From contig NZ_JAIPUS010000009.1 in the NCBI RefSeq assembly GCF_020055675.1, positions 62,001-126,000 on the forward strand: a stretch of DNA of 64,000 bases, in the 5' to 3' direction. Below the pieces are notes generated by a model, which had not been told where the DNA came from, ran no database searches, and saw only the letters and a list, made by a program, of their open reading frames with translations. This DNA is from Marivita sp. GTDB lineage: Bacteria; Pseudomonadota; Alphaproteobacteria; Rhodobacterales; Rhodobacteraceae. This document shows positions 1-64,000 of the stretch, one piece after another; positions within the stretch are counted from its first letter, which is position 1; each line of letters begins with the position of its first letter. The translations under genes and the position numbers were made by a program.

Positions 1-917
1 AGAACCGGGCGGGTGCCCTCGATTCCCGCGAAAACGGCCGATCCCGGTGTCGGGTCGCCGCGGTCCGAAAGGAACAGCGCCGAGGGATTCGCCACCTCGG
101 CCAGCCCGGCGCCGGTCATCTCGAAGACGCCGATTTCGTCCGCCGGGCCGAAGCGGTTCTTGACTGCGCGCAGGATGCGGAATTGATGCCCGCGCTCGCC
201 TTCGAAATACAGCACCGTGTCGACCATGTGTTCGACCACGCGCGGGCCGGCGATCTGGCCGTCCTTGGTGACATGGCCAACCATGACAATGGAGGTGCCG
301 CGCCGTTTGGCAAAGCTTGTCAGCTCATGTGCCGAGGCGCGCACCTGCGCCACGCTGCCAGGGGCAGAGGCCACGTTGTCGGCCCACATGGTCTGAATCG
401 AGTCGATGATGGCGAGATCGGGTTTTTCGTTCTCCAGCGTCGTCAGGATGTCGCGCAGGTTGGTTTCGGTCGCCAGCTTGACCGGGGCGTCGCGCAGGCC
501 AAGACGAGCGGCGCGCATCCGCACCTGCGCGCTGGCTTCTTCGCCGGAAAAATAGATGACCTTCAGCCCGGCGTTGGCAAAGGCGGCGGCGGCCTGCAAC
601 AGGAGCGTCGATTTTCCGATACCCGGATCGCCGCCAACCAGAAGCGCCGAAGCGGGCACCAGGCCGCCGCCCAGCACCCTGTCGAGTTCGTTCATGTGCG
701 ACGTTGTGCGGGGGGGTGGCGCCTCGGTTCCCGAAAGATCGCTCAGCGGCAGGGCCCGGCCTTTCGAAGCGCCCAGCGTTCGGGCCGCGGGGCCGGTGGC
801 CAGTGGCGTTTCCTCGACGATCGAATTCCACGTTTCGCAGGCATCGCAGCGGCCCGACCACTTGGTGGTCGTGTTGCCGCAGGACTGACACACGAAGTTT
901 GCGGAGGATTTCGCCAT
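1..917 (-). CDS. radA: DNA repair protein RadA, 3' end cut by window edge
   Basis: RadA is a RecA-like ATPase and branch-migration factor for recombination intermediates. The ORF is open from an ATG at 917 to the window edge, giving about 305 of the usual ~455 residues, so the Lon-like C-terminal domain is off the window. It is missing from the ORF track because it has no stop here. Three signatures are readable: an N-terminal zinc finger (CQSCGN...CDAC, residues ~8-28), a Walker A motif (GGDPGIGKSTLLLQ, ~residues 90-103) and the RadA-specific KNRFGP motif (~residue 250). The gene follows the coiled-coil membrane gene on the same strand by about 57 bp. Identification is very secure. The long plus-strand and other minus-frame ORFs here are shadows. 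Confidence 0.97.
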   Translation of the reverse strand, partial: MAKSSANFVCQSCGNTTTKWSGRCDACETWNSIVEETPLATGPAARTLGASKGRALPLSDLSGTEAPPPRTTSHMNELDRVLGGGLVPASALLVGGDPGIGKSTLLLQAAAAFANAGLKVIYFSGEEASAQVRMRAARLGLRDAPVKLATETNLRDILTTLENEKPDLAIIDSIQTMWADNVASAPGSVAQVRASAHELTSFAKRRGTSIVMVGHVTKDGQIAGPRVVEHMVDTVLYFEGERGHQFRILRAVKNRFGPADEIGVFEMTGAGLAEVANPSALFLSDRGDPTPGSAVFAGIEGTRPV

Positions 918-974
918 GGCGGTGCTTGTGACCCAAGCCGAGCGGGCCTGCAAGCGATGTCTGTCAGCACGGTG

Positions 975-1828
975 TCATTCGGCGGCCCGACGCGCGAGCA
1001 GGGCGACAATGCGGTTGTCGTCCGTGTCGGGGATGTCGTCCGGATCGTGGCCGTCTTCGGTCGCCGGTTCCGGTGTGGCACCTGCTGTGGCACCCTGTCG
1101 TGCGGGATCGTCGGGGTGTCCGTGCCTTTGTGCAACTCCGGGAGGATGTCGGCCAGTTCCGCGTTCAGACGCGCGAGCTGCGCTTGCGCCACGCTTTCCT
1201 CAAGCGCGACCTTGTCGGCCCAGACACGCATTTCCGAGGCTGTCGCCTTGGCCGCGTCGAGGCGGGTGTTGAACTCCTCGATCTCCTGCTGTCGCTGGAC
1301 CAGGAAATCCCGGGCGCGGGCAACACTGCTTTCGGAATAGGTCCGGGCCAGGTCGCGGGACAGGTGGCTCATCTGGCTGGCCACTTCGAGCACCGAAGGC
1401 TCCAGTTCGGCCAGATCGGGATGATCGTGCAGATAGGCCATGCGTTCGCGCACCGAATCAAATTCGGACCTCATCTTGAACACCCCCTCGCGGTCTGACG
1501 CATGGCAGAGCCGGTAGGCGCGGGCGACGTCCTCCATGGCGATGTGAAAGCGACGATGCGAGTTTTCCAGCGTCATGATCCGGGCGTTGGCAGGCAGGAA
1601 AAAACAAAGGCCCAGCAAAAGCGCCGTTGCCGCAACTTGTACCAGCCATCCAGCCTGCGAATAGGCGACACCCCCAAATGTTGCGGTCATCTCGAGCCAT
1701 GGCGCATACCCAAAAGCACAGACCAATGTGTATCCCGACAGGCCAAGACCCAGCAGGGCCACGGTTGCAAACATCAACCGGTGCATCAGCCATGTCATGG
1801 CACCGCCAAACGATTGCAGCGCACCCAT
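975..1828 (-). CDS. Rhodobacterales membrane coiled-coil protein (often labelled DNA repair protein), apparent frameshift
   Basis: The protein has two N-terminal membrane segments (residues ~10-35 and ~55-78) followed by a long charged helical region that looks like coiled coil. I recognise it as a protein commonly next to radA in Roseobacter genomes and labelled 'DNA repair protein', a label with no domain support here. The start at 1828 has a good ribosome site (GGGGGAC). The track's ORF runs on to 743, 175 bp into radA, and its tail (after ~residue 235) reads like out-of-frame sequence. The neighbouring frame instead encodes a plausible acidic tail ending DNRIVALLARRAAE and stops at 975. 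Adding one base to the G4 run at 1113-1116 would join the two parts into about 284 residues. This could be an assembly error, a real mutation or programmed slippage. Confidence 0.7.
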
Positions 1829-1983
1829 CTTGAATGTCCCCCGAAAGCACTCATACCATCCGCGACTTCGGCGACTTTATGCCGAAAGCAAAAATGGACA
1901 TACTGTTTTTTAATGATTTTCCGGACTGTCGCCGCGGATGTGGAGAATTCATCCGGAGGCGCGGGACTGTCTTCGCAGCGTGA

Positions 1984-2448
1984 TCAATCCCGTGTCACGC
2001 GCGCCTCGGTCATGCTCAGGCCGAGCGAGGTTAGGATGCAGGCGGTAAAGAGATACAGCCCCCAAGCGGTTTCAAGATGCCCGATGCCGACGCCCTTGGC
2101 GATGGTGATATAAAGTGCGATCAGAAATATATCGGCCATCGCCAGCTTGCTGATGATGGACAGGACGGGCAGGGCGGATCGGCCCATCACACCGAATTGT
2201 ACCAACGCAAGACCCAGCGTTTTGACGTAAGGTGCCACCAGCGCGAACAGGATGACGACCAGTGCCAGCAGCCTGTCACTCTCCCAGAGCGCGCGAATCC
2301 CGGTCAGGACGCTGATCTCGCTCAGCCCGAAAAGCGGCAACAGCCCGGCCCGCATCAAGGGCGCTGCCCATGCCACCGGGTACAGGACCAGCAGCGACAG
2401 GTTGATCCAGCGCAGAGCGGACAGGGTCAAAATTTTGTCGCGATCCAT
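1984..2448 (-). CDS. PqiA-like (paraquat-inducible protein A) membrane protein
   Basis: A 154-residue integral membrane protein with about four hydrophobic segments, resembling the PqiA family half-unit. PqiA proteins work with PqiB/MCE-type proteins in lipid transport across the envelope, but no MCE partner is visible here. I start it at the ATG at 2448 (MDRDKILTLSALRW). The track's longer version adds a basic, non-membrane extension that overlaps the upstream gene. The chosen start still overlaps the upstream 128-aa membrane gene by 22 bp, suggesting one transcript with alr. Family call is by sequence feel and gene order. Confidence 0.7.
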   Translation of the reverse strand: MDRDKILTLSALRWINLSLLVLYPVAWAAPLMRAGLLPLFGLSEISVLTGIRALWESDRLLALVVILFALVAPYVKTLGLALVQFGVMGRSALPVLSIISKLAMADIFLIALYITIAKGVGIGHLETAWGLYLFTACILTSLGLSMTEARVTRD

Positions 2449-2813
2449 AAAAGCACGAAGGCCAGCAGCCCGATCAGATGGGCCCCGTCGATCCAGCGCC
2501 ACCGGCGATCGCCAAGCAGCAGGCTTGTGGCAAAGAGCGCCGATGCAAACAAGGGCAAGGCGACCCCCCCCTGGTAGGCCATGATCGAGGCCATCTGCCG
2601 GTAAAACGGATGACCCTGAAGCCCAAGGGCCGGCGCGAGGCTTGCCGCGATGACGGCGACGCAGATTGCAAGCGTCACCGCCGCCGGGAGTCGCGCCGCA
2701 CCGCGCCCCACGATCACGCGCAACAGCGCCAACAGGCCCAGAACTTCGAAAAACACGAAACGTTGGACGAAGATATAGGCCAGCAAGATCGGGGAGGGAT
2801 CGAAAATGCTCAT
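2427..2813 (-). CDS. small membrane protein of unknown function
   Basis: A 128-residue hydrophobic protein with about four predicted membrane helices; I do not recognise a family. The start at 2813 (MSIFDPSPILL) is preferred over the track's 2852 because it has a GCGGGG ribosome site and begins 13 bp after the alr stop instead of overlapping alr. It lies between alr and the PqiA-like gene on the same strand and overlaps the latter, so the three are probably co-transcribed. Confidence 0.7.
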   Translation of the reverse strand: MSIFDPSPILLAYIFVQRFVFFEVLGLLALLRVIVGRGAARLPAAVTLAICVAVIAASLAPALGLQGHPFYRQMASIMAYQGGVALPLFASALFATSLLLGDRRWRWIDGAHLIGLLAFVLLWIATKF

Positions 2814-2826
2814 GTGCACCCCGCCA

Positions 2827-3864
2827 TCACGCGCCGGTGTAGCGCCGGGCATAGCGCGCGCCCAGCGATGTCAGGATCTCGTACCCGATGGTTCCGGCGG
2901 CATCGGCGAGGGTATCGATCGATTGCCGCTGGCCCATCAGTTCGACCCTGTCGGGCATGGAGGTGACAGCACTCACATCGACGCCGATCAGGTCCATCGA
3001 AATGCGGCCCACCACTTTGCAACGGGTCTCGTTTGCCCAGACATAGGCCTTGGGGCCAATGCCGCGCAGGACACCATCGGCATAGCCCGCCGAAATGGTG
3101 GCGATCTGCCCCGGCACGCGCGCCACCCAACTGTTGCCGTATCCCACGGATTCGCCCGGGCTGACCTCGCGCACCTGGATGATCGGGACCGACACCTCGA
3201 CCACTGGCCGCGCGTCCATGTAGGGCCGTCCACCATAGACCCCGATCCCGGGGCGCGTCATGTCAAAGTGATAGTCCCGACCAAAAAGAGTACCGCCCGT
3301 CGCGACCAGCGATTTGGGCACGGCGATCCCGTCCGTCATCTGGCGAAAGGTCTGCAGCTGATAGGCGTTCATGCCGTGGTTCGGATCATCCTGGCAGGCA
3401 AGATGGCTCATGATCAATACAAGGTTCTGGCCGATGGCAATGTCGCGCAGCGCGGCCCATTCTGCGGCTTCCATGCCCAGCCGGTTCATTCCCGAATCAA
3501 GCTGGACGCCGAAGGCATGTCCGGGCAGCGCCTCGACATGGCGCAACATCTGGTCGATGGAGTTGATCATCGGCACCAGCTCGGCCTCTCGGATCATCTC
3601 CGCATCACCGGCCATGTGCCCGCCGAAGACACAGATCTTCGGGCCGGGGCCAAGCACCTTGCGCAGGGCAGCACCTTCCTCGGCGATGGCCACGAAAAAC
3701 GTTCGCGCGCCCGCTTCGGCAAGGGCAGGGGCGACCCTGTCCACGCCCAGCCCATAGGCGTCCGCCTTGACCACGGCCGCGGTTTCGCCGGTGGTCAACC
3801 CGTCCAGCGCTCGCCAGTTCGCCCGGATCGCATCCAGATCAATCGTAAGAAGTGCCTGTGCCAT
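2827..3864 (-). CDS. alr: alanine racemase
   Basis: Alanine racemase converts L-alanine to D-alanine for peptidoglycan, using pyridoxal phosphate. At 345 residues it has the normal length. The PLP-binding lysine is in [10 protein letters not shown] (~residue 33), and the second catalytic base, a tyrosine, is in SVGYGNSW (~residue 245). The C-terminal beta domain carries the expected [11 protein letters not shown] segment. It is the first gene of a minus-strand group with two small membrane proteins and is divergent from the CobC-like phosphatase. Confidence 0.96.
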
Positions 3865-4199
3865 GCGCGGGTATCTGTGCGCGTCTCAGGGGCTGGTCAA
3901 GCCGGAATTGCTGGTTCGGAACGTTTCCATTTAGGGTGCGTCGGTTTTGCTATTGTGAGGGCCGCGACCGGCGGCTAAGCCAGCCCCATGACCAGCGGTG
4001 ACGTCATCAAGCCATCGGCCACATGGATCAATCGCCAGAGCAAGCCGCCGGGTGCGCCTGGTCGGGTTTTCCCGACCTTCTTCACGCACCTGCGCGGGCC
4101 CCAGGGGCCCGCGATTCAGCCCTGCCGGCTGACGATCTTTGCCTGTCTTGGCGTGGTGCAGAAAGTATTTGAAACCGGACGATATCTTGAGGTCCAGGC
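3865..4199. other. 335-bp intergenic region with two strong hairpins and a doubtful small ORF
   Basis: This separates the divergent alr and CobC-like genes. It holds GTCGGG-TTTT-CCCGAC at 4061-4076 and, at 4093-4113, a perfect 10-bp-arm inverted repeat (CGCGGGCCCC, one base, GGGGCCCGCG). A 73-codon plus-strand frame (3988-4209) has GC-rich third positions over its first ~50 codons but loses that bias afterwards and has no clear ribosome site. I do not call it a gene. I looked for a cobalamin riboswitch because of the downstream gene and found no B12-box-like core. Confidence 0.4.
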
Positions 4200-4706
4200 A
4201 TGGCTTTGACGCTGGTGCGCCATACCACTCCGGAGGTGGCCAAGGGCACCTGCTATGGACGCACCGATCTCGCCCTGGCCGAGAGTTTCGAGACCGAGCA
4301 GAAAGACGTGGTGCGCCGCCTGCCGGAGGCGACGCGGATCGTGTCCTCTCCGCTATGGCGGTGCCGTCAATTGGCCGCGCGCGCCGCAGCTCATGTGTCA
4401 GGTGAGTTAACCATCCTACCGCATTGGATTGAAATGGATTTCGGGGCGTGGGAACGGACGCCGTGGGCAGACATCCCGCGCGACGGGCTGGATGCCTGGG
4501 CTGCTGATTTCCTGCACTATGACGGCCATGGTGGCGAAAGCGTGGCGATGCTTGAAGCGCGCATCCGCCACGCCCTTGATGCGACACCCGACAAATCAAT
4601 TGTCGTGACCCATTCCGGCTGTATTCGCGCCGCCTGTGCAATTCACGGTGTCTACGATGGATGGGACACCGACATCCCGTTCGGCGGCGCGATCACGCTG
4701 AGTTAG
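4200..4706 (+). CDS. histidine phosphatase family protein, CobC-like
   Basis: A 168-residue member of the phosphoglycerate-mutase-like histidine phosphatases. The catalytic histidine is in LVRHTTP (residues ~5-11, in place of the usual RHG), followed by the typical CYGRTDLALA segment of alpha-ribazole phosphatase homologues and a second histidine in VVTHSGCIRA (~residue 140). CobC removes the 5'-phosphate from alpha-ribazole phosphate in cobalamin synthesis; that role is inferred from similarity and there are no other cob genes in the window. It converges on dnaB, separated by only ~18 bp. Confidence 0.8.
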   Translation: MALTLVRHTTPEVAKGTCYGRTDLALAESFETEQKDVVRRLPEATRIVSSPLWRCRQLAARAAAHVSGELTILPHWIEMDFGAWERTPWADIPRDGLDAWAADFLHYDGHGGESVAMLEARIRHALDATPDKSIVVTHSGCIRAACAIHGVYDGWDTDIPFGGAITLS

Positions 4707-4724
4707 GCTGCCGGTTAGTCTGGC

Positions 4725-6215
4725 TTACATCTCGTCCGCGCCTTGTTGCCAAGGCTTGATCAGGTTGCCGAAACGGGTGAAGCGACCCTCGAAGCTGAGT
4801 TCGACCGACCCGATAGGGCCGTGACGCTGCTTGCCGATGATGACCTCGGCGCGCCCGTGCAAGCGCTCCATCTCGTCCTGCCACGCAGCCATCTTCTCCA
4901 GCTCGTGATCGCTCGGCTTTTCGCGTTCCTTGTAGTATTCCTCGCGGTACACGAACATCACCACATCCGCGTCCTGCTCGATCGAGCCGGATTCGCGCAG
5001 GTCCGAAAGTTGAGGTCGCTTGTCGTCGCGGCTTTCCACCTGCCGCGACAGCTGCGACAGCGCGATCACGGGAATGTCTAGTTCTTTGGCAATCGCCTTC
5101 AAACCCTGCGTGATTTCCGACACTTCGTTCACACGGCTGTCCTTGGCCGAGGCGGGGCGGACAAGCTGCAGATAGTCGACCATCAACACATCCAAACCGT
5201 GTGTCCGCTTCAGACGCCGCGCGCGGGCGGCCAATTGGCTGATCGGAAGGGCCGGCGTGTCGTCGATGTAAAGCGGGCAGGCTTCGAGCGACTTCGCGGC
5301 GTCGACAAAGCGTCGGAACTCCTGCTCGGTCATGTCGCCGCGGCGGATCTGTTCTGAGGGCACTTCGGCCGCTTCCGACAGGATCCTTGCTGCCAACTGC
5401 TCAGCGCTCATTTCCAGCGAATAAAAGCCGACAACCCCGCCTTCGACCGTTCCTTCGGTGCCATCGGGACGTTCGCCCTTGCGATAGGCTTTGGCAATAT
5501 TGAACGCCACGTTGGTCGCGAGCGAGGTTTTTCCCATCGACGGGCGCCCGGCCAGGATCAGAAGGTCGGATTTGTGCAACCCTCCAAGCTTGCGGTCCAT
5601 ATCCGTCAGGCCGGTTGAGATCCCGGCAAGGCCACCCTCGCGTTGATAGGCGGCATTGGCAACATTCACCGCGTCCGTCACCGCCTTGAGAAAGCTTTGA
5701 AATCCGCTGTCGCTTCGGCCTTGCTCGGCCAGCTTGTACAGCGCCTGTTCCGCCTCGACGATCTGTTCGCGCGGCTCGGATTGCACATCCACCTTGGCTG
5801 CGCGCGAGCTGATATCGCGACCCAGCGAGATCAGGTCGCGGCGCACTGCCAGATCATAGATCATCTGGGCATAGTCGCGCACGGCGAAAGAGCTGATCGC
5901 GGCGCCGGCCAGGCGGACAAGGTAGGGCGGTCCGCCCAGTTCTTGAAGCCCTTCATCGTCCTCCATGAAGGCCTTGAGCGTGACCGGAGAGGCGAGGTTG
6001 TTCTTGGCGATCCGCGCGGAGGCGATATCGAAGATGCGGGCATGGACCGGATCGTAGAAATGCTGAGGACCGATGATCGACGCGATGCGGTCGAAAACCT
6101 CGTTATTGGTCAGGATTGCACCAAGAAGCTGCTGTTCGGCCTCGACCGAGTGGGGCATCGTCTCCGCGTTCTGGATTTCGGCTCCGGTTGGGTTGAAGCC
6201 TGTGATCTCGTTCAT
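4725..6215 (-). CDS. dnaB: replicative DNA helicase
   Basis: Hexameric helicase that unwinds DNA at the replication fork and recruits primase. The ATG at 6215 (MNEITGFNPT) gives 496 residues and has an AGGGGA ribosome site; the track's start at 6386 adds a 57-residue extension that I reject. The N-terminal domain (residues ~20-125) is followed by a RecA-type domain with Walker A GRPSMGKTSLA (~residue 222), Walker B VLMVDYLQL (~residue 340), and the conserved DLRESGSIEQDADVV helicase segment. The C-terminus is intact. It is transcribed away from pyrE. Confidence 0.97.
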   Translation of the reverse strand: MNEITGFNPTGAEIQNAETMPHSVEAEQQLLGAILTNNEVFDRIASIIGPQHFYDPVHARIFDIASARIAKNNLASPVTLKAFMEDDEGLQELGGPPYLVRLAGAAISSFAVRDYAQMIYDLAVRRDLISLGRDISSRAAKVDVQSEPREQIVEAEQALYKLAEQGRSDSGFQSFLKAVTDAVNVANAAYQREGGLAGISTGLTDMDRKLGGLHKSDLLILAGRPSMGKTSLATNVAFNIAKAYRKGERPDGTEGTVEGGVVGFYSLEMSAEQLAARILSEAAEVPSEQIRRGDMTEQEFRRFVDAAKSLEACPLYIDDTPALPISQLAARARRLKRTHGLDVLMVDYLQLVRPASAKDSRVNEVSEITQGLKAIAKELDIPVIALSQLSRQVESRDDKRPQLSDLRESGSIEQDADVVMFVYREEYYKEREKPSDHELEKMAAWQDEMERLHGRAEVIIGKQRHGPIGSVELSFEGRFTRFGNLIKPWQQGADEM

Positions 6216-6632
6216 TCTGTTCCCCTGACTGGCCCGAGCCTTTGACCTAGCGAGGTCGTCTCGAAAGCACAAAGTGTATAAACCTGTGGAAAAGGCTGGG
6301 CGCCAGTTTATGGCCGATATTGCGTTGAAACAGGTCGTTTCGTCAACATCTTGGATGAGCTGCGACTCGCTGTGGTCGCGAAACAACGCGCAAGACCTTG
6401 TTACAAATCTTTAACAAACCCTTTGCGTTGTGCCGGCTCGCGGGGCGACGTGTCTGAGTGGTGTGACGCCGATCCGGCTGGATGACTCCGATTCTGTCTC
6501 TTTTTGAAGGTCGCGCAGGCCAAGGGCCTCATGGCGGCGCGGCCGGGATCGGACGGGCTGTCGCAGGCCGGATCGCGGCCCGCGCTGATCGGGCGGAACA
6601 GGCCGCGCCGGGCTGCGCGCGTGCGTCTGGCC
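6216..6632. other. 417-bp intergenic region upstream of dnaB
   Basis: No gene is supported here; the ORFs in the track are arginine-rich shadows. The part nearest dnaB is AT-richer and contains TGTGGAAAA at 6285-6293, one mismatch from the inverted DnaA box TGTGGATAA, which could link dnaB expression to DnaA. A run around 6398-6420 is rich in A and T and may hold the promoter. The half nearer pyrE is very GC-rich without an obvious terminator. Confidence 0.4.
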
Positions 6633-7310
6633 CTAGCGCTTGCGCGCCTCCTGCCAGGCGCGGGGGTCGGTCAGGAAGGCCTCGACCTCGGACAGGGTGG
6701 CGGCGTTGAAACTGCCCTGCGCGCGGGCCTCGGACAGAACGTCCCACCAGGCGCACAGATGGTGCAGGGTGACGCCGTGATCGCCCAGCGTTGTGCGGGT
6801 TTCCGGGAAAATGTCGTAGTAAAAGATTACCGCCGTATGGGCGCAGGTGGCCCCGGTGTCTCGGATCGCGTCCACGAAGCTGAGCTTGGAGCCGCCATCG
6901 GTGGTCAGGTCCTCGACCAGCAAGACGCGCTGGCCCTCTGTCATGTCACCCTCGATGCGGGCGTTGCGGCCATACCCTTTGGGTTTCTTGCGCACATAGC
7001 TCATCGGAAGGGCCATGCGCTCGGCTACCAGCGCGGCGAAGGGAATGCCTGCGGTTTCGCCGCCGGCAATGTTATCAAAGGCTTCGAAGCCGGCGTTCCG
7101 CATCACGGTGACGGCCATGAAATCCATCAGTGTCGACCGGATCCGGGGGAAGGAGATGAGTTTCCGGCAGTCGATATAGGTCGGGCTGGGCAGGCCCGAG
7201 GCGAGCGTGAACGGATCATCAGGTCGGAAATTCACCGCACCGATCTCGAGCAGCATCCGGGCGGACAGGCGGGCGATGTCTTCGGCAGCGGGATAGGAGG
7301 AAGGGATCAT
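6633..7310 (-). CDS. pyrE: orotate phosphoribosyltransferase
   Basis: Transfers ribose-5-phosphate from PRPP to orotate to form OMP, the fifth step of pyrimidine synthesis. The PRPP-binding loop is [14 protein letters not shown] (~residues 128-141), and the N-terminal [18 protein letters not shown] segment is typical. At 225 residues it is the normal alphaproteobacterial size. It follows pyrC by 74 bp on the same strand, giving two pyrimidine enzymes in tandem. Confidence 0.95.
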
Positions 7311-7384
7311 GGCGACTCCGGCTTTTGGATCGCTCTAGCGGGTTTTCAGATGAAGGAAAAGAGCGCCAAAGCCGCGTGCACCGA

Positions 7385-8425
7385 TCAGCCCACCACGCGC
7401 CAATGCAGCGGATAGCCGGGATCAAACACGGTGACCGGGCCGTCATCGGTTTCGATCCGGGCAGGATACGCCACGGGGTCGCCGCGCTTCAGGGTGATGG
7501 TGCTGTCGTTTGCCGGCAGGCGGTAGAACTTGGGACCGTTGATGCTGGTGAAGGAGTCCAGCCGGTCCAGCGCGCTTTCCTCTTCGAACACATGCGAGAG
7601 GATCGACAGCGTGTTGGTCGCGGTGAAGCATCCCGCGCAGCCGCAGGGCAGCAGTTTGTTGGCGTCTGTATGCGGCGCGCTGTCGGTGCCCAGAAAGAAG
7701 GTCGGATCGCCCGAAACTGCCGCGCGGCGCAGTGCAATGCGGTGTTCCTCGCGTTTGGCGACGGGGAGGCAATAGTAATGCGGTTTGATCCCGCCGGACA
7801 ATATATGGTTGCGGTTGATCACGAGGTGATGCGTGGTGATCGTGGCGCCCAGGTCGGGGCCGCCTTCGGAGGCGTATTCGACGCCCTGCTTGGTGGTGAT
7901 ATGCTCCATCACGACCCGCAGACCCGGTGTGGCGCGGCGGATCGGGTCAAGGACGCGGTCGATGAACACGGCCTCGCGGTCGAAGATATCGATATCGGGA
8001 TCCGTGACCTCGCCATGCACGCAAAGCGGGCAACCTATCTCGGCCATTTTCTCCAGCACCGGGCGGATGACCTCGAAATCGCGCACTCCGCTGGTCGAAT
8101 TGGTGGTCGCCCCCGCCGGGTAAAGCTTGACCGCAGTGATCAGGCCGTCGGCATGGGCGCGGGCCAGATCGTCGGGATCGGTGTCCTCGGTCAGGTAAAG
8201 CGTCATCAGCGGCGTGAAGCCCGACCCCTCGGGCAGGGCAGAGAGGATGCGGTCGCGGTAGGCGGCGGCATCCGCGCCGGTGACAACCGGTGGAACAAGG
8301 TTCGGCATGATGATCGCGCGCGCGAAATGGCGGGCGCTTTCGGGAGCCACGGCGCGCAGCATTGCGCCATCGCGCAGATGCAGGTGCCAGTCGTCGGGCG
8401 TATGGATGGTCAGCGTGTCGGTCAT
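7385..8425 (-). CDS. pyrC: dihydroorotase (homodimeric PyrC type)
   Basis: Cyclises carbamoyl aspartate to dihydroorotate. The start at 8425 ([20 protein letters not shown]) gives 346 residues, matching the PyrC class; the track start at 8503 adds a 26-residue extension with no support. The metal-binding HxH is in [10 protein letters not shown] (~residues 13-15). The carbamylated lysine lies in [10 protein letters not shown] (~residue 98), and further histidine ligands are in CVHGEV and EHITT. It forms a pair with pyrE. Confidence 0.95.
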
Positions 8426-8530
8426 GCTATGGCCATTAGCACGCGGTGCCGGGTGACACCAGAGGGTCTGCCGAGGCCGCTGTCGGACCCCGTTTTGCCG
8501 CAAGGCCGCGCAACGCGCCGATAAGTATCG

Positions 8531-9478
8531 TCATGCGTCTTCGTCCTTCGGGACCGTGCGGGTCTTGCGCAAGTCATTCAGCTTGCGACGATACCGCGGA
8601 CCGCCGAAATTGTTGACGATATAAGCGCAAACGGCCTCGGTCATGGAGGGGTGGCCGCGCGCTTCGACCGCGGCGAACAGCCGTTTGCAATATCCCACGT
8701 GGTTGCGGCGTGCGCGGTAAAGACGGGAAAAGACCGTATCATCCAGCGTCCCGTCCGCAGCCGTCGTGACAAGTGGTTCAAGCGCGTCAAGCTGCTCGAG
8801 GCGCGCCTGCATCCCGTTGCTCATGTGCCGGGCGCGGAAGCGCGTGATGCCGCTGCGTTCGAACAGCGCGGCGTGCATGGCGTCCAGCGGGCTGGCGGGG
8901 TCGTAGACGACATAGGCCGCTTCGGCGGCCTCGAGCATGTCCGGGGCATAGCCATAGCGGTCGGTGAAATCGGTGCGGCGCATATGGGTGAACCGGTCAT
9001 CCCATTCGGTGACGCGCGGGTCCAGTGTCGCCTGCGGTTCGAGCGCGACCACAATCGCGCCGGGGGCGGCGACAGAAAAGGCACAGGCGGCATAGCCGCA
9101 AGGGCCAGCCCCGTAAAAGATCACCTTTTCGAAATCCTCGAAGAAGCCGTCATCGGTCATCTGGTCGAAAAACGCATACACTTCCTTGTCGCGGAACCAG
9201 GTGTCGTGGTTGCAGACCACGGACAGGCAGGACCAATCGTTCGCCTGCGCGATGTCAAAGCCTGCGGGCCGCGCCTCGTTGGACAGGGCCTGAATGGCCG
9301 GGAGCGATTCAAGGCTGACCAGCAGGGTGTCGCCCTTTTCGATGAAGGTGCCGGTGTGGTTCTTTCCCAAAGGCTCGAAAAAGCCGTATGTTTCACCCAA
9401 ATCCTTGATTTCCTGCACCCATTGCGACGGGCTCAGGTCGCTCAGCGATCGGGTATATGGGTCGCGGGTCTCGTGCAT
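8531..9478 (-). CDS. conserved Rhodobacterales protein of unknown function
   Basis: A 315-residue soluble protein. I recall homologues in Roseobacter genomes annotated 'phosphoadenosine phosphosulfate reductase', but I see no PAPS-reductase signature, so I do not use that name. The central FYGAGPCGYAACAFS (~residues 120-135) has the shape of a nucleophile elbow, with the preceding strand and a following helix, and would suit an alpha/beta-hydrolase-like fold. That is inference. The start at 9478 has AAGGA about 9 bp upstream. It is divergent from the MoxR/VWA pair. Confidence 0.75.
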   Translation of the reverse strand: MHETRDPYTRSLSDLSPSQWVQEIKDLGETYGFFEPLGKNHTGTFIEKGDTLLVSLESLPAIQALSNEARPAGFDIAQANDWSCLSVVCNHDTWFRDKEVYAFFDQMTDDGFFEDFEKVIFYGAGPCGYAACAFSVAAPGAIVVALEPQATLDPRVTEWDDRFTHMRRTDFTDRYGYAPDMLEAAEAAYVVYDPASPLDAMHAALFERSGITRFRARHMSNGMQARLEQLDALEPLVTTAADGTLDDTVFSRLYRARRNHVGYCKRLFAAVEARGHPSMTEAVCAYIVNNFGGPRYRRKLNDLRKTRTVPKDEDA

Positions 9479-9729
9479 GCTCCACGTGTCCTTGATGGCT
9501 TGGGCCCGTTTTCAGGGATCGAATTTCGAATGAACAGCTATCGGTCAAATTAGGCAGAATTGGGCCGAAATACAGGGGACTCCATGATGTTCTGTTGCTG
9601 AGACACTGCCAGTCCCGCACGTATTTCGCCGTCAGGCAAAGGCCACGGTCTGCGGCTTGTGCGACCTTGGCGCTATTGACCTCGGGGCCGTGGCCGGGGC
9701 AGCAAGGCCTGAACAACAGGAGCCCCCCG

Positions 9730-10638
9730 ATGCAGACACCACAGAGTATCGACGCCGTCCAATCCACGCTGGCCGACACCGGCTATGTCTGCGGGCGGCC
9801 GCTGGCCACCGTGGTGTTCCTGTCGCTGAAACTGGGACGGCCGCTGTTTCTCGAAGGGGAGGCCGGCGTCGGCAAGACAGAGATCGCCAAGGCGCTGGCG
9901 AAGAGCCTGGGGCGCAAACTGATCCGCCTGCAATGCTACGAGGGTCTGGATGCATCGAGCGCCGTCTACGAATGGAACTTCCCGGCGCAGATGATTGCCA
10001 TCCGCACCGCCGAAGCGGCGGGTGGGGCAGACCGCGATGCCTTGCAAAAAGAGCTGTTCAGCCCCGATTTCCTGGTCGAGCGCCCGCTTCTCGAAGCAAT
10101 GCGCCCCGATGCCGCCGGGCCGCCCGTATTGCTGATCGACGAATTGGACCGCACCGATGAGCCGTTCGAGGCGGTTCTCCTCGAAGCGCTGTCGGATTTC
10201 CAGGTCACGATTCCCGAGATGGGCACGATCACGGCACCCGAGCCGCCGATTGTGATCCTGACCTCGAACCGCACCCGCGAAGTGCATGACGCGCTAAAAC
10301 GCCGGTGTCTCTATCACTGGGTCGACTACCCCGATTTCGACCGCGAGCTCGAGATCCTGCACGCCCGCGCGCCCGAAGCCTCGGCCAGGTTGAGCCGCGA
10401 GATCGTTGCCTTCGTGCAGCGGCTGCGCACCGAGGACATCTTCAAGAAACCCGGCGTTGCCGAAACCATCGACTGGGCGAAATGCCTTCTGGCGCTGGAT
10501 GTGATCGACCTGTCCCCCGAGGTGATCTCGGACACGCTGGGCGCGATCCTGAAATACCAGGACGACATCCAGCAACTTCAAGGTTCGGAGGCCAAACGCC
10601 TGCTGGACGAAGCCAAGGCATCTGTCGAACCGGCATGA
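9730..10638 (+). CDS. MoxR-family AAA+ ATPase (CoxD-like)
   Basis: MoxR ATPases are chaperone-like machines that act with a von Willebrand A protein to mature or insert metal cofactors in client enzymes. The start at 9730 (MQTPQSIDAV) follows a CAGGAG site and gives 302 residues; the track's 347-residue version adds an unsupported extension. Walker A is GEAGVGKTEIAKALA (~residues 43-57) and Walker B is VLLIDELDR (~residues 135-143), with a sensor asparagine in LTSNRTRE. It is followed 61 bp later by the VWA partner. Confidence 0.9.
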   Translation: MQTPQSIDAVQSTLADTGYVCGRPLATVVFLSLKLGRPLFLEGEAGVGKTEIAKALAKSLGRKLIRLQCYEGLDASSAVYEWNFPAQMIAIRTAEAAGGADRDALQKELFSPDFLVERPLLEAMRPDAAGPPVLLIDELDRTDEPFEAVLLEALSDFQVTIPEMGTITAPEPPIVILTSNRTREVHDALKRRCLYHWVDYPDFDRELEILHARAPEASARLSREIVAFVQRLRTEDIFKKPGVAETIDWAKCLLALDVIDLSPEVISDTLGAILKYQDDIQQLQGSEAKRLLDEAKASVEPA

Positions 10639-10669
10639 TGCTTCTCTGGTTCAAAAATATCCCGGAGGT

Positions 10670-10688
10670 CTGGAGGCAGAGCCTCCAG
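10670..10688 (+). repeat. short hairpin between the MoxR and VWA genes
   Basis: CTGGAGGC-AGA-GCCTCCAG is a perfect 8-bp stem with a 3-base loop. It follows an ATATCCCGGAGGT stretch of a kind I recognise from intergenic sites in Rhodobacteraceae. A second small dyad (GGCCAT-GTA-ATGGCC, 10691-10705) covers the start codon of the VWA gene, so folding could affect its translation. No U-tract follows, so it is not a simple terminator. Confidence 0.45.
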
Positions 10689-10699
10689 TTGGCCATGTA

Positions 10700-11950
10700 A
10701 TGGCCGAATACATCCCCCTCGAACTGCCCGACAATCCGCGTCTGGCACAGAACGTCATCCACTTCGCCCGTGCCCTCCGCCGGGCCGGTCTGCCGATCGG
10801 GCCGGGCCGGGTGATCGACGCCATCCGCGCCGTCGAAGCGGCGGGGTTCACCGAACGGATGGATTTTTACTGGACCTTGCACGCCTGTTTCGTGAATCGC
10901 CCCGAACACCGGGTGATCTTTGCGCAGGTCTTTCGTCTTTATTGGCGCGATCCGCAGTATCTTGAGCACATGATGTCGATGATGCTCCCGGCCATTCGCG
11001 GTGTGCAGGAGGAAAAATCCGCCGCCTCGGGCGAAAAACGCGCGGCACAGGCGCTTCTGGACGATCTGGTGCCGGATGTGCCGGAGGCAGAGCAGTCCGA
11101 AGAGGGCACCGAGATCGAGATCAAATCGACCCTCACAATGTCGGCGGAGGAAAAGCTGCGCACGCTGGATTTCGAGCAGATGTCGACGGCTGAGGTGGCC
11201 GCGGCGAAGCGGATGCTGGCGCGGATGTCGCTCCCGGTGAAACCGATTCCGTCGCGGCGCGGCACGGCGGCGGCGCTGGGGCGACAGGCGGATTACCGGC
11301 GCACGCTGATGAAATCCATGCGGCAGGGCGGCGAGATTCGCACCATTGCCCGCAAGACGCCGCGCCCGCGCTGGCCCAACCTGGTCGTGCTCTGCGATAT
11401 TTCCGGGTCGATGAGCCAGTATTCGCGCATGGTGCTGCATTTCCTGCACGCGGTCGCGAACGAGAAAGGCGCGGGATGGGCCAGGGTGCATGCCTTCACC
11501 TTCGGCACGCGCCTGACGAATATCACCCGCCACCTGGCCACGCGGGACGTGGACGCCGCCCTGCGCGCCGCGGGAGCGCAGGCGCAGGACTGGGAGGGCG
11601 GCACGCGGATCGGGCAATGTCTGCACGCCTTCAACCGCGACTGGTCGCGCCGGGTCATGGGGCAGGGTGCGGTGGTTCTGCTGATCACGGACGGGTTGGA
11701 CCGGGACGATGCGGGGGCGCTGGAGCACGAGATGGAGCGGCTGCACCTGTCGAGCCGCCGGCTGATCTGGCTCAACCCGCTTTTGCGCTGGGACGGATTC
11801 GCGCCCAAGGCGACGGGTATCCGCGCGATGCTGCCCCATGTCGACAGTTTCCGCGCGGGTCACTCGATCCAGTCGCTGGAAGAGCTTGCGTTGGCGATAT
11901 CGCGCCCGGATGATCCGGGCGAAAAGGCACGCATGATAGGCATGCTCTGA
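10700..11950 (+). CDS. VWA domain-containing protein (CoxE-like)
   Basis: A 416-residue protein whose C-terminal half is a von Willebrand factor A domain with an intact MIDAS motif, CDISGSMSQ (~residues 233-241), and a later threonine/aspartate in LLITDGLDRD (~residue 330). It pairs with the upstream MoxR ATPase; in Oligotropha the CoxD/CoxE pair helps assemble the CO dehydrogenase active site. No molybdenum hydroxylase is encoded nearby, so the client is unknown. The start is the first ATG after the inter-gene hairpin; no strong ribosome site is visible. Confidence 0.88.
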   Translation: MAEYIPLELPDNPRLAQNVIHFARALRRAGLPIGPGRVIDAIRAVEAAGFTERMDFYWTLHACFVNRPEHRVIFAQVFRLYWRDPQYLEHMMSMMLPAIRGVQEEKSAASGEKRAAQALLDDLVPDVPEAEQSEEGTEIEIKSTLTMSAEEKLRTLDFEQMSTAEVAAAKRMLARMSLPVKPIPSRRGTAAALGRQADYRRTLMKSMRQGGEIRTIARKTPRPRWPNLVVLCDISGSMSQYSRMVLHFLHAVANEKGAGWARVHAFTFGTRLTNITRHLATRDVDAALRAAGAQAQDWEGGTRIGQCLHAFNRDWSRRVMGQGAVVLLITDGLDRDDAGALEHEMERLHLSSRRLIWLNPLLRWDGFAPKATGIRAMLPHVDSFRAGHSIQSLEELALAISRPDDPGEKARMIGML

Positions 11951-11963
11951 CAGGTCGGGCCAA

Positions 11964-11981
11964 TGCCCCCGTGTGGGGGCA
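11964..11981. terminator. candidate bidirectional hairpin between converging genes
   Basis: TGCCCCC-GTGT-GGGGGCA lies between the stop of the VWA gene (plus) and the stop of purL (minus). The stem is strong, but neither side has a convincing run of T, so intrinsic termination is only possible. Confidence 0.4.
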
Positions 11982-12083
11982 CGGAGACGTAGAATTCCCG
12001 ATCTGTCTCGATGCTCCAATCGGTTCGGTCGTTTGGAGCAGATGCTTTCCCAGGCTGTGTCCGGCGCCGATCCGTGGTTCGGT

Positions 12084-14246
12084 TCAAACGGCGAAATGGC
12101 TTGCGAAGGCTGATTGGTGCAGGTCTGTCAGCTCGGACAAGGGGGCCTGGCTGCGACCGAACCGGACGGTGTCGCCGGTGAAACGTCCGACGCTCTGGAT
12201 CGGCACTCCCGCTTGACCTGCGGCGATCATCAGGGCTTCGGCCTGATCGAAATTGCAGGCGACCAGATACCGTCCCTGGTCTTCGCCATAAAGCCGGGCC
12301 TGATCGGTCTCGTCGATCAGGACGCCCACGCCAGAAGCGCTGGCCATCTCGAAAGCGGCCAATGCAAGCCCGCCATCCGACAGATCGGTACAGGCCTTGA
12401 TCAAATCGCGTTGCGCGAGGATGAATTCGCCATTGCGGCGTTCGGCGATCAGGTCCACCGCGGGGGCATCGCCTTCTTCGCGGTTGAAGACCTCGCAGAG
12501 CAGCGCGGACTGGCCCAGGTGACCTTGTGTATCCCCGATCACAAGCGCCACATGCCCGTCGCGGGCCCGCCCGAGGATCGGCTCTTCGTCCGCAGCGATC
12601 AAGCCGACCGCGCCGATGGTGGGGGTCGGCAGGATCGCCTGGCCGTCGGTTTCATTGTAGAGCGAAACATTGCCGGACACGATGGGTGTGCCGAGCGCTT
12701 CGCAGGCGCGGCCGATGCCCTGCACCGCCCCGACGAATTGCCCCATGATCTCGGGTTTTTCAGGGTTGCCGAAATTCAGGTTGTCGGTTGTGGCCAGAGG
12801 CCGCGCACCCACGGCGCAGAGATTGCGGAAGGCTTCGGCCACGGCTTGTTTGCCGCCTTCGACCGGGTTTGCGCGGACATATCGCGGCGTCACGTCCGAG
12901 GTGAAGGCCAGCTTTTTGTCGGTGCCATGCACGCGGATCACACCGGCGCCCCAGCCCGGTCCTTCGACGGTGTCGGCCATCACCATCGTGTCGTATTGTT
13001 CGAATACCCAATTGCGCGCGCAGTAATTCGGGCTGCCGATCAGCGATTTGAGCGCATCGACGGGATCGACCGCCGGGACATCGTCAAGCGGCGCGGGCGG
13101 TTCTGACGGTTCCCATGGGCGGTCGTATTCGGGGGCGGAGGAGCTGAGGCGCGACAGGGGCACGTCAGCCTTGGTGACGCCGTCATGGACGACGAGGAAT
13201 CGGTCTTCGGCGATGGTTTCACCGACGATGGCGAAGTCGAGATCCCATTTGTCGAACACCGCGCGGGCCTCGGCCTCTTTCGCGGGGTCGAGCACCATGA
13301 GCATGCGTTCCTGGGATTCCGACAGCATCATCTCGTAGGCGGTCATTCTTTCTTCGCGCTGAGGCACCTTTTCCAGATCGAGGCGGATGCCAAGCTGACC
13401 CTTGTCGCCCATTTCCACGGCGGAACAGGTCAGGCCAGCAGCGCCCATGTCCTGAATGGACACGACTGCGCCTGTCTGCATCAGCTCGAGGCAGGCCTCC
13501 ATCAGGCGTTTTTCGGTGAACGGATCGCCGACTTGAACGGTGGGGCGTTTTTCCTCGATGGTATCGTCGAATTCGGCGCTGGCCATCGTGGCGCCGCCGA
13601 CCCCGTCACGTCCGGTTTTCGCACCAAGATAGACCACCGGGCGGCCGACGCCGCTGGCCGCCGAATAGAAGATCTTGTCCGCATCCGCCAATCCGGCGGC
13701 AAACGCGTTGACGAGGCAATTGCCGTTATAGGCCGCGTGAAACCGGACTTCGCCGCCAATCGTGGGCACGCCAAAGCAATTGCCATAGCTGCCGATGCCT
13801 TCGACCACGCCATGTACAAGCTGGCGCGTCCTGGGGTGGTCTTTTTCCCCGAAGCTGAGCGCATTCATCGCCGCCACCGGGCGCGCGCCCATGGTGAACA
13901 CGTCGCGCAGGATGCCGCCGACACCTGTTGCTGCCCCTTGATGGGGTTCGATGTAAGAGGGGTGGTTGTGGCTTTCCATCTTGAACACCACGGCCTGACC
14001 GTCGCCGATATCCACAACGCCCGCGTTTTCGCCGGGACCGCAGATCACCTGCGGGCCGGTGGTGGGCAAGGTCTTGAGGTGAATCTTGGACGACTTGTAG
14101 GAACAATGCTCGTTCCACATGGCCGAGAAGATGCCGAGTTCGGTGAAACTCGGCTCGCGGTTCAGGATCCGCAGAATTTCCGCATATTCATCGGCATTGA
14201 CGCCGTGGGCGGAGATCAGGTCTTCGGTGATGGCGGGGTCTTGCAT
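12084..14246 (-). CDS. purL: phosphoribosylformylglycinamidine synthase subunit II
   Basis: The synthetase subunit that makes FGAM from FGAR, ATP and the ammonia delivered by PurQ/PurS. At 720 residues it is the small (Bacillus-type) PurL, which needs separate PurQ and PurS; those are not in the window. I prefer the ATG at 14246 (MQDPAITED) to the one two codons upstream because AGAGGA is then correctly spaced. Typical segments are [20 protein letters not shown] near the N-terminus and [16 protein letters not shown] (~residue 90). The plus-strand ORFs across it are shadows. Confidence 0.95.
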
Positions 14247-14384
14247 CGGCATCCTCTTGATCGTTCCGCTTCTCCTTACGCCAAGCGGTCAGGCGGCGAA
14301 AGGCCTTCCCCCTTGCGCGAAATTTTGCACATGTGGTAGTGAGCCTTCCGCACACGGGTGTCGACAGTCGGGAGGGTGTTGGAC

Positions 14385-14624
14385 ATGCTGCAAAAAATCG
14401 GAGCGCATTGCCGGCTTGTAACTGCGGCCCTGATCGCCGGGCCGTGGCCCGGTCGCGACCTTGCAGATGTCGAGGCCGCGTTGGCGGGGAGGCCTACCTT
14501 GACACAGGCGGCCGTGATTGGCGGCGTGCTGGCGCTTCTGGCGGGGTTTTCGTTTTTCGCGGGACAGTTCGGGCTTCTGGGCCTCGCGGTTTTCTGGCTT
14601 GCCGTTATTCTGGTCATCGCCTGA
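14385..14624 (+). CDS. small membrane protein of unknown function
   Basis: A 79-residue protein starting at 14385 (MLQKIGAHCRL), where GGGAGGG lies about 9 bp upstream; the track's start at 14358 lacks this. The second half is strongly hydrophobic, with two closely spaced membrane segments (residues ~40-58 and ~60-78). I recognise no family. It is divergent from purL. Confidence 0.55.
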   Translation: MLQKIGAHCRLVTAALIAGPWPGRDLADVEAALAGRPTLTQAAVIGGVLALLAGFSFFAGQFGLLGLAVFWLAVILVIA

Positions 14625-14639
14625 TCGGCGTGCCACGGA

Positions 14640-14779
14640 AATAAGCGGTATTTGAAGTATACATTTGTATGCTATTGAAAACACGTATTTTTTATAATTT
14701 ATCTGATCTGCTTTTGCTGCGCTCCCGTAATTTTGGTCACGATGTCAATGACGACCGATGAGAATGAAAGGAGACGAAG
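14640..14779 (+). promoter_or_regulatory. AT-rich leader with a TATAAT element upstream of the 57-aa gene
   Basis: This stretch is far richer in A and T than its surroundings. It contains a perfect TATAAT (14693-14698) and a TTGAAA (14675-14680), but their spacing is only 12 bp, so they do not form a standard sigma-70 promoter together. It is probably the promoter region of the 57-aa gene with an unassigned -35. Confidence 0.35.
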
Positions 14780-14953
14780 ATGGGTATTGGACTTGGAATT
14801 CTGACCTTCGGCACCTTGGGGTTCGTCCTTGCTTTTGCCTATTCAAGCATTCGGGCCATCGAAAAGCACAAGGCGTCGGATGCGCCGAAATCGGCCCTGT
14901 CGCGTGACGGCATCGCGGAGCGCATGTCACGCCAGGCCAAGGCGCGAAGCTGA
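14780..14953 (+). CDS. 57-aa single-pass membrane protein, absent from ORF track
   Basis: The reading frame MGIGLGILTFGTLG... encodes 57 residues: an N-terminal hydrophobic helix (residues ~3-24) and a basic, polar C-terminal tail ending RQAKARS. It is too short for the supplied track. Support comes from a very strong ribosome site (AAAGGAGACGAAG before the ATG), high third-position GC and a sensible membrane-anchor-plus-tail layout. I know no family. The 100 bp upstream are unusually AT-rich. Confidence 0.7.
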   Translation: MGIGLGILTFGTLGFVLAFAYSSIRAIEKHKASDAPKSALSRDGIAERMSRQAKARS

Positions 14954-15043
14954 CACGTCCGCCGTGCGATCCGAAGAAAGGCGGTGCCAAAGGTGCAGCC
15001 TTTCTCGTGTCTGATTCCACGGGTCGGTGAAGGCGGATTCTGC

Positions 15044-15071
15044 AAAAAAAGGCCGAGCTAAAAGCTCGGCC
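15044..15071 (-). terminator. intrinsic terminator for the LysR gene
   Basis: On the minus strand a perfect 9-bp GC-rich stem (GGCCGAGCT / AGCTCGGCC, 3-base loop) is followed directly by seven T residues. It lies ~140 bp beyond the LysR stop. On the plus strand it would also be a hairpin after the 57-aa gene, but without a T run. Confidence 0.85.
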
Positions 15072-15126
15072 GTAGTCCAACAGGGAGGTATGAAGATGAT
15101 GCGCAAATCAGCGTGTCACCTCATGT

Positions 15127-15145
15127 TTGCTGAATATGTCAGCAA
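15127..15145. repeat. perfect dyad TTGCTGA-N5-TCAGCAA
   Basis: A 7-bp inverted repeat around ATATG lies between the LysR terminator and the LysR stop. It could be part of the LysR 3' end or a protein site. A ribosome-site-like AGGGAGGT followed by ATG (15090) on the plus strand is nearby, but the frame it opens runs through LysR antisense and I do not call it. Confidence 0.35.
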
Positions 15146-15211
15146 TCCTGTGTCTGGCAAGAGGAGTTGCCTTCCGCTGCCGTCATTCCCGCTATGCTTG
15201 AGGTGCATGGG

Positions 15212-16132
15212 TCACACTTTGTCCGCGCGACCGACCTCCAGTGCCTTGCGGGTCTGGCGGTGTGCAAAGATCTCCTCCTGGACGAAATCCCGAAAGGCCG
15301 CGATGCGTTTGGACTGGCGGAGTTCTTCAGGAAAGGCAAGGAAAACAGGGACTTCACTGGATTCCAAATCCGGGATCACGCGCCGGACGCTCGGGAAATC
15401 CTCGATGATGTAATCGGGCAGAACGCCGATTCCGAGGCCCGACAGAACGCTTTGCAGGACGCCGAAATAGTTATTGACCGTCAGGGTCGACCGGATGTCC
15501 TGCGTGAGCAACTGTTGCACAAGTGTCATACCCGCGCTGACCTGTGCGGCACGCGGATTCTGGCAGATTAGACGGTGCTGTGAGATATCCTCGATCGTCA
15601 AAGGCTCGCCATGTTCGGCGATGTACTCGGGGGTCGCGTAAAGCCGCATTCGGATCGACATCAGTTTCTTGCGGATCAGGTCGGCCTGGCTCGGTTCTTT
15701 CATGCGCACGGCGACATCGGCCTCGCGCATGGGCAGGTCGAGAACGCGCTCCTCGAGCATCAGGTCGATATTGAGGTCCGGGTATTTCTCGTAAAGTTTG
15801 GGCAGGCGCGGCGCGAGCCAGAGCGAGCCGAACCCGATGGTGGTGGTCACGCGCAGTTCGCCGAACACCTCTTCTTCGCTGTCGCGGATACGGGCGGTGG
15901 CTGCCTCGATCCGCTTGTTCATGGAGCGGGTGGCGTCGAACAGCAATTCACCTTGTTCGGTGAGAATCAGCCCGCGGGCATGGCGGTGAAACAACACGGT
16001 ATTGAGCGCTTCTTCGAGCGCCCGAACCTGCCGGGACACCGCGGATTGCGACAGGTGGAGCATGTCGCCGGCGTGCGTGAGGCTTCCTGCGGCGGCAACT
16101 GCGTGGAATATTCTGAGCTTGTCCCAATCCAT
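15212..16132 (-). CDS. LysR-family transcriptional regulator
   Basis: A 306-residue regulator with the LysR winged helix-turn-helix at residues ~5-62 (AAAGSLTHAGDMLHLSQSAV then SRQVRALEE) and a substrate-binding effector domain from ~residue 90. It is divergent from the indolepyruvate:ferredoxin oxidoreductase gene across 164 bp holding a perfect dyad, the classical arrangement for a LysR gene and its target. Its effector is unknown; an aromatic 2-oxo acid or related compound would fit the neighbour. Confidence 0.93.
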   Translation of the reverse strand: MDWDKLRIFHAVAAAGSLTHAGDMLHLSQSAVSRQVRALEEALNTVLFHRHARGLILTEQGELLFDATRSMNKRIEAATARIRDSEEEVFGELRVTTTIGFGSLWLAPRLPKLYEKYPDLNIDLMLEERVLDLPMREADVAVRMKEPSQADLIRKKLMSIRMRLYATPEYIAEHGEPLTIEDISQHRLICQNPRAAQVSAGMTLVQQLLTQDIRSTLTVNNYFGVLQSVLSGLGIGVLPDYIIEDFPSVRRVIPDLESSEVPVFLAFPEELRQSKRIAAFRDFVQEEIFAHRQTRKALEVGRADKV

Positions 16133-16231
16133 CTTTTACTCTTTTTCCGTTCGGGCCCGTCTATAGGGCATAAATTGATTATTGCACGAGATCTTATCGA
16201 AACACGGAAATTTCAACAGAAATTGGTAGCA

Positions 16232-16250
16232 AGGTCAGTATATGTGACCT
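16232..16250. promoter_or_regulatory. candidate operator AGGTCA-N7-TGACCT
   Basis: AGGTCA (16232-16237) and TGACCT (16245-16250) are perfect inverted halves around GTATATG, in the divergent LysR/oxidoreductase promoter region and about 47 bp upstream of the oxidoreductase start. Symmetry, position and an AT-rich centre fit a LysR-type site. Binding by the adjacent regulator is inferred. Confidence 0.6.
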
Positions 16251-16296
16251 AAATTTGCACCATGACAAGGCACCATTTCACGCAGGGAGGCGTAAA

Positions 16297-19200
16297 ATGA
16301 CCAAAGCCGAGATTACGCTGAATGACCGTTTCGATCTTTCCAAATCGCCTGTTCTGCTGAACGGGACGCAGGCGTTGGTGCGGTTGATGCTGACGCAAAA
16401 AGCGCGCGATGTTGCAGCGGGCCTGAACACGGCCGGCTATGTCACGGGCTACCGTGGTTCGCCACTCGGCGCGGTCGATCAGCAGATGACCCGCGCAGCA
16501 AAATTCCTGGATGCCGCCGATGTGACCTTCAAGGAAGGGCTGAACGAAGACTTGGCCGTGACCGCGCTTTGGGGTGCGCAGCAGGCCGAATTGCGCGGCG
16601 AGGGCACCCATGACGGGGTGTTCGGGCTTTGGTATGGCAAGGGGCCGGGCGTGGACCGGTCCGGCGATGCGATGCGCCACGCGAACATGGCTGGCACGTC
16701 GCCGCAGGGCGGTGTCGTGATGGCCATGGGAGACGACCATACCGGCGAATCCTCGACGGTGCTGCACCAGTCCGACTGGGCGATGGTGGACGCGTATATG
16801 CCCGTCGTGTCGCCCGCCGGGGTGCAGGAAATCCTTGATTACGGTCTTTACGGCTTTGCCCTGTCGCGGTTTGCCGGGCTTTGGGTCGGTCTCAAGACGA
16901 TGAAGGACACGGTCGAGGCGACGGCGGTTGTCGATGGCCGGCCGGACCGGATGAGTTTTGTCCTGCCCGAGTTCGACATGCCCGAAGGCGGGCTGAACAT
17001 CCGTCTAGGTGACACGCCGCACAACCAGGAAATGCGGATGATCGACCACAAGCGCCTTGCGGCAGAGGCGTTCTCGCACGCCAACAAGATGGACAAGCGG
17101 GTCTGGGGCAAGCCCGGTGCCAGGATCGGCCTTGTCGCGGCGGGCAAGAACTGGCTTGACCTGGTGCATGCGCTGTCGTTGCTGGGGATTGATGCCGCCG
17201 AGGCGGAACGGCTTGGGATCACGACCTACAAAGTGGGACAGACCTGGCCGCTGGACATGAAGGGCTTCCAGGACTGGGCCGAGGGGCTTGATCTGATTGT
17301 CGTCGTTGAGGAAAAGCGCAAGCTGATCGAGGTGCAGATCAAGGGAGCGATATTCGACGACAGGCGCGGCCGGCGCGTCTGGGGCTGGCACAAGGGTGGT
17401 GGCGCCGGATCGACGCACGGCCCCGAGCTTTTCCCGACGCGCGGGTCACTCGACCCGATCCTGATTGCCGAGAAATTGGGCCAGATCCTGATCGAGGAAG
17501 GCCGCGACACGGATCACATCAAGGCCGGGATGCAAGCCCTTGATGAGGCTCGAAAAGCCGACAATGCCGAAGAAATCGCGCCGCGTCTGCCGTATTTCTG
17601 TTCGGGTTGTCCGCACAATTCCTCGACCAAGGTGCCAAAAGGCAGCCGCGCCTATGCCGGGATCGGCTGTCACTACATGGTGCAATGGATGGACCGAGAA
17701 ACCCTTGGGTTCACTCATATGGGCGCGGAGGGCGCCAACTGGATCGGCGAATCGCTGTTTTCCAAGACGCCGCATGTTTTTCAAAACATCGGAGACGGGA
17801 CCTATAACCATTCCGGGGTGCAGGCGATCCGTGGGGCCTTGGCTGCGGGCACGACGATCACCTACAAGATCCTTTACAATGATGCCGTCGCCATGACCGG
17901 TGGGCAGAAGAACGATGGCGGGCTTGGCCCTCAGCAGATCGCAGCGGAACTGCGCGCGATGGGCGTGAAACATCTTGCGGTCGTCTATGACGAGAAAGAG
18001 GAGGTTGACCTGAAGTCCTTCCCGCAAGACATTGAATTTGCGGAACGGTCGGATTTGCAAACCGTGCAGGATAAGTTTGCAAAGGTCCCGGGTGTCAGCG
18101 CCATCGTCTACATCCAGACCTGCGCCGCCGAAAAGCGCCGCCGCCGCAAGCGGGGGCAGTTTTCGGACCCGGACAAGCGTGTGTTCATCAACACCGATGT
18201 CTGCGAAGGCTGCGGCGATTGCGGCGTACAGTCGAACTGCGTGTCGATCGTGCCAAAAGACACCGAACTGGGCCGCAAGCGGGCGATCGACCAGTCGTCC
18301 TGCAACAAGGATTTTTCCTGCCTCAAGGGGTTTTGCCCGTCTTTCGTAACGCTCGAAGGGGCGCAGACGAAAAAGGCCGCCACGGCGGAGATCACGCTGC
18401 CCGACATGCCGGAGCCGCGTTTGCCCGAAATTAACGGGACTTGGAACATGGTGATCACCGGTGTCGGTGGAACCGGCGTTGTGACCATCGGCGCCGTGCT
18501 GGCGCAGGCGGCGCAGATCGATGGCAAGGGGGCTGGCATGATGGAAATGGCAGGCCTCGCCCAGAAGGGCGGCGCAGTCCATATTCATCTGCGGCTCGCG
18601 GATGCGCCCGACGATATCAGCGCCATTCGCGTGGCGACCGGGGAAACCGATGCGCTTATCGGCGGCGACCTTGTTGTCAGCGCCGGGGCAAAGACCCTGG
18701 GATTGATGCGCACGGGGCGTACCGGCGGCGTGGTGAACAACCACGAATTCATGACGGGCGATTTCACACGCGATACGGAATTCGCACTTCCAAGCGACAG
18801 GCTGCAAGTCGCCCTGCAAGCGCGGCTGGGTGACAGGCTGGACTTGTTCGACGCATCCGAACTGGCGCAAGCCACGTTGGGGGATTCGATCTTTTCGAAC
18901 ATCATGCTGCTCGGGGCGGCATGGCAACGTGGCTTGGTGCCACTGTCCCGTGCTGCCATTGTCCGATCCATCGAATTGAACGGGGCGGCGGCTGAAAAGA
19001 ACATCCGCGCCTTCGAAATTGGCCGCTGGGCGGTGGTCTGTCCCGACGACGCGCAGCAGGCGATCGCGCCGAACGTGGTGTCGCTGCCCAAGACGCTGGA
19101 AGATCGTATCGCATATCGCGCCGATCATCTGGTGAAATTCCAGGGCAAACGGCTGGCCAAGCGGTATTGCAAGCTGGTCGATCGGGCGCAGGACCCGCGA

Positions 19201-19719
19201 CTGAAAGAGGCGGTCGCGCTGGGGTATCACAAGCTCTTGGCCTACAAGGACGAATACGAGGTGGCGCGCCTGCATCTGGAAACGCGTGACAAGGCGCGGG
19301 CCCAGTTCGACGGCGACTTCAAGATGTCCTTCCACCTGGCGCCGCCGGGGCTGAGCAAGACAGGACCGGACGGACGACCGGTCAAAAAAACCTATGGCGA
19401 AAGCATGCTCAGGGGGTTCGGGCTTTTGGCCAAGCTGAAATGGCTGCGCGGCACGCCGTTCGACCCGTTTGGTCGAACCGCCGAACGCCGCATGGAGCGT
19501 GCCTTGATCCGGCAATACGAGGCGGATCTTGCGGACTGGTTGCCCAAGGCTGATGCGGCTCGTATGGACGCGCTGGTCGCGCTGGCCGAATTGCCGCTCC
19601 AGATCAAGGGGTTCGGACCGGTGAAAGAGGCAAATGCCGGCAAGGCCGAAAAGCGCCGGGAAGATCTTTTGGCTACCTTGCGTCAGGGCGGACCGGGGGT
19701 GCAGCAGGCGGCGGAGTGA
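16297..19719 (+). CDS. indolepyruvate:ferredoxin oxidoreductase family protein (fused subunits)
   Basis: A 1140-residue fused 2-oxoacid:ferredoxin oxidoreductase that oxidatively decarboxylates aryl or branched 2-oxo acids to acyl-CoA. The ATG at 16297 follows GGGAGG; the track start is 14 codons upstream without a site. Order: an N-terminal pyruvate-binding domain (to ~360), a thiamine-diphosphate domain with CSGCPHN (~residue 434) and GDGTYNHSG (~residue 500), a cysteine-rich ferredoxin-like insert (CEGCGDCGVQSNC, then CNKDFSCLKGFC, ~630-690), and a gamma domain beginning GVGGTGVVTIG (~residue 725). The fused form is common in aerobic alphaproteobacteria. The 689-aa minus-strand ORF across it is a shadow. 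Confidence 0.93.
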   Translation: MTKAEITLNDRFDLSKSPVLLNGTQALVRLMLTQKARDVAAGLNTAGYVTGYRGSPLGAVDQQMTRAAKFLDAADVTFKEGLNEDLAVTALWGAQQAELRGEGTHDGVFGLWYGKGPGVDRSGDAMRHANMAGTSPQGGVVMAMGDDHTGESSTVLHQSDWAMVDAYMPVVSPAGVQEILDYGLYGFALSRFAGLWVGLKTMKDTVEATAVVDGRPDRMSFVLPEFDMPEGGLNIRLGDTPHNQEMRMIDHKRLAAEAFSHANKMDKRVWGKPGARIGLVAAGKNWLDLVHALSLLGIDAAEAERLGITTYKVGQTWPLDMKGFQDWAEGLDLIVVVEEKRKLIEVQIKGAIFDDRRGRRVWGWHKGGGAGSTHGPELFPTRGSLDPILIAEKLGQILIEEGRDTDHIKAGMQALDEARKADNAEEIAPRLPYFCSGCPHNSSTKVPKGSRAYAGIGCHYMVQWMDRETLGFTHMGAEGANWIGESLFSKTPHVFQNIGDGTYNHSGVQAIRGALAAGTTITYKILYNDAVAMTGGQKNDGGLGPQQIAAELRAMGVKHLAVVYDEKEEVDLKSFPQDIEFAERSDLQTVQDKFAKVPGVSAIVYIQTCAAEKRRRRKRGQFSDPDKRVFINTDVCEGCGDCGVQSNCVSIVPKDTELGRKRAIDQSSCNKDFSCLKGFCPSFVTLEGAQTKKAATAEITLPDMPEPRLPEINGTWNMVITGVGGTGVVTIGAVLAQAAQIDGKGAGMMEMAGLAQKGGAVHIHLRLADAPDDISAIRVATGETDALIGGDLVVSAGAKTLGLMRTGRTGGVVNNHEFMTGDFTRDTEFALPSDRLQVALQARLGDRLDLFDASELAQATLGDSIFSNIMLLGAAWQRGLVPLSRAAIVRSIELNGAAAEKNIRAFEIGRWAVVCPDDAQQAIAPNVVSLPKTLEDRIAYRADHLVKFQGKRLAKRYCKLVDRAQDPRLKEAVALGYHKLLAYKDEYEVARLHLETRDKARAQFDGDFKMSFHLAPPGLSKTGPDGRPVKKTYGESMLRGFGLLAKLKWLRGTPFDPFGRTAERRMERALIRQYEADLADWLPKADAARMDALVALAELPLQIKGFGPVKEANAGKAEKRREDLLATLRQGGPGVQQAAE

Positions 19720-19752
19720 GCGGGGGGCTGGCCCGCCTGCGTCACAAAGGCT

Positions 19753-19802
19753 TTAAACGTCTGTTACATCTTTCCGGCTATGACGTGGGGCGTTACCACG
19801 TC
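19753..19802 (+). promoter_or_regulatory. upstream region of acyltransferase-murI: near-CtrA box and dyad
   Basis: TTAA-ACGTCTG-TTAC (19753-19767) matches the CtrA box TTAA-N7-TTAA at seven of eight positions. GACGTGG-N7-CCACGTC (19782-19802) is a perfect 7-bp inverted repeat. Both lie 30-80 bp before the acyltransferase start. Either could be regulatory; neither is certain. Confidence 0.35.
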
Positions 19803-19831
19803 CTGACCCTTCCTTGATCGGAGTTGCATTG

Positions 19832-20710
19832 GTGCCAGCATCCGCCGCACGCGATATATCCTACGCCTATTCCGCGCGCTCCAAACCCGGGCGCGCGATG
19901 ATCCGCCTGATCGAAAACGCCACCGGCCGGTTGAGCCTGATCAAACGCGCAGCAGGCTACGAGACCGAGGTCGCGCAGGGGCGTGATTTCTGGGAAGTGA
20001 TGGTCGCACGTTACGGGCTTAGCCTTGATGTGGTGGGCGGCACCTTGGACAATATCCCGAGGGACGGCCCGCTGATCGTGATCGGCAACCATCCTTACGG
20101 CATCCTCGACGGTTTGATCCTCGGTCATATCCTGTCGGTCACACGGGGTGATTTCCGCATTCTCGCGCACCAGGTCTTCCGCAAGGCGCAGGAGCTCGAC
20201 CGGATCATTCTGCCGGTGAATTTCGACGATACGCGCGAGGCTGTTGCGCGTAACGTGGCGACCCGGAAAGAAGCGCTTGGCTATCTGGACGAGGGGGGCT
20301 GTATCGGCGTGTTTCCGGGCGGAACCGTCTCCACGGCCGTGACACCCTTTGCCAAACCGATGGATCCCGGCTGGCGCGGCTTTACCGCCCGGATGATCGC
20401 CAAATCCAACGCCACCGTGGTGCCGATCTATTTCGACGGGCACACCAGCCGGTTGTTCCAGCTGGCAAGTCATTTGCACTACACGCTGCGCATGGGGCTG
20501 CTGATCAAGGAGTTCCGCAAACGGGTGGATACGCCCGTGCGCGTGGTGATCGGCCAGCCGATCCCGGCGCAAGAGATCAACTCGCGCAAAAAAGACGCGC
20601 GGGAGTTGATGGATTTCCTGCGCAAAGCGACGTATGAGCTGTCTCCGACGCCGTTTGCATCTTATGATTACGGCTTCGAGTTTGAGGAACGGCATCGGGG
20701 GCGCGGATAG
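19832..20710 (+). CDS. lysophospholipid acyltransferase (PlsC/hemolysin-like)
   Basis: A 292-residue acyltransferase of the glycerophospholipid type, expected to transfer an acyl chain to a lyso-lipid at the inner membrane. The catalytic motif reads NHPYGILDG (~residue 89), with five residues between H and D instead of the four in classic PlsC, as in hemolysin/OlsA-type members. The following blocks FPGGTVSTA (~residue 165) and VPIYFDG (~residue 203) are also typical. I use the GTG at 19832 because GGAG lies 8 bp upstream; the track starts at a TTG at 19814. It precedes murI by 32 bp. Confidence 0.82.
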
Positions 20711-20742
20711 GCGCAAGCCCGGGCCGATGTGGCGAGGGCGCG

Positions 20743-21555
20743 ATGGCAGTAGGCATTTTTGACAGTGGTCTGGGCGGGCTGACGGTGCTGGACGCCGTAT
20801 CCAGGCGCTTGCCAGATGTGCCGTTCGTCTACCTGGGCGACAACAAGCACGCGCCCTACGGCGTACGCAACGCCGATGATGTCTACACGTTGACCTGTGC
20901 CGCCACCGAGCGGCTTTGGGGCGCCGGGTGTGACCTGGTGATCCTTGCGTGCAACACCGCCTCGGCGGCGGCCCTGCGGCGGATGCAGGAAAGCTGGGTT
21001 CCGCGCGACAAGCGGGTTCTGGGCGTGTTCGTGCCATTGATCGAAGCCTTGACCGAACGGCAATGGGGCGACAATTCCCCGCCGCGCGAAGTGGCGGTGC
21101 AGCATGTCGCGCTGTTCGCAACGCCGGCAACGGTGAGCAGCCGTGCCTTCCAGCGCGAACTGGCATTTCGGGCGATCGGCGTCGATGTGGAGGCGCAGGC
21201 CTGTGGCGGACTTGTCGATGCCATCGAGGAGGGTGACATGATCCTGGCCGAGGCGCTGGTGCGCAGCCATGTCGACGCGCTCAAGCGCAAGATGCCGACC
21301 CCGCAGGCGGCGATCCTGGGCTGCACGCATTACCCGTTGTTGCAAGACATCTTCCAGGACGCGCTGGGGCCGGATGTGACGGTCTATTCGCAGGCAGATC
21401 TTGTCGCGGCCTCGTTGGCCGATTACCTGGCACGCCATCCCGGCATGACCGGCCCGGGCGCGCAGGCGATGTATCTCACCACCGGCGATGCAAAGCGGGT
21501 GTCGGATCACGCGACGCAATTCCTGCGACGCAAGATCACTTTCGAAACGGCCTGA
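20743..21555 (+). CDS. murI: glutamate racemase
   Basis: Makes D-glutamate for peptidoglycan without a cofactor. The N-terminus is the family hallmark ([13 protein letters not shown]), and the two catalytic cysteines are in LACNTASA (~residue 69) and GCTHYPLL (~residue 188). At 270 residues it has the expected length. It sits between an envelope acyltransferase and argC on the plus strand. Confidence 0.95.
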
Positions 21556-21601
21556 GCCCGCCCCCAAGTTCCCTAATTCCTGTCGTCACCGGAGTGACCC
21601 C

Positions 21602-22630
21602 ATGACCTGCAAAATCGCCATTATCGGTGCCAGCGGCTATACCGGAGCAGAATTGCTGCGCCTGACCGCCACGCATCCCGACATCGAGATCGCCGCTTTG
21701 GCCGCCAATTCCAAGGCCGGCCAGACCATCGCGCAGGTGTTTCCCTTCCTGCGCCATCTTGATCTGCCGCCGCTGGTGCCTTGGGAAGACGTCGATTTTT
21801 CGCGGATCGACCTGTGCTTCTGCGCGCTGCCGCACAAGACAAGCCAGGAGGTGATCTCGAAACTGCCGACACATCTCAAGATCGTCGATCTTTCGGCGGA
21901 TTTCCGGCTGCGCGATCCGGCGGATTATGAAAAATGGTACGGGACGCCGCATGCTGCGGTGCAGATGCAGAAAGAGGCGGTCTACGGGCTGACCGAGTTC
22001 TACCGCGACGATATCAGGGATGCACGGCTGGTTGCCGGTACCGGCTGCAACGCGGCGACCGGGCAATACATGCTGCGCCCGCTGATCGAAGACCGGGTGA
22101 TCGGGCTCGGGGACATCATCCTCGATTTGAAATGCGCCGTCTCGGGGGCAGGCCGGTCGCTCAAGGAAAATCTTTTACATGCGGAGTTGTCCGAAGGCGT
22201 CAATGCCTACGCGGTGGGCGGCACGCATCGTCACCTGGGTGAATTCGATCAGGAATTCAGCGCGCTGGCGGGCGAAGAGGTGCGGGTCCAGTTTACGCCG
22301 CACCTGATCCCGGCAAACCGGGGCATTCTTGCCACCGGGTATGTCAGCGGCGATGCGCAGGCGGTGCATGGCGCGCTGAGCCGCGCCTATGCCGATGAGC
22401 CGTTCCTCGAGGTGCTGCCGTTTGGCGAAACGCCCTCGACCCATCATGTGCGCGGATCGAACCTGTGCCATATCGGCGTCACCGGCGACCGGATCCCGGG
22501 GCGTGCGATTGTCGTGGCGGCGCTCGACAACCTGACCAAGGGATCGTCGGGGCAGGCGCTCCAGAATGCGAACCTGATGCTGGGGCTTGAAGAAACGACG
22601 GGACTTTTGCTGGCTCCCTGTTTCCCGTAA
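21602..22630 (+). CDS. argC: N-acetyl-gamma-glutamyl-phosphate reductase
   Basis: Third enzyme of arginine synthesis; reduces N-acetylglutamyl phosphate with NADPH. The ATG at 21602 follows GGAGTGA and gives 342 residues; the track's start at 21488 lies inside murI. The NADP loop is [13 protein letters not shown] (~residues 9-21) and the catalytic cysteine is in [11 protein letters not shown] (~residue 146), the alphaproteobacterial variant. The C-terminus has the usual [13 protein letters not shown]. Confidence 0.95.
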
Positions 22631-22724
22631 GCTCTGGTCAGCAGACTGCGGCATTTTGATCTGCCTCAGTTTGCGCGTGGCATGATAGTGAATATATACG
22701 GATAGCTATAGTCGAGAGGTCCCG

Positions 22725-23180
22725 ATGGCTCTGAAATCGCTCAAGAAGCAACGCCGTATCCAGGTCATCGCATTGGCGACGATCGCGCTGGTGTTGTCCA
22801 CCGCGCTCGTCGGATACGGGATGCGCGACGGAATAAACTTTTTTCGCTCTCCCAGTCAGGTGATGGCAGAGCCACCCGCGGCCAACGAAACGTTTCGCAT
22901 CGGCGGGCTGGTCGAGGCAGGATCCATCGTGCGCGGACAGGGATCGACCGTGTCATTCTCCGTGACGGATGGCGGCGCCACCGTGCCGGTGACCTATTCT
23001 GGTGTCTTGCCCGACCTCTTTTCGGAAAACGAAGGCATGGTCGGTACTGGAAAATACGTGAACGGCGTATTCGAGGCGTCGGAAATCCTTGCGAAACACG
23101 ACGAGGAATACATGCCGGCCGAAGTTGTGGATGCTCTCAAGGAGCAGGGCACCTACAAGGACCCCAAAGCAGGAAGCTGA
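22725..23180 (+). CDS. ccmE: cytochrome c maturation haem chaperone CcmE
   Basis: Membrane-anchored periplasmic chaperone that binds haem covalently and passes it to CcmF/CcmH. It has one N-terminal membrane helix (residues ~12-32), the OB-like core beginning FRIGGLVEAGS (~residue 54), and the haem-binding histidine in LAKHDEEYMP (~residue 125). Length 151 fits. It lies apart from ccmF/ccmH, which are 14 kb downstream in this window. Confidence 0.95.
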   Translation: MALKSLKKQRRIQVIALATIALVLSTALVGYGMRDGINFFRSPSQVMAEPPAANETFRIGGLVEAGSIVRGQGSTVSFSVTDGGATVPVTYSGVLPDLFSENEGMVGTGKYVNGVFEASEILAKHDEEYMPAEVVDALKEQGTYKDPKAGS

Positions 23181-23213
23181 CGCGCCGCGCCCTTCTTCTC
23201 TTTCCAAATATGC

Positions 23214-23240
23214 AAAAAAGCCGGGCGCGCAGCGCCCGGC
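23214..23240 (-). terminator. intrinsic terminator for eno
   Basis: On the minus strand a 9-bp GC-rich stem (GCCGGGCGC / GCGCCCGGC) is followed by six T residues, about 30 bp after the eno stop. It lies between the converging ccmE and eno genes. Confidence 0.85.
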
Positions 23241-23270
23241 CTGTCGGATTTTCCGAAGGAAAATTCGAAA

Positions 23271-24590
<1,320 letters not shown>

Positions 24591-24621
24591 TCAGGGCCGG
24601 AGGCAAAGTAAACGGGTCCTT

Positions 24622-24634
24622 GGTAGCGCTAACG
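24622..24634. promoter_or_regulatory. candidate LacI-type operator half-matching the zwf site, upstream of eno
   Basis: GGTAGCGCTAACG contains the same AGCGCTAAC core as the perfect GTTAGCGCTAAC palindrome before zwf, with one half degenerate. It overlaps the stop codon of the upstream EamA gene and is ~75 bp before the eno start. The shared core before two central-carbon transcription units is the evidence; the regulator is unknown. Confidence 0.4.
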
Positions 24635-25519
24635 GGGCTCCTGCAGGCCCGATATCGCTTGCCGATGCAGTCTGTGTTCGCGCAGAACGGTATAGATGCC
24701 AGAGGCCACCACAAGCGTGCCGCCGATGGCCATCCACAGGTCCACCGTTTCGCCGAAGAACGCGATACCCAGAACGACGCCGAAAAGCAGCCGGGTATAG
24801 CGGAACGGTGTGACGACCGAGATGTCGCCAACCCGCATGGCAGCGGTGATCGCATAATAGGCGGCAATCGTCGGGCAGACGGCGAGCGCCAGAAGCCCGG
24901 TTTGTGCCAGTGTCGGCACCTGCCACGGGGGTGTGAAGGGTATCAGAACCAGCGCGGCGACGAGGAAAGAGGCAAAGCCGACTGTCGCGAGTTGCAGGTT
25001 GCTGAGCGTCTTGGGGGCGGCGCGGGTGGACAGATCACGCATCGCCAGCGCCAGTGTCGCGCCAACCGCCAGCAGGGCGAGGATGTTGAAATCGGCCGTG
25101 CCGGGGCGCAGCACGATCATCACGCCAGTCAGCCCTACGAGGATCGCGAACCAGCGCCGCCAGCCGACTTTTTCCCCGAACACCAGAACCGCGCCGATGG
25201 CCACCAAAAGCGGGCCGGCCTGCGTCACGCTGGTCACCAGCGACAGCGGGGTCAGGGCAAGCGCATTGACCATGAAGAGCGCCGCGGCGATCTCGGCCAG
25301 GCCCCGTGTGGCGACCGCCGGGTGGCGCAGGCCGCGGGTCAGCACCGGCTGGCCCCTGGCACGGCAGAGCAGAAGGAAAAAGCTCGTGCCGCAGACCCCC
25401 ATGGTCATGACGATCTGGCTGAGCGACAGGCTGTCCGAGAGCGTCTTGATCCCGACATCGCCAAGCGCAAATCCCGCCATGGCGAGGATCATGAGGATTA
25501 TACCCTGAAGATTCTGCAT
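24629..25519 (-). CDS. EamA/DMT-family transporter
   Basis: A 296-residue protein with ten hydrophobic segments in two similar halves, the drug/metabolite transporter (EamA) layout. The substrate cannot be predicted; such proteins commonly export amino acids or metabolites. It ends 81 bp upstream of eno on the same strand. A second EamA gene lies beyond fur. Confidence 0.88.
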   Translation of the reverse strand: MQNLQGIILMILAMAGFALGDVGIKTLSDSLSLSQIVMTMGVCGTSFFLLLCRARGQPVLTRGLRHPAVATRGLAEIAAALFMVNALALTPLSLVTSVTQAGPLLVAIGAVLVFGEKVGWRRWFAILVGLTGVMIVLRPGTADFNILALLAVGATLALAMRDLSTRAAPKTLSNLQLATVGFASFLVAALVLIPFTPPWQVPTLAQTGLLALAVCPTIAAYYAITAAMRVGDISVVTPFRYTRLLFGVVLGIAFFGETVDLWMAIGGTLVVASGIYTVLREHRLHRQAISGLQEPR

Positions 25520-25665
25520 CCCTGCGTGCTAGGCGCATTTGCCGGGTGCCACCAGCCCTGATTCACAAAAGGATCGACGGGGCGGGGAACCCTGTGGTGT
25601 TGCGGGCGCCGTATTCCTTGCCTGTATTCTTTGCCTGTGCAACGACAGCCTGCGGACCGGGATGT

Positions 25666-26076
25666 TCATTTCTTCATCGGCACGCCGTAGAGTTCGAGCT
25701 TGTGGCCCTTGAGCTTGTAGCCCAGTTTCGCGGCGATTTTTTCCTGGAGCGCCTCGATCTCGGGGTCGACAAATTCGATGACCTTGCCGGTGTGCAGGTC
25801 GATCAAGTGGTCATGGTGATCGCGCTCGGCGTCTTCATAACGCGCCCGACCATCGCCGAAATCGACTTTTTCGAGGATCCCGGCCTCTTCAAACAGCTTG
25901 ACCGTTCGGTACACCGTGGCAAGCGAGATGTTCGGGTCGACGCCGGCCGCCCGTGCATAGAGCTCTTCGACATCGGGGTGGTCGTTGGAGCTTTGCAAAA
26001 CCCGTGCGATGGTCCGCCGTTGGTCCGTCAGGCGCAGCCCTTGGGCTTCGCAGCGCAAGATGATCGTATCGGACAT
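25666..26076 (-). CDS. fur: Fur-family metalloregulator
   Basis: A 136-residue metal-responsive repressor with a winged helix (residues ~1-80, QRRTIARVL...ATVYRTVKLFEE) and a dimer domain rich in histidine (RDHHDHLIDLHTGKVIEF, ~residues 86-104). It lacks the CxxC pairs of zinc-structured Fur proteins. In Rhodobacteraceae such proteins often act as the manganese regulator Mur, so iron versus manganese is open. It is flanked by two EamA transporters. Confidence 0.9.
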   Translation of the reverse strand: MSDTIILRCEAQGLRLTDQRRTIARVLQSSNDHPDVEELYARAAGVDPNISLATVYRTVKLFEEAGILEKVDFGDGRARYEDAERDHHDHLIDLHTGKVIEFVDPEIEALQEKIAAKLGYKLKGHKLELYGVPMKK

Positions 26077-26123
26077 CGCCCAAGCCTCGTGTCGTGGTGC
26101 GACGCGTTTTAGCCAACTGTACC

Positions 26124-26133
26124 GGTCATGACC
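26124..26133. promoter_or_regulatory. GGTCATGACC palindrome upstream of fur
   Basis: A perfect 10-bp palindrome 48 bp before the fur start could be an operator. It does not obviously match a classical Fur box. Confidence 0.3.
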
Positions 26134-26162
26134 ATAAGCGGGCGGCTAAAAATCCAACCGGA

Positions 26163-27026
26163 TCAGGCCGGAACTGGCGGCCACGCGCGTCGCCGCAGGT
26201 GCCGAAGATATAGTGCCAGCGTCGTTATCACGATCGCCCCGCCCGTGATCATGTTGATATTGGGCGTTTCGGCCAGAAACCACCAGACCCAGAACGGACC
26301 AAGCACTGTTTCGAGCAGAAGCACAAGACTGACATTGACCGATGCGGTGTGCCGGGATGCTTCTGACATCAGGTAAAAGGACAGCGGCAGCACGAGGAAG
26401 CTGGCAACAGCGATGGCCCAAGTGGTGCCGGCGCCCATTGCGGCGGGTGATGTGACGCTGAAGGCCGTCAGCCCGGCCAGCATCGAACCTGTGCCAATGG
26501 CGGGCAGAAGTGGAATATCCGGGTTGTGACGCAGAAGCGTGAAGCTGAGCGCGAGACTAAGCGCCACGCCCAGGCCGCAGGCCACGCCGATCAACGCAAG
26601 GGGCGAAATCGCCATGTCCCCCTTGCCGGTCATGGCAAGAACGATCCCTGCGCAGACAACCACGATGGTGACCCAGGTCGCCGGGCGGGTCGGCTGGCGG
26701 TAGAGCAGCCATGACAGGACGGCGGCCCAGATCGGAACCGTGGCCACCGCGATCAGCACAAGCGCGACCGGCGCCATTGCGATGGCAGGGGCAAAGAGCG
26801 TGGCATTCGCCGCTTGCGCCAGCACCAGCCCGACCCCGACTTTCGAGGCAAGGCGCGCGTAGTGTCGCATCTGTCCGGCCAGCGTGGCCGCGACGAGAAA
26901 ACACGCGCCCATGGCTAACCCGCGCCATGCCACCAACGGTGCCGCATCGAGGCCGGACAGACGGATAAGAAGAGCGTCCGGCGTCAGGATCAGGACACCG
27001 AGACAGGCGAGCAAAATGCCTTTCAT
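26163..27026 (-). CDS. EamA/DMT-family transporter
   Basis: A 287-residue protein with ten membrane segments in two repeats, a second member of the same transporter superfamily as the gene at 24629 but clearly diverged from it. Its C-terminus ends in a short basic tail (LRHLRRRAWPPVPA). Substrate unknown. It lies upstream of fur on the same strand, with 86 bp between. Confidence 0.87.
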   Translation of the reverse strand: MKGILLACLGVLILTPDALLIRLSGLDAAPLVAWRGLAMGACFLVAATLAGQMRHYARLASKVGVGLVLAQAANATLFAPAIAMAPVALVLIAVATVPIWAAVLSWLLYRQPTRPATWVTIVVVCAGIVLAMTGKGDMAISPLALIGVACGLGVALSLALSFTLLRHNPDIPLLPAIGTGSMLAGLTAFSVTSPAAMGAGTTWAIAVASFLVLPLSFYLMSEASRHTASVNVSLVLLLETVLGPFWVWWFLAETPNINMITGGAIVITTLALYLRHLRRRAWPPVPA

Positions 27027-27042
27027 GGGGGGTATATCACAT

Positions 27043-27840
27043 TCAGCTGTAAAGTGGCTGAACGCCCATTTGCAGATGCAGGCTGTTCACCGTCGGCTGG
27101 TCGAGATCCATGCACCGGGCCAATGTGTCCAGGTATTGCGCTTCGGGCTGGGTATCGAGGCGGATTGTCATCAAGGATGCGGAGTAGACCTGCGCGCGCA
27201 GCGCCTCGGGCGTATCCTTGGCGAGGCTTTCGGCATCGACCGGTGCCGCGAGCTGTTCCTGCACAAAGGCGATGTCGTCGGGATCGGCGTCGTCGCCCAC
27301 GGTTTCGAGGATCTTTGCGCGCTCGGCCTCGTCGATGCCGCCATCGCTCTTTGCGGCCTGGATCATCGCGCGCAGCATCAGGGACGCGGTTTCCTCGGCC
27401 TGGGGTGCGGTGGCCCCGGATTTATTGATCTGGTCGAGCATGTCGCCCGTGCTTTTGCCGGTTGCCGTGGCCGCGCCGCCCGCTGCGGCAAGAATACCGG
27501 CAAGACTTGCACCGCCCTTGCCCCCCATCTGGGACAGCAGGCCGCCGTCATTGCCCGTGTCCTGTGTCTGGCCAGAGGCGCCACCGCCCATCATCGCGGC
27601 AAGGTCGAGACCGCCGCCCTGGAATTTTTCCATGAACCCGGAGAGCGGGTTGTCGCCACCGCTGCTACCACCGCCGAGCATCTGTCCCATCTGCGCCTGC
27701 ATCTTGGCCATCGGGTTGTCGCCTTCGACTTGCGCGCCGCCCGACAGGCCGCTCATCCCGTTGCTGCCAGAGAATTTATCAACGCCGCGCGCAGCGGCAT
27801 ACCCGATGGCCATCTTGGCCAGTGTTCCCATGAGACTCAT
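27043..27840 (-). CDS. DUF533 / TerB-like protein
   Basis: A 265-residue protein of the DUF533 (YebE-like) family: an N-terminal segment MSLMGTLAKMAIGYAAARG, a glycine-, methionine- and glutamine-rich low-complexity middle (~residues 30-150) and a C-terminal TerB-like helical domain (~residues 150-265). Function is not established. The ATG at 27840 has a perfect GGAGGAG site; the track start at 28053 runs into selO. It lies directly downstream of selO on the same strand. Confidence 0.85.
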   Translation of the reverse strand: MSLMGTLAKMAIGYAAARGVDKFSGSNGMSGLSGGAQVEGDNPMAKMQAQMGQMLGGGSSGGDNPLSGFMEKFQGGGLDLAAMMGGGASGQTQDTGNDGGLLSQMGGKGGASLAGILAAAGGAATATGKSTGDMLDQINKSGATAPQAEETASLMLRAMIQAAKSDGGIDEAERAKILETVGDDADPDDIAFVQEQLAAPVDAESLAKDTPEALRAQVYSASLMTIRLDTQPEAQYLDTLARCMDLDQPTVNSLHLQMGVQPLYS

Positions 27841-27916
27841 AACGCTCCTCCGAAATTGATTCCGTCCACGATGACAGATTCTCCATTCGGAAGCGACTGT
27901 TATGGCCGCGCGCGGG

Positions 27917-29335
27917 TCAGGTCCCGCAGAATGTGGCGTGGACCACCTCGTTCGATCTGGGGGGGAGCCGCAGATCGTTACAGGACTCGTCATCCTCGTA
28001 TGGGTTGGCATAGGCCGCATTGAGACGGTGGAACGGCGCATCGTCGCCGGCAATCGCAGCGGTGATCATGTCTTCGATGCGGTGATTGCGCGGGATCAGC
28101 GCGGGGTTAACCGACCGCATTCGCCCCTGTGGGTCGTCTTCGCCATCGAGCCTGGCTTGCCAGCCCACGGCCCATTGGTCGAACCCGGTGGGGTCCGCGA
28201 ACTGGTCGCGTGCGGTGCCGTCGACCAGGCCCCGGAATGTGTTGGTGAAATCTGTCTCCGACACCTGCATGAGCGACAGCAAATCGGTCACAAGCTGCGC
28301 ATCCTCGGGCTTGGGGTCGGAGATGCCGATCTTGGCGGCAAAGCGGGTCAGCCATTCGGCGCGGATCATCTCGGGCATGGTGTGAATTTGTGCCGTGAAC
28401 GGGTCGACCGCCGCTTCGGGGTCGGGCATCAGGCTCAGGAGTGCCGTTGCCAGCTGCGCCATGTTCCACACGATCATGTCGGCCTGCGCGGCATAGCTGT
28501 AGCGCCCGAACCGGTCGATCGACGAATAGACGGTTTCGGGGTGATAGCTGTCCATGAAGGCGCAGGGGCCGTAATCGATGGTTTCGCCCGAGATGCTGCA
28601 ATTGTCAGTATTCATCACGCCGTGGATGAAGCCAAGGCTGAGCCATTGTGCGACCAATGCCGACTGTTTGTGCATCACGGCATCGAGGAAACGCGCGGGG
28701 TCGGTGGCATCTGGATAATGACGGTCCACCGCGTAGTCGAACATCGTTTGCAAAGCGGTCGTGTCGCCACGCGCGGCAAAGACCTGGAACGTGCCGACTC
28801 GCAGGTGGCTTTGCGCGACGCGGGTCAGCACTGCACCGGGCAAGGGGCGTTCGCGGACCACCTTCTCGCCCGTGCGAACAGCGGCCAGAGCGCGGGTTGT
28901 GGGCACGCCCAGCGCGTGCATCGCTTCGCTGACGACGTATTCGCGCAACACCGGCCCAAGCCAGGCGCGCCCGTCCCCCATGCGGGAATAGGGCGTGCGG
29001 CCCGATCCCTTGAGCTGGATGTCGCGTCGGATGCCGTCTGTCCCAACGGTTTCGCCCAGCAGAACGGCGCGGCCGTCGCCCAATTGCGGATTGTATTGGC
29101 CGAACTGGTGGCCGGCGTAAAGCTGTGCAAGCGGCGCCGCACCGCCGGGCACGGCATTGCCGGCAAACACGGCTGCGAGGTTCGGATCGTCCAGCCCGTC
29201 GATGCCCAGATCTCGGGCCAAGGGCGCGTTCACCGCGATCAGCGACGGTGCTTTGACGGGTTCTGGTTGGACACGGGCGAAAAAGCCATCGGGCAAGGCA
29301 GCATAGCTGTTGTCGAAGGGGATATGTAGGGTCAT
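27917..29335 (-). CDS. selO: protein adenylyltransferase SelO (YdiU/UPF0061)
   Basis: SelO is a pseudokinase-fold enzyme that transfers AMP to protein hydroxyls; in bacteria it targets redox proteins. The 472-residue sequence shows the family blocks YAGHQFGQYNPQLGDGRA (~residue 70), QLKGSGRTPYSRMGDGRA (~residue 105), and GVMNTDNCSI followed by DYGPCAFMD (~residues 240-260), which carry nucleotide- and metal-binding residues. It ends with VHATFCGT, so the C-terminal cysteine is encoded as Cys. The 475-aa plus-strand ORF is a shadow. Confidence 0.95.
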   Translation of the reverse strand: MTLHIPFDNSYAALPDGFFARVQPEPVKAPSLIAVNAPLARDLGIDGLDDPNLAAVFAGNAVPGGAAPLAQLYAGHQFGQYNPQLGDGRAVLLGETVGTDGIRRDIQLKGSGRTPYSRMGDGRAWLGPVLREYVVSEAMHALGVPTTRALAAVRTGEKVVRERPLPGAVLTRVAQSHLRVGTFQVFAARGDTTALQTMFDYAVDRHYPDATDPARFLDAVMHKQSALVAQWLSLGFIHGVMNTDNCSISGETIDYGPCAFMDSYHPETVYSSIDRFGRYSYAAQADMIVWNMAQLATALLSLMPDPEAAVDPFTAQIHTMPEMIRAEWLTRFAAKIGISDPKPEDAQLVTDLLSLMQVSETDFTNTFRGLVDGTARDQFADPTGFDQWAVGWQARLDGEDDPQGRMRSVNPALIPRNHRIEDMITAAIAGDDAPFHRLNAAYANPYEDDESCNDLRLPPRSNEVVHATFCGT

Positions 29336-29434
29336 GCCGTCAATATAGGGTCAGGCGGGCCATGTCTCCAGTGGCTTGTCTTGGCGAAATCGGCGCTATC
29401 CTACATTGGAAGTAAACTTAAAGGAGTATCCCGC

Positions 29435-29971
29435 ATGGTTGCCTCGACGACATATGGCATGAGTCTCAAGGACCGGCCCGAATTCGCATCGAAACCGAAA
29501 CCGCTCTGTTTCCCGCCAACCGCAAGCGTGGCCGAGGCGGTGACCGAGATGAGCGCGAAGAATTTCGGGTCCGTCGTTGTCGTTGACGACGATCAGAAAG
29601 TGATCGGGATCGCCACAGAACGCGATGTGATGAAAAAGCTGGTCAATGTCGGGAAAGATGCGAAGACCACAACGCTTGCCGATATCATGACGCGTGATCC
29701 GAAACTGGCAAAGGCGACGGATGACGTGGTGGATTGGTTGCGGATCATGTCGAATGAACGCTTCCGCCGCTTGCCGGTGGTGGATGACGAAGGCCGCATC
29801 GAGGTGATCTTTACCCAGGGCGATTTTGTCAGCTACACGTGGCCGGACCTGCTTTATCAGGCCAAGGAGCTGGCCAAGGCCAGTGTCGGGCGCAACTATC
29901 CGATCTGGCTGATCGGCGGGGGCGTCATGCTGTATTCGCTGCTGATGATCATCGTCGTGTCGTCGATCTGA
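29435..29971 (+). CDS. CBS-domain protein with C-terminal membrane helix
   Basis: A 178-residue protein with two CBS repeats (residues ~25-85 and ~90-145), which usually bind adenine nucleotides, and a single C-terminal hydrophobic helix (~residues 156-177). The CBS pair would face the cytoplasm from a tail anchor. The start at 29435 follows AAAGGAG. Its partner is unknown. It is divergent from selO and converges on the GNAT gene, with 3 bp between stops. Confidence 0.88.
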   Translation: MVASTTYGMSLKDRPEFASKPKPLCFPPTASVAEAVTEMSAKNFGSVVVVDDDQKVIGIATERDVMKKLVNVGKDAKTTTLADIMTRDPKLAKATDDVVDWLRIMSNERFRRLPVVDDEGRIEVIFTQGDFVSYTWPDLLYQAKELAKASVGRNYPIWLIGGGVMLYSLLMIIVVSSI

Positions 29972-29974
29972 CGC

Positions 29975-30421
29975 TCAGAGCGTGCGCGTCATATAGGTAT
30001 AGCCGTGCCGGGTGATGAACTTGGCGCGGTGATAAAAGCTCTTTAGGGCATCATCGCTTTGCTGTGCTTCAAGGTGCAGGGCGCGGATGCCGCCAACGCG
30101 CAGAGCCTTGGCCAGTGCATTGAGCGCCTCGGACCCCATTCCGCGCTTGCGCACGGCGCTGCGCACGAAAAGTTCGTCCACGATGGCGTGCATGCCGCCA
30201 TATTCAACAGACCATCCGAAAGAAACCACGACATATCCCACCGGCGCACGGCGCGGTCCGATGAGCCAGACCGCGCCATGCGGGCTGCCTTGCAGCAGTG
30301 GCAGGATGGCGTCGTGCTGATGCTCGGCCGTGGTGGCGAACCCTTGATGGTCGTGAAACGCGGCAACCAACGGCAGCAGCTTTGGCAGATCCTCGGGCTT
30401 GGCAAGGTGCAGGGATCTCAT
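29975..30421 (-). CDS. GNAT-family N-acetyltransferase
   Basis: A 148-residue acetyltransferase fold protein. The acetyl-CoA-binding motif A is visible as LFVRSAVRKRGMGSEAL (~residues 88-104). The substrate cannot be told. Its ATG overlaps the nucleoside hydrolase stop (ATGA), suggesting translational coupling. Confidence 0.88.
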   Translation of the reverse strand: MRSLHLAKPEDLPKLLPLVAAFHDHQGFATTAEHQHDAILPLLQGSPHGAVWLIGPRRAPVGYVVVSFGWSVEYGGMHAIVDELFVRSAVRKRGMGSEALNALAKALRVGGIRALHLEAQQSDDALKSFYHRAKFITRHGYTYMTRTL

Positions 30422-31359
30422 AGCCGGGACAACCGGTTTGTCAGCAATTCAAAAAAACCGTCGGCGTCTATATCGCCCATGAACATCGCGTTTGGCGCGC
30501 GCCCGCTCACGCGCCACCAGTCGGCAACGGTCATCCCAAGTGTCAGCTCGGACTGCGTTTCGATTTCGACATTGATGTGCCGTCCCGTGAACAGCTCCGG
30601 CTGTATGAGGTAGGCGGTCACACAGGGGTCGTGAAGCGGTGCACCGGCGTTGCCGTATTTTTCCTTGTCGAACCGTTCGAAGAAATCCGTCATCTCGGCC
30701 ACCGCAACGCCAACCGGGCTGCCCATGGCGCGGAAGGCGTCGTTGCGCGGAGCGGTGACAAGCGCCTTGTGGGTCACGTCCAGTGGCATCACGGTGATGG
30801 GCGCACCGCAGGCAAAGACCATTCTGGCGGCCTCGGGGTCGACATGGATGTTGAATTCCGCCGCCGGGGTGATGTTGCCCACCTCGAAATAGGCACCGCC
30901 CATCAGCACGATCTCCTGGATGCGGCTGGCAATATCGGGTGCACGGTCCAGGGCGGTGGCGATATTGGTCAGCGGTCCAAGCGGGCAGAGCGTGACGGTC
31001 CCCGCGGGGGCGCGGCGCAGCGTGTCGATGATGAAGTCGACGCCGTGCCGGTCCTGAAGCGGCATGGTCGGGTCGCGAAGGGTCGGACCGTCGAGGCCGG
31101 TCTTGCCGTGCACATGCTCTGCCGTGATCAGCTTGCGAGCGATCGGTGCATCGCACCCGGCAAAGACCTTCGTGTCAGGTTTGCCCGCCAATTCGCAGAC
31201 GATCCGCGCGTTCCGTTCCGTCAGTGTCAGCGGTACGTTGCCCGCAACGGCGGTGATGCCCAGAACCTCGATCTCCTCGGGTGAGGCCAGCGCAAGCAGT
31301 ATGGCGACCGCATCGTCCTGGCCCGGATCGGTGTCGATGATGATTTTGCGGGGTGGCAT
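30418..31359 (-). CDS. nucleoside hydrolase (IunH/RihA type)
   Basis: Cleaves ribonucleosides to base and ribose. The calcium-binding aspartate cluster is IDTDPGQDDAVA (~residues 7-18). Further family segments are LCPLGPLTNIA (~residue 121) and LHDPCVTAYL (~residue 235). The start at 31359 (MPPRKIIID) has an AAGGAGG site and gives 313 residues; the track's extra 17 residues are not supported. Preferred base unknown. Confidence 0.92.
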   Translation of the reverse strand: MPPRKIIIDTDPGQDDAVAILLALASPEEIEVLGITAVAGNVPLTLTERNARIVCELAGKPDTKVFAGCDAPIARKLITAEHVHGKTGLDGPTLRDPTMPLQDRHGVDFIIDTLRRAPAGTVTLCPLGPLTNIATALDRAPDIASRIQEIVLMGGAYFEVGNITPAAEFNIHVDPEAARMVFACGAPITVMPLDVTHKALVTAPRNDAFRAMGSPVGVAVAEMTDFFERFDKEKYGNAGAPLHDPCVTAYLIQPELFTGRHINVEIETQSELTLGMTVADWWRVSGRAPNAMFMGDIDADGFFELLTNRLSRL

Positions 31360-31538
31360 CGGAACCTCCTTGGCTGGGTGGGTGGTGGCACGCGGCAGAG
31401 GCGGGATCAAGCGCGTTGATGACAGGCGGGCGGCTGCTTGCCGCTGCTATGAGATCCCGGCCGGCATCGGTTATTGCAGTGTCGCTTCGGAATGATACTC
31501 TTGTCTGCGAAAGACAGAAATACGTTTACATCTGGTCC

Positions 31539-31550
31539 GTTAGCGCTAAC
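31539..31550. promoter_or_regulatory. candidate LacI-family operator upstream of zwf
   Basis: GTTAGCGCTAAC is a perfect 12-bp palindrome 38 bp before the zwf start, with the CG-centred form typical of LacI-family operators. It is well placed to block transcription of zwf-pgl-pgi. A degenerate copy lies before eno. The regulator is not in this window. Confidence 0.6.
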
Positions 31551-31587
31551 AAGTCCGCAAACCAATCAGAATCGGAAGGACCGTGCC

Positions 31588-33042
31588 ATGGTGTCCCGCG
31601 TTATTCCCGTTGATCCGTTCGACCTTGTCATTTTTGGCGGCACAGGCGATCTGGCCCGCCGCAAGATCCTGCCGGGTCTTTTCCGGCGGTTCTGTTCGGG
31701 GCAAATGCCCGAAGGATCACAGATCATCGGCGCCGCACGATCTGACATTGATGATGCAGAATATCGCAACATGGTGTCCGACGCCGTCGAGGAGTTCGGC
31801 GGTGGCCGGACATGCGAACGCGGCACGCTGGAGGCGTTTCTCGACACGATCCATTTCGTCACCACCGATGCAAAGGGTGATGGCGGCTGGAACGAGTTGA
31901 ACGGCAAGATGCGCCCGGACTGTGTGCGTGCGTTCTATTTCTCGGTTGGGCCGTCGCTGTTCGGTGATCTGGCCGAACGCCTGCATCGCTTTGGCCTGGC
32001 CACACCCGACAGTCGCATCGTGGTGGAAAAACCGTTCGGCCATGACCTGAAGTCTGCCAAGGCGCTCAACGCCACGCTGGCGCAACATTTCGATGAGGCG
32101 CAGATTTACCGGATCGACCATTATCTTGGCAAGGAGACGGTGCAGAACCTCATGGCCGTGCGCTTTGGCAATATGCTCTTCGAGCCGCTGTGGAACGCGC
32201 AATACGTCGATCACATCCAGATCACCGTGGCCGAGACCGTGGGTGTTGGCGGCCGGGGGAGCTATTACGACAAGTCCGGCGCGATGCGGGACATGGTACA
32301 AAACCACCTCATGCAGCTTTTGTGTCTTATCGCGATGGAGCCTCCGGCGAAGTTCGATCCGGATGCGGTGCGGGACGAAAAGCTCAAGGTGATCCGCGCG
32401 CTGGAGCCTGTAGATTGGCATCACGTCGTGCGCGGCCAATATGGCGCGGCCCGGGACGCGCCGAGCTATCGCGAGGATGTTGAGAATCCCAAGTCAAGCA
32501 CCGAAAGCTTTGTCGCGATGAAGTGCCATGTCTCCAACTGGCGCTGGGCCGGTACGCCGTTCTATATGCGCACGGGCAAGCGGCTCAAGGCGCGTACCTC
32601 CGAAATTGCAGTGGTGTTCAAGGACGCACCGCATTCGATCTTTGGCGTGGATGCGGGCCGGCACCGCAACGTGCTGGCGATCCGGTTGCAGCCGAACGAA
32701 GGAATGACGCTGGATGTGACGATCAAGGAACCGGGGCCGGGGGGGATGCGACTTCTGGATGTGCCGCTCGACATGAGCTTTGCCGAAACGCTGGGCGCCG
32801 AGGCCGAAGAGGCACCGGATGCCTACGAGCGGCTGATCATGGACGTGATCCGGGGGGACCAGACGCTCTTCATGCGGGGTGACGAGGTCGAGGCGGCCTG
32901 GGCCTGGACAGATCCGATCATCGCGGATTGGGTGATGCGCAACGACGTGCCAAAGGAGTACGAACCCGCGAGCTCCGGACCCGAAGACGCGCTGATGCTG
33001 ATGCATCGGGATGGACGCAAATGGCGAGAGGTGAAGGCATGA
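31588..33042 (+). CDS. zwf: glucose-6-phosphate 1-dehydrogenase
   Basis: Oxidises glucose 6-phosphate to 6-phosphogluconolactone, making NADPH and feeding the Entner-Doudoroff or pentose phosphate route. The ATG at 31588 follows GGAAGGA and gives 484 residues. The NADP loop is FGGTGDLARRK (~residues 15-25) and the active-site motif is RIDHYLGKETVQN (~residue 175). It overlaps pgl by an ATGA, so zwf, pgl and pgi form one operon behind the candidate operator. Confidence 0.97.
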   Translation: MVSRVIPVDPFDLVIFGGTGDLARRKILPGLFRRFCSGQMPEGSQIIGAARSDIDDAEYRNMVSDAVEEFGGGRTCERGTLEAFLDTIHFVTTDAKGDGGWNELNGKMRPDCVRAFYFSVGPSLFGDLAERLHRFGLATPDSRIVVEKPFGHDLKSAKALNATLAQHFDEAQIYRIDHYLGKETVQNLMAVRFGNMLFEPLWNAQYVDHIQITVAETVGVGGRGSYYDKSGAMRDMVQNHLMQLLCLIAMEPPAKFDPDAVRDEKLKVIRALEPVDWHHVVRGQYGAARDAPSYREDVENPKSSTESFVAMKCHVSNWRWAGTPFYMRTGKRLKARTSEIAVVFKDAPHSIFGVDAGRHRNVLAIRLQPNEGMTLDVTIKEPGPGGMRLLDVPLDMSFAETLGAEAEEAPDAYERLIMDVIRGDQTLFMRGDEVEAAWAWTDPIIADWVMRNDVPKEYEPASSGPEDALMLMHRDGRKWREVKA

Positions 33043-33716
33043 GCTACGATTTTCAATCTTACCCCGATCGCGAAATGTTGGCGATCAATCTTGCCAACCG
33101 GATCGCGGGGGATCTGCGCTCGATCCTGAGCCACGAGGACCGCGCGGTACTGGCGGTACCCGGGGGCACCTCGCCAGGTCCGGTATTCGACGATCTCTGC
33201 GCCGCCGATCTGGATTGGAGCCGGGTCGACGTTCTGCTGACCGACGAACGCTGGGTGCCCGAAGAGAGCGACCGCTCGAACACAAGGCTGATCCGCGAAC
33301 GCTTGCTGGTGGATCGCGCGGCGGCGGCGCGTCTCTTGCCGCTCTACGCGCCGGCTGACACCCCCGAGGAGGTTCTCGTCGACCTGGAATCGCAGATCGA
33401 ACCCGCATTGCCGCTGGCCGTTCTGTTGCTGGGTATGGGGACCGACATGCACACCGCGTCGATTTTCCCGGGCGCAGACCAGCTTGAGATCGCTCTGTCA
33501 CCAAACGCGCCGATCCTTGTGGCAATGCGCGCGCCCGGTGCGCCCGAGCCGCGCATCACGCTCAGCGGGCGGGTTCTGAATGATGCCATCCGCAAGCATG
33601 TGCTGATTTTCGGGTCCGAAAAGAAAGACGCGCTGGCCAACGCGAAGGGCAAGCTGCCCGAGGATGCGCCAATCAACGCGGTGATCGAGGAGGCGACGGT
33701 CCATTGGTCGGAGTGA
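33039..33716 (+). CDS. pgl: 6-phosphogluconolactonase
   Basis: Hydrolyses 6-phosphogluconolactone made by Zwf. The 225-residue protein has the NagB/DevB fold features LAVPGGTSPGPVFDDL (~residue 40), VDVLLTDERWVP (~residue 65) and LLLGMGTDMHTASIFPG (~residue 132). The start overlaps the zwf stop by four bases; the track's 262-aa version adds an unsupported extension inside zwf. Confidence 0.95.
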   Translation: MSYDFQSYPDREMLAINLANRIAGDLRSILSHEDRAVLAVPGGTSPGPVFDDLCAADLDWSRVDVLLTDERWVPEESDRSNTRLIRERLLVDRAAAARLLPLYAPADTPEEVLVDLESQIEPALPLAVLLLGMGTDMHTASIFPGADQLEIALSPNAPILVAMRAPGAPEPRITLSGRVLNDAIRKHVLIFGSEKKDALANAKGKLPEDAPINAVIEEATVHWSE

Positions 33717-33721
33717 GCAGA

Positions 33722-35305
33722 ATGTGGAAGGAACTCAAAGCGGCGGCCGAGGCGGGGCGTGACCGGTCGATACTTGGCCTGTTCGAAGCGGATGCCGACC
33801 GGGCAAAGGTCTTCAGTGTGACGGCGCTCGACCTGCTGTTCGACTATTCCAAGACGCAGATCGATACCGCCACGCGTGACATGCTGTTCGCGCTCGCCAG
33901 GGCCGCGGATATCCCGGCGCGGCGTGACGCGATGTTCACGGGGGAGAAGATCAATGAAACCGAGGCCCGTGCGGTGCTGCATACGGCACTGCGCAACCTG
34001 GATGGCGATGCGGTTCTGGTGGACGGGCAGGATGTCATGCCCGGGGTTTACGGCACCCTGGCCCGGATGGAGGTTGTGGCAAACGAGGCGCGCGGGTCCG
34101 CGATCACCGATGTGGTCAATATCGGCATAGGCGGGTCTGACCTTGGGCCCGCGATGGCCTATCAGGCGTTGTCACCCTATCGCGACGGACCGCGTTGCCA
34201 TTTCGTGTCGAACGTGGATGCCGCGGATATCGCGGACACGCTTCGCGGATGCGACCCCGAAACGACACTTTTCATCGTCGCCTCCAAGACCTTTACAACG
34301 ATCGAGACCATGACCAATGCGCGCACGGCGCGGGCCTGGTTGCAGGATCACGGTGTGTCCACCGACGGGCGTTTCATCGCGCTGTCGTCCAATGCCGGCG
34401 CCGCGAGCGAGTGGGGTATCCCGCCCGAGCGCGTGCTTGGCTTCGAGGACTGGGTCGGCGGACGTTACTCGTTGTGGGGGCCGATCGGCCTGTCGCTGAT
34501 GATCGCAATCGGGCCGCAGGGCTTCCGCGCGTTTCTGCGCGGCGGGCAGGCGATGGACCGGCATTTCCGGGCTGCAGATTTGCATGAAAACATGCCGGTG
34601 CTGCTCGCGCTGGTGGGGATTTGGCACAATCAAGGCTTGGGCCATGCGACACGCGCGGTTCTGCCCTATGACAATCGGCTGTCGCGTCTGCCCGCCTATT
34701 TCCAGCAACTGGAGATGGAAAGCAACGGCAAATCCGTGGCGATGGACGGGGCGAACCTGCCGTTGGATTCCGGGCCCGTGGTCTGGGGCGAACCCGGCAC
34801 GAACGGTCAGCACGCGTTCTACCAGTTGATCCATCAGGGCACACGGGTGATCCCATGCGAGTTCATGGTCGCCGCCGAAGGCCACGAGAGCGATCTGCGC
34901 CACCACCATGAATTGCTGATCGCCAATTGTCTTGCCCAATCCGAAGCGTTGATGCGTGGCCGGTCTCTTGAAGAGGCGCGCGCGCGCATGGCGGCCAAAG
35001 GGCTGAGCGGAGATGACCTGGAGCGGCAGGCGCGGCACCGGGTATTCCCGGGCAACCGTCCGTCCACCACGCTGATGATGCCCAGGCTGACACCCGAGGT
35101 GCTGGGCCAGGTCGTCGCGCTTTATGAACACCGGGTGTTTGTCGAAGGGGTAATCCTTGGCATCAACTCGTTCGACCAATGGGGTGTCGAGCTTGGCAAG
35201 GAACTGGCCACATCGCTTGGCCCGGTGGTCAGCGGTGCCGCGTCGGCCGAAGACAAGGACCCAAGCACGCAAGCGCTTGTCGATTATGTCAAACGCTTTG
35301 GCTGA
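33722..35305 (+). CDS. pgi: glucose-6-phosphate isomerase
   Basis: Interconverts glucose 6-phosphate and fructose 6-phosphate. The ATG at 33722 (MWKELKAAAE) has GGAG 9 bp upstream and gives 527 residues; the track uses an upstream TTG inside pgl. Signature regions are NIGIGGSDLGPAM (~residue 137), GRYSLWGPIGLSL (~residue 248) and the C-terminal SFDQWGVELGK. It is the last gene of the zwf-pgl-pgi operon. Confidence 0.96.
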   Translation: MWKELKAAAEAGRDRSILGLFEADADRAKVFSVTALDLLFDYSKTQIDTATRDMLFALARAADIPARRDAMFTGEKINETEARAVLHTALRNLDGDAVLVDGQDVMPGVYGTLARMEVVANEARGSAITDVVNIGIGGSDLGPAMAYQALSPYRDGPRCHFVSNVDAADIADTLRGCDPETTLFIVASKTFTTIETMTNARTARAWLQDHGVSTDGRFIALSSNAGAASEWGIPPERVLGFEDWVGGRYSLWGPIGLSLMIAIGPQGFRAFLRGGQAMDRHFRAADLHENMPVLLALVGIWHNQGLGHATRAVLPYDNRLSRLPAYFQQLEMESNGKSVAMDGANLPLDSGPVVWGEPGTNGQHAFYQLIHQGTRVIPCEFMVAAEGHESDLRHHHELLIANCLAQSEALMRGRSLEEARARMAAKGLSGDDLERQARHRVFPGNRPSTTLMMPRLTPEVLGQVVALYEHRVFVEGVILGINSFDQWGVELGKELATSLGPVVSGAASAEDKDPSTQALVDYVKRFG

Positions 35306-35329
35306 GCCGGTGGCTGGCTGACGACGGTA

Positions 35330-35821
35330 CTATGCCGTTGCGGGTGGCTCCGGAACGCCATCGACGGTGTGAAAGTGGGCACGGATGTTGTCCGGTATCG
35401 GCATCCGGCCGCTGCCATCCGGTTCGAGCAGGACGATGACGCAGGTAAAGGCGGCCCGTTTGCTGCCGCCGGCCCAGATTTCCTGCTCCATGGTGAAACT
35501 GGTGGTGCGATAGGCGATCGTGCGGGAAAGAACCACGTAATCTTCGTTCGCGCGCATTTCCCGAAGCCAGTCGATCTCGCCGCGGCGGATGACGATGCGG
35601 GGCTCGACGTCGGGATCCTTGTAGCGCGACAATCCAATCTGCTTGAAATACACGACCCGTGCGGTTTCGAACCATGTCAGATAGGCCACGTTGTTCACAT
35701 GGTTGAGCGGATCGATCTCACCGAAACGGACACGGTCCGCAATCGCGAGCGGCCATGGCCGGGATATGCCGAGGGCGCGTTGGGCCTCAGCGGCCAGCGG
35801 GGTCAGATAGGGGATGGTCAT
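35330..35821 (-). CDS. acyl-CoA thioesterase family protein (hotdog fold)
   Basis: A 163-residue 4-hydroxybenzoyl-CoA-thioesterase-like protein. The segment RFGEIDPLNHVNNVAYLTWF (~residues 32-51) holds the D-x-x-x-H-x-N active-site pattern of the family, with the expected pairing strands afterwards. Substrate unknown. It follows the cupin gene on the minus strand by 12 bp and converges on pgi. Confidence 0.87.
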   Translation of the reverse strand: MTIPYLTPLAAEAQRALGISRPWPLAIADRVRFGEIDPLNHVNNVAYLTWFETARVVYFKQIGLSRYKDPDVEPRIVIRRGEIDWLREMRANEDYVVLSRTIAYRTTSFTMEQEIWAGGSKRAAFTCVIVLLEPDGSGRMPIPDNIRAHFHTVDGVPEPPATA

Positions 35822-35833
35822 TCCGATGATGTT

Positions 35834-36292
35834 TCAATCCGCGCGGGGAATGTCAAATCCCGGTGCCGCCAGGGTGAAACCGTCGAAACGGAAGCCTGGG
35901 CTCACGGTGCAGCCAACCAGGGTCCAGTCACCGGTACTGCGTGCGGCCTGCCAGTAATGCGGCGGCACGATCAATTGAGGTGACTGGCCGGCGAACAGGT
36001 CCGGGCCCAGGTGGCAATCCTGTGCGGGACCGTCATCTGTCGCGGCAATCGACAGAATGAGCGGCGCACCGGCGTAGTGATGCCAGATCTCCGTCGCATC
36101 GACATGGTGCCAATGGCTGTGCTCTCCCGCGGCCAGAAGGAAAAAGATACAGGTGCCGGAGGGGCGACCGGGACCGTTCGCCTCCCATGTCTGGCGGAAA
36201 TGCCCGCCTTCGGGATGTGGGGAAAGGTCCAGGTGGCAGATGATGTCCTCTGCTGTTTTCTCTTCCATATCAGAGGGATATCCGTTGTCCAT
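35834..36292 (-). CDS. cupin superfamily protein (DUF985-type)
   Basis: A 152-residue single-domain cupin. LSPHPEGGHFRQTW (~residues 23-36), SHWHHVDATEIWHHYAG (~residues 58-74) and the late VGCTVSPGFRFDGF match the DUF985/Cupin_5 family. The histidines could bind a metal; activity is unknown. No strong ribosome site is seen at either possible start (36292 or 36268), so the first residues are uncertain. Confidence 0.83.
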   Translation of the reverse strand: MDNGYPSDMEEKTAEDIICHLDLSPHPEGGHFRQTWEANGPGRPSGTCIFFLLAAGEHSHWHHVDATEIWHHYAGAPLILSIAATDDGPAQDCHLGPDLFAGQSPQLIVPPHYWQAARSTGDWTLVGCTVSPGFRFDGFTLAAPGFDIPRAD

Positions 36293-36372
36293 GGTCTTGC
36301 GTGCGCCCGTTTGTGACTCTGTTAACCCGCAGCTTTGCAGTCTTTGCGCAGCAAGGCAATCGGGTGAGGACT

Positions 36373-36996
36373 ATGGACGGGCAAAACAGCGATGTGTACC
36401 GGATCGCGCAGGAGATCGTCGCGAGAGAAGGCGGATACGTGAATGACCCGGATGATCCGGGGGGCGCCACCAAGCATGGCGTGACAATCCATACGATGCG
36501 GCGGCTGGGACTGGACCTGACTGGCGACGGGCGGGTGAACGAGACGGATGTACGGCGACTCACGGCAGCCCAGGCGGCCGAAATCTTTGTCGCGCATTAT
36601 TTCACGCGCCCGCGCATCGCTGAATTGCCCGAACCATTGCAGGCCACAGTCTTTGATATGTACGTGAATGCCGGGGCCAATTCGGTGAAGATCCTGCAAC
36701 GGTTGTTGGGCAAGATGGGCTTCAAGGTCGAGGTCGATGGCGTGATCGGGCCAAAGACCATCGCGGCCTCCGCGCGGGCCCACGCAGTGGCGCCCGATCA
36801 TATCGTGGATGCCTATGGAATCGAGCGGCGCAATTACTACTTTGCGCTGGCCGACCGCCGCCCTGCCAGCCGCAAATACGCGCGAACCCAAGCCGGAGGC
36901 AAAGGGGGGTGGATCACACGTGCCGAGACCTTTTTGGCCGCACGGTATCATCTGACAGCAGAGGCGTTCCGGCAAAGGGTGGCAGCATGGGATTGA
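36373..36996 (+). CDS. GH108-type endolysin, gene-transfer-agent-like lysis enzyme
   Basis: A 207-residue peptidoglycan hydrolase of the GH108 (DUF847/ZliS) family. The catalytic glutamate is in REGGYVNDPDDPGGATKHG (~residues 18-36); the C-terminal half has the peptidoglycan-binding KVEVDGVIGPKT segment. The start at 36373 follows GGTGAGGA. The following gene is a holin and overlaps it by 10 bp. The same endolysin-holin pair (rcc00555/rcc00556 in Rhodobacter capsulatus) lyses cells that release the gene transfer agent. No capsid or tail genes lie in the window. Confidence 0.85.
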   Translation: MDGQNSDVYRIAQEIVAREGGYVNDPDDPGGATKHGVTIHTMRRLGLDLTGDGRVNETDVRRLTAAQAAEIFVAHYFTRPRIAELPEPLQATVFDMYVNAGANSVKILQRLLGKMGFKVEVDGVIGPKTIAASARAHAVAPDHIVDAYGIERRNYYFALADRRPASRKYARTQAGGKGGWITRAETFLAARYHLTAEAFRQRVAAWD

Positions 36997-37520
36997 TTGA
37001 ACAGGTGTTTTCGCTGGTCTTCGGGTCAGGGCGCAACCTTGTCCGTGACACCGCAGAGGTGTTTCGCCCCAATGCCGAGGCGCAGGCACAGCGGGATCTC
37101 GACCGCTATGGGGCATCACTTGCGCAGTACGCGCAGGAATTTTACGCGCCGCAGCGTGGATGGTTCGACCGTTTGATGGATGCACTCAACCGCGTGCCGC
37201 GCCCGGCGATGGCCTTGGGCACATTGGGTTTGTTCGTCTCCGCGATGGTCGATCCCGCATGGTTCGCTGCGCGGATGTCCGGGCTCGCGCTGGTGCCGGA
37301 CCCGCTTTGGTGGCTCCTGGGCGCCATCGTCAGTTTCTATTTTGGCGCGCGGCACCAGGCCAAGGGGCAGGAATTTCAGCGCGATCTGGTGGCCCGCATG
37401 GCATCAATGCCAGCCCGCCCGGCGTCGCAGGCCGAGCCTGTCGTGGACCCGCCCGGCCCGGTCCATACCGATGGAAACGCAGCGCTGGAAGACTGGCAGC
37501 GGCACCGAAGATCCCGCTGA
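36987..37520 (+). CDS. 3TM-type holin, partner of the endolysin
   Basis: A 177-residue protein whose middle holds hydrophobic segments (residues ~70-92 and ~98-122), preceded by an amphipathic region and followed by a proline- and charge-rich cytoplasmic tail, matching the holin of the 3TM superfamily found with GTA endolysins. It starts inside the endolysin reading frame behind AAAGGGTGGC. It would form membrane lesions that let the endolysin reach the wall. It is followed by ccmF, with 82 bp between. Confidence 0.78.
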   Translation: MGLIEQVFSLVFGSGRNLVRDTAEVFRPNAEAQAQRDLDRYGASLAQYAQEFYAPQRGWFDRLMDALNRVPRPAMALGTLGLFVSAMVDPAWFAARMSGLALVPDPLWWLLGAIVSFYFGARHQAKGQEFQRDLVARMASMPARPASQAEPVVDPPGPVHTDGNAALEDWQRHRRSR

Positions 37521-37602
37521 TCCCGACGCTTGCGACAATGTGAACCGCTCTGACACACGAAATGGATTGGCCCATGGCTGCGCGATCCCTATAGTGTTTG
37601 GT

Positions 37603-39573
37603 ATGGTTACAGAACTCGGTCACTTCGCCCTCATTCTCGCGTTTCTTGTCGCGATCGTGCAATCCGTGGTCCCGATGGTGGGCGCACACAAACGCTGGCC
37701 GGGATGGATGGCCGTTGCCGAACCCGCAGCGACGGTGCAATTCCTGTTGACGGGCTTTTCCTTTGTCGCGCTGACCTATGCGTTCGTGACCTCGGATTTC
37801 TCTCTCAAGCTTGTCTGGCAAAACAGTCATTCGGCAAAACCGATGATCTACAAGATCAGCGGCGTATGGGGGAATCACGAAGGATCGATGCTGCTCTGGG
37901 TGCTGATCCTGACGCTGTTCGGCGCGATGGCCGCCTGGTTCGGCAACGGTCTGCCACCAACGCTGCGCGCACGGGTTCTCGCGGTGCAATCCTCCGTGGC
38001 AGTGGCGTTTTTCGCCTTTATCCTGTTCACCTCGAACCCGTTCCTGCGCCTTGCGGTGCCGCCTTTCGACGGGCAAGACCTCAATCCGCTGTTGCAGGAC
38101 CCCGGATTGGCGTTTCACCCGCCGTTCCTGTACTTGGGCTATGTCGGGCTGAGCATTTGTTTCAGCTTTGCGGTCGCGGCCCTGATCGAGGGACGCGTCG
38201 ATGCGGCCTGGGGGCGCTGGGTGAGGCCCTGGACGCTGGCGGCCTGGGTGTTCCTGACCATCGGCATCGCGCTTGGATCGTGGTGGGCCTACTACGAGCT
38301 TGGCTGGGGCGGTTTCTGGTTCTGGGACCCTGTCGAGAACGCCTCCTTCATGCCATGGCTCCTGGCGGCGGCGCTGTTGCACTCGGCCATCGTGGTCGAG
38401 AAACGCGAGGCACTGAAAAGCTGGACCATCCTGCTGGCAATCCTCGCGTTCGGATTCTCGCTGATCGGCACGTTCATCGTTCGCTCTGGCCTGCTGACCT
38501 CGGTTCATGCGTTCGCCAATGATCCTGAACGCGGGGTGTTCATCCTGATGATCATGATTTTCTTCACCGGCGGCGCGCTGACGCTTTTTGCAGCGCGGGC
38601 CAGCAGGATGGAGGCCAAGGGTGTCTTTGGGGTGGCCAGCCGGGAAAGCGCGCTGGTGGCGAATAATATCCTTCTGGCGGTGAGCTGCTTCGTGGTTTTC
38701 ATCGGCACAATGTGGCCGGTCGTGGCCGAGATGTTCTTTGACACCAAGCTGAGCGTTGGTGCGCCCTTTTTCAACATGGCGTTCACGCCGTTCATGGTGG
38801 TGCTTGGCCTGCTCTTGCCGCTGGGATCGATGCTGAGCTGGAAGCGTGCCAAGGTAGGCCGCGCGTTTAAGCAATTGCTTCCCGGCTTCATCCTGAGTGT
38901 GCTGGTGCTGGGCTTGTTCTGGACCGTGCAGACGGGCAATAGCCTTCTGGGTCCGGTGGGCATGTTCCTCGGCACGTGGATCGTGTCGGGCGCGGTTCTG
39001 GATCTTGTAAACAGGTTGGGCCAGACGCGTGACTGGTCACGCCTGTTCCGGCTGCCGCGGTCTGACTGGGGCAAGGCGACAGCGCATATCGGATTTGGCA
39101 TCACCATGGTTGGCATTGCAGGTCTGATGGCATGGGAACAAGAGGACATCCGCGTGGCCCAGATCGGAGAGCCATTCCAGGTCGGTGATTTCGAACTGGA
39201 GCTGACGGCCGTCAACGAGGTGCGTGGACCCAACTATTTCTCGACCATGGGCGACGTCATCGTGCGCCAGGATGGAGAACAGATTGCCGTACTCAACCCG
39301 GAAAAGCGCAACTATCCCGTGGCGCAGATGCCGACGACCGAGGCGGCGATCGACTACCGCGTCCTGCGCGACCTTTACGTGGTGATCGGCGATGAACAGG
39401 ACAATGGCGGCTGGGTCATGCGGACCTATATCAAACCGCTCGCGAACTGGATTTGGGCGGGTTCGATCCTGATGGCATTGGGCGGAACTCTGTCTTTGTC
39501 CGACCGGCGCTACCGCGTTGCCGCCGGCACGCGGCGGCAAGCCGCAGAACCATCGGGAGTTCCCGCGGAATGA
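37603..39573 (+). CDS. ccmF: cytochrome c haem lyase subunit CcmF
   Basis: Multi-pass inner-membrane protein that attaches haem to apocytochromes c with CcmH. The 656-residue sequence has about 15 hydrophobic segments and the haem-handling WWD motif GWGGFWFWDPVENASFMPW (~residues 233-251). I start at the ATG at 37603 (MVTELGHFAL); the track start lies far upstream in the holin gene. The stop overlaps ccmH by ATGA. Confidence 0.95.
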   Translation: MVTELGHFALILAFLVAIVQSVVPMVGAHKRWPGWMAVAEPAATVQFLLTGFSFVALTYAFVTSDFSLKLVWQNSHSAKPMIYKISGVWGNHEGSMLLWVLILTLFGAMAAWFGNGLPPTLRARVLAVQSSVAVAFFAFILFTSNPFLRLAVPPFDGQDLNPLLQDPGLAFHPPFLYLGYVGLSICFSFAVAALIEGRVDAAWGRWVRPWTLAAWVFLTIGIALGSWWAYYELGWGGFWFWDPVENASFMPWLLAAALLHSAIVVEKREALKSWTILLAILAFGFSLIGTFIVRSGLLTSVHAFANDPERGVFILMIMIFFTGGALTLFAARASRMEAKGVFGVASRESALVANNILLAVSCFVVFIGTMWPVVAEMFFDTKLSVGAPFFNMAFTPFMVVLGLLLPLGSMLSWKRAKVGRAFKQLLPGFILSVLVLGLFWTVQTGNSLLGPVGMFLGTWIVSGAVLDLVNRLGQTRDWSRLFRLPRSDWGKATAHIGFGITMVGIAGLMAWEQEDIRVAQIGEPFQVGDFELELTAVNEVRGPNYFSTMGDVIVRQDGEQIAVLNPEKRNYPVAQMPTTEAAIDYRVLRDLYVVIGDEQDNGGWVMRTYIKPLANWIWAGSILMALGGTLSLSDRRYRVAAGTRRQAAEPSGVPAE

Positions 39574-40070
39574 TCGGGGTTTGGACAGTGGCAGCCCGGA
39601 TCCGTGCGTGTGCATTGATCCTGTGCCTGGCCGTCGCATTTCCGATGGCGACTCCGGTTATGGCCGTCCAACCCGATGAGGTATTGGACGACCCGGCGTT
39701 GGAAGAGCGCGCGCGCGACCTGTCCAAAGGTCTGCGCTGCGTTGTCTGCCAAAACGAGAGCATCGACGAATCCAACGCCGATCTGGCGCGCGAGCTGCGC
39801 CTTGTGGTGCGAGACCGACTGGTCGAGGGCGACAGCGATGAGCAGGTTGTCCAGTACCTGGTTGACCGCTATGGCGAATTTGTTCTGCTCAAGCCGCGCA
39901 CCGACGGGTGGAACATTATTCTGTGGCTCGCGGCTCCGGCTCTGTTCCTGATCGCGCTTGGTGTTGGCATCTTCTATGTACGCAGCCGCGCAGCCGCCAC
40001 CGAGCCGACAGAGATGCGTCTGTCCGAAGATGAGGAAAAACGGTTGAACGAGCTGCTCAGGGAGTCTTGA
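39570..40070 (+). CDS. ccmH: cytochrome c maturation protein CcmH
   Basis: Periplasmic thiol protein that keeps apocytochrome c CXXCH cysteines reduced for haem attachment. It has an N-terminal signal or anchor (residues ~8-30), the redox motif LRCVVCQNESI (~residues 54-64) and a second membrane helix at residues ~115-135. Length 166. The start at 39570 overlaps the ccmF stop; the track's longer start sits inside ccmF. Confidence 0.95.
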   Translation: MIGVWTVAARIRACALILCLAVAFPMATPVMAVQPDEVLDDPALEERARDLSKGLRCVVCQNESIDESNADLARELRLVVRDRLVEGDSDEQVVQYLVDRYGEFVLLKPRTDGWNIILWLAAPALFLIALGVGIFYVRSRAAATEPTEMRLSEDEEKRLNELLRES

Positions 40071-40144
40071 CGGCGCGTTGACCTTTGCCAAAGCAGGCAG
40101 TCTGGTGTGTCATGCGCCGAACTGGCGCAACAAGAGCAGGGCAG

Positions 40145-40921
40145 ATGAACTACCAGACGATCACATTCGACATTACCGATGATATCGCAACGATCACCCT
40201 GAACCGGCCCGATGTGATGAATGCGCTCAACACCCAGATGCGCGCCGAGATCACGGATGCGGTGCAGGAGGGCGGACGCGCCGCCCGCGTCGTTGTACTG
40301 ACCGGGGCGGGCAAGTCGTTTTGCTCAGGGCAGGATCTAGGAGATCGGACGAGCACTGCGAATCTCGATCTGGAACGTACGCTGCGTGATGAATACGTCC
40401 CGATGCTGCGCGCGATTTTCGATTGCCCGGTGCCGACCATCAGCGCGGTCAACGGGGCTGCGGCCGGGGCAGGGGCCAACCTCGCGCTTGCCGCCGACGT
40501 GGTGATCGCGACGGACTCCGCCTTCTTCCTGCAAGCCTTCACCCGCATTGGCCTGATCCCGGATGCCGGCGGCACCTATTACCTGCCGCGCCAGATGGGG
40601 CTGGCCAAGGCCATGGGCGCGGCGCTTTTTGCCGAAAAGATCACCGCGCGCCAGGCGGACGACTGGGGCATGATCTGGGAAGCGGTGCCCGATGCCGCAT
40701 TCGAACAGCACTGGCAGAGCCGCGCGGCGCATTTGGCCAAAGGCCCGACAGTCGCCTATCACCACGTCAAACACGCCATCCGCGCGTCGTTTGACAATAC
40801 CCTTGAAGAACAACTTGCGTTGGAAGCCAAGCTGCAAGGCCAGTGCGGCCAGACCCGCGACTTCAAGGAAGGTGCTGTGGCGTTCCTCGAAAAGCGCCCT
40901 GCGCTATACGAGGGACGATAA
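40145..40921 (+). CDS. enoyl-CoA hydratase/isomerase family protein (PaaG-like)
   Basis: A 258-residue crotonase-fold enzyme. The oxyanion-hole segment is KSFCSGQDLGD (~residues 59-69), the SGQDLGD form seen in PaaG-type 2-(1,2-epoxyphenyl)acetyl-CoA isomerases, and the second block is AAGAGANLALAADVVI (~residues 106-121). No other phenylacetate genes are nearby, so the substrate stays open. The start at 40145 has AGCAGGG upstream; the track adds 20 unsupported residues. Confidence 0.87.
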   Translation: MNYQTITFDITDDIATITLNRPDVMNALNTQMRAEITDAVQEGGRAARVVVLTGAGKSFCSGQDLGDRTSTANLDLERTLRDEYVPMLRAIFDCPVPTISAVNGAAAGAGANLALAADVVIATDSAFFLQAFTRIGLIPDAGGTYYLPRQMGLAKAMGAALFAEKITARQADDWGMIWEAVPDAAFEQHWQSRAAHLAKGPTVAYHHVKHAIRASFDNTLEEQLALEAKLQGQCGQTRDFKEGAVAFLEKRPALYEGR

Positions 40922-41051
40922 GCGGCGTCATGCCGTGCGGCGGTTGCGCCTGAGCGGGAGATACGCATCTTCCGACCAGACAGCGTCGACACAATAGGTG
41001 TTACGCGCGCGACCGGTCTGGGTAAAATTCTACGCGACATGGTGCGATCGC

Positions 41052-41178
41052 GGTCGCGTTCATCGGATCGGCGACTATAAATGGAATATGCGGGTCGCGT
41101 TCATCTGCGGTCACGCGACCCGCTCTCATTCATTGAACACCCATGTCGGGGACCCGCAAAACCGGTGCCCGGTTTTGC
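41052..41178. repeat. repeats and hairpins between enoyl-CoA hydratase and gltA
   Basis: The 267-bp gap (40922-41188) contains no gene. A 13-bp direct repeat GGTCGCGTTCATC occurs at 41052-41064 and 41093-41105. A 10-bp inverted repeat (GCGGGTCGCG / CGCGACCCGC) spans 41090-41123. A tight hairpin GCAAAACCGG-TGC-CCGGTTTTGC lies at 41156-41178, 11 bp beyond the gltA stop and well placed to end gltA transcription, although no T run follows it. Confidence 0.55.
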
Positions 41179-41188
41179 GCAGTTCGCT

Positions 41189-42484
41189 CTAGCGGTTTTC
41201 GATATCGACGTAATCGCGCGTTGTTTCGCCACGGTAAAGCTGGCGCGGACGGCCGATTTTCATCTGTGGATCGGCAAGCTGCTCTTTCCACTGGGAAATC
41301 CAACCCACGGTCCGGCTCAATGCAAAGATCGGGGTGAACATCGCGGTCGGAAATCCCATGGCTTCGAGGATGATGCCGGAATAGAAATCCACATTCGGGA
41401 ACAGCTTCTTTTCCGAGAAGTAGGGATCGGCAAGCGCCGCTTTTTCCAGTTCTTTTGCGGTTGCGAGCACCGGGTTGTTTTCGACGCCCAGGAGATCGAG
41501 CACCTCGTCCGCAGACTGTTTCATCACCGTCGCACGAGGATCGAAGTTCTTGTAGACGCGGTGGCCAAAGCCCATGAGACGGAAAGGATCGTCCTTGTCC
41601 TTGGCGCGGGCGATATATTCCGGGATGTTTTCCGGCGATCCGATCTCTTTGAGCATCTCCAGGCAGGCCTGATTCGCACCACCATGCGCCGGACCCCAAA
41701 GGCAGGCTATGCCCGCCGCGATACAGGCAAACGGGTTGGCCCCGGAAGACGACGCCAGGCGCACCGTGGATGTCGACGCGTTCTGTTCGTGATCGGCGTG
41801 CAGCGTAAAGATGCGATCCATCGCCCGGGCGAGGATCGGGTCGACCACGTATTCCTCGGCCGGCACGGCAAAACACATGTGCAGGAAGTTCGCCGCGTAA
41901 TCCAGATCGTTGCGCGGGTAAACGAAGGGCTGGCCGATCGAATACTTGTAGGCCATCGCGGCAATCGTCGGCACCTTAGCGATCAAGCGGTGCGAGGCGA
42001 CTTCGCGCTGGCGCGGATCATTGATATCGGTGCTGTCATGGTAGAACGCAGCCATCGCGCCGACGACACCCACCATCGTGGCCATCGGATGCGCGTCGCG
42101 ACGAAACCCACGGAAGAAATTGTGCATCTGCTCGTGGATCATCGTGTGATGGGTGATCGTGGTCTCGAATTCCTCAAGTTTCGCGGCCGAGGGCAATTCG
42201 CCGTACAGCAGCAGGTAGCAGACTTCGAGGTAATGCGATTTCGCTGCAAGCTGATCGATCGGATAGCCGCGGTGCAGCAATTCACCCTTGTCGCCATCGA
42301 TAAAGGTGATGGTGCTGTCACAGGCCGCGGTCGAGGTGAAACCGGGATCATAGGTGAACACACCCGCTTGACCGTAGAGTTTTCGGATGTCGATCACATC
42401 CGGTCCTGCGGTGGGGGAATGGATCGGCAGTTCGTAGGAGGAGTCGCCAATCCTCAGCGTCGCGTTTTTAGAGGTGTCAGACAT
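41189..42484 (-). CDS. gltA: citrate synthase
   Basis: First enzyme of the TCA cycle. The 431-residue type II (hexameric) form has the conserved [16 protein letters not shown] (~residue 225), [15 protein letters not shown] (~residue 262) and [13 protein letters not shown] (~residue 308) blocks with the catalytic histidines and arginines. It lies 81 bp downstream of gltX on the same strand. Large plus-strand ORFs here are shadows. Confidence 0.96.
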
Positions 42485-42565
42485 ACGTGGTCCCTTCGTC
42501 TCGTTGCCTTGAACAGTGGTTCAAAGCCAGCTTCCCCAATCTACGGCAACATGCACCAATCGGTG

Positions 42566-43978
42566 TCATTTGTCGCCCGCAGCGGCTGCTTCTTCCAGGC
42601 GGGCAACGGTTTCCTGCCGCCCCAGAACCAGCATCATATCGAACACACTCGGCGTCACGGTCCGGCCCGCAAGAGCAGCCCGCATCGGGCCTGCCAGCTT
42701 GCCGAACTTTGTCCCGTGCTCTTCGGCGATCCGGGATGTGACGGCTTCAAGATCGTCGCGCATCCAGCTAGCATTTTGCAACTGCGGCGTCAACGATTTC
42801 AGTATACCACGGGATACCGCATCCAGGGCCTTGGACGCTTTCCCGTCCGCCTCTACCGGGCGCCTGACCAGAACAAAATGAGCCTTTTCAATCAGTTCCG
42901 GGAAGGTGCGCGCCCGGTCCTTGAGGCAATACATCGCATCGAGCATCCCGGCGGCCTGTGCCTTGTTCAGAAGTGGTTTTTCCGCTGCCGCCAAGTATTC
43001 CTGCAATTCATGCAGCAGTGCAGCATCCTCCGCCACGGCCATGTGCTGTCCACTCAGATTCTCCAACTTCTTGAAGTCGAACCGCGCCGGGGATTTGCCG
43101 ATGCCGTTCAGGTCGAACCACTCTTTTGCCTGATCATCGGTAAAGAACTCGTTATCGCCATGGCTCCAGCCCAGACGCGCCAGGTAATTGCGCATCCCCG
43201 CCGCCGGGTAGCCCAACACCTGGTATTCATCGACCCCAAGCGCGCCGTGGCGTTTCGACAGTTTCTTGCCGTCGGGGCCGTGAATCAGCGGGATATGCGC
43301 CCAGACCGGCACGTCCCAGCCCATCGCGGTATAGATCCCCATCTGGCGCGCCGCATTGTTCAGGTGGTCATCCCCCCGGATCACATGGGTCACGCCCATA
43401 TCGTGGTCATCGACAACAACCGCCAGCATGTAGACCGGTGTGCCGTCCGAGCGTAACAGCACCATGTCATCCAACTGATCGTTGCGGATGGTGACATCGC
43501 CCTGCACCTCGTCGCGGATCACCGTTGTGCCGTCCTGCGGGGTGCGCAGACGGATGACGAAAGGTCCGTCCGGATGCGATGACGGCTCGGCATCGCGCCA
43601 GGGGCTCTGGAAAAGCGTCGATCTGCCCTCGGCACGCGCGGCTTCGCGAAACGCTTCTATTTCGTCCTGCGTGGAAAAACATTTGTAGGCCGCGCCTTTT
43701 GCCAGCAACGCATGCGCCACCTCGGCATGACGTTCGGCCCCGGCGGCCTGGCTCACGACCTCGCCGTCATGATCCAGCCCAAGCCAATCCAGCCCCTTGA
43801 GAATCGCTGCCGTCGCCTCTGGGGTCGAGCGCACCCGGTCGGTATCCTCGATTCGCAGCAGGAACTTTCCTCCGCATCCCCGCGCATACAGCCAGTTGAA
43901 CAGCGCCGTGCGCGCACCGCCGATATGCAGGAAACCGGTGGGCGAGGGGGCGAAACGGGTGACGATCTGGCCGGACAT
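42566..43978 (-). CDS. gltX: glutamyl-tRNA synthetase
   Basis: Charges tRNA-Glu. The class I signatures are [19 protein letters not shown] (~residues 9-27) and [15 protein letters not shown] (~residue 240). Length 470 is normal. Alphaproteobacteria often carry two GltX paralogues, one charging tRNA-Gln for later amidation; which one this is cannot be told here. It is divergent from comEC across 78 bp. Confidence 0.95.
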
Positions 43979-44017
43979 TGGGCGCGTTTACCTTTCGATA
44001 ACTGTCTAGGAGATAAC

Positions 44018-44032
44018 TTAAGGCTCTCTTAA
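44018..44032. promoter_or_regulatory. perfect CtrA-type box upstream of comEC
   Basis: TTAA-GGCTCTC-TTAA, followed by CC, matches the full CtrA consensus TTAA-N7-TTAAC. It lies 25 bp before the comEC ATG and 40 bp from the divergent gltX start. In Rhodobacter capsulatus CtrA controls comEC and other DNA-import genes, so control of comEC is the natural reading. Confidence 0.7.
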
Positions 44033-44056
44033 CCAGCACCATCCACGGGGGCAAGT

Positions 44057-46087
44057 ATGGCGCGGGTCCGGTCTGTCATCCCCGACCTGCTTCTGGCGCA
44101 GCGGGGCGGGCTGTTTCCGTTCGTTCCGGTGTGCCTTGGGCTGGGAATCGGGTTGTTCTTTGCGCTGCGGATCGAGCCGCCGACCTGGGTTCTGATTGCC
44201 AGTGGCACAAGCGGCGGCATGACTCTCTTGCTTTACCTGCGCAGTCGGTCCGCCCTTGCGCCGCTGATGTGCGCCGTGTCGATGGTGGCGCTGGGGGTTG
44301 CGCTGGCTGGAACGCGGGCGCACCTGGTGGCGGGGCCGGTGCTGGAGTGGCGGTACTACGGGCCGGTGACGGGCCGTGTGGTTGCCATTGACCGTTCTGC
44401 CTCGGACGCATTGCGCATCACGCTGGACCGTGTCTGGCTGACCAATGTGCCGCTGTCTGAAACGCCGACACGTGTGCGCCTGTCGATGCACATCACGTCC
44501 GAAAGCCTGACGCCGCGGCCGGGCATGACCATCATGACCACCGCCCATCTGGGCCCGCCGGGCGGTGCGGTGGAACCCGGCGGCTTTGATTTCCGGCGCC
44601 ACGCCTGGTTCCTGCGGCTCGGCGCGGTGGGATATACCCGTGTACCGCTTGTCCTGTGGGAAAAGGCGGGGCGGAACCGCCCCATGTTTCAAGTCCGGAT
44701 GGCAATCTCGGCGCGTGTTCAGGCGGCGCTTGCCGGGGAGATCGGGGCGTTTGCCACCGCCATCATCACTGGCGACCGAAGCGCGATCCCGCAACCCGTT
44801 TTGCAGGCTCTGCGCGACACCAACCTTGCGCATCTTCTGGCCATCTCGGGCCTGCATATGGGGCTGGTCAGCGCCTTTGCCTTCGCCCTGTTACGGCTTG
44901 GCCTGTTGCTCACCCCGATCGGCCTGCGATGGCCGATCAAGAAAATCGCGGCGGCGGGCGCTTTGGGCGTCGCCGCCATCTACCTTGCGCTTTCGGGGGG
45001 CAATGTGGCGACCGAACGGGCTTTTGTCATGGTGGCGGTGATGCTGCTTGCGGTGATGGTGGACCGGCGTGCCATTTCCCTGCGGGCGGTGGCGCTGGCT
45101 GCGGTGATCGTCCTGGCTCTGCGCCCAGAGGCGATGATGGGGCCGGGGTTCCAGATGTCTTTCGCGGCAACCACGGCGCTGGTCGCGGTGTTCGGAGCGA
45201 TCCGCGACAGCACGCATGAATTGCCGCGCCACCGTGTGCTGCGCGGCGTGGCTTCGGTTGTGCTGTCTTCCGCGGTTGCCGGGGCGGCCACGGCTCCGGT
45301 CGCCATGGCGCATTTCAACCAGGTGGCACAATACGGCCTGGTCGCGAACCTGCTCACGGTGCCCTTGATGGGTCTCGTGGTGATCCCGGCGGCGGTGCTG
45401 GGCGTGCTGTTGATGCCCTTGGGACTCGAGCGTCTGGGTCTCGGCGTGATGGGTCTCGGCCTCGACTGGATCCTGGCGGTTGCACAGCACATGGCGAAAC
45501 TGGACGGGGCCGTGCGTCCCGTGATGACGCCAGGCGCCTCTGTCCTGCCGCTGATCGCGTTGGGGTGTCTGTTCGTTGTTGTCTGGCAGGGGCGCGGGCG
45601 GTGGGTCGGACTGGGCCCGGTGGCTCTTGCCGTGCTGCTGTGGAGCGGGGCCGATCGTCCACCGATCCTCGTTGCCGAAGGCGGCACGCTCGTGGGGGTT
45701 ATGACCGATCAGGGTCGTGCGCTGTCGCGGCCGAAAGGGTCGGGCTTTGTCGCCCGCGTCTGGTTGGAGAATGACGGCCACGGCCTGAGCCAACCGGCGG
45801 CCGCGGACCTCTGGGCGGCGGCACGTGGCCAGGTGCGTCACATCCATGGCAAACGAAACGCGGCGACATTCGATGGATGCAATGCGGGTGAATTGGTCAT
45901 CGCCAGCGCCGATCTGCCGGATCACCCGACGGCGGCGCGGTGCACGGTGATCGATGCACCCATGCTTGGCCCACTTGGCAGCCTCGCCGTTACGCGCGGG
46001 GTGGATGACACCTGGATCATCGAAAAGGCGCGCGACCGATCCGGCGCGCGCCTGTGGAACAACCAAGCGGTGCGCGATGCTCAGTAA
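44057..46087 (+). CDS. comEC: ComEC/Rec2-family DNA-import channel protein
   Basis: Inner-membrane channel for uptake of single-stranded DNA during transformation or gene-transfer-agent reception. The 676-residue protein has an N-terminal membrane/OB region (DUF4131-like, residues ~15-190) and the competence domain (~225-495), including [16 protein letters not shown] (~residue 260). The C-terminal part (~520-676) is soluble and lacks an HxHxDH metallo-beta-lactamase motif that I can see. The start follows GGGGGCAAGT. Its stop overlaps the lexA stop by 7 bp on the opposite strand. Confidence 0.92.
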
Positions 46088-46779
46088 GTGCGGATCAGAC
46101 CGACCAGGCGCCCCTGTACCTTGACGTCGCCCACTGGCAGGATGCGCGGATCATGCGCCGGGTTTGCCGCTTCGAGGATGATGCTTTCACCCTTGCGTTT
46201 ATAGCGTTTCAGCGTCGCTTCGTAGCCTTCGATCTGGGCCACCACGATATCGCCGTTATCTGCGGAAGACGTTTCGCGGATCACCACGACATCGCCATCG
46301 TTTATCCCGGCGTCGATCATCGAATCGCCTTTGACCTCAAGCGCATAGTGCCGTCCATTGCTGGACAGCATGGTGCCCGGGACCGCCATCTTCGGGGGGA
46401 CATCGTTGATTTCCTGGATCGGCACACCGGCGGCGATCCGCCCCATGAGTTCGAGATCGACTGCCCCGGTGTCTTCAACCTCGAGGGTGTTGGCCGGACC
46501 CGGCCCATCCGGCAGATCGCCCTCGATCACACGGGGGGTGAAGCCGGGTTGTTTCTGCATGAGCGAATCCGGCAGTTTCACGATCTCGATCGCGCGGGCG
46601 CGATGGGCAAGGCGGCGGATGAATCCGCGTTCCTCAAGCGCTGTGATCAGGCGGTGGATTCCTGATTTCGACCGCAGATCAAGCGCTTCTTTCATTTCAT
46701 CGAAACTGGGCGGTACGCCGTCGCGCGCAACGCGTTTGCTGATGAACTCCAGCAGGTCGAGTTGTTTTTTGGTGAGCAT
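46081..46779 (-). CDS. lexA: LexA repressor
   Basis: SOS repressor that self-cleaves when stimulated by RecA. The 232-residue protein has an N-terminal winged helix (residues ~1-65), the Ala-Gly cleavage site in GRIAAGVPI (~residue 115), the catalytic serine in [13 protein letters not shown] (~residue 152) and the catalytic lysine in [10 protein letters not shown] (~residue 190). A GTTC-N7-GTTC box upstream indicates self-regulation. It is last in the trp/moa minus-strand run. Confidence 0.97.
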
Positions 46780-46812
46780 GCTCTGCCTCCGCTCGGATGA
46801 TCCTCGCCGTTT

Positions 46813-46827
46813 GTTCTAATAATGTTC
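46813..46827. promoter_or_regulatory. LexA (SOS) box upstream of lexA
   Basis: GTTC-TAATAAT-GTTC matches the alphaproteobacterial LexA direct-repeat consensus exactly and lies 34 bp upstream of the lexA start. The AT-rich spacer and position support autorepression. Confidence 0.85.
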
Positions 46828-46866
46828 TTGTTTTGTGTCAAGAATTTGTGAACGCAGTGCGATCGT

Positions 46867-48036
46867 CTAGCGGATAGGCAGATATTCGACCGTGTCACCG
46901 GCCATGCGCGGTGGATCGTTCGGTGCCCGCACGATCAGCGCGTCCGACTGGCCAAGAACCCGCAAGAGCGAGCTGTCCTGCGCGTCGAAGGCGACAAGCC
47001 CCGCATCTGTAAAGCGGGCGCGCATGTAGTGTTCGCGCGGTCCATTGGCGGTCAGGGCCTGAGCAAGGATGCCCGATTTGCGGGGCGCAGGCGCGGTGGG
47101 CAGGCCAAGCATCGCGCGGATGACGGGCGCAAGGAAGACATGCCCGCACACCATCGCCGACACCGGATTGCCAGGCAGGCCAATCATTATGGAGTCGCCG
47201 AACCGCCCGGCCATCAACGGTTTGCCGGGGCGCATGGCCACCTTGTAGAAGGTCTGGTCGAACCCCATTTGCGGAGCGAGGTTGGCCACCACATCATGAT
47301 CGCCCACCGAGGCGCCTCCGATGGTCACGATCACATCTGCCCCCTGCGCCAGATCGAACGCGGCGCGCAAGGATGCCTCGTTGTCCCGCGCAATGGGAAG
47401 CAAGCGCGGCGCGGCCCCAAGATCCCGCATCAGCGCATGCAGGCCGAGCGTGTTCGACGCGATGATCTGGTCGGAACCGGGGGTCTCTCCTGGCATGACA
47501 AGCTCGTCTCCGGTGGAGATGAGCGCCACCACGGGCTGCCGTGTCACCGGCAGCTCGGCCACGTTCATGGAGGCCAGAAGTGCAATGTCGTTGGGCCCGA
47601 TAATACGGCCTGCGCCAACCGTGTCGCCGATTCGAAAATCGCCGCCCGCCGGCCGGATATGGGAGGTATCGCCCAGCCGGTCGCCAAGCGTGATCGTATC
47701 ACCATCGCGCGTGACATCTTCCTGGATCACAACCGTTTTCGCCCCTGCGGGAACCGGGGCGCCGGTAAAGATGCGGACCGCTTCGCCGGGTTTGACAGGG
47801 TGCTCAAATCTTTGGCCGGCGGCGGATTCACCGATCACGCGCAGCCTGGCTCCGGGCTTTGCCTCGACGACTGCGTAGCCATCCATCGCGGAACCATCGA
47901 AGGGCGGCTGATCGCGGGTCGCCGCAACATCCCTGGCCAACACCCGGCCATGCGCCTGCAACAGCGGGACGGTCTCGGCCTCGAGCGGGCGGGCCAGTGC
48001 GAATAGATGTTCCAGCGCGTCTGCGACCGAGATCAT
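46867..48036 (-). CDS. moeA: molybdopterin molybdenumtransferase
   Basis: Inserts molybdate into adenylated molybdopterin. The 389-residue protein shows [14 protein letters not shown] (~residues 43-56), [12 protein letters not shown] (~residues 173-184) and the late [16 protein letters not shown] (~residue 285). Its ATG overlaps the moaC stop by four bases. Confidence 0.95.
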
Positions 48037-48509
48037 ACCGCCTCGTACCGTCCGGATTTGCCGCCATCCTTCAGCATGACGCGGATGCCGCTGATCTCCA
48101 TTTCCTTGTCCACCGCCTTGGCCATGTCATAGACGGTGAGCGCAGCGGTGGAAACGGCGGTGAGCGCCTCCATCTCGACGCCTGTCTGGCCCGTGGTCTT
48201 GACCGTTGCCTCGATCCGAAAACCGGGCAGATCGGGCGCCGGGGTCAGCTCGACCGAAACCTTGGTTACGGGAAGGGGATGGCAAAGCGGAACCAGGTCG
48301 GCCGTCTTCTTGGCGCCCATGATCCCGGCAAGTCGCGCAACTCCGAGCACGTCCCCCTTCTTGGCCCGGCCCTCATGAATGATATCAAAGGTTTCCCGCG
48401 CCATCTTGATGTGACCTTCGGCCACCGCGATCCGCGCCGTGCTGGCCTTGTCGGAGACATCGACCATATGGGCATCGCCCTTTGCGTCGAAATGCGACAA
48501 CCCGCTCAT
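48033..48509 (-). CDS. moaC: cyclic pyranopterin monophosphate synthase
   Basis: Makes cyclic pyranopterin monophosphate with MoaA in molybdenum cofactor synthesis. Recognised by [18 protein letters not shown] (~residues 15-32), [13 protein letters not shown] (~residue 72) and [20 protein letters not shown] (~residues 109-128). Length 158 is standard. It overlaps trpC upstream and moeA downstream by four bases each; moaA is not in the window. Confidence 0.96.
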
Positions 48510-49309
48510 GCCGCCACCGGGTCGGCCAGCAGCGCGCGCGTCGCCTCGGCCACGTTGGCCTGCCGCATCAGGCTTTCCCCGATCAGGAAGCTGCGCGCGC
48601 CATGGGCGGCCATATCGGCAAGGTCGGACGGCGTTGACAGGCCGGATTCGGCAATCAGCATCCGGTCAGGTGGCAGATGCTTCGACAGGTCACGTGTTGT
48701 CTCAAGTGTGGTCTTGAAGGTCTTGAGATTGCGATTGTTCACGCCAATCAACGCGGACTTCAACGCCAGGGCCCTGTCCAGTTCGCTGCGGTCGTGCACC
48801 TCGATCAGCACGTCCATCCCCCAGGCGATCGCGGCATCTTCGAGATCCGCCGCCTGTGCATCGCTGACGCTGGCCATGATGATCAGGATGCAATCCGCGC
48901 CAAGGCTGCGCGCCTCGGCCACCTGGTAGGTGTCATACATGAAGTCCTTGCGCAGCGCGGGCAGCGAGGTGGCCCGCCGCGCGGCGACCAGGTACGACTT
49001 GTCCCCCTGGAAACTCGGCGCGTCGGTCAGCACCGACAGGCACGCCGCCCCTCCGGCTTCATAGGCCTGCGCAAGGCTTGCCGGTTCGAAATCCGCCCGG
49101 ATCAAGCCCTTTGAGGGCGACGCCTTCTTGATTTCGGCGATCAGGCCATAGCCTGTCACCTGCGCATTGCGCAGCGCAGCGCCAAAGGGCCGAACAGCGT
49201 CGGCGTCCTTTGCCCTGGCTTCGATCTCCGAGAGCGGCACGCGCGACTTGTCGGCGGCAATTTCCTCGAGCTTGTAAGCCTTGATGCGGTCTAGGATGGT
49301 GGCACTCAT
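48506..49309 (-). CDS. trpC: indole-3-glycerol phosphate synthase
   Basis: Forms the indole ring in tryptophan synthesis. The 267-residue TIM barrel has [12 protein letters not shown] (~residues 57-68), [20 protein letters not shown] (~residues 118-137) and [11 protein letters not shown] (~residue 188), and IAESGL for phosphate binding. It overlaps ung upstream and moaC downstream by four bases, so the run is translated as a coupled unit. Confidence 0.96.
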
Positions 49310-49953
49310 GGCGTTGTCCAGTTGATCGGGGCGTGTCCTTGCTGTCTAAGCCAAGCGTTCACGGTGGAAAAGGGGCGCGATCCGAAAAACCCGCGATACG
49401 CCGAAAGCGGCGAGGGATGGGCGCTTTGCAGGACGAAGTGGCCCTTGTCTTGCAATCGGGCGGCATGGCCGCGCGCATCATTGCCCCAAAGCACGAAGGC
49501 GCGCGGCCGGTCTGACAGCGCATCGAGCACCTGCGGCACGAGCCGTTGCCAGCCCAGCCGCCGGTGCCCGCGCGCCGCCCCGGCGGGCACTGTCAAAACG
49601 TCATTGAGCAGGAGCACACCCTGATCGGCCCAGAAGTGCAGATCTCCATCGGGTGGCGCAGCCCCCAGATCATCGCGCAACTCCTTGAAGATATTCGCCA
49701 AGGACCGTGGCAGCGGTGCGACATCGGGCGCGACCGAAAACGCAAGCCCATGCGCGTGTCCGGGCGTCGGATAGGGGTCCTGGCCCAGGATCACCACCTT
49801 CACATCGGCCGGCGCGCAGGCGTCGAGGGCGGCAAAGACCTGCTTTGCCGGGGGCAGAACGGGGCGGCTTTCGGCCTCCAGGGCTGTCCGGATCGCGGGC
49901 AGGCTTTCCTGGAAAAACGGCAGATGACCCCAATGTCGGGGAGGCGTCAGCAT
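49306..49953 (-). CDS. ung: uracil-DNA glycosylase
   Basis: Removes uracil from DNA. The ATG at 49953 gives 215 residues; the track's 255-aa start is in non-coding sequence. The water-activating loop is [17 protein letters not shown] (~residues 57-73) and the minor-groove loop is [17 protein letters not shown] (~residue 180). It sits between trpD and trpC, an unusual place for a repair gene, overlapping trpC by four bases and separated from trpD by 124 bp. Confidence 0.95.
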
Positions 49954-50035
49954 GCTGCATGTCCGTGGTTTGCCCGGGGTGACAGTCCTGCGGGGCCCGG
50001 AGCAGAGCCATGGGGGGGTCCGATGTCGGAACATC

Positions 50036-50057
50036 GACGATGCGTCACCGCATCGTC
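50036..50057. repeat. hairpin between trpD and ung
   Basis: GACGATGCG-TCAC-CGCATCGTC is a perfect 9-bp stem with a 4-base loop, ~20 bp past the trpD stop. There is no T run, so it may process or attenuate the message rather than end it. Confidence 0.5.
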
Positions 50058-50077
50058 TGCCACCCGGATACACCGCG

Positions 50078-51094
50078 TCACGCCGACTGCGTGACCCGCG
50101 CCAGCGCCTCGACGCGGGCCTTCGCGGCGCCGCTGTCGACGCTGTCGGCAGCCATTTCGGCGCCGGATTTCAGGTCCTTCGCCTTGTCCGCCACCACCAG
50201 CGCCGCTGCCGCGTTCAGCAGCACCGCATCGCGATAGGCGCTCCTGGTCCCGTCGAGCAACGCGCGGAAGGCCGCCGCGTTTTCGGCAGGGGTGCCGCCA
50301 AGGATGTCGCGGAAGGGATGCACCGGCAGCCCAGCATCTTCGGGATGAACCTCGCGGCCCCGGATCTTGCCATTCTCCAGAACGGCCACCTGGGTCGGTT
50401 CCGCGATCGAGATTTCGTCGGTCCCGTCGCCGCCATGTACCAACCACGCTTTTTCGGTCCCCAGGTCCTTGAGCGTTTCGGCCATCGGAAAGATCAAGTC
50501 TATGGCAAAGGCCCCGGACAGCTGCCGCTTGACGCCGGCGGGATTGGTCAGCGGGCCAAGGATGTTGAAGATCGTCTTTGATCCCAGTTCCTGCCGCACC
50601 GGCATGACGTGTTTCATCGCCGGATGGTGCATCGGGGCCATCATGAAGCCAATGCCAGCCTGTTCCAGCGCACGCTCCACCACGTCGGGCCCGACCATGA
50701 CGTTGATTCCCATTTCGGTCAGAGCATCTGCCGCACCGGATTTGGAGGACAGGTTGCGGTTGCCGTGCTTGGCGACGGTCACTCCAGCACCGGCAACGAC
50801 AAAGGCCGCCGCGGTCGAGATATTCAATGTACCCATCCCGTCGCCGCCCGTGCCGACGATATCCATCGCGCCCTCGGGCGCGGTTACGGGCGTGCATTTG
50901 GCGCGCATCACCGAGGCCGCTGCGGCGTATTCGGACACGGCTTCGCCCCGCGCCCGCAGCGCCATCAACAAGCCACCGATCTGCGCCGGGGTCGCCGCGC
51001 CGTCAAACAGAAGCTCGAACGCCTGTTCGGCCTGCGACCGGCTCAGAGGGCCTTCCGAGGCTGCGTAGATCAGGGGCTTCATCAGATCACTCAT
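50078..51094 (-). CDS. trpD: anthranilate phosphoribosyltransferase
   Basis: Second step of tryptophan synthesis; attaches phosphoribose to anthranilate. The 338-residue protein has [14 protein letters not shown] (~residues 81-94), [20 protein letters not shown] (~residues 105-124) and [13 protein letters not shown] (~residue 160). Its ATG at 51094 overlaps the trpG stop; the longer track ORF begins inside trpG. Confidence 0.96.
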
Positions 51095-51672
51095 GCGGGC
51101 ACCTTCATGTCGGTCACGAAATTCCGGAGCAGCGCGTGCCCATGTTCCGAGGCGATGGATTCGGGGTGGAACTGCACGCCTTGCAGGGGCAGTTGGCGGT
51201 GGCGCAGCCCCATGATGGTGCCGTCCTCGAGCCAGGCCGTGATCTCGAGGCAATCCGGCAGGCTGTCGCGTGCGACCACCAAAGAGTGATACCGCGTCGC
51301 CTTGAACGGAGAGGTCAGCCCGGCGAACACGCCCGCCTGGTCATGATGCACCACCCCCATCTTGCCGTGAACAATGTCCGAATGGCGCACCACTTGTCCT
51401 CCGAACGCCTGTCCCAGCGTCTGGTGGCCCAGGCACACGCCCAAGAGCGGAACGCGTGTTTCGGCGGCGGCACGGGTCAAGTCAAGGCAGATGCCCGCTT
51501 GATCCGGGTCGCAGGGGCCGGGCGACAGCAGGATACCCGCCGGGTTCATCGCCAGTGCCTCTTGCACCGAGATAGCGTCGTTGCGTGCGACCCGGACATC
51601 GGCGCCAAGCTCACCCAGATAGTGCACGAGGTTGTAGGTAAAACTGTCGTAATTGTCTATGAGCAGCAGCAT
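51091..51672 (-). CDS. trpG: anthranilate synthase glutamine amidotransferase component
   Basis: Provides ammonia from glutamine to TrpE. The 193-residue class I amidotransferase has [19 protein letters not shown] at the N-terminus, the nucleophile cysteine in [13 protein letters not shown] (~residue 84) and the His-Glu pair in [14 protein letters not shown] (~residue 173). The start at 51672 is the family start; the track adds 34 residues. trpE is not within the window upstream; the adjacent gene is divergent. Confidence 0.96.
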
Positions 51673-51822
51673 TCGGTTTCTTCTTCGTCGGGGCTGGCAT
51701 GGCATGCGCCAATCGCGGTATACATGCGCAGGCCGACCCAGGCGCGTCAAGTGCGTGGATGGGTCCACCGGCACAACAGAGATGTCGGGGACGCGGCAGG
51801 GGTCAAGACGAGGGCAAAGAGC

Positions 51823-53478
51823 ATGGCACGAGGGTTTTTGTCAGGCGCGATCTGGGGCACTGTGCTGTCCTTGGGCGGCTTGGGCGCAGTTTCGGTGCTG
51901 GCGCCGGTTGCCGATGACCGTCCGCCCCCGGCAGCGACGTCAAGCGGTGGCAACTCGGATGACGAAGGGGGCCAAGCGCCTGTTGCGCCCGAGCCGATCC
52001 TCGAAGCGCCGGTCGAGACCACCGATGCGGCCGACCTTGAATCCGCAACACCCATCGCACCGCCTGCGCCGGACATGGTGGAGGGGGATGTCTCCGAGGC
52101 CGGGCATGACGATCCAGCCGCCGCGTCCGAGGTCGACAAGACCGCGGAACCCGATGCGCCGGAACCGCCTGCGCGCCGACCTTCAGAGGAAACGGCTATA
52201 TCGGCGGGCGCCACGTCCCCGGCACTTGATGCCCCGACTGGCGTTTCCGACGACACGCCCGACGACACAACTGCAGCGCCGTTCCCCGACACCGGCGAAG
52301 AAATCGCAGCATTGCAAGGCCCGGTTACGCCGAACGGCGCGCCTGTGCCGCCGCCGCCGAACGATGACGCGGCGCCCGACACCTCGCAAGCCCCGACGCT
52401 GGACGCCCCCGATGCCGAGACCGGGCTGAATGTTTCGACCGATCCGGCACAGCCGCCGGCGCCACAGGTGCCCGAAGACGAGCCCCCGCTGTCTCCGGAC
52501 GCCCAGGACGCGGTGCAACCGGCTCCGGCAGAGCCCGATGCAGCCGGGGATGAGACCACCGATGACGACAAACCCAAGGTACGCCGCCTGATCCCCGACG
52601 CCCCGGCCGAGGTGCCCGAGGGAACCGGGCAGACCGACCCGGACAGTAACGATCTGCGCCCTTCCATCGGGACACCAGCGGTGTCCTTGACAGATCGCAC
52701 CGCTGGCAATTCTTCGCGGTTGCCCTCGATCAACGGGGATGGCGACGATGCCGACACATCTGACGCAGGGAGCCAAGACGGCCAGGCGGTGGACCTGAGC
52801 GCGCCACCTCTCGAACGCTATGCAGCACAGGTCGAAGCCGATCCCGCCTTGCCCAAGATGTCGATTGTCATGATCGACGATGGCACCGGGCCGCTTGGCC
52901 CGGATACATTGAACGACCTGCCTTTCCCGGTGACCTTCGCGATTGATCCGGGCACAGCGGATGCATCCGACCGGATGGCCGCCTATCGGGCGCTCGGGTA
53001 CGAGGTTGCCGTGCTTGTCACGCTGCCCGAAGCGGCCCAGCCTTCGGATGTGGAACAGAACCTGGCCGGGGCGCTTGTCGCGGTGCCCGAGGCGGTGGCG
53101 ATGATCGAAGCGCCCGGCGGAAACCTGCAGGGCGCACGCGGTGTGACCGAACAGGCCACGCGCTTTGCCGCCGAGAGCGGCCACGGTCTGGTATTCCTGC
53201 CGAACGGTCTCAACACCGCCGAAGCGATTGCACGCCGCGCCGAGGTGCCGTCTACCAGCATCCTGCGCGATTTCGATGGTGCCGGTCAGGACGCCCGCAC
53301 CCAGCGCCGGTTCCTGGACGGGGCCGCGTTCCGCGCGCGGCAGGACGGATCGGTTGTGATGTTGGGGCGTTTGAAGCCCGAGACACTGTCGGCTCTGGTG
53401 CTCTGGAGTCTTCAGGACCGCGCGTCCAGCGTGTCCATCGTGCCGATCTCGGCCGTGCTGACCGAAGGTGTGGATTAG
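51823..53478 (+). CDS. divergent polysaccharide deacetylase family protein
   Basis: A 551-residue envelope protein. It has an N-terminal membrane anchor (residues ~5-28), a very long acidic linker rich in Pro, Ala, Asp and Glu (~30-325), and a C-terminal domain (~340-551) starting [14 protein letters not shown] that resembles the YibQ/DUF610 divergent polysaccharide deacetylases. Activity on a polysaccharide is not shown for most of this family. The ATG at 51823 has GAGGG upstream; the track's 883-aa ORF starts antisense to trpD. It is divergent from trpG. Confidence 0.82.
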
Positions 53479-53513
53479 AGGGTGTTGCGGGCCACGCTGT
53501 GGGGCGGTCCGCT

Positions 53514-54155
53514 TTACCGCCCGGACCAGTCTTGCAGTTGGGTGGCCAGATCTCCGTAGCCTGTGAACCGCCGCTCGAAGGCAAGACCCAACCGGTCGGC
53601 GCAGATGCGCGCACTCTCGGTCAGGGCGGGATCATCGGTCTGCGCCTGATAGACCAGCCGATCGTAATGTCCGAAATACATGTCCCGCAGGTCTGGGTGC
53701 CGGTCGAGCCCAAGCGGTTTCCAGACGAAGGCATCGAATTGCCGGACAAGGAAGTCCGTGAGGTAGAAGGCCGTTATCTCGTCGCGCGCCTCGAATGCCG
53801 CATTGCCTTCGAAGAAACTGTAACAATGTGGCCCGGCCAGCATCTCGACCCGCATGTCGGCACAGGCTGCCTCCAGTTGTCCGCCAGTGCCGCAATCGCC
53901 ATAGGCGACATAGATCTGCGTATATGCGGACCGCTGGGCCGCAACGGTGTCGCGCACCGCTGTCACGATCTTTTCGGGGTGGTTGTGGTATATCGCGGGG
54001 AGGCAGGTCAGGTCGAGGTGAGTCCAGCCGTTCGCGTCGCGCAGTGTCAGGATTTCCCGTGCCAGCGCGCCGCAGGCGATGATAAGTACGCGGCCGGAGC
54101 CGCGCACATCCAGTCCGGTTTGCGTCAAAGCACTGTCGTCAGGCAGGCTCGTCAT
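53514..54155 (-). CDS. DUF1638 domain-containing protein
   Basis: A 213-residue protein of the DUF1638 family, recognised from RVLIIACGALAREI (~residues 20-33), IYVAYGDCGTGGQL (~residue 80) and GPHCYSFFEGN (~residue 104). It has several conserved cysteines and histidines that could bind a metal. In Roseobacter and related genomes such genes sit with corrinoid-dependent methyltransferases, as here. Its role is not established. The start at 54155 overlaps the 57-aa membrane gene by 17 bp; the track's extra 12 residues go deeper into that gene. Confidence 0.82.
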   Translation of the reverse strand: MTSLPDDSALTQTGLDVRGSGRVLIIACGALAREILTLRDANGWTHLDLTCLPAIYHNHPEKIVTAVRDTVAAQRSAYTQIYVAYGDCGTGGQLEAACADMRVEMLAGPHCYSFFEGNAAFEARDEITAFYLTDFLVRQFDAFVWKPLGLDRHPDLRDMYFGHYDRLVYQAQTDDPALTESARICADRLGLAFERRFTGYGDLATQLQDWSGR

Positions 54156-54312
54156 CGCCCGGCACATGCTCCATGCCCCACCGGGCCACAAGCCCCACGG
54201 CGATCAGCAACGGCAGTACTGTCAGAAAGCCGAATTTGGTCATCGCCCAAACCGTCAGCCCCGATGCCGCTATCACTGCAAGGATCATTGAAACGAACGT
54301 GGTCACTGGCAT
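54139..54312 (-). CDS. 57-aa small membrane protein in the corrinoid cluster
   Basis: A 57-residue protein with two hydrophobic segments (residues ~3-20 and ~26-44) and a short acidic tail ending GDDEPA. The start at 54312 (MPVTTFVSM) has an excellent AAGGAGAC site; the track start at 54336 includes that site within the coding frame. It overlaps the DUF1638 gene and shares its direction, suggesting joint function. No family recognised. Confidence 0.7.
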   Translation of the reverse strand: MPVTTFVSMILAVIAASGLTVWAMTKFGFLTVLPLLIAVGLVARWGMEHVPGDDEPA

Positions 54313-54812
54313 GGATGTCTCCTTCCGTTCTACCAAAGATAGGGCTTATACTGCCGTAGTGAAACCCCAGTTCAGCGAGACTTTCGAAATCTGCGACGGC
54401 CTTGAACCGTGACTGCCCCGGTTGACAGCGGTGTGAAGCATCGCGAAGGCCCGTTGCCTCGGTACGTGGGCGGCGCAATCTCTTGTCGCTCGTGTGTGAT
54501 CAACGCCTTTGGACGCTGCAAGTTTCATCGCTCGCTGAAAAGCCATGCTGTGCCGCGTGCAGGGGGCCATCGCGCCGTGTCCGTGCTTGGAGACAGACCG
54601 CCAGAAAGACTTCCCGAAGACCGCCGGTCTGGAAATTGCGCAAGCAGACAGCCATGCGACCGGCGCGGGCAGGGCAGCGATACGCAACAACACGGACCAG
54701 AGCAACGGCATGCGCCCAATGCGCTGTCAAAAGGCGTGTGGCGACCATGACAGTTGGACCGGACAAAGCGCCCGCCCGGGCGCCTTGTCGCTGATCTTTG
54801 GGGAGCCGCCGA
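54313..54812. other. 500-bp stretch without a supported gene
   Basis: Between the corrinoid-protein stop and the 57-aa gene. Three overlapping minus-frame ORFs and several plus-frame ones are present, but none has a convincing start, codon bias or composition. A short dyad at 54766-54781 (GCGCCC-GGGC-GGGCGC on the minus strand, then TTTG) could be a weak end for the corrinoid-protein transcript. I see no tRNA or other RNA gene. Confidence 0.4.
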
Positions 54813-55517
54813 TCATCCGGCGGCAAGCTGGTTGTGCTTTCGCCCGAGAAAGGTTTTCGCAGTCTCCACAGCCACCGCGGCATCCCGGCAATACGCGTCG
54901 GCACCAATGGCCTTGCCGAATTCCTCGTTCAGCGGCGCACCACCGACCATCACGATATAATCGTCGCGGATGCCCTTTTCGATCATCGTGTCGATCACGA
55001 CCTTCATGTAGGGCATCGTGGTTGTCAAAAGTGCCGACATGCCGAGGATGTCAGGCTCCTCCGCCGCGATCGCTTCGAGGTAACTTTCAACAGGGTTGTT
55101 TATGCCCAGATCAACCACCTCAAAGCCCGCGCCTTCCATCATCATCGACACGAGGTTCTTGCCGATGTCATGGATGTCGCCCTTGACGGTGCCGATCACC
55201 ATCTTGCCTTGCTTGGGCGCGCCGGTTTCGGCCAGGAGTGGCTTGAGAATGGCCATGCCGCCCTTCATCGCATTGGCCGCAAGAAGCACTTCGGGCACGA
55301 ACAGGATACCGTCCCGGAAATCATGCCCGACAATGGTCATGCCGCCCACCAGCGCCTTGGTCAAAATGTCGTAGGGCTGCCATCCGCGCTCCAGCAGGAT
55401 GTTCACAGACTCCTCGATTTCGTCCTTCAGCCCGTCGTAGAGATCGTCGAACATCTGTTCGACAAGCTCGTCGTCACCGAGGTCCGCAAGGATGATGTCG
55501 TCTTCTTCGTCAGCCAT
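54813..55517 (-). CDS. corrinoid (B12-binding) methyltransferase protein
   Basis: A 234-residue methyl-carrier protein with an N-terminal helical cap (residues ~10-95) and a Rossmann-type cobalamin domain. The lower-ligand histidine is in GTVKGDIHDIGKN (~residues 109-121), the D-x-H-x-x-G motif; later MVGGAPLNEEFG (~residue 190) is typical of MtbC/MttC/MtaC homologues. It would accept a methyl group from a corrinoid methyltransferase and pass it on; no MttB-type partner is in the window. Bmt lies upstream on the same strand. Confidence 0.92.
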   Translation of the reverse strand: MADEEDDIILADLGDDELVEQMFDDLYDGLKDEIEESVNILLERGWQPYDILTKALVGGMTIVGHDFRDGILFVPEVLLAANAMKGGMAILKPLLAETGAPKQGKMVIGTVKGDIHDIGKNLVSMMMEGAGFEVVDLGINNPVESYLEAIAAEEPDILGMSALLTTTMPYMKVVIDTMIEKGIRDDYIVMVGGAPLNEEFGKAIGADAYCRDAAVAVETAKTFLGRKHNQLAAG

Positions 55518-55812
55518 TTTGTGTCACTCCAGACGCTGGCGTTTCCACCAGTGATTTTTGTCGACTATTCATGTTTTTACGACGGCTCAACTTGGTGAAA
55601 TCCGACATACGCAAGAACGCAACCGACGCGGGCCGCCTGCGTGAGTGACAAAAGCGGTCCGGGATTTTGGATGTTCGATTTTTGTTCTTGAACGAGACAA
55701 GGACTCGGGCCGACGGGTTTGTCCCGCCACGCCAACGGCGCGGCAAGACTGGGACATCTTGGCCTGTGCGCAAACGGCGTTTGGCGGTTACGTCAGGTGG
55801 CCCCGGGATCGG
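55518..55812. other. 295-bp gap between bmt and the corrinoid gene
   Basis: No gene is supported. The part near the corrinoid gene is AT-richer and probably holds its promoter. A GTTC-N7-GTTC match at 55673-55687 fits the LexA consensus, but about one such match is expected by chance in a window this size. I recognised no riboswitch core. Confidence 0.35.
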
Positions 55813-56829
55813 TCACATGCGTCGCCGGCCACGGCGTTCCCGCTTTGGTGCCGCGCTCTGGTCTCCGGTCCCGTCGCTGGCAGAACTGAACGGGCCGATC
55901 TCGGCTTCGATCAACTCCAGACTTGGCGCTGTCCCGCGTGGCGTCTCTTCGAGGGCCACCCGCATGGCGCGCAGGTGGTCAGGCATTGTTCCGCAACAGC
56001 CGCCGATGATCGTGGCCCCGGCATCGCGCGCCAACACGGCGTAACGCGCCATCAGATCTGGCGTGCCGTCATAATGGATATGGCCATCGACATATTTGGG
56101 GATCCCGGCGTTGCCCTTGGCGATCAACGGGCGCTTGGGGCGGGTGGCGGCAAACCCCAGCACCGTGCGGAGCAGATCCGATGCGCCGGTGCCGCAGTTC
56201 GCGCCGAAGGCAAGAGGCGGGTTCGGCAGCGTTCCGATCATCTGGGCCATGCCTTCCGATGTCATGCCCATCATCGTGCGTCCCGCAGTGTCAAAGCTCA
56301 TGGTGCCGCACCACGGCATCTCCGCCAGCGCAAATGCCTCGGCCGCTGCGCGGAATTCCTCCGGCGCGCTGATCGTCTCGACCCAGGCCACGTCGGCCCC
56401 GCCGGCCTTGAGGCCCTCGGCCTGTTCATGGAACATCTCCACCGCGCGGGCATGGGACAGGGGGCCCACCGGCTCCATGATTTCCCCCGTGGGTCCGACA
56501 GATCCCGCCACGATCACCGGGCGGCCCGCGGTATCTGCGACTTCGCGCGCGATTTCCGCGCCGATCCGGGACAGCGCGTGCGCCCGGTCTTGTGCATCGT
56601 GCAGCGCAAGGCGCGAGGCGTTCGCCCCGAAAGTGTTGGTCAGGAACAGGTCGCTGCCCGCGTCTGTCGCGCCGCGATACAGCGCGCGGATGTTGTCGGG
56701 TTTGCTCTCGTTCCAGAACTCGGGGGGATCGCCGCTTTCGAGACCCATGTTGAACAGGTTCGTTCCGGTCGCCCCATCGGCCAGAAGCCAGTCGCGCGTG
56801 GCAAGAAGGTCGCTCAATGGGTTGGTCAT
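55813..56829 (-). CDS. bmt: homocysteine S-methyltransferase family protein, likely betaine-homocysteine methyltransferase
   Basis: A 338-residue TIM-barrel methyltransferase that would move a methyl group to homocysteine, making methionine. The zinc ligands are in FGANCGTG (~residue 210) and GGCCGTMPDH (~residues 275-284), and the N-terminus has LADGATGTNLF. Roseobacters use this Bmt type for glycine betaine. Pairing with a corrinoid protein and DUF1638 suggests a wider methyl-transfer module. The C-terminal 25 residues are basic and probably disordered. Confidence 0.87.
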   Translation of the reverse strand: MTNPLSDLLATRDWLLADGATGTNLFNMGLESGDPPEFWNESKPDNIRALYRGATDAGSDLFLTNTFGANASRLALHDAQDRAHALSRIGAEIAREVADTAGRPVIVAGSVGPTGEIMEPVGPLSHARAVEMFHEQAEGLKAGGADVAWVETISAPEEFRAAAEAFALAEMPWCGTMSFDTAGRTMMGMTSEGMAQMIGTLPNPPLAFGANCGTGASDLLRTVLGFAATRPKRPLIAKGNAGIPKYVDGHIHYDGTPDLMARYAVLARDAGATIIGGCCGTMPDHLRAMRVALEETPRGTAPSLELIEAEIGPFSSASDGTGDQSAAPKRERRGRRRM

Positions 56830-56924
56830 GTCGGGCCTGTCGGTTTCATGGGTCGCGATTAGGTGCCAGATCTTCTGTCTTGAAGCAAATTCATAATCGT
56901 CGACATGGCTATGAACACGGCGCT

Positions 56925-56948
56925 GCCCGATCCTTGGAAGGACCGGGC
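56925..56948. repeat. imperfect hairpin upstream of bmt
   Basis: GCCCGATCCTT-GG-AAGGACCGGGC forms an 11-bp stem with one mismatch, between the hydrolase-OsmC stop and bmt. On the minus strand a T-rich stretch precedes rather than follows it, so it is not a standard terminator. Confidence 0.35.
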
Positions 56949-56972
56949 AAAAACGTCAACGCGTTTCCAGGC

Positions 56973-58181
56973 TCACATCAGTTCGGTCTCCACTTGGCTC
57001 GACGCTTCTATCGTCTTGTGCACCGGGCATTTGTCGGCAATCTGGAGCAGCTTTTCCCTTTGGTCGCCGTCGAGATCGCCCTCAAGGGTGATCCGTCGGC
57101 GAAACAGGTCGGCCTTGGCGGCGCCGGAGGACTGCGCGTCCTGTGCATGGACCTTGTCATGGCTGACATCGACCGAGATATGTGTCACGGGCCAGCCCTT
57201 TCGGCGCGCATACATGCGCAGCGTCATCGAGGTACAGGCCCCCAGGCCGGCCGCCAGCAACCCATATGGCGATAGACCGCGGTTCGTGCCGCCATGCGAG
57301 AGCGGCTCGTCCGCGAGCAGATGATGCGGGCCGGATTGTACATCCTGCATGAAGCCGTCCGGGTCCGATTCGGATACGCGCACCACACCCTCGGGGGCGC
57401 TGGCTGGCGGGGCAGGCGGGGTCACGTCAACATACCGACCCGCCCAGGCCGCGATCACTTCGGCGGCGTATTCGGCATCCGCGCCGTTTGAAATCAGGTG
57501 ATCGGCATCGTCCAGCGTGACAAAGCTTTTCGGGTGGCGGGCCGCGGCAAAAATATTGGTCGCGTTCTGAAGCCCGACAACGCTGTCGCGGGGGCTGTGC
57601 ATCACCAGCAACGCCGCCTTGAGCCGTTCGATCACGGGTCCCAGTTCCTGTGCGGCCACATCCTGCACAAAGTCCTTGCCGATGGTGAAGGGACGTCCCC
57701 CCAGATCGACCTGCGCCTGCCCGGTGCTGTCGATATGGTCCAGCGCGTCGGCGAAATTATGCGTGACATGCTCCGGATCGAACGGCGCGCCGAGCGTCAC
57801 GATCGCCTTGGTGCTGTCGATCCCCGCCGCTGCCCGCAACACCGCAGCACCGCCGAGTGAATGGCCGATCAAGAGCGATGGGGCCATGCCGCGCGCCGCG
57901 AGATAGGTCGCGGCCGCGTGCAGATCCGTGACATTGGAGCTGAAGGTCGTGTTGGCAAATTCGCCCTTGGAGTGGCCAAGCCCGGTGAAATCGAACCGCA
58001 GCACCGCGATCCCCATGGAGGCCAGCCGTGCGGCGATCCGCCGGGCCGCCGGAATGTCCTTGGAACAGGTGAAGCAATGCGCAAAAAGGGCCGTGGCCAG
58101 ATGAGGTCCATCGGGCAGGTCCAGTCGTGCGGCCAATGTTGCGCCGGAATGGCCTGGAAACGTGATGCGTTCTGTGGTCAT
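56973..58181 (-). CDS. alpha/beta hydrolase fused to an OsmC-family domain
   Basis: A 402-residue two-domain protein. The N-terminal hydrolase (residues ~1-250) has the nucleophile elbow LIGHSLGGAAV (~residues 103-113), an aspartate region near SPRDSVVG and a histidine in DDADHLIS. The C-terminal OsmC/Ohr-like domain (~265-402) has GLSPYGLLAAGLGACTSMTL (~residues 313-332) with one redox cysteine and a second in ADKCPVHKTIEA (~residue 383). OsmC proteins reduce organic peroxides. The fusion implies that a substrate passes between the two activities; which one is unknown. Confidence 0.9.
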   Translation of the reverse strand: MTTERITFPGHSGATLAARLDLPDGPHLATALFAHCFTCSKDIPAARRIAARLASMGIAVLRFDFTGLGHSKGEFANTTFSSNVTDLHAAATYLAARGMAPSLLIGHSLGGAAVLRAAAGIDSTKAIVTLGAPFDPEHVTHNFADALDHIDSTGQAQVDLGGRPFTIGKDFVQDVAAQELGPVIERLKAALLVMHSPRDSVVGLQNATNIFAAARHPKSFVTLDDADHLISNGADAEYAAEVIAAWAGRYVDVTPPAPPASAPEGVVRVSESDPDGFMQDVQSGPHHLLADEPLSHGGTNRGLSPYGLLAAGLGACTSMTLRMYARRKGWPVTHISVDVSHDKVHAQDAQSSGAAKADLFRRRITLEGDLDGDQREKLLQIADKCPVHKTIEASSQVETELM

Positions 58182-58305
58182 GTTCTTGGTCCTTGGGGCG
58201 GGGAAAACAACGTATCGTGTTGCGTGTCGTGTGTCGTGTGAACGTGCGGGTCAGCGCGCCCGTTCGCAAGCAGTGAGTCCAGAGCGTCACGGGATGGTGA
58301 GAGCG

Positions 58306-59169
58306 ATGTCTTTTATGGTGAACCTTGGCGCTCTGGCGCTGGCCGCCGTGTTTTTTGCCAGCTTCCTCGGGGGGGTGCATCCCGCCGGCGATAGCCTTGC
58401 GGTGTTTCGCCTGCCCATCGCGGCGGTCTTTGCGCTCTGGGTGATCTGGTCGCCCTGGCCTGCCTGGCTGCGCTGGCTGATGGCGGTGCTCTGCATCGGC
58501 GCGATGGTGCAGATCGTGGCGTTGAAATACACATCGCATCCAGCGGGCCCGATCACCATCTACCAGAAAAACCTGCTGTTTCAGAACGATCAGGTCGCGG
58601 CCCTGGCGCGGGATATCCAGGCGGCCGATGCCGACATTGTCACACTTCAGGAATTGACCTCGCGCAATGCGCCCTTGGTCCGTGATTTGCGCCAGGAGTA
58701 TCCCTACCAGGCCAGTTGTGCGCTTGTGGAATGGGCGCGCGTGGCGATCCTGTCGCGCTGGCCGGTCGAGGGAGAGATTTGTCTGGACAAACAGGGGCTT
58801 GTCGGTCTTCAGATCGTGTCGCCGTCGGGCACGTTCTGGGCGTTCAGCCTGCACGCGTTCTGGCCGTGGCCGCATGGCCAGAAAGACCAGTTCGATGACC
58901 TGTTTCCGGTACTGGCCGATCTCGGGAGCGACGTCGTGATCGCGGGGGATTTCAACATGGTGCCATGGTCACGCGCGCTGCGGAAAATGGCGACAAGCAC
59001 CGGCACGACGCGTGCCGGGCCGCTTTTCCCGACCTTGATCAAATGGGGTGTGCCGCTGCCCATCGACCACGTCTATGCCCCCGGTGGCGGCCAGGCGACG
59101 CGGCGGCCTTTGGCCGGTTCGGATCACAGCGGCGTGCTGGCCAGGGTATTCGTGTTCGATCCCGCCTGA
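58306..59169 (+). CDS. membrane-anchored endonuclease/exonuclease/phosphatase family protein
   Basis: A 287-residue protein with three N-terminal membrane segments (residues ~4-75) and a C-terminal EEP fold. Metal and catalytic residues are in DIVTLQELTSRN (~residue 110), VIAGDFNMVPWSR (~residues 212-224), PIDHVYAPGG and GSDHSGVLA. The substrate may be a nucleic acid, a phospholipid or another phosphodiester. I use the ATG at 58306 behind GGTGAG; the start at 58294 is possible. It is divergent from the hydrolase-OsmC gene. Confidence 0.85.
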   Translation: MSFMVNLGALALAAVFFASFLGGVHPAGDSLAVFRLPIAAVFALWVIWSPWPAWLRWLMAVLCIGAMVQIVALKYTSHPAGPITIYQKNLLFQNDQVAALARDIQAADADIVTLQELTSRNAPLVRDLRQEYPYQASCALVEWARVAILSRWPVEGEICLDKQGLVGLQIVSPSGTFWAFSLHAFWPWPHGQKDQFDDLFPVLADLGSDVVIAGDFNMVPWSRALRKMATSTGTTRAGPLFPTLIKWGVPLPIDHVYAPGGGQATRRPLAGSDHSGVLARVFVFDPA

Positions 59170-59225
59170 CTGTTTTGTTCATGCGGCCACTTTTCCGCAT
59201 GCGCGGGCTGGGCTAAAGCAGGCGC

Positions 59226-59999
59226 ATGATCGTGCAAACTGTCCTGCCTTATGATGTCTTGTCGGCCCGCCCGTTGCCGGGGGTCGCACCGCTGGGGGAG
59301 GCGCCGTGGTTCTTGCGCGATGACGTCTATTCCGACCAGGTGGCCCTGCGCCAACATCTGATCGAGCAGGACCGAGATGCCGTGATTGCCACCGATGCGC
59401 CCACACAGCAGGCGGTCGACAGGATGATGGCGGCGGTGCTGGGCAACCTGCCAGAAGGGGCCGCCCGATCGGGCGACATTGTGCGCTGCCCGGACGGACG
59501 GGTCGTGCGGATCGACCGAACCGATCCGTTCGGCACCTTGGGTCAAATCGTGCAGGATGACATTTGCCTTCTGGAGAAACGCGGCGACCAGCACGTTCTG
59601 ACCGGGGCGGTGCTGTGCTTCCCGGCAAGCTGGCGCCTGGTCGAAAAGATCGGCCATCCGCTGACCGATATCCATGGGCCGGTCAAAAGCTACACGGCCG
59701 ACATCGCCCGGCGCGTGCAACGCCTGTTCGACGGGGTGCGCCCGGGACAGCCGCTGTGGCGGTTCAACGCGCTGTGGTACGACGACCCGAGCCTGTTTCA
59801 ACCACGCTCCGCGCGCGATCCGAGGCCGCTTGCCGAGCCGGAGCAGGCCGCGTTCCTGCGCAGCGAACGGCAGGTGATCTGGCGCCTTGCGGACAGCGAC
59901 GCGGTCCTCTTCACCATCCACACCTTCGTGGTGCCGCGCGAGGTCGTGACAAGGGGGGCAGTCGCGGGCGGTCAGCGGCCCACGCGTTCCGCCGAGTAA
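59226..59999 (+). CDS. DUF3445 haem-dependent oxidative N-demethylase family protein
   Basis: A 257-residue member of DUF3445. Recognisable segments are LGEAPWFLRDDVY (~residue 22), IVQDDICLLEKRG (~residue 107) and CFPASWRLVEKIGHPLTDIH (~residues 131-150). Characterised relatives are haem-containing N-demethylases and the dimethylamine monooxygenase subunit of marine bacteria. Those enzymes usually have a reductase partner nearby; none is seen here. Its 3' end overlaps the converging transglycosylase gene by 28 bp. Confidence 0.85.
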   Translation: MIVQTVLPYDVLSARPLPGVAPLGEAPWFLRDDVYSDQVALRQHLIEQDRDAVIATDAPTQQAVDRMMAAVLGNLPEGAARSGDIVRCPDGRVVRIDRTDPFGTLGQIVQDDICLLEKRGDQHVLTGAVLCFPASWRLVEKIGHPLTDIHGPVKSYTADIARRVQRLFDGVRPGQPLWRFNALWYDDPSLFQPRSARDPRPLAEPEQAAFLRSERQVIWRLADSDAVLFTIHTFVVPREVVTRGAVAGGQRPTRSAE

Positions 60000-60787
60000 A
60001 CGATGGCGCGCAGGTAGTTGCCGCTGTCGTTCCAGACCGACAGGACCTCGAAATTGCGGGTACCTTCGCCGAAGGGCTGACCGGCCTGCCAGCCGTTGCG
60101 GCGCAGCATGTTGGCCGCCGTGGCCAAAGCATCCACCGCGTCGTAGGGATCGGCCCGACCATCGCCATTGCCATCAACACGGTATTCCAACCAGTTGCCC
60201 GCAAGGAACTGCATGTGGCCCAATTCGCCGGACGGCCCGCCCTGAGTGCCGGGCGACAGGATGCCCGCATCCACCATGTCCAATGCCGCGATCGCATGCG
60301 GCTCGAACCGGGGATGCCGACGGCAGTAGGATGACAGTGTCACCGCGCCGTCCACGATCGATGTGGCGCCGAGATAGCCACCCCAGCTTGTTTCGAGGCC
60401 CCAGATGGTGGCCAGGATCGACGCCGGCACGCCGGAGTTTCGTTCGATCGACGAAAAGGTGTTGGGGTTGCGCGCGATCTTGTTGCGGGTCTGCTGAATA
60501 AAGTTGTCGGCCGTGCTGCCGGACCGTTTGGCAAGGAACCGCGCCGGATCACCCTGCAAGGTGCCGGTCTGGTTGCCGGGGTTGGATTCAAACCGCCAGG
60601 TGATCCCGGACAGGCGCGCGTTTTCGAGCGCTGACAGACCGCGCTGGCCAATCCCCGCAGCCGTCGCTTGCTGCGCAAGTGTCTGCTTGTACTGGCCGAA
60701 TGCGCCCTTTTCGGTGATGCATTGCGCAGCCTGGACGGGCAAAGACGCAATCAAGGTGATGCATGCAGCGGTAAAGATGCGACGCAT
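59972..60787 (-). CDS. lytic murein transglycosylase (MltB-like)
   Basis: A 271-residue periplasmic enzyme that cleaves peptidoglycan glycan strands. It has a signal peptide (residues ~1-20, ITLIASLPVQAAQC), and the MltB-type catalytic core with the acid glutamate in TIWGLETSWGGYLG (~residues 128-141). GELGHMQFLAGNWLEY and GDGRADPYDAVDALATAANM are also typical. The start at 60787 has GGAGGA; the track start is in the next gene. The predicted signal suggests export, possibly as a lipoprotein. Confidence 0.9.
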   Translation of the reverse strand: MRRIFTAACITLIASLPVQAAQCITEKGAFGQYKQTLAQQATAAGIGQRGLSALENARLSGITWRFESNPGNQTGTLQGDPARFLAKRSGSTADNFIQQTRNKIARNPNTFSSIERNSGVPASILATIWGLETSWGGYLGATSIVDGAVTLSSYCRRHPRFEPHAIAALDMVDAGILSPGTQGGPSGELGHMQFLAGNWLEYRVDGNGDGRADPYDAVDALATAANMLRRNGWQAGQPFGEGTRNFEVLSVWNDSGNYLRAIVYSAERVGR

Positions 60788-60906
60788 TGCGGGTCCTCCA
60801 AACAAAAATTTCAACCGAAAATCTACCAAACGTGCAGCGATCGGCAAGCGCAAACGCGCCGCCGGGGTCCGCCGGCCGCGCGGCAGGCCACGGCTTGCAG
60901 GCGGGT

Positions 60907-61671
60907 CTAGAGAAAATCGGTCAGACCCGGTGCAAGGCCCGATTGCGCCAATCCGGCATATAGCCCGGCCACACCAAGCGACATGGTCGCCGCCCGCAGG
61001 TTTTCCCCGCGCAGCGCATTGTGCATGATCAGCGGGAAGGCCAGCGGCAAGGCAATGATCGCGGTGGCGAAGGACAGCGACCATGCCGCAAGCCGCAACG
61101 GCGCCGACGTGACCCGGCGGTTGTCCATTTCATATGGCCCCAGGTCGCTTGGCGCCGCTGCATTCATCTGGGCCCGTATCGCGGACAGCATCCAGGCGTC
61201 GATCTTTGCGCGTTTGCGGCGCAGATCGGCCCGGACGGAATTGGACGCTTGCACCTTGCGTGGAACGATGCGCGCAGGTGTGTCGCCGCTTTGCGCGATG
61301 CGGTCTCCTGCCCGCAGGAAATCGGCGACGGCGATGGGCGTCTTGCAGCTGTTCCAAAAGACCGTGTGGACATTGAATTCAGCGCACAGATCGGCGCCGA
61401 TATTGGCCAATCGCACCGCGCCGCGATGCGTGTCGGGCCCCTTGTAGGCGACAACAATCACGCTTGCTGCGTCAACCTCGTCAGCCGCAACAGTCAGCGT
61501 GTCGGTCTCGTTGAGGAGCCAGTCGACATAGTCGCGCGCCGCCGGCATTTGCTGATAACGGATGCCGAGTTTGCCAAGCGCCTGTGCGATTACGGGCTCA
61601 AGGGGCGGGCAAATCCTGTCGCCGGTCGTTTCAATCACCAAACTGATTACTGTCACGTCCGAATGGGCCAT
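60907..61671 (-). CDS. hypothetical protein with C-terminal membrane helices
   Basis: A 254-residue protein that I do not recognise. Residues ~1-130 look like a soluble alpha/beta domain; residues ~130-175 are basic and charged; ~190-215 and ~225-245 are hydrophobic, so the protein is likely anchored by its C-terminal end. The start has a strong GAGGAGG site and an AT-rich upstream region. It is transcribed towards the transglycosylase gene with 119 bp between. Confidence 0.72.
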   Translation of the reverse strand: MAHSDVTVISLVIETTGDRICPPLEPVIAQALGKLGIRYQQMPAARDYVDWLLNETDTLTVAADEVDAASVIVVAYKGPDTHRGAVRLANIGADLCAEFNVHTVFWNSCKTPIAVADFLRAGDRIAQSGDTPARIVPRKVQASNSVRADLRRKRAKIDAWMLSAIRAQMNAAAPSDLGPYEMDNRRVTSAPLRLAAWSLSFATAIIALPLAFPLIMHNALRGENLRAATMSLGVAGLYAGLAQSGLAPGLTDFL

Positions 61672-61971
61672 TTTGAGACCTCCTCAGGTGCATCAAGTAA
61701 GTATGTCGATCAATTTAGTTAATAATTCGAATGTGGCTGAAATACGGAGCCGGTCTGTCGCAATACAGACATCCACATGAATTCAGGCAGGTTTTCGCGG
61801 GATCATCCGCCTGTCGCGCGTGCGTGGCGGCCGCGAACGGACCTGGTCTGAGTGTTTTGAACGGGCTTTGGCGCATCCGGATGGGGGCCTAGTGTCAGGC
61901 AGGGCGCGTCCGAAAACAGGAAAGACCGGGCGCCTGCGTGGCGCCCGGTCTGTTGTACATTCGTCGTTGGA
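61672..61971. other. 300-bp region between glnA and the hypothetical gene
   Basis: No gene is supported. The part at 61695-61740 is AT-rich and is probably the promoter region of the downstream minus-strand gene. A perfect dyad GTCTGT-CGCAAT-ACAGAC lies at 61753-61770. The glnA terminator occupies 61923-61951. Confidence 0.4.
61923..61951 (-). terminator. terminator hairpin after glnA
   Basis: A perfect 12-bp stem (AGACCGGGCGCC / GGCGCCCGGTCT, 5-base loop) begins 21 bp past the glnA stop. On the minus strand it is followed by TTCCTGTTTTC, a broken U-tract that still fits intrinsic termination. Confidence 0.75.
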
Positions 61972-63378
61972 TCAGCAGCTGTAGTACATGCCGAATTCAA
62001 CCGGGTGCGGCGTGTGCTCGTACAGCTCGATGTCTTCCATCTTCAACTCGATGTAGCCTTCGATCTGCTCTTTGGTGAACACATCACCCGCGAGAAGGAA
62101 GTCCATGTCGGCTTTCAGCTCCTCGATGGCCTCGCGCAGACTTCCGCAGACTGTCGGGATGCCTTCCAGCTCTTCGGCCGGCAGATCGTAGAGGTTCTTG
62201 TCCATCGCCTCGCCCGGATCGATCTTGTTGGTGATCCCGTCAAGACCGGCCATCAGCAAGGCGGCAAAGCACAGGTAGGGGTTGGCGCTCGGGTCCGGGA
62301 ACCGGGCCTCGACGCGCTTGGCCTTGGGGCTTTCGGTCCACGGGATCCGCACGCAGCCCGAGCGGTTCCGCGCGGAATAGGCGCGCAGAACGGGGGCCTC
62401 GAAGCCGGGGATCAGGCGCTTATAGCTGTTGGTCGACGGGTTGGTGAAGGCATTGAGGGCCTTCGCGTGCTTCAGGATGCCGCCAATGAAATACAGCGCC
62501 TCTTGGCTCAGGTCAGCGTATTTGTCACCGGCGAAAAGCGGCTTGCCGTCTTTCCAGATCGACATGTTGCAATGCATGCCGGTGCCGTTGTCGCCGTAGA
62601 TCGGCTTGGGCATGAAGGTCGCCGACTTGCCATAGGCCTGAGCCACGTTGTGAATCACGTATTTGTATTTCTGCAACTCGTCTGCCTGCTTGGTCAGCGA
62701 GCCGAAGATCAGCCCCAACTCGTGCTGGCACGACGCGACCTCGTGATGGTGCTTGTCGACCTTCATGCCAAGACGCTTCATCGTCGACAGCATTTCCGAG
62801 CGGATGTCCTGACCGTCGTCGATCGGGTTCACCGGGAAGTAACCACCCTTGACACCGGGACGGTGGCCGGTGTTGCCCATTTCGTATTCGGTGTCGGTGT
62901 TCCAAGACGCGTCCAACGCATCGACCTCATAGGAAACCTTGTTGATCGAGTTCGAAAACCGGACATCATCGAACAGGAAAAATTCCGCTTCGGGCCCCCA
63001 GTAGGAGACATCGCCGATGCCCGAGGACTTCAGGTAGGCTTCCGCCTTTTCGGCCGTGCCGCGCGGATCGCGGTCATAGGCTTCGCCCGTGTCGGGTTCA
63101 ACGATCGAACAATGCAGGCAGATCGTCTTTTCGGCATAGAACGGATCGACATACGCGCTTTCCGTGTCGGGCATCAGTTTCATGTCCGAGGCTTCGATGG
63201 ATTTCCATCCGGCAATGGAAGAGCCGTCGAACATGAAGCCCTCTTCTAGAAAATCCTCGTCAACTTCGTCGGATACCAATGTCACATGCTGGAGCTTACC
63301 GCGCGGGTCGGTAAAGCGGATGTCCACATAAGCGGCATCTTCGTCCTTGATCATCTTGAGAAGCGCATCTGTGCTCAT
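61972..63378 (-). CDS. glnA: glutamine synthetase, type I
   Basis: Assimilates ammonium into glutamine. The 468-residue protein has [19 protein letters not shown] (~residues 50-68), the ATP-binding [18 protein letters not shown] (~residues 257-274), and the adenylylated tyrosine in [10 protein letters not shown] (~residue 396), so GlnE control is expected. It is 49 bp downstream of glnB on the same strand, the usual glnBA operon. Confidence 0.97.
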
Positions 63379-63427
63379 TCTCTCGTCCCTTTCACTGATA
63401 TATGGGTATTGGTCGTGTTTTCACGGA

Positions 63428-63796
<369 letters not shown>

Positions 63797-63863
63797 TCAG
63801 ACCACTTCTGTTTCAGGGCGACAATCGGGTAGGGTTCGGTGATTGCTTGCGGGCGCTCGGGGC

Positions 63864-63910
63864 GGCACCATGTGCCAAAAAAATATGCACACCGCCTAAA
63901 TTGCGTGCAA
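63864..63910. promoter_or_regulatory. dyads in the divergent glnB/nnr promoter region
   Basis: Two inverted repeats lie in the 169-bp gap: GGCAC-CAT-GTGCC (63864-63876) and TTGC-GT-GCAA (63901-63910). TGCAC and GTGCA halves (63886-63890 and 63905-63909) resemble an NtrC site but are spaced 14 bp apart rather than about 7. Nitrogen control by NtrC is plausible for glnBA yet not demonstrated by these sites. Confidence 0.4.
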
Positions 63911-63935
63911 AATTGAATCGAAAGGAGGGTCGATC

Positions 63936-64000
63936 GTGGCCGAATTGCTCAGCTCAGCCCAGATGCGAGAGATCGAACAGGCGGAAATCGAGTCGGGGGC
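63936..64000 (+). CDS. nnr: start of NAD(P)H-hydrate repair enzyme, cut by window edge
   Basis: Only the first ~22 codons are present. A GTG start follows the strong site AAAGGAGGG. The peptide MAELLSSAQMREIEQAEIES matches the N-terminus of the YjeF-type NAD(P)HX epimerase domain of bifunctional Nnr, and this gene is commonly divergent from glnB in Rhodobacteraceae. The enzyme repairs hydrated NAD(P)H. Confidence 0.75.
   Translation, partial: MAELLSSAQMREIEQAEIESG

Follow-up and report, generated by a model that had tools for sequence, protein, structure and literature searches.

A conserved imperfect CtrA-like box, displaced from an exact consensus match, as the predicted operator of comEC in Marivita and other Rhodobacteraceae

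Results

The comEC locus

The window, a 64-kb stretch of DNA from a Marivita genome, carries comEC between a divergent copy of gltX and lexA (Table 1). A 78-bp intergenic region separates the start of gltX (minus strand, 43978) from that of comEC (plus strand, 44057), and it holds two CtrA-like boxes: an exact TTAA-N7-TTAA match and, 31 bp upstream of it, an imperfect box with the family consensus TTWACC-TTTT-GGTAACC. Both consist of two TTAA(C)-type half-sites with an 11-bp period, as judged by the motif model described below.

Table 1. Genes and sequence features of the comEC region and the lysis cassette (positions in the window)
Feature	Position	Strand	Remarks
GTA-type endolysin	36373..36996	+	homologue of rcc00555; PF05838, PF09374; match in 32/32 genomes searched
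GTA holin (holin for gene-transfer release; 3TM)	36987..37520	+	PF11351; start codon by inspection
TTAACC half-site, lysis-cassette promoter	36321..36326	+	0.1 bits in the full-box model
gltX copy, divergent neighbour	42566..43978	-	leader overlaps the predicted operator
Candidate CtrA-like operator TTTACCTTTCGATAAC, TTWAC-N6-NTAAC	43987..44002	+	family conservation, motif model; predicted -39 to -24
Predicted -10 hexamer TAACTT	44014..44019	+	TA---T in the family, at a constant spacing from the operator
TTAA-N7-TTAA match	44018..44032	+	overlaps predicted -10 and start; proximal TTAACC kept, distal half drifts
comEC, DNA-import channel protein, 676 aa	44057..46087	+	relatives in 233/249 family genomes; divergent from gltX in 142 regions
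lexA, convergent with comEC	46081..46779	-	PF01726, PF00717

The exact match drifts within the genus

The original prediction had rested on the exact match, and the site is indeed present: TTAAGGCTCTCTTAA, followed by CC and separated from the comEC ATG by 24 bases. It is the single TTAA-N7-TTAA in the window; 5 of 100 shuffles contain one, and the earlier estimate of about 0.1 chance matches per 64 kb is close to the 0.06 expected from shuffles. Across the whole assembly, 21 exact sites were found as compared with 19 for the reversed control pattern, and because of this small difference the exact pattern says little on its own and is weak evidence genome-wide. We rejected it as a means of finding CtrA sites, since it gives no clear excess over the control; it also misses the boxes of ctrA, comM, dprA and comF in the window's own genome. 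A genome scan with KTAAC-N6-KTAAC gave 13 strand matches and likewise no excess over control.

Most of the exact genomic sites that were inspected (13 of 15) fall outside predicted genes. Two of them (L005 and L010, position 1501-1515) lie between divergent LysR and TctC genes and are TTAAG-N5-CTTAA inverted repeats, identical in form to the 44018-44032 box; they are probably LysR operators and not CtrA sites. Another (L004, position 1501-1515) lies 68 bp from a gene for a LuxR-type quorum-sensing regulator and is plausibly a true CtrA target.

The gltX-comEC intergenic region could be aligned without trouble across 17 Marivita species. Conservation of the exact box in relatives, on which the original prediction had staked itself, is absent: the full TTAA-N7-TTAA is intact in 7 of the 17 species, and of 142 gltX-comEC intergenic regions from the family 6 contain it, most of them at an unrelated place. 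Sixteen of the 17 species retain the proximal TTAACC, and the distal TTAA is found as TTAG, TTGA, TTAC, TTGC, TAAA or GTGG. The upstream stretch, in turn, is retained throughout this alignment, with TTTACCTTTCATTCAC in three species.

An imperfect box is conserved across the family

We sampled 249 Rhodobacteraceae genomes, one per genus, of which 233 have comEC relatives; the 142 regions referred to here are those read in which gltX is divergent from comEC. A simple pattern, TTWAC-N6-NWAAS, found the box in 120 of these 142 regions. When the family sequences were anchored on the box, the columns read TT(A/T)ACCTTTTGG(T/A)AACCATG; several positions are near-invariant, and TA---T stands at a fixed distance downstream, with TGTCTAAC after it. 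This column alignment is anchored on the consensus itself, and a test with a model taken from other genes is the fairer one. Because the genera share ancestry, conservation counts across the approximately 145 genera do not represent independent events. In the window, 43987-44002 is the only match to TTWACN6DTAAC.

The fairer test used a 17-column motif model trained on 83 sites in ctrA, comM and dprA promoters only. Scored against shuffled regions that preserve base composition only, 142 of 145 comEC promoters lie above the 99th percentile, and in 135 of the 145 the best site of the model is the homologue of 43987-44002. In the window this site scores 14.4 bits and the exact match 15.0 bits; the slightly higher score of the latter is a point against assigning the operator to the upstream box. 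Scores above 14 bits occur at three places in the window, where shuffles lead one to expect 0.4, and two of the three fall inside the one 78-bp intergenic region. A 14.7-bit CtrA-like match at 62828-62844, within a glutamine synthetase gene (61972-63378, minus strand), is likely a matter of chance.

Across the family, 11 of 143 genera have, at any offset, a further site that exceeds the 99th percentile of shuffles, and in about ten of them the offset is 31-33. In Marivita, the model gives about 15 bits at the place of the exact match in seven species, 11.8 bits in two and at most 7.7 bits in eight. From these two distributions, the 44018-44032 site is a recurrent but unfixed second site.

The same type of box precedes ctrA, comM, dprA and comF

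In ctrA promoters from 28 genera, a box of the type GTAAC-N6-TTAAC stands at a fixed place. The Marivita genome encodes ctrA at G000:C14:12380-13054 (74% identity over 225 aa to a Caulobacter CtrA query sequence), and this gene has a box of its own, ATAACCTTGGCTTAACC. Promoters of comM carry TTAACC-N5-NAAACC or NTAACC, and those of dprA carry TT(T/C)ACC-N5-TTAACC; the latter box, TTYACC-N5-TTAACC, is conserved in dprA promoters of 28 genera (L163-L190), including the window's own genome (L166). For comF, which was held out of training, a repeat of the type TAAAS-N6-STTAA is present in 27 of 27 genera, and in the Marivita genome it is weak (GAAAGGATTTGTTAACG, 5.5 bits). Relative to comF the box is placed well upstream, and in several of these genera (L398-L424) it apparently falls within the neighbouring gene's reading frame. 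We infer from the ctrA promoter and from published work that CtrA is the protein that would bind these boxes.

Weak or displaced comEC sites were seen in three genomes (G069, G058 and G181). Loss of CtrA was considered as their cause and rejected, because all three retain ctrA. Separately, in G164, a Rhodobacteraceae genome of 2.6 Mb with a listed completeness of 100%, a search at E 1e-40 gave no match to ctrA, although comEC-like matches are retained; reading 1.46 Mb of this genome did not reveal comEC.

Predicted promoter layout

Downstream of the conserved box, the columns of the putative -10 element are conserved at offsets 27, 28 and 32 from the operator (T.77, A.86 and T.79, respectively). 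Judged from sequence, transcription would start near 44026, and the 5' base of the conserved box would therefore lie at about -39 and the exact box would begin at -8. With the start at this predicted position, the conserved box would span -39 to -24, upstream of the conserved TA---T, and the exact box would lie outside the -35 region. A sigma-70 consensus scan found no standard promoter before comEC, as expected of a promoter that has no -35 element, although this fits such a promoter without proving it.

The predicted layout resembles that of full-site CtrA promoters in Caulobacter (Zhou 2015, PMC4287350), in which the 5' end of an 11-bp-period repeat lies near -35 to -39 and CtrA acts as activator; the activating site of ctrA P2 is at -39 (PMC4287350). 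In Caulobacter, CtrA represses from sites at -14 or overlapping the -10 (PMC4287350; PMC6180460), and by this analogy the 44018-44032 box, which straddles the predicted -10 and start, would be in a repressor-type position. Were it instead an activator site at -39, the start would fall on the ATG itself, and 44034-44056 is GC-rich and has no -10. The exact match would mostly be a coincidence of this lineage, formed at the junction between the end of the -10 and a conserved TTAACC half-site.

The GTA-type lysis cassette

The original prediction had also tied comEC to a GTA-type lysis cassette in the window. The cassette is present 7 kb away, with the endolysin and GTA 3TM holin domains of an RcGTA-type cassette at 36373-37520, but it does not share the full box: its promoter has a TTAACC half-site only. 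Relatives often retain TTAACC or TTAAC in the lysis-cassette promoter. Lysis genes of R. capsulatus are also reported to have half-sites, and these genes need phosphorylated CtrA together with GafA (PMC9638019); the Marivita half-site agrees with this. On this sequence evidence, a common regulator for comEC and the lysis cassette is plausible. In most of the genera compared, the GTA endolysin and holin genes lie about 7-15 kb from comEC (G083 and G242 are exceptions), and the lysis and DNA-import genes form, with gltX, a conserved neighbourhood.

Discussion

These comparisons make it probable that comEC has a CtrA-activated promoter served by 43987-44002, with the same type of box before comM, comF, dprA and ctrA. 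CtrA control of comEC, as originally proposed, thus stands as a prediction that draws on conservation and on a motif common to ctrA, comM, dprA and comF, but the box originally named is not the conserved operator, because the distal half varies among Marivita species and the box overlies the predicted -10 and start. In the mechanism that we propose, CtrA would bind the 11-bp-period repeat TTWACC-N5-RTAAC at 43987-44002, in the place of a -35 element, and the bound protein would help RNA polymerase to initiate near 44026 from the -10 at 44014-44019.

It is also conceivable, although rather unlikely, that both boxes work, the -39 box activating and the box near -8, in some Marivita, either repressing at high CtrA or allowing cooperation between dimers. 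The two score almost equally in the window (15.0 and 14.4 bits) and lie 31 bp, or three helical turns, apart; about ten genera have second sites at offset 31-33 (any offset, 11 of 143), 16 of the 17 Marivita species retain the proximal TTAACC, and a single full site at -14 in Caulobacter is considered to act both as repressor of P3 and as activator of P2 (PMC4287350). Against this, the distal half is intact in only 7 of the 17 species, eight score at most 7.7 bits there, and the -10 together with the conserved downstream element biases the stretch towards such matches. The more specific form of this proposal, a two-operator switch in part of Marivita in which the -39 site would turn import on and a recently acquired site at the -10 and start would turn it off at high CtrA, we consider unlikely. 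On that proposal second sites would arise repeatedly, since one or two changes would turn the -10 and downstream element into a CtrA box, and the switch, if true, would give a narrow window of recipient state.

The conserved element might instead serve gltX, as ribosome site or leader, or bind an OmpR-type regulator other than CtrA. In most genera some 8-12 bases separate the box from the gltX start, and the AAAGG of the likely gltX ribosome site falls in the operator spacer on the gltX strand; given this overlap with the leader, part of the conservation may indeed serve gltX. Yet the element persists where gltX is absent and where the spacer is altered: in two genera whose genomes have lost this gltX copy, comEC retains TTTACCCTTTGATAACCATG (L083) and TTAACCATTCCCTAACCATG (L113), and where the gltX start is farther off (L238, L242, L250, L272 and L283) the spacer lacks AAAGG and the half-sites remain. 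In other alphaproteobacterial families no such box was seen before gltX or comEC in the upstream regions read, though the two genes are often still divergent there, and a like motif precedes ctrA, comM, dprA and comF, all without gltX. As the main account of the element, service to gltX or to another regulator is very improbable.

The reading in which only the perfect box serves as CtrA operator for comEC is scarcely credible: for all its exact consensus, its rarity in the window and its 15.0 bits in an independent model, this box is conserved in neither genus nor family. Between it and the start codon lie 24 bases that contain no AT-rich -10, and a normal promoter could not be activated from there.

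The idea that CtrA controls comEC is not in itself new: Dinoroseobacter shibae has been the subject of such a prediction, and R. capsulatus of a report. In D. shibae, CtrA sites of comEC, comF and comM were predicted with a weight matrix (Koppenhofer 2019, PMC6473078), Com genes rise after autoinducer switches on the CtrA relay, and dprA is assigned to LexA (PMC6473078). The family and genes are thus the same as here; dprA, under LexA there, has a conserved CtrA-like box in the present comparison, and the passages of that account consulted here do not describe a family-wide operator or -10 layout (PMC6473078). In a different genus, R. capsulatus is reported to require CtrA-regulated comEC, comF and comM for receipt of RcGTA DNA (Brimacombe 2015, as cited in PMC10883770), a control of comEC like that predicted here. 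A similar box, TTAAC-N6-GTAAC, lies near the start in the R. capsulatus gafA promoter, where it is conserved among relatives and bound by CtrA in vitro (Fogg 2019, PMC6363796); the gene is a different one, and GafA and GtaR also act at gafA. Sequence comparison here adds the place and arrangement of the putative operator and brings in dprA; it also finds the operator to be spread through the family and independent of gltX.

Compared with those of Caulobacter, the half-sites of Rhodobacteraceae are degenerate, and a search by the exact TTAA-N7-TTAA rule does not find them. A site can fit the consensus perfectly and still be the wrong one, the real site being imperfect, so that scans for the exact pattern would miss most of the regulon. 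Because the same type of box precedes comM, comF, dprA and ctrA, DNA import in Rhodobacteraceae would form one CtrA-linked set. Our results suggest one operator type for comEC, comM, comF and dprA across the family, and suggest that CtrA control of DNA-import genes is a property of nearly the whole of the Rhodobacteraceae, beyond the two model organisms.
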